This document shows positions 1 through 25,033 of a DNA stretch of 25,033 nt, one piece after another. The first letter of the stretch is position 1. Each line of letters opens with the position of its first letter. The notes below the pieces were generated by a model, which had not been told where the DNA came from, searched no databases, and saw only the letters and a program-made list of their open reading frames with translations. This DNA is from a virus: positions 1 through 25,033 of IMG/VR virus record IMGVR_UViG_3300023096_000017. One strand, written 5' to 3'. Position numbers and translations under genes: made by a program.

Positions 1-1
1 T

Positions 2-1321
2 CGTCTCATCTTTGAAGGGAAAGACGAAGTAGCCGTCAAATTTTTCCAAGAAAATTTATTAATGCATGAGCAACAGCTCAAGCAAGATTTTTGGTGGTCT
101 GTTTATAATGGTTACGGGGTTGAGCAAATTATTTATGACCCGGATCGATCGTGCAAAGTAATTGGATTTCAAAAAGAAGAGTTCTGGCGCTTTGAGCCAA
201 TGCAAGATCTCATTCATGTGAAGCTTCTTTATACGAGCAACATGAATTTGATGAACAAAGTAATGCCTTACGGGAAATTTGTTCTAACGACCAACAATGG
301 AACTTATTTCAATCCATCAGGCGATCCAATGGCTGAGCGTCTTATTCAACCTTGGATTTTCAGATGCAATGGTTGGGACCTATGGATGGACTTTGCAAAA
401 AGATTCGCCAATGGTTTCATGCACGCCAAGATTGAAGACGGATCTAAAAAGAGTGAAGTACGAGTAGAGCTCGAAAAAGCTGCTAAGTCTGCAATCATTG
501 TTACCGATAAAGAGTCAGACCTAAATATGATTCAGGTATCTAGAGATTCTTCTCTCTACTCTATGATTGATGACAAGACAGTGGCTAGTATGCAGAAAGT
601 TATTTTGGGTGAGACCCAAACATCTGACATGCAGGCCAGAGGTTCAAGTGCATCAGCTGGCGTTCACAATGAAGTGAGATTAGAAAAAACTAGAGCTGAT
701 ATTCGTCTTATTGAAAAATCTTTGGATGAAACAATGAGGCAAATAGCAGCGGTATGCGGTATGGATGTGGCATCTATACCCAGAGCCAAGCTTATTTACG
801 ATCCTGGTTTAAATTCAGAATTGGCTTTACGGGATGCTACTTTGAAAACAGTTGGCGTTGAATTTAATAAAAAGTATTTCGTTAATAACTACGGACTTAG
901 AGACGATGAATTTGAAGTTGTTCAGCCTCAGCAATCATCTGGGGGATTCTTTAAGTCTGAAAAAAAAAGCCTATTTTTAAAGCCTGATGATGTTAAGGGA
1001 TATATAGGTGCACCTGAAAAATGCGGGGACTGTAGATCAATTGAGCTTGCACCATCAGTAGCGCGTAAGGACGCAAGGCAAGAAACTGAAAAAGAAGACG
1101 CGGTTGCTTTCTTAACCAGAAATGGAGAGCCGCCTATTAACATAGATGATTTGCTTTCTGCCATTAACCTTTCATCCAGTACCAAAGAGCTTGATGCTAA
1201 CTTAAATGCTTTGTTTGAAAATAGGTCTACATCTTTTGTCGATACTCTTACCGACACATTATATTACTCTGCTACCAAAGGTGCCCTGCTCGGAAATCCC
1301 GAAAAGTTAGAGGCTGAATAA
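2..1321 (+). CDS. Portal protein, Mu gp29/DUF935 type (5' end outside window)
   Basis: The frame is open from the first full codon of the window, so the gene starts upstream; the first ATG inside the window is at position 62, but 20 further codons before it read as normal coding sequence. Counting from that ATG, residues 181-206 hold an ILGETQTSD motif followed by a Gly/Ser/Ala stretch and VHNEVR, the hallmark of Mu gp29-like (DUF935) portal proteins. Portals form the dodecameric ring at one capsid vertex through which DNA is packaged and to which the tail attaches. The stop overlaps the start of the next gene by one base (TAATG), so the two are probably translationally coupled. The next genes (gpF-like, protease, capsid) are in the order known from Mu-type head clusters. 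Family assignment is firm; the missing N-terminus cannot be judged. Confidence 0.9.
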   Translation, partial: RLIFEGKDEVAVKFFQENLLMHEQQLKQDFWWSVYNGYGVEQIIYDPDRSCKVIGFQKEEFWRFEPMQDLIHVKLLYTSNMNLMNKVMPYGKFVLTTNNGTYFNPSGDPMAERLIQPWIFRCNGWDLWMDFAKRFANGFMHAKIEDGSKKSEVRVELEKAAKSAIIVTDKESDLNMIQVSRDSSLYSMIDDKTVASMQKVILGETQTSDMQARGSSASAGVHNEVRLEKTRADIRLIEKSLDETMRQIAAVCGMDVASIPRAKLIYDPGLNSELALRDATLKTVGVEFNKKYFVNNYGLRDDEFEVVQPQQSSGGFFKSEKKSLFLKPDDVKGYIGAPEKCGDCRSIELAPSVARKDARQETEKEDAVAFLTRNGEPPINIDDLLSAINLSSSTKELDANLNALFENRSTSFVDTLTDTLYYSATKGALLGNPEKLEAE

Positions 1322-2049
1322 TGAAAAAGAAAGATGTAGACCTAGTCAATTCAGTTGCTCGAATAAAGAACCGAGTCGCAGTTGATGAGTATTATTATGC
1401 CGAGTTACCACAAGCGATTCGTTCTTTAGCTTTTACTGTTTCCAATCTTGAGAGTCTTAGAACTATTGAAATGGTTAAAAGATCGTTAGATAATGCAATT
1501 GAAAGTGGAGCTTCTTTTAATTCATGGAAAGATAACCTAGACCAACAAGCATTAAAAAATCTTTCGGATGCGAGATTAGAAACTGTCTATAGGACTAACG
1601 TCCATAGCGTATACAATCAATCCGCGCGATTCAATTCATACACATCAGGCGTCACTCCATACTTAATGTATACGGCAGTGGGTGATGAAAGAACTAGACC
1701 AGAGCACATGAAACTGGACGGCGTAATTAAGAGAGCTGATTCTGCTTTTTGGGATGAATACACTCCGCCTCTTGGATTCAATTGTCGCTGTGGCGTGATA
1801 CCAATGTCTAAAGATGACGCTGATGAAATGGGTATTAGTAAGCGCTCTAACGATTCGTTTCCAGAGCCAGAAGAAGGTTTTGGTAAAAGTAAAATGGGTG
1901 ATGTTTTGTCTTCAGTTAATAAGGAAGCAGAGAAAGCTATAGATAATATGCCGAAGTCTTCGCTCAAAGATAAATTCAAAGAGTCACAAGATAATATAAA
2001 ATCGCTTGTTGACATATGGTTTGACAAAAACAAGAATATTTTTGAGTAA
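1321..2049 (+). CDS. Minor head protein, Mu gpF-like (SPP1 gp7 family)
   Basis: A 242-residue protein with the conserved core of the Phage_Mu_F/SPP1 gp7 family. There is an LETVYRTN segment near residue 87, then DERTRPEHMKLDG, a FWDEYTPP stretch, and a FNCRC motif with paired cysteines around residue 155. Members of this family are minor head proteins that associate with the portal and help head morphogenesis or early DNA ejection. It is shorter than Mu gpF, and the C-terminal third is charged and low in conserved motifs. The start ATG shares its A with the stop of the portal gene, which argues for translational coupling. A gene of this type directly after a gp29-like portal is the standard arrangement. 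Confidence 0.88.
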   Translation: MKKKDVDLVNSVARIKNRVAVDEYYYAELPQAIRSLAFTVSNLESLRTIEMVKRSLDNAIESGASFNSWKDNLDQQALKNLSDARLETVYRTNVHSVYNQSARFNSYTSGVTPYLMYTAVGDERTRPEHMKLDGVIKRADSAFWDEYTPPLGFNCRCGVIPMSKDDADEMGISKRSNDSFPEPEEGFGKSKMGDVLSSVNKEAEKAIDNMPKSSLKDKFKESQDNIKSLVDIWFDKNKNIFE

Positions 2050-2057
2050 GGAAACAA

Positions 2058-3077
2058 ATGAATAAGATTTTTTTAAAGAAATCATTTGCTCTTGATAAAG
2101 AAGAGGATGGAACCATTAAGGGTGACATCTCTGGCATTGCGTATAGCGGATCAATTATTGCGGATCACTTTCCTTTCGAAAATCTTATCATCGATGTGTC
2201 TACATTAACCGTAGCAAAAATAAAAACTCCAATCTTTAGAGACCATTTCGACGATAAAGTAGCAGGACATGGTCTAGTTACCATTGAAGGCAATACAGTT
2301 TTGATTGATGGTAAGATTTCTAAACGCAGTCAATACGGAAAAGAAATCATTGATCTTTCTGAAGACGGTTTCGAATGGCAAATGTCTATGGGTATTTACG
2401 GCGGTGAATACGAAGAAATTGAAGACACCGAAGTTAATGGAATTATGGTTGATAGAGGTGTTGCACTTAGAAATGGCACAATAAGAGAAGTATCTGTATG
2501 TGCCTTGGGTGCAGACGGAAATACAAGCGCTGAAATTTTTAGTAAAAAAGAAAAAAAGGATGTATTTATGCTTACAAAAGAACAATGGGTTAAGCTTGCT
2601 TGCGGATGTGGTGGCGATAAAAACACTACTCCTGATGAACTTGAATCTAAATTCGCTGCCTCTCAAGAAGAGATCGATGAGAAACAAGCTGAAGTAGATG
2701 AGCTTAAGAAAAAGTTAGCTGAGGCTGAAGCTGCTTTAGAAAAAATCAAAGAAGAAGAAGAGTCTGAAGCTCGTGAAGAACAATTAAAAGCTGCTGTTGA
2801 ATCAAAAGGCTTAGAGCTTTCTGTTGAAAAAATTAAATCAGCTGCAAAATCTAAAGATTCTACTGCAATGTTGTTGTCATTCATTGGCGACATGAAAAAA
2901 GTTGAGACGTCTAATAAAATTGACAAATCATTTGCTGAAAAACTAAATCTTGGTGATGCTTCTTCTATGCGCGGAAAAGATGATGCTGAAGCAATCCGCT
3001 TGAAAGCAAACGCTATGGTTAAATCCGGCGAAGCTTCAAATTTTCTAGACGCAATTAATAAATTGAAAGGAACATAA
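2058..3077 (+). CDS. Prohead protease fused to scaffold domain
   Basis: A 339-residue protein in two parts. Residues 1-165 look like a herpesvirus/HK97-type prohead protease: FRDHFDDKVAGHG gives candidate catalytic His63, QMSMG gives candidate Ser110, and REVSVCALGADGNT near 143-156 matches the strand that follows the active-site Ser in this fold. Residues 170-339 are highly charged, with a heptad-like coiled coil at about 195-240, as expected for an internal scaffold. The role would be to guide capsid assembly and then degrade the scaffold. The arrangement resembles lambda C/Nu3 and Mu I/Z, where the scaffold is also made separately from an internal start; such a start is present here (separate entry). 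An AAGGA ribosome site precedes the ATG. The catalytic residue assignment comes from motif position only. Confidence 0.83.
   Translation: MNKIFLKKSFALDKEEDGTIKGDISGIAYSGSIIADHFPFENLIIDVSTLTVAKIKTPIFRDHFDDKVAGHGLVTIEGNTVLIDGKISKRSQYGKEIIDLSEDGFEWQMSMGIYGGEYEEIEDTEVNGIMVDRGVALRNGTIREVSVCALGADGNTSAEIFSKKEKKDVFMLTKEQWVKLACGCGGDKNTTPDELESKFAASQEEIDEKQAEVDELKKKLAEAEAALEKIKEEEESEAREEQLKAAVESKGLELSVEKIKSAAKSKDSTAMLLSFIGDMKKVETSNKIDKSFAEKLNLGDASSMRGKDDAEAIRLKANAMVKSGEASNFLDAINKLKGT
2568..3077 (+). CDS. Nested scaffold protein from an internal in-frame start
   Basis: Inside the protease-scaffold gene, AAGGA at 2556-2560 lies seven bases before an ATG at 2568 that is in the same frame (codon 171). Translation from it would give a 169-residue protein made only of the charged coiled-coil part, exactly at the boundary where protease motifs end. 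In lambda (Nu3 inside C) and Mu (Z inside I) the scaffold is made this way in excess over the protease fusion. The ribosome site and frame are visible in the sequence; that it is used is inference. The short N-terminal part contains a CGCGG stretch that could bind metal or form disulfides. Confidence 0.62.
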   Translation: MLTKEQWVKLACGCGGDKNTTPDELESKFAASQEEIDEKQAEVDELKKKLAEAEAALEKIKEEEESEAREEQLKAAVESKGLELSVEKIKSAAKSKDSTAMLLSFIGDMKKVETSNKIDKSFAEKLNLGDASSMRGKDDAEAIRLKANAMVKSGEASNFLDAINKLKGT

Positions 3078-3078
3078 T

Positions 3079-3471
3079 ATGTCTTACAGAATTCCAGGTA
3101 TCATTAACGCCGTTTCTAAAGCTCCTGCATTGACAACTGGCGAGCGCCTTGTGGGGCAGCTTGTTCACTTAAATGCTCTTGGGCAAGGATCTTTAACTGC
3201 ATCTGCAATTCACTTCCCAATCACTGAATACTTTAATGCTGCTCAAGGTGACTCGGCTTTTGCCGCTCAAATGACAGGCGTTGCAATGGTATGGGTTGAG
3301 GATTTCACAAGCATCGTGCCTGGATCGCCTCTTAAAGCTGGAGCAACTGGTTTGGGTGCTGATTTGGCTTCAGCAGGTGAAGCTTTCTTTGGTCATGCTT
3401 TGGCGCCTGCCACTGTTAACGGTCAGCTTATCCCTGTATTGCTCACTAAGGGCAATGTTGAAGCAGCTTAA
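3079..3471 (+). CDS. Small capsid decoration (head stabilising) protein
   Basis: A 130-residue protein rich in Ala, Gly and Thr with predicted short beta strands, starting one base after the stop of the protease-scaffold gene. Its place between the scaffold and the major capsid gene is where decoration or cement proteins lie (lambda gpD position, or the DUF2190-like beta-barrel proteins of Mu-type heads). The stretch GLGADLASAGEAFFGHAL followed by hydrophobic LIPVLL fits that class, in which such segments form a small barrel bound at capsid three-fold axes. No catalytic motif is visible. The assignment rests on position and general character, not on a decisive motif. Confidence 0.6.
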   Translation: MSYRIPGIINAVSKAPALTTGERLVGQLVHLNALGQGSLTASAIHFPITEYFNAAQGDSAFAAQMTGVAMVWVEDFTSIVPGSPLKAGATGLGADLASAGEAFFGHALAPATVNGQLIPVLLTKGNVEAA

Positions 3472-3483
3472 TTTTAATTAAAA

Positions 3484-3490
3484 GGAGTTT
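3484..3490 (+). promoter_or_regulatory. Strong ribosome binding site of the major capsid gene
   Basis: AAAGGAGTT lies in the AT-rich 24-base gap before the capsid ATG at 3496. It is among the best Shine-Dalgarno matches of the head operon, as expected for the most abundant virion protein. No promoter or terminator is evident in the gap, so the extra expression is probably set at translation. Confidence 0.55.
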
Positions 3491-3495
3491 ATAAA

Positions 3496-4467
3496 ATGGC
3501 AACAAATTTTCCACGTCAGGCAATCGCAACGGCTATCGTTCAAGAAGCTTCTCTGAAGACTTCTGGCTTAGTCGCCGATTGTATTTTCCCTAGAGTTCAG
3601 ACACCTTGTTTTTTCGAGTACATCGATTGGACAGATGCTAACAACATTCAATTGGTTGATGACGCAGTTACTTGCAAAAGTGATGTTAAAGAAGTTGATC
3701 CTGAGGCTTTCAAATTGGTTTCAGGTAAAGTTAAAGATCATGCTTTGACTCAATCTTTGGGTGACTGTTGCGTTTCTCTTTGTGGTGGCGAAAATCTTGC
3801 TGCTCGAAAAGAGCAAGGTAAAACAGTTCAATTGATGAATCGTTTGCTTATCAATCGTGAGCGAGAGGCCGTAGCCCTTGCTACTACCGAATCGTTTTAC
3901 ACGCCTGGTACTGGCGCTCCAGATGGTGTTAAATCAAATGAAGCTACGATGTGGTCTTTGACCCCAACAAACTTCAATGATCCTAACTTTGCATTGCTTA
4001 AGTATTTCCAAAATATCCAAGTTGGAAATAAGCGCACTGGACGCCGCACTAAAGCAGTTATGAGCCAAGCAAAGCTAAATGCTTTCACTTCGCATCCTAA
4101 CTTTTTAGGTGCTGGTTGCATCGTGGATCCTGTTACTACCAAAGACAAAGTAGCAGCTTTGTTGGGTGTTAATGAGATTTGTGTTGCCGATTCTTATTAT
4201 AATTCAGCGCTTGGAAGTACTCCGACATTCACTAGCTTGTGGCCTGATGAGTACATTCTTTTTACTTCTTCTTACGAATTGCTAACTGCAGAAGACCAAC
4301 AAGTTGGATTCGGTTTTACCGCATACGACAAAGGTTTCCGAGTTAACAACTATAAAAAAGAAGAAAAAGGTCCAGATGACGGTGTTCAAATGCAAAAAAT
4401 GGCACACGATCTTACACCGATCGTTATGACATATCTTGCTGCTACACTTGTTAAGATCACCGCTTAG
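3496..4467 (+). CDS. Major capsid protein (probable HK97 fold)
   Basis: A 323-residue protein in the capsid position, preceded by a strong ribosome site. The N-terminus (residues 1-60) has a VADCIFPRVQT segment as seen in lambda gpE- or Mu gpT-like capsid proteins. A long central helix region around residues 108-128 contains LLINREREAVALAT, followed by an NFNDPNFALLKYFQN stretch, and the C-terminal part has strands ending in TPIVMTYLAATLVKITA. About 300-350 residues is the usual length for this class. An internal GDCCVSLCGG cluster near residue 92 is unusual for a cytoplasmically assembled capsid. HK97 fold is inferred from family resemblance and genomic position rather than a diagnostic motif. 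Confidence 0.82.
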   Translation: MATNFPRQAIATAIVQEASLKTSGLVADCIFPRVQTPCFFEYIDWTDANNIQLVDDAVTCKSDVKEVDPEAFKLVSGKVKDHALTQSLGDCCVSLCGGENLAARKEQGKTVQLMNRLLINREREAVALATTESFYTPGTGAPDGVKSNEATMWSLTPTNFNDPNFALLKYFQNIQVGNKRTGRRTKAVMSQAKLNAFTSHPNFLGAGCIVDPVTTKDKVAALLGVNEICVADSYYNSALGSTPTFTSLWPDEYILFTSSYELLTAEDQQVGFGFTAYDKGFRVNNYKKEEKGPDDGVQMQKMAHDLTPIVMTYLAATLVKITA

Positions 4468-4473
4468 GAATTT

Positions 4474-4659
4474 ATGAAAATTATTAGAGCAAGCCGGGAC
4501 GTTTACGTTCCGGTTAACCCTGAACAACCAGATAAGAATTCAATGAGGCTTGTTCACAAAAATTTGCTTGCTATCATTCCAGAAGAATTTGAATTGCCAG
4601 AGGATTCATATATTGACCTCGGAAAGTTCAATTTAAAAAAGACAGATAAGAAGCAATAA
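4474..4659 (+). CDS. Small protein of unknown function after the capsid gene
   Basis: A 61-residue ORF starting six bases after the capsid stop, with TAGGA as a possible ribosome site overlapping that stop. It reads as real coding sequence: charged, Pro-containing N-terminal half and a Lys-rich C-terminus, with no hydrophobic segment and no Cys. Small proteins at this place in Mu-like head operons are often uncharacterised or linked to the head-tail connector. No family is recognised. Confidence 0.6.
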   Translation: MKIIRASRDVYVPVNPEQPDKNSMRLVHKNLLAIIPEEFELPEDSYIDLGKFNLKKTDKKQ

Positions 4660-4678
4660 CATCACATGAGGTTCCAAA

Positions 4679-5149
4679 ATGTATTACTGCGAACCTAGTT
4701 CTACATGGGCAACCGTTGATGATTTGTATTCAAGATTCGGCGATGAATATGTTGATAAACTTGCAATCAGAAGAATTTTTGATGTTGATTTAGACTCATA
4801 TGTTGCAGATGAATCAAGCGAAGGAAAGCTAAGGGTAATTACCTTAGCTCTTTGTGATTCAAAAGAACTTATAAAAAGAAAAATTTCCTGCCTATACAGT
4901 AATTATTTGATTCTAGATGACTACATTTTCCCTGGCATCAAGCAGTGGCATATTAAGATGACCATTGAGACTTTGAAAATTGGCGGTGATTGCATGGCAT
5001 GCGAATGCAATACTAGCCTAGACGAATATCTCAAGTGCGGTTCAATATGTACTGAAGATGGTGTTTGCCTTTCTAAAAATACAACTTTCATTGAAGTCTC
5101 TGAATCAAAATTTTGTTGTGAAAGACTGGGACGTTGCAAATGTTGCTAA
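4679..5149 (+). CDS. Head-tail connector, Mu gp36/DUF1320-like, with Cys-rich C-terminus
   Basis: A 156-residue protein. Residues 9-100 fit the gp36/DUF1320 pattern: a WATVDDLYSRFGDEYVDKL start, a helix ending ALCDSKELIKRKISC, and a YLILDDY turn. That family acts at the head-tail junction, and the position directly after the capsid gene agrees. The remaining 52 residues are odd: eleven Cys at 105, 108, 110, 120, 124, 130, 146, 147, 153, 155 and 156, ending in CKCC. Such density suggests metal binding or disulfide cross-linking in the mature particle. A GAGG ribosome site precedes the ATG. The stop lies inside the start region of the next gene, implying coupled translation. Confidence 0.65.
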   Translation: MYYCEPSSTWATVDDLYSRFGDEYVDKLAIRRIFDVDLDSYVADESSEGKLRVITLALCDSKELIKRKISCLYSNYLILDDYIFPGIKQWHIKMTIETLKIGGDCMACECNTSLDEYLKCGSICTEDGVCLSKNTTFIEVSESKFCCERLGRCKCC

Positions 5150-5646
5150 CGGATATTCCTTATTTGAATCCGATGTGGCGATGGTTGCGTGAAGACCCTT
5201 CTTTAAAAAGTGAATTCACAGATAAATCTTTTTTCATGCCACACTCAGATTTAATTTCTGCCACAGTTGAGGCGATGAAAAAAGACTGTCCAGCTCCAAG
5301 GGCTCTATGGATCTTGCCTCAAGATACGCTCGCGGGCGCGCGCAGGGAAGGGTGTCGATCGCCAGGCACTCATACGTTTTACATTCAGATCATCGTACAA
5401 TGCATAAGAGATACATTCCAAATCGTTAAACGTGACAATGAGGTTGTTCTTGAAGGGCAATTCATGGAACTTTGTGCTTTGAGAAAAAAAGTAAAAGACT
5501 CTGTCCTTGCTTTTGGTAATGACTATAAGAATAAAACGCCTGTAAAATTTGATAAGTTATATTGGGTTAAAGACACGATGTTGTATCCCTCAGGGGAGCA
5601 AAAGTTTTTGTCTACTGCTATACAGTTTGAAATTAATATTTATTAA
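5140..5646 (+). CDS. Probable tail terminator / tail completion protein
   Basis: A 168-residue protein located between the gp36-like connector and the tail tube genes, the usual place for a tail terminator or head-tail joining protein (lambda gpU or Mu gp37-like role: capping the tube and joining it to the head). A central segment with LWILPQDTLAG and a Thr/His/Tyr-rich strand TFYIQIIVQC is compatible with the alpha/beta fold of those proteins. I chose ATG 5140; a TTG two codons upstream at 5134 is also in frame. CTGGGA at 5125-5130 is the only ribosome-site-like sequence and is weak, so coupling to the overlapping upstream gene probably matters. The assignment is positional. Confidence 0.55.
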   Translation: MLLTDIPYLNPMWRWLREDPSLKSEFTDKSFFMPHSDLISATVEAMKKDCPAPRALWILPQDTLAGARREGCRSPGTHTFYIQIIVQCIRDTFQIVKRDNEVVLEGQFMELCALRKKVKDSVLAFGNDYKNKTPVKFDKLYWVKDTMLYPSGEQKFLSTAIQFEINIY

Positions 5647-5663
5647 GAAAAAGGAGCTATTAA

Positions 5664-6434
5664 ATGGCACATTCAGGACTTTGCTGCGGACTATACAGAG
5701 GAACATTTTATCTTAAAGATTTGTCTAGCCCAACGGCTCCTCTTCTTCCTGTTGGAAATGCCGAAGCAAATATTACTCAAGAGATCACGGAAATCACTCA
5801 GCCTAATTTTCAATCTCTTGGCGGTTCTGCTTGTAAAGTTGAATACACTGAGTCTGTTGGATTAGAGCTCACACTCCATTGCACCAATCCTGAAAATCTT
5901 GCGATCGCTTTCTTAGGTACTTCTAGTCAATTGGCTGGTGGTACCGTTACTGATGAGCTTCATCCAGTATACTCAGTTGATGAATTGATCCCTTTTGATT
6001 TTGTGGCCAATAGACAATCACCAATTGTTGTTACTGATGAAGACGGCACTACAACATATGTCGTTAATGAGGATTACATTCTTACAAATGCCGGCATTCA
6101 AATTATCGAAGACTCTTCAATTCCTGTCGATGGTTCTTTGATAGCTGTAAGCTATGTTTACGGCGCAAATTATAAATTGGATGCGCAGACTGTTGGCCAA
6201 AAAGAATTCGCGGTTGTTCTGGATGGATTCAATGTCGGTGAAGCGGGCGAAAGAGCGGTTGTTCTTAAGGCTTGGAAAGTAAAATTTGCTCCGGCTGAAT
6301 CATTTTCTCTTATCGCGGGCGAAGAATTTGCCAATGTAGTTATCAATGGCGAGATTCTTCGCGATGAGACTAAAGTTGTTGGATCAAAATTCTTCACAGT
6401 TGAATGGGGAGCTGCTACTTCTGGAGCATACTAA
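5664..6434 (+). CDS. Major tail tube protein, copy 1
   Basis: A 256-residue beta-rich protein behind an AAAGGAG ribosome site. It has the pattern of siphovirus tail tube proteins: an RGTFYLKD start, a VGLELTLHC strand, a DYILTNAGIQIIED segment followed by a VSYVYG strand, and a KVKFAPAESFSLIAGEEF stretch near the C-terminus. Tail tube subunits stack as hexameric rings around the tape measure protein. The next gene is a clear paralogue with the same landmarks in the same order, including a CC pair at residues 7-8. The following chaperone and tape measure genes confirm the context. Which copy forms the bulk of the tube cannot be decided; the stronger ribosome site here favours this one. Confidence 0.78.
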   Translation: MAHSGLCCGLYRGTFYLKDLSSPTAPLLPVGNAEANITQEITEITQPNFQSLGGSACKVEYTESVGLELTLHCTNPENLAIAFLGTSSQLAGGTVTDELHPVYSVDELIPFDFVANRQSPIVVTDEDGTTTYVVNEDYILTNAGIQIIEDSSIPVDGSLIAVSYVYGANYKLDAQTVGQKEFAVVLDGFNVGEAGERAVVLKAWKVKFAPAESFSLIAGEEFANVVINGEILRDETKVVGSKFFTVEWGAATSGAY

Positions 6435-6437
6435 TAA

Positions 6438-7244
6438 ATGGCAGAAAAAACCGAGTGCTGCGTCCTTACTAGGGGCGAGTTTTTCATTTCTGATAATTGT
6501 TCTGATGAGGGGGGCTGCGATGGTGGCCTCTCTGAGATCATTTGCAATACAGAAAAAGGGTTTAAAAAAGTAGGAAATGTTTCTTCTTGCGTTGTTGAAA
6601 TTACGTCTCAAATAATTGGCAAAGAAAACGAATACAATAAGACAACAAGTTTATGCGCACGCACACAAGTAACTGGAATAAATATTTCGATTACTTTCAA
6701 TTGCGCATCCAGAGCAAATTTATTCAGAGCTATGTATGCAGAAATTCCAGCTGTTGGATCAGGTCCAGCTACTCAAGATTTCTGCATTTCTGAATTGAAT
6801 GAAGACGATTTCTTTGTGTTTTCTAAAAAACTTGCAACCAAGGCCAGTGTTGTTGTGGGTTTATATGACCCCATGGGCAACCTCGTAAAGACTTTGGTTG
6901 AGGACTTAGATTATAGATATGAGCCATATGGCATTACCATTGCTCAAGAGATTGATATCGAAGACGCCAGCATACTTAAGCTGTCTTACAACTTTAATAC
7001 TGCTGGTTATTATGAAATTGATTTCTTATCTAAGTACCAAGGATACAAAACTCTATACTTCAAAGGTACCAATTACGATTCGGACGAAGGTACTATGTTT
7101 GACGCCGTATTCCACAAGGTACTTTTTGCTCCGATTAGTACCTTTGACTTGATAACAAGAGATGAGTTCCTTACTCTCACTCTTAGCGGATCCGTTGAGA
7201 AACAAAATGGCTCTTGGTTCACGCTCACTAAACAGGAGGCCTAA
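6438..7244 (+). CDS. Tail tube-like protein, copy 2 (paralogue)
   Basis: A 268-residue protein starting three bases after its paralogue. Shared landmarks are the CC pair at residues 7-8 followed by L-x-RG-x-F, a beta strand ending in a single Cys in the first third (FNCAS here, LHCTN in copy 1), a DYRYEPYGITI segment followed by a YNF strand, and HKVLFAPISTFDLITRDEF near the C-terminus. Overall similarity is visible but low, so the duplication is old. The N-terminal loop differs: it has a Cys/Gly/Asp-rich insert with more cysteines. It may form a second tube subunit, the tube end, or a specialised ring near the tip or neck. A GGAG at 6423-6426 is the likely ribosome site. Confidence 0.7.
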   Translation: MAEKTECCVLTRGEFFISDNCSDEGGCDGGLSEIICNTEKGFKKVGNVSSCVVEITSQIIGKENEYNKTTSLCARTQVTGINISITFNCASRANLFRAMYAEIPAVGSGPATQDFCISELNEDDFFVFSKKLATKASVVVGLYDPMGNLVKTLVEDLDYRYEPYGITIAQEIDIEDASILKLSYNFNTAGYYEIDFLSKYQGYKTLYFKGTNYDSDEGTMFDAVFHKVLFAPISTFDLITRDEFLTLTLSGSVEKQNGSWFTLTKQEA

Positions 7245-7245
7245 A

Positions 7246-7644
7246 TTGTCAGAAGACTTAAAGAATATTTTTTCAGAAGGTAGAGAGATTTCCATTGGGG
7301 ATCACAAGATTGTTATCAAGCAAATTGCTTTAGGAGACATACCAACAATTTTAGATATCGTTTCAAAAGTGTTTGAAGTAATGCCTAAAAATAAGCAAAA
7401 AGTCGGCGATATTAAAAAAGAAATTTTGGCTGCTGTATCAAAAGACTTCGATTCAATCCTAAAAGTTCTTTCTGTAACAACTGATCTTTCGTCTGAAAAC
7501 ATTTCACGACTAAATCTTGGCGCTACGGCTAAGATTGTTGAGGCTGTTATCAAGGATAATGTCGATTTTTTTCAAAGCCACGTCGTTCCAGCACTCCAGG
7601 AACTGGCGCAGAATCTAGCTGGTATGGGCAAATCCAAAAGTTAG
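7246..7644 (+). CDS. Tail assembly chaperone (gpG-like zero-frame product)
   Basis: The frame is open from further upstream, but AGGAGG at 7234-7239 sits six bases before a TTG at 7246, directly after the stop of the tail tube copy 2, and I take that as the start: 132 residues. The layout (REISIGDHKIVIKQI strands, helices, a Gly-Ala-rich turn, then VIKDNVDFF and VVPAL) fits chaperones encoded between tail tube and tape measure genes, which bind the tape measure protein before the tube polymerises. Its 3' part contains a T7 run and overlaps a -1 reading frame that continues to the tape measure gene (separate entry), the typical G/GT-type organisation. A start at an upstream ATG inside the previous gene is possible but lacks a ribosome site. 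Confidence 0.78.
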   Translation: MSEDLKNIFSEGREISIGDHKIVIKQIALGDIPTILDIVSKVFEVMPKNKQKVGDIKKEILAAVSKDFDSILKVLSVTTDLSSENISRLNLGATAKIVEAVIKDNVDFFQSHVVPALQELAQNLAGMGKSKS

Positions 7645-7814
7645 TTTCAAATGGCCATAACCTTAAAGAAATAAAAACTTACTCTGTTAAAAAGTTTAAG
7701 GGGTTCTTAGAAGCTGTAGAAAATAATGAACTTGAAAAAGTTAAGTTGTATTCTGTTTCTGTAAGGGCTGGCAGTATGGAGAAAAAGGACTATGAGAAGT
7801 TCTTAAAGGGGTGA
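7566..7814 (+). other. -1 programmed frameshift site and GT-type extension of the tail chaperone
   Basis: T TTT TTT at 7566-7572 is set as a canonical X XXY YYZ heptamer in the chaperone frame (GAT TTT TTT CAA). The -1 frame has a stop at 7557-7559, just before it, and is then open to a TGA at 7812-7814, four bases before the tape measure ATG. A slip would join 109 zero-frame codons to 80 codons of the -1 frame, a product of about 189 residues. The -1 frame has no own start with a ribosome site, and it uses the codons usual in this genome while encoding ESSWYGQIQKLVSNGHNLKE and later SVRAGSMEKKDYEKF. This is the general form of the GT or gp42-type chaperone extension. Actual frameshifting is inferred, not seen. 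Confidence 0.75.
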
Positions 7815-7817
7815 TTT

Positions 7818-9515
7818 ATGGCTGATATGAATTTACAGATAAAAATCACCTCTGCCGTCTCACAGGCAGTAGATAGTTTAAATGAAATAGCTCAGTCACT
7901 TTCTGATATTTATAAAGAAGGTGGCCTTGCTGCTGTGGGAATGAAAGCTTTTGAAAGTGCATCTGAGGGCGTTGAAAAAGTAGCTGAAGGTCTTGATGAG
8001 GCAAGCAAAGGTCTTAAGAAATTTGGTCGTGAGCTAACGCAAAATGTAACTCTTCCAATATCAGCACTCTCAGCGTTGAGCCTTAAAAAAGTTTTTGATG
8101 ATGCGGTGATAGGTAAGGGAAACATCGCAACGAATGCCTATGCTGGTGCGGTTCAAAATCTTAAAAAGCAATTCGATAATCTTTTGGTAACTATCGGTAC
8201 GCAATTAGCTCCAGCTCAAACTCGCACCATAAATTTATTTACAAATATTATTGCCGCGTTCCAAAAGTTAAACCCAGAAACTAAAAAATTCATAACGGAC
8301 TTCGCTCAGATTGCTGCAGTGGTTGGCCCTGTCGTATTGGGGTTAAGTACATTTATCGGCGTTGTAAGTAAAATCATTGGCGCTCTAGCTCCATTATTTA
8401 AGGTATTGTCTTCTATAGCCGGAGCGCTCGGATCAATTGGGGCTATTGTGGGTATAGCTATCTTATCCATAGCAAGTCTTACGAATGTATTTTTGAAGCT
8501 GAGAGATGCCGGCGTTGGAACCGCTGCTGCCTTATCAAAAACATTCCTATTGTTCGTAACATTTTTTAATAACTATGTCTTAGGATCAATTGTTGATGGC
8601 ATCCAATTTGTAGTGACCAAGGTTGGTGAGCTTGTATCAAAACTCAATGCTGATTTGGGTGCAAAGATCCAAGGCGTTGATGTATTTGCTAAGTATTCAG
8701 AAAATTTAAAAGCTCAATTTGTCGGGGTGGTTGATGACATCAATGGTGAGCTTGGGAAAATTGGGACGAATGTAACATCTGCTGCCACCTTCGGAATTTC
8801 TGATATCGTCACCGAGATAATGACGGCAATAAATGGTGCGACTCAAGGCGCCACGCAAGCAGTTGTTGTTTTCGGTGAAGAGATCGCCAGACGTGCTCAT
8901 GAAATAAAGCTTACGATAGCTGGTAATATATCAGGCGCTTTGCTTGATATTGCAGAAGGTGCAAAAACTGCTGAAGAGGCATTCAGAGACTTTGCAAAAA
9001 GTACCATTAGATATTTATTAGATATGATTCTTAAAGCTCAAATTTTTAAAGCTCTTTCTGGATTTGCAGGATTCAATAACGCGGCTACATCAGTGGCATC
9101 CGCATCTAATGTCCCAACATTGGCAACCGGAGGTCACGTTACTGGACCGGGTACAGCAACCAGTGATTCTATTTTGGCTCGATTATCTAATGGCGAGTAT
9201 GTCAATGATGCTAAAACTGTAAAAACATTTGGAGTCGATTTCTTTGCCAACCTGAAGCGGATGTCTAGGTCTGGCGTGAGCACGCGCAAGGCATCTAGTT
9301 CGTTACCTTCATTCGCTGATGGTGGCGCTGTATCTGGTAATGGAGCGCCACAAGTAATCATTCAAAATTCTGGCACTCAAAAAGAGGCAACCAGTACTAA
9401 CTATGATCCATCAACTGCCATAACAACTATTGTATTGGATGATATTCAAAAGAATGGAAGCATTTCAAAGTCTATTCAAAGGAATTTCGGAGTTAGAAGG
9501 AGTAGTTTTAAATGA
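7818..9515 (+). CDS. Tape measure protein
   Basis: A 565-residue protein with an N-terminal helical region (1-75, Ala/Glu/Leu-rich), long hydrophobic segments at about 160-240 (IAAVVGPVVLGLSTFIGVV and further), and a C-terminal Gly-rich motif near 434-455 (ATGGHVTGPG, then SDSILARLSNGEYV) that is characteristic of lambda-like tape measure proteins. It sets tail length inside the tube and enters the host membrane during DNA ejection. By the usual relation of about 1.5 angstrom per residue the tail would be some 80-90 nm, shorter than lambda. It follows the frameshifted chaperone as expected, and its stop overlaps the next start (ATGA). No lytic domain is visible within it. Confidence 0.9.
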   Translation: MADMNLQIKITSAVSQAVDSLNEIAQSLSDIYKEGGLAAVGMKAFESASEGVEKVAEGLDEASKGLKKFGRELTQNVTLPISALSALSLKKVFDDAVIGKGNIATNAYAGAVQNLKKQFDNLLVTIGTQLAPAQTRTINLFTNIIAAFQKLNPETKKFITDFAQIAAVVGPVVLGLSTFIGVVSKIIGALAPLFKVLSSIAGALGSIGAIVGIAILSIASLTNVFLKLRDAGVGTAAALSKTFLLFVTFFNNYVLGSIVDGIQFVVTKVGELVSKLNADLGAKIQGVDVFAKYSENLKAQFVGVVDDINGELGKIGTNVTSAATFGISDIVTEIMTAINGATQGATQAVVVFGEEIARRAHEIKLTIAGNISGALLDIAEGAKTAEEAFRDFAKSTIRYLLDMILKAQIFKALSGFAGFNNAATSVASASNVPTLATGGHVTGPGTATSDSILARLSNGEYVNDAKTVKTFGVDFFANLKRMSRSGVSTRKASSSLPSFADGGAVSGNGAPQVIIQNSGTQKEATSTNYDPSTAITTIVLDDIQKNGSISKSIQRNFGVRRSSFK

Positions 9516-9865
9516 TACCAAGCTTTCCAAAGTATGTTTTCATCGATGATTCGACTCTTCAAAGAGTTCAATTATCAAATGTCATTAGATCAGAAACGGA
9601 AATCGGGGCTCAGAAGACAAGACCGATTCAAAGTATTCCAATGTTCAATGTTGTTATGGATATTTCCATATGCAATTCGGATCTTATTAATTTCAGAACA
9701 TGGTTTAAAAACGAAATAGGATCAGGTGCATATTGGTTTTTGTTAAATGATCCGTTTGATGGAACCAGAAGGCGCTTTAGGTTTATAGAAACAGAATTTT
9801 CATGGTCTAAAAGAGGTAACAATCTTTTAACTAGTATAAATCTGGAAGCTTACGATGAGCTATAG
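9512..9865 (+). CDS. Minor tail tip protein, lambda gpM-like
   Basis: A 117-residue protein following the tape measure gene with an ATGA overlap. It has aromatic and basic residues spaced as in small tail-tip proteins: QKTRPIQSIP, then FRTWFKNEIGSGAYWFLLND and PFDGTRRRFRF. Position (tape measure, this gene, DUF1833/gpL-like, NlpC/gpK-like, J-like) corresponds to lambda gpM, which helps build the tail tip complex. The family call rests on order and overall pattern. Its last codons overlap the start of the next gene. Confidence 0.6.
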   Translation: MIPSFPKYVFIDDSTLQRVQLSNVIRSETEIGAQKTRPIQSIPMFNVVMDISICNSDLINFRTWFKNEIGSGAYWFLLNDPFDGTRRRFRFIETEFSWSKRGNNLLTSINLEAYDEL

Positions 9866-10325
9866 TGATGGGTTTAAAATAAATGTTAACAAATTAAATA
9901 ATGATGAAATGCTTTTGGTTTTACTGGAAGTTTCTCATCCTTTTTTGTCGGTACCAGTTAGGCTGGTAAATGATAATAAAGATTTTGTTTTTAATGGTAA
10001 CAACTTCCTAGCAATGCCTTTCAAAGTTAAAAGGCAAGATGACGTTCAAGGCGAACTTCCTAAGGTTTCTTTGAGCATTCCGAATGTTGGAAGAACTTTG
10101 GTTAAGTGGATTGACTCCAGCGGTGGTGGCAGAAATGCAACCATGTCTATTATTCTTTCTAGACGATCTACTCCTAATGTAATAGAAGAGAAATTAAATC
10201 TTGGCATTCAAAGCGTAAGCATTAATACAGAGCTTGTTACTTTCATTCTAATTGTGCAAAACAATCTCTCAAAAAGATCAATGAAATTTACTTATGATTT
10301 AAACCGCGCACCAGGTTTATTCTAA
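9855..10325 (+). CDS. Tail tip protein, DUF1833 / lambda gpL-like
   Basis: A 156-residue protein whose first half shows the DUF1833 pattern: LLVLLEVSHPFL, PVRLVNDN, a DFVFNGNNFLAMPF segment, then a GELPKVSLSIPNVGRTL stretch. These proteins occupy the place of lambda gpL in tail tip assembly, between the distal tail and the central hub. Unlike lambda gpL, no C-terminal Cys cluster for an iron-sulfur site is present; the protein has no Cys at all. It overlaps both neighbours: 11 bases with the gpM-like gene and one base with the NlpC-like gene. Confidence 0.75.
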   Translation: MSYSDGFKINVNKLNNDEMLLVLLEVSHPFLSVPVRLVNDNKDFVFNGNNFLAMPFKVKRQDDVQGELPKVSLSIPNVGRTLVKWIDSSGGGRNATMSIILSRRSTPNVIEEKLNLGIQSVSINTELVTFILIVQNNLSKRSMKFTYDLNRAPGLF

Positions 10326-10702
10326 TGCATTGGGCATCTAAATATTTATCAGTAAGTTACAAAGATATGAACTGCTCTAAATTTGTAGAGTATGTTTTAA
10401 GAGACCATTTTGGAAAAGATTATAAATTTCCTCAAAGCGAAGGATCTTTATTCAATCAAAGTGTTCAGATAAAAGAAAACCTTCCAAAGCTTTGCGATAA
10501 AACAGAAAATCCTTCAGACGGTGATTTGGTACTCATGCACGGAGCAAGAAGAATGTGTCATGTTGGCTTATTCTTAAAAATACGTGGCGTTGATTATGTT
10601 TTGCATTGTGAAAGCTCAATGAGATGTTCAGCTTTGCATAAATTTTCAGATCTCATTAGTTTTGGATTTTCAGTAGAGGGTGTTTATACATGGCAAAAGT
10701 AA
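10325..10702 (+). CDS. NlpC/P60-type tail tip peptidase, lambda gpK-like
   Basis: A 125-residue cysteine-peptidase-type protein. Cys17 in MNCSKFVEYVL, His79 in MCHVGLFL and His94 in YVLHCES are spaced as the Cys-His-His triad of the NlpC/P60 superfamily. PSDGDLVLM in front of His79 is the conserved Gly-Asp-Leu strand. In lambda-like tails the matching protein (gpK) sits in the tip and probably cleaves peptidoglycan cross-links during entry. Here it is a single domain without the N-terminal Mov34/MPN part found in lambda gpK. It overlaps the start of the J-like hub gene by 13 bases. Confidence 0.8.
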   Translation: MHWASKYLSVSYKDMNCSKFVEYVLRDHFGKDYKFPQSEGSLFNQSVQIKENLPKLCDKTENPSDGDLVLMHGARRMCHVGLFLKIRGVDYVLHCESSMRCSALHKFSDLISFGFSVEGVYTWQK

Positions 10703-13700
10703 TTTATTTTTTATCACCATTCGATAAAGAAAAAAAACTAGAAGTTAACAGCTCAGACTCAATAGAAAATATTTTGATAGGCTTTAACATTCAAAATCAA
10801 CCATTGTCTATTTCAATAAATGGGGAAACACCTGATGATGTAGATCTTTCATATATTCCTTCAGATGAAGACCTCATCGAGATAAGAAAACCTGTCAATG
10901 GAAATGACTCAAGATCAAAAAGCGATTTAGCAACAATAGTTCAGATTGCCACGCTCGTAATTATTACTGTTTTATCAGGCGGTAGCACAAGCCCATGGCT
11001 TATTTCTGCGATTGCTGTTGGTGGTTCATTAGTTGCTGGAGCTCTTAACAAAAGAGCCATGGAATTAATGGAGCAGGGAAGTTTTGCAAGCGCTGCCGAA
11101 ATGTCAGACATTGAAACTGCTTCAAATTCTTATTCTGTTTCTGGAGCGACAAATACTGCACGTCCTTTAAGAACACTGCCCTTAGTAATGGGTTCACACC
11201 GGATGGCTCCTGACATACATTGTGAGGCATTCAAATCAGTATACGGTGAGCAATATACAATTGGCGAAGGTCAGCCAATCGAGACTTCTTTTTATCCTGG
11301 TATTGATGGAGCAAACGGCGCTGCCGACCCATATTCTACTTGGATACCAATGCCAAAAGGTTTTTTGGAGTTGGGTGCTGGTATAGATAATACATTGCCA
11401 CCATATGATATAAAGATTGCTCCGTATCATTTTGGATTTAGAGCTGTTAATCCGTCATCGCCGAATCTTACTCCAGGTCAAATAAGCTTGGCACTTGCAA
11501 TCGTAAAAGATTTTTATAACAATGGCGGAAATTTTATGTCTTTTTCAAGTCAATTTGGATCAGGCGAATTTTCACCTTTGGTTATATACCATCAGGACCC
11601 AGCTGATCCATATTATAACAGATATAATTTAATGCATTTTGTTGTTAGATCTTTTCAATATCTTAGGCCGCTTACTTTTGGATTTTCTTGGTATAGTTAT
11701 ATTGATGATGTATTCACAAATACTCCTGATGCAACTTACAATACATTTTGGTATTCAAATCCTCCTGGAAGTTCTAAAAATTTAATAAGAATTAGCTCGC
11801 CACCAGTTGAGCAATTTTATTTCAATGTTGCTGCAGCTGACAATGTTGCAACAGTATTTAATGCCATCTTTTTTTATTTATTATATTTAAATGGTGGAAA
11901 CCTGAATTCTTCAAAAACAGTAAATTGGATGACAGCTTTATATAGAAGGACTTTGGCAATAAAAGATTTCGGAAATGAAGGCGTTGAATATTCAACTCAA
12001 TTGATGAATTACGGGATAGGTGATTTAGAAATAAAAGAAAGGCTTATCGGAGCTCTTGACGTTGACAAGAACGACATATCTTTAGCGATGTATGCTCCAA
12101 TTGACCAAGACTACTGGTATGTTCCTCCAATTATTCCTCCAGGTACTCCGCCTGTTTATCCAAATTTTTCTCATGACGTCTTAGCTATTGGAGGTAAGAA
12201 ACTTGTTAATGTTGATTCAACTGAAGACCCTATTCTAGTTAGCGATAACAACCAGTATAACTTCACATACTTCGAAGGGCAGCCAGGTCTTGATGGATTT
12301 TCATTTACAATAACAGGTCAGGTATATGCGACAAACACCACGACAGGATTTGAGTCAAACAGTGCAAAATTGGAAATGCAATATAAACTAAAAAGTGAAG
12401 AAAATTGGAGAATTTTTACAGATGCTCTTCAATTCGTAAACGACAACACTAAAAAACTTTCGTACAAAAAAACTCTCGGGATTTCATATCCTCCTGGATC
12501 ACCTAACCCAGTTGAAAATGACAGGTTGCAAGTCCGTGTAAGAAAAATGGATTTGGATTCAAACAACAATGATGGGAGTAAAGTCTGCAATCTTTATATC
12601 GACCACATAAGATTCGTAAGAACGGAACTTCTTTCTATCGTTTTTGATTATAACAAATTCAATGCACCAATGAATATTGAAGGATTGTTTTTAACCGGAT
12701 TAGTGACTGATTCTGCTCAAACAAATAAATATTCTGCTTTGGTTGAGTCAAAATGTTGGGTTTATGACTTTGAAGAAGAAGAATGGGTTTGGCAGTTAAA
12801 TAGAAATCCTGCTTTTTGGTTTTTGTTCTTTGCAAAAGGTGGATTTTTAAATATGGATTCGGATGGTACTTTCGTCTATCCTTATTCGCCGACAAAAGGT
12901 TGGCAAAACTATACTGGTCATGCAAGTAACTCAGAAATTATTTTCGGATGCGGGCTTACTTTCGAAGAAATTGACATGGATAAAATTCTCGTATGGGCAG
13001 AGTTTTGTTATGACAATGATTTGAATATGGATATGGTTTTTATTGACGACACAAGCTGCGCTGAAACACTTGAGCGAATTGCAAATGTTGGAAGAGGATC
13101 CGTAACATATTACAATGGTAATTTATCAGTAATATATGAAGACGCTGAGCAAGTTCCGACATGTTTATATGGAATGGCTAACATTTTAGCGGGAACATTT
13201 TCAGTTGATTACAGTGTGGCAGACCCTGTTTATAAAATAATAGGTAAATATGTAGATAGAACTGATTGGGAGTCTAAAGAAGTTTCTGCTCTGGTTCCTT
13301 TTTCAAATTCAGACAATTTAAAATCAATAGAAATAAATTTGGAAGGCATAACAGAAACATCGAGAGCGCAAAGGGAAGTGAATTTGCTTGCTGCCAGACA
13401 ATTCTATCAGAGAAGAATATATTCTTGGTCCGTTGACGTTGAAGGATTGCTCGCCAAAAGGGGTGAGGTTGTTTATTTGAGCCATGATTCAACTCAGTAT
13501 GGATATTCTGGCCGTGTTAAGAACTTTATTATTTCAGGTGGTGTTGTAACTGGAATACAAACATCATCAATACTTGATTCATCAATCTCATACATAACTG
13601 TTAGGCATCCAGATGGTATACTGAACAATTATTCTTGTGAAGTAAGCGGGAATAATATTGTTTTTACAGATCCGTATCCTATCAGCGCAGCATCTGCATA

Positions 13701-14199
13701 CATCGATGTTGACCAAGAAAATGTATCGAGTGCTTATACTGGTTCAATACCAGAGGACTTTATTTTTATAGCTGGAGCAAAAGAAACTCCTGGAAAGCTT
13801 GTTCGAATAACTGAAATCACTGCAAATGATGACATGTCATTTACCATCAGGGCGGTTGATGAAGACCCCGCAATGTGGGCACATGAGTATGAATCTGAAC
13901 TTGACCCAGAAAGTTTTGATGACTCAGAGGTGGTGTTTTCTGTTGCCAACATAAAGATAGAATATCCTGCCAAAGGTCTAGTTACATTGTATTGGGAAAA
14001 CATAAATGGTGATTTCATCGAAATTATAAATGAAGAAAATGAACTTCCAGTTGAGGCCAATGGCGCTTTCTCTTTTACGGGTGGCAAGGTAACTCTTGAG
14101 CTTACATCTGGACATAAATACACTTTAGTCATTAAGCCTTTTTCAATAGGAACGCCTTTTAAAGCCGTTTCTAAAAGGATCAGAGTATGGCCGACATAA
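10690..14199 (+). CDS. Tail tip central hub / host specificity protein, J-like
   Basis: A 1169-residue protein, the largest in the window. Residues 1-75 form a small ubiquitin-like domain resembling the N-terminal part of gpI-type proteins. Residues 78-120 are hydrophobic (IVQIATLVIITVLSGG, then WLISAIAVGGSLVAGAL). Residues 145-175 carry the TNTARPLRTLPLVMG segment typical of these hubs. The J signature lies near 775-850: AEFCYDNDLNMDMVF, then ETLERIANVGRGSV, a G-N-LSV strand, and YMA/NILAGTFSVDYS. The C-terminal 200 residues are beta-rich and probably fibronectin-like. The protein caps the tube and connects to receptor-binding fibres. A proline-rich insert lies near residue 480. Internal organisation beyond these landmarks is uncertain. 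Confidence 0.85.
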   Translation: MAKVIYFLSPFDKEKKLEVNSSDSIENILIGFNIQNQPLSISINGETPDDVDLSYIPSDEDLIEIRKPVNGNDSRSKSDLATIVQIATLVIITVLSGGSTSPWLISAIAVGGSLVAGALNKRAMELMEQGSFASAAEMSDIETASNSYSVSGATNTARPLRTLPLVMGSHRMAPDIHCEAFKSVYGEQYTIGEGQPIETSFYPGIDGANGAADPYSTWIPMPKGFLELGAGIDNTLPPYDIKIAPYHFGFRAVNPSSPNLTPGQISLALAIVKDFYNNGGNFMSFSSQFGSGEFSPLVIYHQDPADPYYNRYNLMHFVVRSFQYLRPLTFGFSWYSYIDDVFTNTPDATYNTFWYSNPPGSSKNLIRISSPPVEQFYFNVAAADNVATVFNAIFFYLLYLNGGNLNSSKTVNWMTALYRRTLAIKDFGNEGVEYSTQLMNYGIGDLEIKERLIGALDVDKNDISLAMYAPIDQDYWYVPPIIPPGTPPVYPNFSHDVLAIGGKKLVNVDSTEDPILVSDNNQYNFTYFEGQPGLDGFSFTITGQVYATNTTTGFESNSAKLEMQYKLKSEENWRIFTDALQFVNDNTKKLSYKKTLGISYPPGSPNPVENDRLQVRVRKMDLDSNNNDGSKVCNLYIDHIRFVRTELLSIVFDYNKFNAPMNIEGLFLTGLVTDSAQTNKYSALVESKCWVYDFEEEEWVWQLNRNPAFWFLFFAKGGFLNMDSDGTFVYPYSPTKGWQNYTGHASNSEIIFGCGLTFEEIDMDKILVWAEFCYDNDLNMDMVFIDDTSCAETLERIANVGRGSVTYYNGNLSVIYEDAEQVPTCLYGMANILAGTFSVDYSVADPVYKIIGKYVDRTDWESKEVSALVPFSNSDNLKSIEINLEGITETSRAQREVNLLAARQFYQRRIYSWSVDVEGLLAKRGEVVYLSHDSTQYGYSGRVKNFIISGGVVTGIQTSSILDSSISYITVRHPDGILNNYSCEVSGNNIVFTDPYPISAASAYIDVDQENVSSAYTGSIPEDFIFIAGAKETPGKLVRITEITANDDMSFTIRAVDEDPAMWAHEYESELDPESFDDSEVVFSVANIKIEYPAKGLVTLYWENINGDFIEIINEENELPVEANGAFSFTGGKVTLELTSGHKYTLVIKPFSIGTPFKAVSKRIRVWPT

Positions 14200-14696
14200 A
14201 TATTAGCGAAAACATATCTAAATTGCTTTCTGAGTTAGAATCAAAAATGGAAGACATGACCCCTGCGTTTAAAGACATTGCGGACTACGAATGGGGACAG
14301 ACTAGAATGAGGTATGTTAACCAAGAAGACCCTGAAGGAGCCAAATGGCAAGACCCATTTACTGTTCGTCGAGATGGTGGTGGCGTTAGATCTCAACAAT
14401 TCAGAGATCCGTGGCCATATGTAGTAGCAAGCAATTACAAAGCAGCTCCGCCGGGTTATCATTTTTTTGATGCTGGCCGTGGCGATAAGATTTTGCGCGA
14501 TACAGGCACAATGTTTAATTCAATTGGTCGTGCATATGGTCCTGATTATGCTTTAGTTGGTACCGACATCGAATATGCTACAAAGCATCAAGAAGGTATA
14601 GGCGTTAAAAAAAGAGAGTTCCTTGGTATCAACCAAAAGACCTATGATAACGTAAAAAATGTTGTAGAGTTTTATTTAATGGGAGTTAAAAAATGA
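14187..14696 (+). CDS. Phage virion morphogenesis protein, Mu gpG / P2 gpS-like
   Basis: A 169-residue protein with the pattern of the phage virion morphogenesis (tail completion) family: an N-terminal helix, WGQTRMRYVN, GAKWQDPF, then ILRDTGTMFNSIGR at about residues 105-118 and VGTDIEYATKHQEG followed by KREFLG near 130-150. Mu gpG and P2 gpS belong here and act in head-tail or tail completion. In Mu-like genomes this gene normally lies next to gpF, before the protease; here it comes after the tail hub, overlapping it by 13 bases and the fibre gene by 4 (ATGA). The family call is good, but the precise role at this location is inference. Confidence 0.75.
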   Translation: MADINISENISKLLSELESKMEDMTPAFKDIADYEWGQTRMRYVNQEDPEGAKWQDPFTVRRDGGGVRSQQFRDPWPYVVASNYKAAPPGYHFFDAGRGDKILRDTGTMFNSIGRAYGPDYALVGTDIEYATKHQEGIGVKKREFLGINQKTYDNVKNVVEFYLMGVKK

Positions 14697-15982
14697 TTAG
14701 ATGGCCAGGGATTGGTTTATGGGGAAATTTCGAGCCTTGCGAAGAAGGTGTTTTAGCTGCCATCAATCAAAACTTTTTTATTTTAGATGTACTGACTCAG
14801 ATGTCGATTATTGATTTTGTCACTGAACTTCCAGCTGATCCATTAGAAGGTGATAAGTATATTTTAGAATCCTCTTCATACGCATATGATGGTGGTCCTA
14901 ATTATATTATGGTCTTTGACGGTGGAGAGTGGGTAGCTTTAGAGCCAAGAGCTGGTTATTTAGCTTATGTTGAATCAGAAAATAGTTTGTTTTGGTATAA
15001 CGGAACTGGCTGGGTATCAATCCCAACAAACATTGGTGATGTAACTGGACCTTCTTCTGCTGTTGATAATACCATTGCAAGATTTGATGGTATCACTGGT
15101 AAATTTATTCAAGATTCATCTGTAATTTTAGATGATGACGGCAATATCAGTAATGTTAATTTGATAAGTTCAGAAGTGTCACAAACAATAAATAATATAG
15201 TTGATACATTTGAGCCAAAAATACTTATTAACTCTGCTGCGGTCGGAGTTGACCAAGCGTTATCTTATTTTGATTCTTTTGCTGTTCGATTTACTGGTGC
15301 CTTGGTATCAATTGCAAGCATTGCCGCTCCCCCTGCCACGTCATATGGCAGGTTACATATTTTTATAAACTCAACTGGCGGAAATTTAATTTTCAAAAAC
15401 GGCTCATCCATTGTAACTGGCACAGGATCAAATTTATCTGTTAAAGATACGGCTGCTATATGGGCATTTTATGATTCATCACAATCAAAATGGATAATTA
15501 TTGGCGGGTCTGGTTCAGGCGCAGGTGGTTTGGTTGTTCCAAACAATGCCGCACGCTTGGCAATTGCTTCTGCAGACCGATATGATGGAATGATGGTTTA
15601 TGTTCAGGATGTAAAATGGAATTTTCAATTGCGAGGCGGTATAGCTGACGCAAATTGGTTTCCGGTTGATGCTGATATTAAATATTATGGATCAGTTCAA
15701 ACTCTTGCGAATGCTTCGGCGATTGTTTTGACAGGTGCTTTACGTCAAAGGGTTAGAATAAAAGGAAATGTATCTGGAGGAGTAGTTTTAACATTACCAA
15801 ACGGATCAATAGACAATCAAGAGCTCTATATTCAAGGTGATGATGATGATGCTTTTTTTACTATTGCCAATGGCAGCAATGTTTTTCAGAATGGTGACAG
15901 AAGTTTCTTTAAAAACCAGATTGGTCAATACTTCTGGGACGGAACGCAAAATTTATGGATATCTGTTAACGGGGGTTTTTAA
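14693..15982 (+). CDS. Tail fibre protein with DUF2793-type N-terminal region
   Basis: A 429-residue protein. Residues 40-112 match the DUF2793 pattern (ELPADPLEGDKYIL, then IMVFDGGEWVALEPRAGYLAYV and LFWYNGTGWVSI), known from fibre-like proteins of phages and gene transfer agents. Residues 113-150 hold GDVTGPSSAVDNTIARFDG, a segment repeated across many phage fibres that link shaft and head. The rest is beta-rich, low in charge, Gly/Ser/Asn-rich and has no Cys; it ends in a compact segment FFKNQIGQYFWDG. The role is probably a fibre attached to the J-like hub. It overlaps its upstream neighbour by ATGA and the next gene by one base. Confidence 0.75.
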   Translation: MIRWPGIGLWGNFEPCEEGVLAAINQNFFILDVLTQMSIIDFVTELPADPLEGDKYILESSSYAYDGGPNYIMVFDGGEWVALEPRAGYLAYVESENSLFWYNGTGWVSIPTNIGDVTGPSSAVDNTIARFDGITGKFIQDSSVILDDDGNISNVNLISSEVSQTINNIVDTFEPKILINSAAVGVDQALSYFDSFAVRFTGALVSIASIAAPPATSYGRLHIFINSTGGNLIFKNGSSIVTGTGSNLSVKDTAAIWAFYDSSQSKWIIIGGSGSGAGGLVVPNNAARLAIASADRYDGMMVYVQDVKWNFQLRGGIADANWFPVDADIKYYGSVQTLANASAIVLTGALRQRVRIKGNVSGGVVLTLPNGSIDNQELYIQGDDDDAFFTIANGSNVFQNGDRSFFKNQIGQYFWDGTQNLWISVNGGF

Positions 15983-17823
15983 TGTTTAGGTATTTATTGT
16001 TCATTTCTTTTGTTTTGATTCATGCATGTTGCGGAGGTGGAATTGCGTTAGCTCAAAGCGACAATGTCATTTCAACTTTTAACCAAGCTGTCGGTACCCA
16101 CTACAGAGAAAATTTTGTTAAAAACCAAAGCTTTGAAAAAAACGTAAGTCTTGGAGTAGTAACGAGCGGCTCATCAACAAAATCATGGGTGACATCGCCA
16201 AGACTTTTCGGGCAGAGGGCTGTGCAATGGCTTCCTTTTGCAAATGGAAACACAATAAAGTTTGGAATTAAAACTCTTCCAGATGGATTGAAAGCCGCCG
16301 GCAGCAATCAAAATTGCGAAATGTTTTTTACTTATCAGGGGGGTGCAAGTTCATTCTCTGCTTCAGATACGGCAACGGTGGGGCTTTACAATGGCGCTAC
16401 TAAAATCGTCGAATACCCTTTGCCCACTTTTACAGACAGTGGTCCTAAGCTCTATCGAAACACAGGTTTTATTATACCATGCTCACGCGCGGTAACTGAC
16501 GTTGTAGTAACTGCGACTGGATCTTTGTTTTCAACACTGACCTTTGATGAAGTTTTTTACGTTCAGGCTTCAAGCATTGGATCAGTTCAAAACTCTTATG
16601 AAGCAACAATGTACAGAACTGGAGGCTTGTCTTTAGGACCAAATAATAATGACGTAAAAGCAGCAATGAATGCCACAGCGGTTGACACCGGCGGATTTTC
16701 AGACATTGCAAACGGCAGAATGTCTTTCAAAGGAAGCTATGTTTGCAGTTTCAATGGAAGAATTGGGCTCGCTAACACGAATGTTTTGAATACCTATTAT
16801 ACAGCGAGAATATACAAAAATGGGTCGTTAGTTTCTGCAGGCGAGCAGTATCTTGCTGCAGCTGGTACTTATCTAGCAGTCACGGTAAAGTCCCCAGAGA
16901 TTCAAATTAATGCAAGTGATTATGTCGAACTTTATATCGGTAGCTCTGGAAATAATTCAAGCAGCACTTTAACCGTCGTCACGGGTTCAGACAGTACTTT
17001 TCTGTCTGCCAAATGTTCGGTTCCTGGCGCCAATGCCATCACCGCGAATAATTATGACTATGCACGGAGATCTTATACTCCAGTGTTCAGCGGACTTGGC
17101 ACTGTAACAGCAATTGATTGTGGTGAGTCGAGACAAGGCCAATTTAATCTGGTTGATTGCAAATTTACAACTGGAACAGTGACTAGTTCAGAGGCAAGAA
17201 TTTCACTACCTAGTGGTAACGTCGTAGATCTTGGCGTGTCTAGTGTGCGGCTGGCATACGAAGGAGCAATTTTACGGAATGATGGAAACACCAATGTAAA
17301 TAAGACAGGCGTTGTATTGATGAATGGGGGACAAGGTTATGTCACCTTATCGAGTGACGAATATGTTCCAGCTATTAATCCCCTTGTTTCTCAACCAGGC
17401 AGCTTCATGGGATCTGGAACCCTATATAATATTAATTTTAAAGTACCCATTAAAGATTGGGCGGTAACTCAGGGGGCGCCACAACTTGTTGGTAGCGTTA
17501 CGAGCAATTCCTTAGGTTCGTTAAGAATAGAAGGCGCCTATGTAACCAACACGGGAAGTGCATGTTTAGTCTCTGGTAGTTCTAGCTCATGGCTTGGTTC
17601 GCCGGCAAATACAGCAGTAGGGCAATGTACATTTTCTTTGTCAGGATGGAGCACGGTTCAATGTTTTGGTAACACGGTTACTAATTCAGCGAATGATTTT
17701 GTAAGAGTAGATCAGTCTATTCCTAGTGTAACAACTTTGATAACTAGAACGACAAACGTTGCTTCTGGTGGGACCGCCCTGAACGAAAATTTTAATTTGT
17801 TCTGTTTTGGCATTAGAAATTAG
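15982..17823 (+). CDS. Fibre-like receptor-binding protein with an N-terminal Sec signal peptide
   Basis: A 613-residue protein starting MFRYLLFISFVLIHACCGGG and continuing IALAQS, which reads as a Sec signal with likely cleavage after Ala24 (ALA|QS); an alternative lipoprotein-type site is Cys16. Three further regions follow: residues 38-195, a jelly-roll-like domain of the carbohydrate-binding type (NFVKNQSFEKN start, LTFDEVFYVQAS end); residues 205-345, a C1q/TNF-like domain ending in STFLSAKCSVPG; and residues 360-500, a YTPVFSGLGTV domain with an ARISLPSGNVV core of the kind seen in phage tail proteins. The paired cysteines would suit an oxidising compartment. The start overlaps the fibre stop (TAATG). 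It could be exported to the host surface or periplasm, or it may be a virion fibre with an unusual leader. Confidence 0.65.
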   Translation: MFRYLLFISFVLIHACCGGGIALAQSDNVISTFNQAVGTHYRENFVKNQSFEKNVSLGVVTSGSSTKSWVTSPRLFGQRAVQWLPFANGNTIKFGIKTLPDGLKAAGSNQNCEMFFTYQGGASSFSASDTATVGLYNGATKIVEYPLPTFTDSGPKLYRNTGFIIPCSRAVTDVVVTATGSLFSTLTFDEVFYVQASSIGSVQNSYEATMYRTGGLSLGPNNNDVKAAMNATAVDTGGFSDIANGRMSFKGSYVCSFNGRIGLANTNVLNTYYTARIYKNGSLVSAGEQYLAAAGTYLAVTVKSPEIQINASDYVELYIGSSGNNSSSTLTVVTGSDSTFLSAKCSVPGANAITANNYDYARRSYTPVFSGLGTVTAIDCGESRQGQFNLVDCKFTTGTVTSSEARISLPSGNVVDLGVSSVRLAYEGAILRNDGNTNVNKTGVVLMNGGQGYVTLSSDEYVPAINPLVSQPGSFMGSGTLYNINFKVPIKDWAVTQGAPQLVGSVTSNSLGSLRIEGAYVTNTGSACLVSGSSSSWLGSPANTAVGQCTFSLSGWSTVQCFGNTVTNSANDFVRVDQSIPSVTTLITRTTNVASGGTALNENFNLFCFGIRN

Positions 17824-17835
17824 TTAGGAGGTCCC

Positions 17836-17913
17836 GTGGAACAGATACATCAAGCTTCGAGTCTAAATGAAGTTATTATTGGTAAGTACGATTTTTGCAC
17901 TATTCAAGGATAA
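17836..17913 (+). CDS. Possible 25-residue leader peptide or small protein
   Basis: AGGAGG at 17826-17831 lies four bases before a GTG at 17836, opening a 25-codon frame that ends at TAA 17911-17913, six bases before the next gene. It is too short for usual gene calling. The peptide begins MEQIHQASSLNEVIIG and has no hydrophobic segment. The ribosome site is the best in the neighbourhood, and it would be wasted if this ORF were not translated. It may couple translation to the downstream membrane protein. Function is unknown. Confidence 0.4.
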   Translation: MEQIHQASSLNEVIIGKYDFCTIQG

Positions 17914-17919
17914 ACAAGG

Positions 17920-18288
17920 ATGGTGACTGCCGTGCTTACTACATTAACAACCATGATAACAGCAATGAAAGCGTTGGGGATTGACGCCCCATTTATTTTC
18001 CAAAGCGTTGTTACGTTTCTGGTCTTAGGTATAGCTATTTTTTGTGTGCTTGGTATTTTGTTTATTTGGTTGGTGAAGAAGGTTAAAGAAATTATTCTAG
18101 ATCAAACCAAGGCGAATGATGAGCGAGTTGACAAATTGGTAAAAGCGCTTGAGTCTCATAGTCAGAAGTTTGGAAGTGTCGAAAGTGATCTCAATACTTT
18201 GAAAAAAGATATGGGTGACCTTAAGGAAGACTTTCATCAATTAAAAGAACAACTTGTCAGCGATATGTCTGGCAAAGCAAGGGAGTAA
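17920..18288 (+). CDS. Single-TM coiled-coil membrane protein (holin candidate)
   Basis: A 122-residue protein with one long hydrophobic segment at about 28-52 (VVTFLVLGIAIFCVLGILFIWLV), followed directly by KKVKE and then a charged heptad-patterned helix to the C-terminus. The basic residues just after the segment suggest the coiled coil stays in the cytoplasm, which argues against an i-spanin. It is the first gene after the fibre block and lies upstream of two cell-wall enzymes, so a holin or holin partner is the best guess. The start is chosen at ATG 17920 with AAGGA at 17906-17910 as ribosome site; GTG 17923 and GTG 17932 are alternatives. Confidence 0.5.
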   Translation: MVTAVLTTLTTMITAMKALGIDAPFIFQSVVTFLVLGIAIFCVLGILFIWLVKKVKEIILDQTKANDERVDKLVKALESHSQKFGSVESDLNTLKKDMGDLKEDFHQLKEQLVSDMSGKARE

Positions 18289-18290
18289 AA

Positions 18291-18530
18291 ATGGCTACAG
18301 TTACTAAGGCTTATGATATTAAGGAATTAATTGAAATTGTTAAAGAAGAGGGCGGTCCAGAAGCTGAAAAGTTTTTGAAAGCAAACATCAATGCAGTAAA
18401 AAAATGGTTAACACTTTCTGCCCCAATCTCTGCAAATAAAGTTGATGATATTGCAATTCCATTATCAATTTCTACCCTCAGCCCTTTGTTAGACAAAGTC
18501 ATTGACCATGTCGATGGCAAAATTGGTTAA
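18291..18530 (+). CDS. Small protein of unknown function in the lysis cassette
   Basis: A 79-residue protein three bases after the membrane protein gene, behind GGGAG. It is mostly helical, with a charged first half (DIKELIEIVKEEGGPEAEKFL) and a weakly hydrophobic second half (IPLSISTLSPLLDKVIDHV), but has no convincing transmembrane helix. It is the last gene before a strong terminator, so it closes the long structural transcript. No family is recognised. It could be a regulator or partner of the upstream holin candidate. Confidence 0.6.
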   Translation: MATVTKAYDIKELIEIVKEEGGPEAEKFLKANINAVKKWLTLSAPISANKVDDIAIPLSISTLSPLLDKVIDHVDGKIG

Positions 18531-18538
18531 TTAAGCCT

Positions 18539-18558
18539 GGGCCTTCGGGCCCTTTTTT
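18539..18558 (+). terminator. Intrinsic terminator with UUCG tetraloop
   Basis: GGGCC TTCG GGCCC followed by TTTTTT: a perfect five-pair GC stem, a C(UUCG)G tetraloop of extra stability, and six T. It lies eight bases after the preceding stop and just 12 bases before the next ATG, so it marks the end of the late structural transcript. The next gene needs its own promoter or read-through. Confidence 0.92.
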
Positions 18559-18570
18559 ATTTGAGGAATC

Positions 18571-19302
18571 ATGTTAAATTTTATTATATTCGCTGTTGTT
18601 TTGTTGATTCTTATATTCAGCAATGCATGCACAGAATCTTTGCCGATTCAAAAACTAGGCTCAGATAAAACATATAAAAGAGATATGATCATTTGCGTAA
18701 ATGATATTTGCCGAGAAGGATCCATTTCTATGCCAATAAAAGCATCGAATAAAATCCGTATCGATGCACCTAATGACCTAGACCAGCTTGTGATGAGCAA
18801 TTGCTCCGGTGAATGGGATTATCCAAATGCTTGGAATTTATCTGTCAAAGAAAAATCGGGACCATTTGGTTGGTTTTCAAAAACTGTTGATAAAAAATCA
18901 ATGCGTGAATTTTCATATTATCCAACTGGGGAAGAGTTTACCTCTGCTTGCCCAATGTATTTTTATAGCATTCAAAAATCTGGGAATATACAGTCTTGGG
19001 GTTTCATAGACTGGCAGACTGAGGGATTTAAATTGAATGGCGAGATGATATGTAATGGAGCAAAAAGATTATTCGAAGGTGTTGAAGTTTGCCAGACAAG
19101 GGAAGGGCTTTTAACTAAATTATCTTTTGATGAGGTTGTTGCAATATCGCCCGATGTGTCTTGCGGTATAAAAGAATCTCAGAGCAACAATTTTGAATTC
19201 GAACAGCCAAAGGGGTTTTGCGCTATTACATTTCTTGGTAAAGATTCTAGAAAAAAAGGCAGAGTGACGCTAATCGGATATGAAGGGTTATTGGTGAGGT
19301 AA
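18571..19302 (+). CDS. Predicted exported lipoprotein of unknown function
   Basis: A 243-residue protein with a hydrophobic leader (IIFAVVLLILIFSNAC); Cys20 follows Ser-Asn-Ala, a somewhat atypical lipobox. The mature part contains seven or eight further cysteines in pairs spaced like disulfides (MIICVNDIC, NCSGEW, EMICNG, VCQTRE, VSCGI, GFCAIT), consistent with a periplasmic or outer-membrane location. No enzymatic motif is recognised. GAGGA right after the terminator is its ribosome site. Placed between the holin candidate and the lysins, it might act in lysis or modify the host envelope. It is longer than known o-spanins and has no proline-rich part, so a spanin is not supported. Confidence 0.6.
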   Translation: MLNFIIFAVVLLILIFSNACTESLPIQKLGSDKTYKRDMIICVNDICREGSISMPIKASNKIRIDAPNDLDQLVMSNCSGEWDYPNAWNLSVKEKSGPFGWFSKTVDKKSMREFSYYPTGEEFTSACPMYFYSIQKSGNIQSWGFIDWQTEGFKLNGEMICNGAKRLFEGVEVCQTREGLLTKLSFDEVVAISPDVSCGIKESQSNNFEFEQPKGFCAITFLGKDSRKKGRVTLIGYEGLLVR

Positions 19303-19553
19303 TGGTTTTAACTTTAATTTCTTTGTTCGGACCTATTGCTGCAAAAATACTTTCTCAGTTGTATGCGGAAAAATTAAATCGTGGTGAAATTTCTAGAAAT
19401 GAGGCTGCAAGTTTCATTCATTCATTAGAATCTAATGTTGAAGGATTTTTAACTCCGGCTAAGATTAGAAAATCAATTTTAAATCAAGATGCTCGGTTGG
19501 ATGAAATCGCAGCTGAATGGGATAAGGATAAAAACAATGCTAGCAAAAATTAA
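19302..19553 (+). CDS. Small protein with hydrophobic N-terminus, unknown
   Basis: An 83-residue protein sharing one base with the stop of the lipoprotein gene (TAATG). Residues 1-20 (MVLTLISLFGPIAAKILSQL) are hydrophobic but too short and interrupted for a sure membrane helix; the rest is a charged helix. The 3' end overlaps the lysin gene start, so expression is likely coupled to lysis. It could be a small holin-like or antiholin-like protein; there is no diagnostic motif. Confidence 0.55.
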   Translation: MVLTLISLFGPIAAKILSQLYAEKLNRGEISRNEAASFIHSLESNVEGFLTPAKIRKSILNQDARLDEIAAEWDKDKNNASKN

Positions 19554-20265
19554 GGCTTGGTGGACCTCTTTATTCACTAAAAATACTAAGCAAGGTATAG
19601 ACCCCAAACCTCCGGAAACTTTGAAGCCTGAACCTTTTTTAATTCCTTCTATCGCAGTAAATTCACCTCGAAAATTAGACAATAAAATAGAAACGATGAT
19701 TGATGATTGGCTACTAAAAACTAGGCCAACCAAATTCAAAGATGCGATAGCTCGTAAAGATGCGAATGCGATTTGCGGTATGGCTGCTGAGGCTTTATCT
19801 GAATTTAACATTCGAGAAAAAACCAATTCTAACGATGGTGACCTGGTTGAGCGAATTCAAAAAACAAACTACGGATCAAAAGGCGATGCGTGGTGCATGT
19901 ATTTCGTTCAAACTGCAGTGGCTTATGCTGAAAAGAAAACCGGAAAAGTTTCTAAAATATATTCATCTGGCTCTTGTGCGTCCGTTCGAAAATATTCAAG
20001 TTCACTTGCAATAGACGGCTCAAAATCACAATATGGTGACATATGGGTTTGGATATACAGTGCAACTGGACTTGGCCACACGGGCGTGTTCGAAGGTTGG
20101 ATCAAATATCTGATCTCTGCAGTTTTAAATGAAGGCAATACAACGGCTGGTAAAGTTGGTGATTCAATCGTCCGCGAAGGCGGTGGTTCTTATCAAACTG
20201 AACGAGCATATGACACCAACAAAAAATCAAAAATGTATTTAGGTATGGTAATCAGACCTTTTTAG
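19537..20265 (+). CDS. CHAP/NlpC-type endolysin (amidase or endopeptidase)
   Basis: I chose ATG 19537 because AAGGA at 19524-19528 is eight bases upstream; an ATG at 19489 is in frame but deep in the previous gene. The protein has 242 residues. Catalytic-domain landmarks are Cys120 in GDAWCMYFVQTA, a GDIWVW strand near 167-172, His181 in GLGHTGVFEGW, and an acidic/Asn residue in LNEGNT (198-202), the Cys-His-Asx arrangement of CHAP and related peptidoglycan hydrolases. About 80 residues precede the domain and include a basic, aromatic N-terminus (MLAKIKAWWTSLF) that may attach to membrane. No secretion signal is clear, so a holin would be required. The next gene is a second cell-wall enzyme. 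Confidence 0.78.
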   Translation: MLAKIKAWWTSLFTKNTKQGIDPKPPETLKPEPFLIPSIAVNSPRKLDNKIETMIDDWLLKTRPTKFKDAIARKDANAICGMAAEALSEFNIREKTNSNDGDLVERIQKTNYGSKGDAWCMYFVQTAVAYAEKKTGKVSKIYSSGSCASVRKYSSSLAIDGSKSQYGDIWVWIYSATGLGHTGVFEGWIKYLISAVLNEGNTTAGKVGDSIVREGGGSYQTERAYDTNKKSKMYLGMVIRPF

Positions 20266-20273
20266 GAGTTCTT

Positions 20274-20879
20274 ATGGGAAAGATCATTAATTTTTTTAAA
20301 AGATTATTTGGCATAAAAGAATCGCCGGTTATTGAGGATGCTCCAAAAACAACTGGAAGAATATCTTTATCTTGGGAAACAGAATCCAATCAAGATAGAA
20401 AAAAATGGAGTGACCTTTTAACTTCTATCATAAAAAACGACATCGCTCTTTATAGATCGGCTACCGACATTGGTCAGCTGCATCCTGAATTTAAGAATGC
20501 TTCTTTTGAGCGCCAAGTAAAAATCATTGGAGAGTTTTGGGTGGCCATGGCTTATTACGAATCGGGATACAATCCAAAATCATCAAGCGTTGATGTTGGT
20601 AGCGTTGGTAACCTTGAAACATATTCGGTCGGTCTTTATCAGATGTCAGGCGTGGATAGCGCAGCAAAGAAATACGGCTATAAATATGAAGCTCTTAAAG
20701 ACCCTTTGAAAAATATTGAGGTGGCTACTGAGCAAATGAGAAGACAGATTGGCAATGCAAAATTGATATTTTTGCCAAATGCTAGCAAGTATAGATATTG
20801 GGCGGTTGCACTCATTGGAAATAAATATTCTAAGATTGCCGAAATAAAGAGCAGAATTCTAAAAAATGTTTCTCAGTAG
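20274..20879 (+). CDS. Lysozyme-like / SLT-type transglycosylase (second lysin)
   Basis: A 201-residue protein. Residues 90-160 follow the soluble lytic transglycosylase pattern: AMAYYESGYNP with likely catalytic Glu96, YSVGLYQMSGVDSAAKKYGY (117-136) in place of the usual G-L-x-Q motif, and KDPLKNIEVATEQM corresponding to the DP-x-x-NI motif. It would cut the glycan strands while the upstream CHAP-type enzyme cuts peptide bonds. The N-terminus (MGKIINFFKRLFG) is amphipathic and basic, like that of the upstream lysin, and could insert in or bind membrane. AGGAG lies six bases before the ATG. The last seven bases overlap the convergent HNH gene, with no terminator between them. Confidence 0.75.
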   Translation: MGKIINFFKRLFGIKESPVIEDAPKTTGRISLSWETESNQDRKKWSDLLTSIIKNDIALYRSATDIGQLHPEFKNASFERQVKIIGEFWVAMAYYESGYNPKSSSVDVGSVGNLETYSVGLYQMSGVDSAAKKYGYKYEALKDPLKNIEVATEQMRRQIGNAKLIFLPNASKYRYWAVALIGNKYSKIAEIKSRILKNVSQ

Positions 20880-21127
20880 TGAGTCCATTTTTTTCTGAAT
20901 TCATCGAATTCCCATCCCATTGCAATTAGTTTTTCTCTTACTTTTGGATATTTTTCACTCATATGAAAATGCCCTTTGGTGCCTTGTTCCGTGTGGTGCT
21001 GCCGACAATAATGAAGTATATTCCACCATTCATCAGGTCCGCCCGATCCCCTTGCTTTAATGTGCGCGGGATCGGATCCGAAACGGTTACAAGCAATGCA
21101 CCTCGATGTGTGAGATACATCAAGCAA
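20873..21127 (-). CDS. HNH endonuclease
   Basis: An 84-residue product if started at TTG 21127. It has the HNH layout: CIACN (Cys10, Cys13), AHIKARGSGGPDEWWN and YCRQHHTEQG with paired His, then GHFH. The zinc-binding Cys pairs and His/Asn residues of a phage-type small HNH nuclease are all present. Such nucleases nick or cut DNA and in several phages help packaging or recombination. The TTG start has no ribosome site. The frame stays open upstream to 21184 and encodes FQKTKRKIDRELL, which resembles the N-terminus of related nucleases, so the true start may be further upstream (see findings). It is the last gene of the - strand operon and converges on the lysin gene. Confidence 0.78.
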   Translation of the reverse strand: MLDVSHTSRCIACNRFGSDPAHIKARGSGGPDEWWNILHYCRQHHTEQGTKGHFHMSEKYPKVREKLIAMGWEFDEFRKKWTHY

Positions 21128-21134
21128 TTCACGG

Positions 21135-21353
21135 TCAATCTTGCGCTTTGTTTTTTGGAAAATCGCTGGCCCCCTTGGCGAGATCTAACAATAATCTTAA
21201 CTCAGCCAATCTAGCAGTATAAAGCTTATAATTAAATTCATGCGTACCTCTTAATGATTCAGTTTCTGCTTCGAGAGCCAATTCCCTTGACCATCTTTGT
21301 TTTCGCTCTACTGCCTCAATGGCCTGATTTATTTCTTCTTCACTAAATTTCAT
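21135..21353 (-). CDS. Small helical protein, unknown
   Basis: A 72-residue, strongly helical and charged protein (FSEEEINQAIEAVERKQRWS start) without Cys or hydrophobic segments. The start is well supported: AAGGAG lies eight bases before ATG 21353, and the ATG overlaps the stop of the preceding gene (ATGA). Its 3' end overlaps the open frame upstream of the HNH nuclease. No family is recognised; a DNA-binding or nuclease-partner role would be speculation. Confidence 0.6.
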   Translation of the reverse strand: MKFSEEEINQAIEAVERKQRWSRELALEAETESLRGTHEFNYKLYTARLAELRLLLDLAKGASDFPKNKAQD

Positions 21354-21595
21354 TTGAAATGCTCCTTAAATCTTTTTATCCAACTGTCAGCTTTGCTTTG
21401 TCTTTTTTCTTCTTCTGAGGTGTCATCAATAATTTCAACTTCAGAGGCTAAAACGATTTCTTCTGTTCTTTTTAAGATGTATGCAAGTTCTTTAGGCATT
21501 TTATTCTTGCACCAACCTGCACAGATAAACTCTTCCATGCAATAAGTGCATACATAAGTTTCGTCTAAAATTTTTGATTTATTTATTTCTCGCAT
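21350..21595 (-). CDS. Small protein with four-Cys motif, possible zinc finger
   Basis: An 81-residue protein. Residues 15-29 contain YVCTYCMEEFICAGWCKN, a C-x2-C-x5-C-x3-C arrangement that could bind zinc. The remainder is helical and acidic, then basic at the C-terminus (IKRFKEHFK). Its ATG lies inside the end of the hidden upstream ORF, and its stop overlaps the next start, so it belongs to the chain of coupled - strand genes. Function is unknown; a nucleic-acid-binding or regulatory protein is plausible. Confidence 0.6.
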   Translation of the reverse strand: MREINKSKILDETYVCTYCMEEFICAGWCKNKMPKELAYILKRTEEIVLASEVEIIDDTSEEEKRQSKADSWIKRFKEHFK

Positions 21596-21711
21596 TTTTC
21601 ATCACTCAAAATAGAAATTAATATTTTTTCTAAATGCTCAGCCATTCCCCAAGCGCCGATGGCTTTAAAATATTCAATCGCCGAATGGATCTTTATGACT
21701 TCTATGGTCAC
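21583..21711 (-). CDS. Hidden 42-residue ORF between two overlapping genes
   Basis: A GTG at 21711 overlaps the TGA of the upstream gene (GTGA) with an AGAGGTGAG ribosome-site-like sequence before it. The frame runs 42 codons to TAA at 21583-21585, overlapping the next ATG by 13 bases. The product (start MTIEVIKIHSAIEYFKAIGA) has a helical pattern and one Cys near the end. It fills a gap that would otherwise be the only one in the operon, and both its ends use the same overlap style as its neighbours, which is the main support. Function is unknown. Confidence 0.55.
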   Translation of the reverse strand: MTIEVIKIHSAIEYFKAIGAWGMAEHLEKILISILSDEKCEK

Positions 21712-22025
21712 GACTCACCTCTGGCTTTTTTTATTGCAGCATGAGCAAGCTCGCGAGCCTTAACAGCCTCTGGTACCGCCAAGACATTCACTCCCCCCTG
21801 GCGAAGTATTCCGAATGCGTCGAGCATAGCCTCTAAAGCCTCAAGCATTTCCGGAGCCGCCATCAGAAGGCGTGTATTTGCCTCGCCTTCGGGCGTATTA
21901 AATCCCAATACCAAAGCCAGGCATCCCTCGGTTGGCTCGCCCTGGGCAGTTTTGGATTGATATACGATGGATGCTATGTGGGCTGAGTTTACATTTAGTC
22001 CCCAAGGGGTTTTGCTATGGTTCAT
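21708..22025 (-). CDS. Conserved phage hypothetical protein, GC-rich
   Basis: I start it at ATG 22025 (GGAG five bases upstream, overlapping the previous stop) rather than the longer frame to 22082: 105 residues. The stretch EANTRLLMAAPEMLEALEAM followed by EAVKARELAHAAIKKA is a widely distributed pattern in small phage proteins of unknown function (N-x-RLxAAAPELLEAL followed by a terminal AR-x-AI-x-KA). Base composition differs: by hand count of two 60-base lines it is about 53% GC, compared with about 37% in the adjacent gene, suggesting recent acquisition from a GC-richer source. The stop overlaps the next GTG. Confidence 0.68.
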   Translation of the reverse strand: MNHSKTPWGLNVNSAHIASIVYQSKTAQGEPTEGCLALVLGFNTPEGEANTRLLMAAPEMLEALEAMLDAFGILRQGGVNVLAVPEAVKARELAHAAIKKARGES

Positions 22026-22326
22026 TGGGACTCCATTTGGGTTCAAATTTAATGATGAGAGAGCACTCAAGTGTAAAATCATATGTGGTTAAAACTAATC
22101 CATATTTAAGTCTGTGACAGAAATCTTTATAGCCTTTTACGGGCTCTCTGTAATGGTAATGGTCTAGGTAATGCTGGACCTCAACAATAGCATTTTGGTA
22201 GTTTGGATAATCATAATTTTCTGAAGGCGACCCAACCACGGAGTTTTTCAAAGAGGCATTTTCCCCATTTGGCTTTGCGCATCCGACCATAAGCATTGCT
22301 ATCAAAATGAAACATATTTTAAGCAT
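22015..22326 (-). CDS. Predicted small lipoprotein
   Basis: A 103-residue protein with a short signal peptide (KICFILIAMLMVGC) ending in a good lipobox, LMVGC, with Cys16 as the lipidation site. The mature part has many Tyr and His (NYDYPNYQNAIVEV, YLDHYHYREP) and two further cysteines near residues 69 and 87. It is the first gene of the - strand operon, preceded by AAGGA eight bases before the ATG. A moron-type envelope protein, possibly for superinfection exclusion, is one possibility; no family is recognised. Confidence 0.62.
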   Translation of the reverse strand: MLKICFILIAMLMVGCAKPNGENASLKNSVVGSPSENYDYPNYQNAIVEVQHYLDHYHYREPVKGYKDFCHRLKYGLVLTTYDFTLECSLIIKFEPKWSPNEP

Positions 22327-22469
22327 TTTTGATTTTCCTTATACTTATATACAATGCATTTATGGTGCCAGGTATAAAGCAACTTGAGCCTAATGGGCAA
22401 CTTTTTATCGTCTAACTTATATACACTGTCAAAAATCTATGCAAAATTTACAATTCATAGGGAGTAAGA
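22327..22469. promoter_or_regulatory. Divergent control region with an 11-base direct repeat
   Basis: This AT-rich 143-base gap separates the - strand lipoprotein gene from the + strand ParB-like gene and should contain both promoters. The 11-mer ACTTATATACA occurs at 22343-22353 and again at 22415-22425, 72 bases apart, near each gene start. These could be operators or -10-like elements. On the - strand TTGCCC, an 18-base spacer and TATACC (22371-22400) form a moderate sigma70-like match. No comparably good + strand promoter is seen. GGGAG at 22460-22464 is the ribosome site of the ParB-like gene. Confidence 0.45.
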
Positions 22470-23054
22470 ATGGCTAAAAAAGAAATCGTTATAAATTGCA
22501 AAGGATTGGCAACTTTCGCTTTATCTGAGCTGAATGAGTTTCAAGGTGAATTAAAAGAGCGTAGTCCGGAACGAAAAAAGAAACTTCGAAAATCTATTTT
22601 GAAAGATGGTTTGTTGGCTCCGTTTTTTATTTGGGAAGACCTTGAAACTGCAAAGCTTAATATTATGGATGGTCATTCTCGCCGAGTAATTTTAAATGAA
22701 TTAAAATCTGAAGGCTGGTCAATTCCTCAGATACCAATTGTATTTATTGAGGCTGATAATGTCGAGGATGCAAAAGTTAAGCTTCTGGCGATTTCTTCTC
22801 AGTATGGTCAAGTTACAGAAGAAGGGTTGAAAGGTTTTTTAAATTTTGAATATGACCATAATGAATTGTTTGGAAGCATTGAGCTGCCATCTATTGATAT
22901 GAGTGTTTTTGAAATTGATGACGACAGCACGACAGTAAATGTCACAGAACATACTCGTGAAATTAAGAATACTGGGCGCGAAGTTGATCTTAATGACTTT
23001 GAAAACTTCCAACACAAATGCCCAGGATGTGGGTTGGAGTATAATACCAAATGA
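22470..23054 (+). CDS. ParB/Srx-like nuclease-domain protein linked to DNA methylation
   Basis: A 194-residue protein. Residues 15-120 fit the ParB N-terminal (ParB/sulfiredoxin) fold: LSELNEFQGELKE, a helix RKKKLRKSILKDGLLAPFFI, the MDGHSRR signature at 66-72, and a QYGQVTEEGL segment at 111-120. The C-terminus ends in HKCPGCGLEYN, one CPxCG knuckle of a zinc ribbon; no second Cys pair is visible. It is too small for a chromosome-partition ParB with helix-turn-helix. Proteins of this kind often sit beside or are fused to DNA methyltransferases in phages. Its stop overlaps the methyltransferase start (ATGA), implying a joint function. The exact reaction is unknown. Confidence 0.75.
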   Translation: MAKKEIVINCKGLATFALSELNEFQGELKERSPERKKKLRKSILKDGLLAPFFIWEDLETAKLNIMDGHSRRVILNELKSEGWSIPQIPIVFIEADNVEDAKVKLLAISSQYGQVTEEGLKGFLNFEYDHNELFGSIELPSIDMSVFEIDDDSTTVNVTEHTREIKNTGREVDLNDFENFQHKCPGCGLEYNTK

Positions 23055-24106
23055 GTTTTGAGCCGTGGTTTTTAAAAGATCTTCCAAAACCTGCTTATGG
23101 ATCTCACAAAGTATTTTCCTGCTTTCATTGCGGTGGCGGGTCTACCATGGGTTATAAACTGGCCGGCTATGATGTACTTGGCGGAGTTGAAATCGATCCG
23201 AAAATGATGCAGGTTTATAAGGCGAATCACCATCCGAAGCATTCTTACTTGATGGGCGTTCAGGACTTTAAGAAAATTGCAGATGCAGACTTACCAGTTG
23301 AATTATTTCATTTAGACATTCTTGACGGATCACCACCATGTTCTTCATTTTCAACTTCAGGCAGCCGAGAAAAGGCCTGGGGCGAAAAGAAGAATTTCCG
23401 CGAAGGCCAAGCCGAACAGGTCCTTGATGAATTGTTTTTTGACTTCATTGATATTGCTAAAAAATTACAGCCTAAAATTGTCGTTGCTGAAAATGTCAGA
23501 GGACTGATTGAAGGAAATGCCAAGTATTATGTGAAACGGATTCATCAGGCCTTTGTTGAAGCCGGTTATGATGTGCAGTTGTTCTTACTAAATTCAGCCT
23601 TCATGGGCGTTCCTCAGCGACGTGAGCGCACTTTCTTCTTAGCTCGCAGGAAAGATTTAAATTTACCGTTGCTTAAGCTTTCTTTCGACATGAAGCCCAT
23701 TCCAGTAAAAGAAGCTTTTGTTGGGATTACCTGTAAAGGCCGAGACCGGACCAAGTCGATAGATTATAAATACTGGAAACTCACGAAGCCCGGCGACTCT
23801 CTTGCAAAGGTTCATCCGAAAGGACATAAATTTAACAGCATCAAGATTAATCCTGAAACGCCGGCTCCAACAATCGTTGGAAATGCGCATGTAATTTTTC
23901 ACTGGGAGACCATGCGGAACCTTTCAGAACTTGAATTTAAACGGCTGCAATCCTTTCCAGATGACTATAATTTCCCGAATGAACGGCAAGCCGGATATAT
24001 GTGCGGCATGTCGGTTCCACCAAAAATGATGGAAAAAGTGGCGCTGGAAATTAAGACGCAGTGGCTAGATGTCATAAAGAAACCTATTAAGCTGAGAAAA
24101 AAGTAA
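23051..24106 (+). CDS. C5-cytosine DNA methyltransferase
   Basis: A 351-residue enzyme with the ordered motifs of this family: motif I variant FSCFHCGGGSTMGYKLAG (22-39) for SAM binding; VEIDP (46-50); motif IV SPPCSSFS with catalytic Cys97; motif VI ENVRG (147-151); motif VIII GVPQRRERTFF (187-196); a short target-recognition region; and a C-terminal RNLSELEFKRLQSFPDDY plus GMSVPPKMMEKVALEI, matching motifs IX and X. All key residues are present, so it should be active, transferring methyl groups to cytosine C5. The target sequence cannot be predicted. No restriction endonuclease is adjacent, so it is an orphan enzyme, probably protecting phage DNA from host restriction. It is co-translated with the ParB-like protein. 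Confidence 0.93.
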   Translation: MSFEPWFLKDLPKPAYGSHKVFSCFHCGGGSTMGYKLAGYDVLGGVEIDPKMMQVYKANHHPKHSYLMGVQDFKKIADADLPVELFHLDILDGSPPCSSFSTSGSREKAWGEKKNFREGQAEQVLDELFFDFIDIAKKLQPKIVVAENVRGLIEGNAKYYVKRIHQAFVEAGYDVQLFLLNSAFMGVPQRRERTFFLARRKDLNLPLLKLSFDMKPIPVKEAFVGITCKGRDRTKSIDYKYWKLTKPGDSLAKVHPKGHKFNSIKINPETPAPTIVGNAHVIFHWETMRNLSELEFKRLQSFPDDYNFPNERQAGYMCGMSVPPKMMEKVALEIKTQWLDVIKKPIKLRKK

Positions 24107-24188
24107 CGCATTAAGACAATCGTGCTTCATGTTCTTGCATTTTATTATTTTTGTATACTTTGCAAGCTTTGCTAGGAATATTGATTTT
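24107..24188. other. Intergenic AT-rich segment after the methyltransferase
   Basis: No gene is visible. TATACT at 24154-24159 resembles a + strand -10 box, but no matching -35 box lies at normal spacing (TTCTTG at 16 bases is weak). No + strand terminator for the methyltransferase transcript is visible here. Confidence 0.4.
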
Positions 24189-24222
24189 GAAAAAAGAAAA
24201 CCCAGCTTTTTAGGGCTGGGTT
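24189..24222 (-). terminator. Intrinsic terminator acting on the - strand
   Basis: AACCCAGC (24199-24206) and GCTGGGTT (24215-24222) form an eight-pair stem with an eight-base loop. On the - strand it is followed by TTCTTTTTTC, a U-rich tail; on the + strand it is followed by ACTTAG, so it cannot stop + strand transcripts efficiently. No - strand gene lies to its right within the window, which implies a non-coding or unknown - strand transcript ending here. Confidence 0.8.
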
Positions 24223-24776
24223 ACTTAGAAAGACTATCGTGGTAGATATCTTTTTAAGTCAAAGCTCGCTCGAGCGCAAGGACTTTTTGCTTAAATAAAG
24301 CACTTTTTACCTGGGCAATTCTTTTTCCACAAAACCCGAGTCGGCAAGGCCTTACCCTCGTTAAACAAGGCATCAGGTGCATGAAAGTGCAGCCCTCCAA
24401 TAATCATTGATTGAGAAATCTGGTTAAATTCCTTTTGAGGAAAGACCACAGGCCGAGCGTTAAAGATTTAGTAAATGGTCAATGGCTTGCCAAAGACTAA
24501 CGATAGGGGACGGCGCTCGTGATTTTTACAGGTGTTTTATTGGTTGATAAACAGTAACGGGGAAAAACCATTCTGGGGACATAGACGAACTAAAGATAGT
24601 CGAGCGCTTTGTTTCTAAATTTTATTGTCGCTGGTTGCAAACTTATGCCTCTAACAAGAAAGAGGAATTGCTCTCAGGATGGTTTGGAAAGTTACGAATG
24701 AATCATGTTGCTAACTAGCTCAGCCATGGGCAAGCAAGCAACAAGTCCCCTCGTATTGTCTATTGATTATTTTTTA
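24223..24776. ncRNA. Candidate large structured non-coding RNA (strand uncertain, - favoured)
   Basis: About 550 bases without a plausible ORF and with higher GC (roughly 44% by hand count of several lines) than the flanks. Local hairpins: AAGTC/GACTT (24256-24285) enclosing GCTC/GAGC; CGAG + GGTAA/TTGCC + CTCG at 24337-24360, which pairs better on the - strand through a G-U; TTCCT/AGGAA near 24430; CCTCT/AGAGG around 24648-24665; and TGTTGCT/AGCAACA (24706-24743) enclosing GCT/AGC and GCC/GGC. On the + strand two loops read as GNRA (GCAT-GAAA-GTGC, GATT-GAGA-AATC). The - strand terminator at its left end favours a - strand transcript. No known RNA family is recognised. This is a structural impression, not a computed fold. 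Confidence 0.45.
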
Positions 24777-24796
24777 TGATTGAGGATAAATAAATT

Positions 24797-24991
24797 ATGA
24801 AGCTTTGGGTTCTTGAATACACAATCGGCTCTGTTTCGATATTTCTTAGCCCTTCTGGCCATGTCTGCAATGATATTAAATTAGCATTAAAGTTTAATTC
24901 CTTTGAATCTGCTTCGGATTACATGGCTGGTCAAAACCTCCTAATTAAATTTACTCCGAGTGAACATATTTTTGATTTTAACGAAAAATAA
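24797..24991 (+). CDS. Small protein of unknown function
   Basis: A 64-residue ORF behind GAGGA at 24782-24786, ten bases before the ATG. The product starts MKLWVLEYTIGSVSIFLSPS and has a mixed alpha/beta look with an FNSFESASDYMAGQNLL helix; such short proteins with an aromatic first strand are common among phage early genes. No family is recognised. It lies after the candidate ncRNA region and is the only gene in the last 900 bases. Another ribosome-site-like GAGG and ATG follow at 25015, but that frame stops after five codons. Confidence 0.55.
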   Translation: MKLWVLEYTIGSVSIFLSPSGHVCNDIKLALKFNSFESASDYMAGQNLLIKFTPSEHIFDFNEK

Positions 24992-25033
24992 CTGTTTACA
25001 CTGAGGTAAATAAAATGCATACATCCATCTAAA

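Follow-up and report, generated by a model that had tools for sequence, protein, structure and literature searches.

The window analysed here is the entire IMG/VR record IMGVR_UViG_3300023096_000017, an incomplete record of 25,033 bases from an uncultured phage. Its left part encodes, in order, a Mu-type portal, a Mu F-like head protein, the major head protein, the tail genes and a lytic transglycosylase, and the gene for the latter is followed by five small leftward genes (22326 to 20873). Next come a ParB-like gene and a C5 cytosine methyltransferase gene, the gene-free spacer that is the subject of this report, and an open reading frame of 64 amino acids with no known relative (Table 1). 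Just 42 bases separate the end of this last frame from the end of the contig at 25033. In the distant relative L016 (portal identity 42%), a ParB-methyltransferase fusion gene lies directly before the terminase genes and the portal, and L002, a locus retrieved through its methyltransferase, has a similar gene order (gene names in both were read off the translations). Because the ParB-like and methyltransferase genes precede the terminase and portal genes in these relatives, the spacer is probably situated a short way upstream of the packaging genes, the contig ending at that point.

Table 1. Features at the right end of the window, in order of position
Feature	Position	Strand	Remarks
ParB-like gene	22470-23054	+	
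C5 cytosine methyltransferase gene	23051-24106	+	stop at 24106
Gene-free spacer, 690 bases	24107-24796		between the methyltransferase gene and the 64-aa ORF
Intrinsic terminator, AACCCAGCCCTAAAAAGCTGGGTT then TTCTTTTTTC	24189-24222	-	consensus scan and stricter scan
Second hairpin	24223-24259	either	directly abuts the terminator hairpin; pair probability 0.89-0.99
Two overlapping CGAGCG sites, forming the palindrome CGCTCGAGCG	24267-24276		
CGAGCG site	24454-24459	+	
Domain folding best on the + strand	24494-24761	+	tentative
CGAGCG site (CGCTCG on +)	24514-24519	-	complementary to the + copies
CGAGCG site	24601-24606	+	
64-aa ORF	24797-24991	+	GAGG ribosome-binding site; next feature right of the spacer

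The spacer carries no coding signal. It has no ORF of 60 or more amino acids on scanning, and its length is four times that of the next largest gap in the window (173 bases, followed by one of 143), so that the gene-free stretch noticed in a preliminary description of this DNA is real. Its six-frame translations match no Pfam family, which speaks against a decayed gene, and with a codon model built from the window's own genes its small ORFs score like out-of-frame controls, which speaks against hidden small genes. The higher G+C content claimed in the same description is not confirmed: positions 24189-24796 have a value of 0.405 against 0.387 for the whole window, a marginal increase (39-40% versus 38.7%), and the local value of 0.45 reached within the spacer is equalled inside the upstream methyltransferase gene.

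The intrinsic terminator near the left end of the spacer is confirmed. A strict scan of both strands for a perfect stem followed by a T-rich tail found it, at 24222-24199 reading leftward, as the sole hit on either strand of the 25 kb, where 0.025 terminators of such a score are expected per shuffled window. The + strand version of the hairpin has no T-run. The strong terminator that the preliminary description saw as working on the - strand only is thus recovered by both scans, and it argues well for a leftward transcript of some kind ending at about position 24189, as had been proposed. The accompanying statement that no - strand gene lies to the right is correct within the contig and does not extend beyond it, since the record stops at 25033. 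Candidate leftward promoters are weak sites (24934-24906, for example) with scores that match the level elsewhere in the window. Read leftward, the spacer has a terminator at its 3' end, as looked for in an intergenic small RNA gene.

A feature that does stand out is a cluster of the hexamer CGAGCG, which occurs five times in the 690-base spacer and five times in the remaining ~24.1 kb. All five spacer copies fall within 340 bases (24267-24606), at four independent places given that two of them overlap, and when each sequence was represented by its own best hexamer, neither the 500 shuffles nor the 68 coding windows contained a case as extreme. Their spacing is irregular and they share no longer core; the relatives L012 to L016 have 0 or 1 copies each, and the matching region may be absent there. 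As the copies are present in both orientations they are complementary to one another, and they supply some of the 7-base long-range complementarities listed in the preliminary description, which are indeed present. GC-rich complementary 7-mers number 7 where 0.75 are expected and where coding sequence reaches a maximum of 4, and the CGAGCG family accounts for 8 of the 20 GC-rich pairing six-mers. Such an excess fits two readings, because repeated DNA binding sites and RNA pairing elements predict the same thing; we infer that the CGAGCG copies serve either as binding sites for a protein or as elements of this region that pair with one another. Two 11-mers in the spacer, at 24229-24239 (AAAGACTATCG) and 24492-24502 (AAAGACTAACG), are nearly identical, and both are partly complementary to GATAGTC at 24595; GACTATC/GATAGTC has no other occurrence in the window. 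A group I intron was considered on account of GACTA (24495) and TAGTC (24597), which resemble P7 strands, and was rejected, there being no Rfam match and no interrupted gene.

The predicted fold of 24160-24796 is better than that of most dinucleotide shuffles on both strands (z of -2.64 on the + strand, with 2 of 200 shuffles as good, and -3.07 on the - strand, with 0 of 200). Coding controls of the same 637-base length from the same window have z values of +1.9 to -3.4, going down to -3.43 and -3.05, and 300-base coding controls reach -3.99 and -3.86. A z near -3 in a single phage sequence is therefore not evidence of RNA, since coding stretches of the same genome fold equally well. The coding stretches 601-900 and 2401-2700, which fold at z near -4, are a warning control for single-sequence RNA predictions. 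Inverted 6-, 7-, 8- and 9-mers occur 102, 27, 3 and 0 times in the spacer versus 101, 27, 8 and 2 expected, and the best stem is equalled in 11% (+) and 56% (-) of shuffles. The several stacked hairpins of the preliminary description thus do not exceed what chance would give, inverted repeats being at the chance level and both the best stem and the fold z lying within the controls.

On the + strand the best-folding domain is closed by stems pairing 24494-24511 with 24745-24761, and it contains the strongest + strand stem, 14 bp between 24565-24578 and 24672-24685 with three G-U pairs; for positions 24490-24765 the z is -3.03 (2 of 300 shuffles as good), and comparable coding windows exist. The predicted - strand fold has a long irregular duplex of its own, 24643-24690 with 24324-24373. 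The - strand G-U pairing within 24337-24360, to which the preliminary description had pointed, is present. As an argument on strand it cuts both ways, because the 14-bp + strand stem has its three G-U pairs and the - strand its own long duplex. Folding of this single sequence neither demonstrates a structured RNA nor settles its strand.

Comparison with known RNA families, as proposed in the preliminary description, gave no Rfam match at the gathering threshold, the GOLLD and ROOL models included, and nothing credible up to E=5 on 24107-25033, where those two models again went unmatched; neither RNA had been recognised in that description. Rfam models and ARAGORN likewise found no tmRNA, RNase P RNA or group I or II intron, and ARAGORN found no tRNA in the window, the contig being incomplete. 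tRNA genes are frequent neighbours of GOLLD and ROOL RNAs (PMC12286853). A match to a Betaproteobacteria toxic sRNA (17.7 bits against a cut-off of 50) was dismissed as due to the shape of the terminator alone.

No relative of the spacer was found. A blastn search of phage and plasmid collections at E<=10 returned only short chance matches covering at most 6% of it. No viral relatives emerged when the 64-aa ORF, the ParB-like protein or the large tail protein served as query, and a search with a portal alignment recovered no prophage. Neither blastn nor nhmmer detected a similar spacer in any of 95 loci retrieved through the methyltransferase and the portal, and the gaps right after the methyltransferase gene in L019, L067 and L093 look unrelated and have no Rfam match. 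Two words taken from the + strand core were also used as DNA patterns, and their 15 and 3 matches are all attributable to chance. Among the distant relatives, L015 (4273-7500) and L014 (2267-5494) have the portal and Mu F-like head genes as one frame of 1075 amino acids. The F-like domain in it is interrupted by an insertion of intein-like appearance, which in L014 contains a leftward ORF resembling a homing endonuclease (4367-5179). The methyltransferase relatives L009, L010 and L011 have long stretches without standard-code ORFs, which suggests a recoded stop codon.

Several kinds of element could account for these features. A leftward mRNA might simply end at the terminator, its genes lying beyond the contig or consisting of a tiny gene within the spacer itself. 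The contig stops so soon after the 64-aa ORF that such an operon could be out of view, and there is a leftward frame of 42 amino acids (ATG near 24382, stop at 24254) with GGAGGG about 11 bases ahead of its ATG and its stop about 30 bases before the terminator. However, this frame scores -0.24 per codon versus -0.20 in out-of-frame controls and, searched with tblastn, matches nothing in phages even at E=10, and a distant operon would need to overlap the 64-aa ORF in antisense, so we regard a leftward mRNA as somewhat unlikely. If the spacer were instead a cis-acting DNA element upstream of the terminase genes, a packaging site or operator, CGAGCG would be bound by a phage protein and the terminator would only insulate the neighbouring genes. 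The clustering of the hexamer and the adjoining ParB-like and methyltransferase genes, which are next to terminase genes in the relatives, are consistent with this, but the irregular arrangement of the copies and their scarcity in L012 to L016 (with the reservation given above) count against it, and we think it unlikely.

The preliminary description had put forward a large non-coding RNA as its interpretation. Such a structured RNA would measure ~600 bases, could lie on either strand and would be of the same general kind as GOLLD or ROOL. A fold better than shuffles, the excess of GC-rich complementary 7-mers, the 14-bp + strand stem and, for a - strand reading, the 3' terminator all point in its direction, but coding controls of equal length fold as well, the inverted repeats and best stem are unexceptional, the CGAGCG family contributes many of the GC-rich pairs, and Rfam match, nearby tRNA and homologue are all lacking. 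What survives of that interpretation is the leftward transcript end and the non-coding character of the region; the large structured RNA is not supported by the fold, stem and Rfam results, and we consider it very unlikely. Most improbable is a novel class of such phage RNAs, ~600 bases long and without Rfam relative, held together by kissing or pseudoknot pairings of CGAGCG with CGCTCG. A large structured RNA, if real, would be an addition to the handful of ornate RNAs known from phages.

The reading we tentatively favour is that this stretch is non-coding and regulatory, separating the ParB-like/methyltransferase pair from the probable packaging genes, and that a leftward, probably untranslated transcript ends in it. 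Such a transcript would begin further right, most likely within the spacer itself, would code for no protein and would end at the terminator (24222-24189), giving an RNA of at most ~600 bases if begun in the spacer. It may act as a small or medium-sized regulatory RNA; alternatively, it could be no more than an untranslated tail, stopped by the terminator before it enters the rightward methyltransferase gene. The unique terminator, the lack of any coding signal or protein family, the outsized gap, the CGAGCG cluster and the position beside the ParB-like and methyltransferase genes, which precede the terminase and portal genes in L016 and similarly in L002, argue for a regulatory spacer. Against it, no leftward promoter stands out, no homologue shows conservation, and the terminator could belong to a leftward operon beyond the contig. 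The leftward RNA, if made, would add to the phage regulatory RNAs that belong to no known family.

Compared with GOLLD and ROOL (PMC12286853), the spacer is similar in being a gene-free phage stretch of several hundred bases with a 3' terminator when read leftward; it differs in having no Rfam match up to E=5, no tRNA cluster in the window, no fold stability above that of coding controls and no homologues found. It differs from operator and packaging regions beside phage terminase genes in the irregular spacing of its motif, a putative binding site, and resembles them in its probable position, its non-coding nature and its clustered short GC-rich motif. Unlike the intrinsically terminated intergenic small RNAs of bacteria and phages, it has no recognised promoter or relative; like them, it is non-coding and has a strong hairpin followed by a T-tract, with a second hairpin abutting the first.
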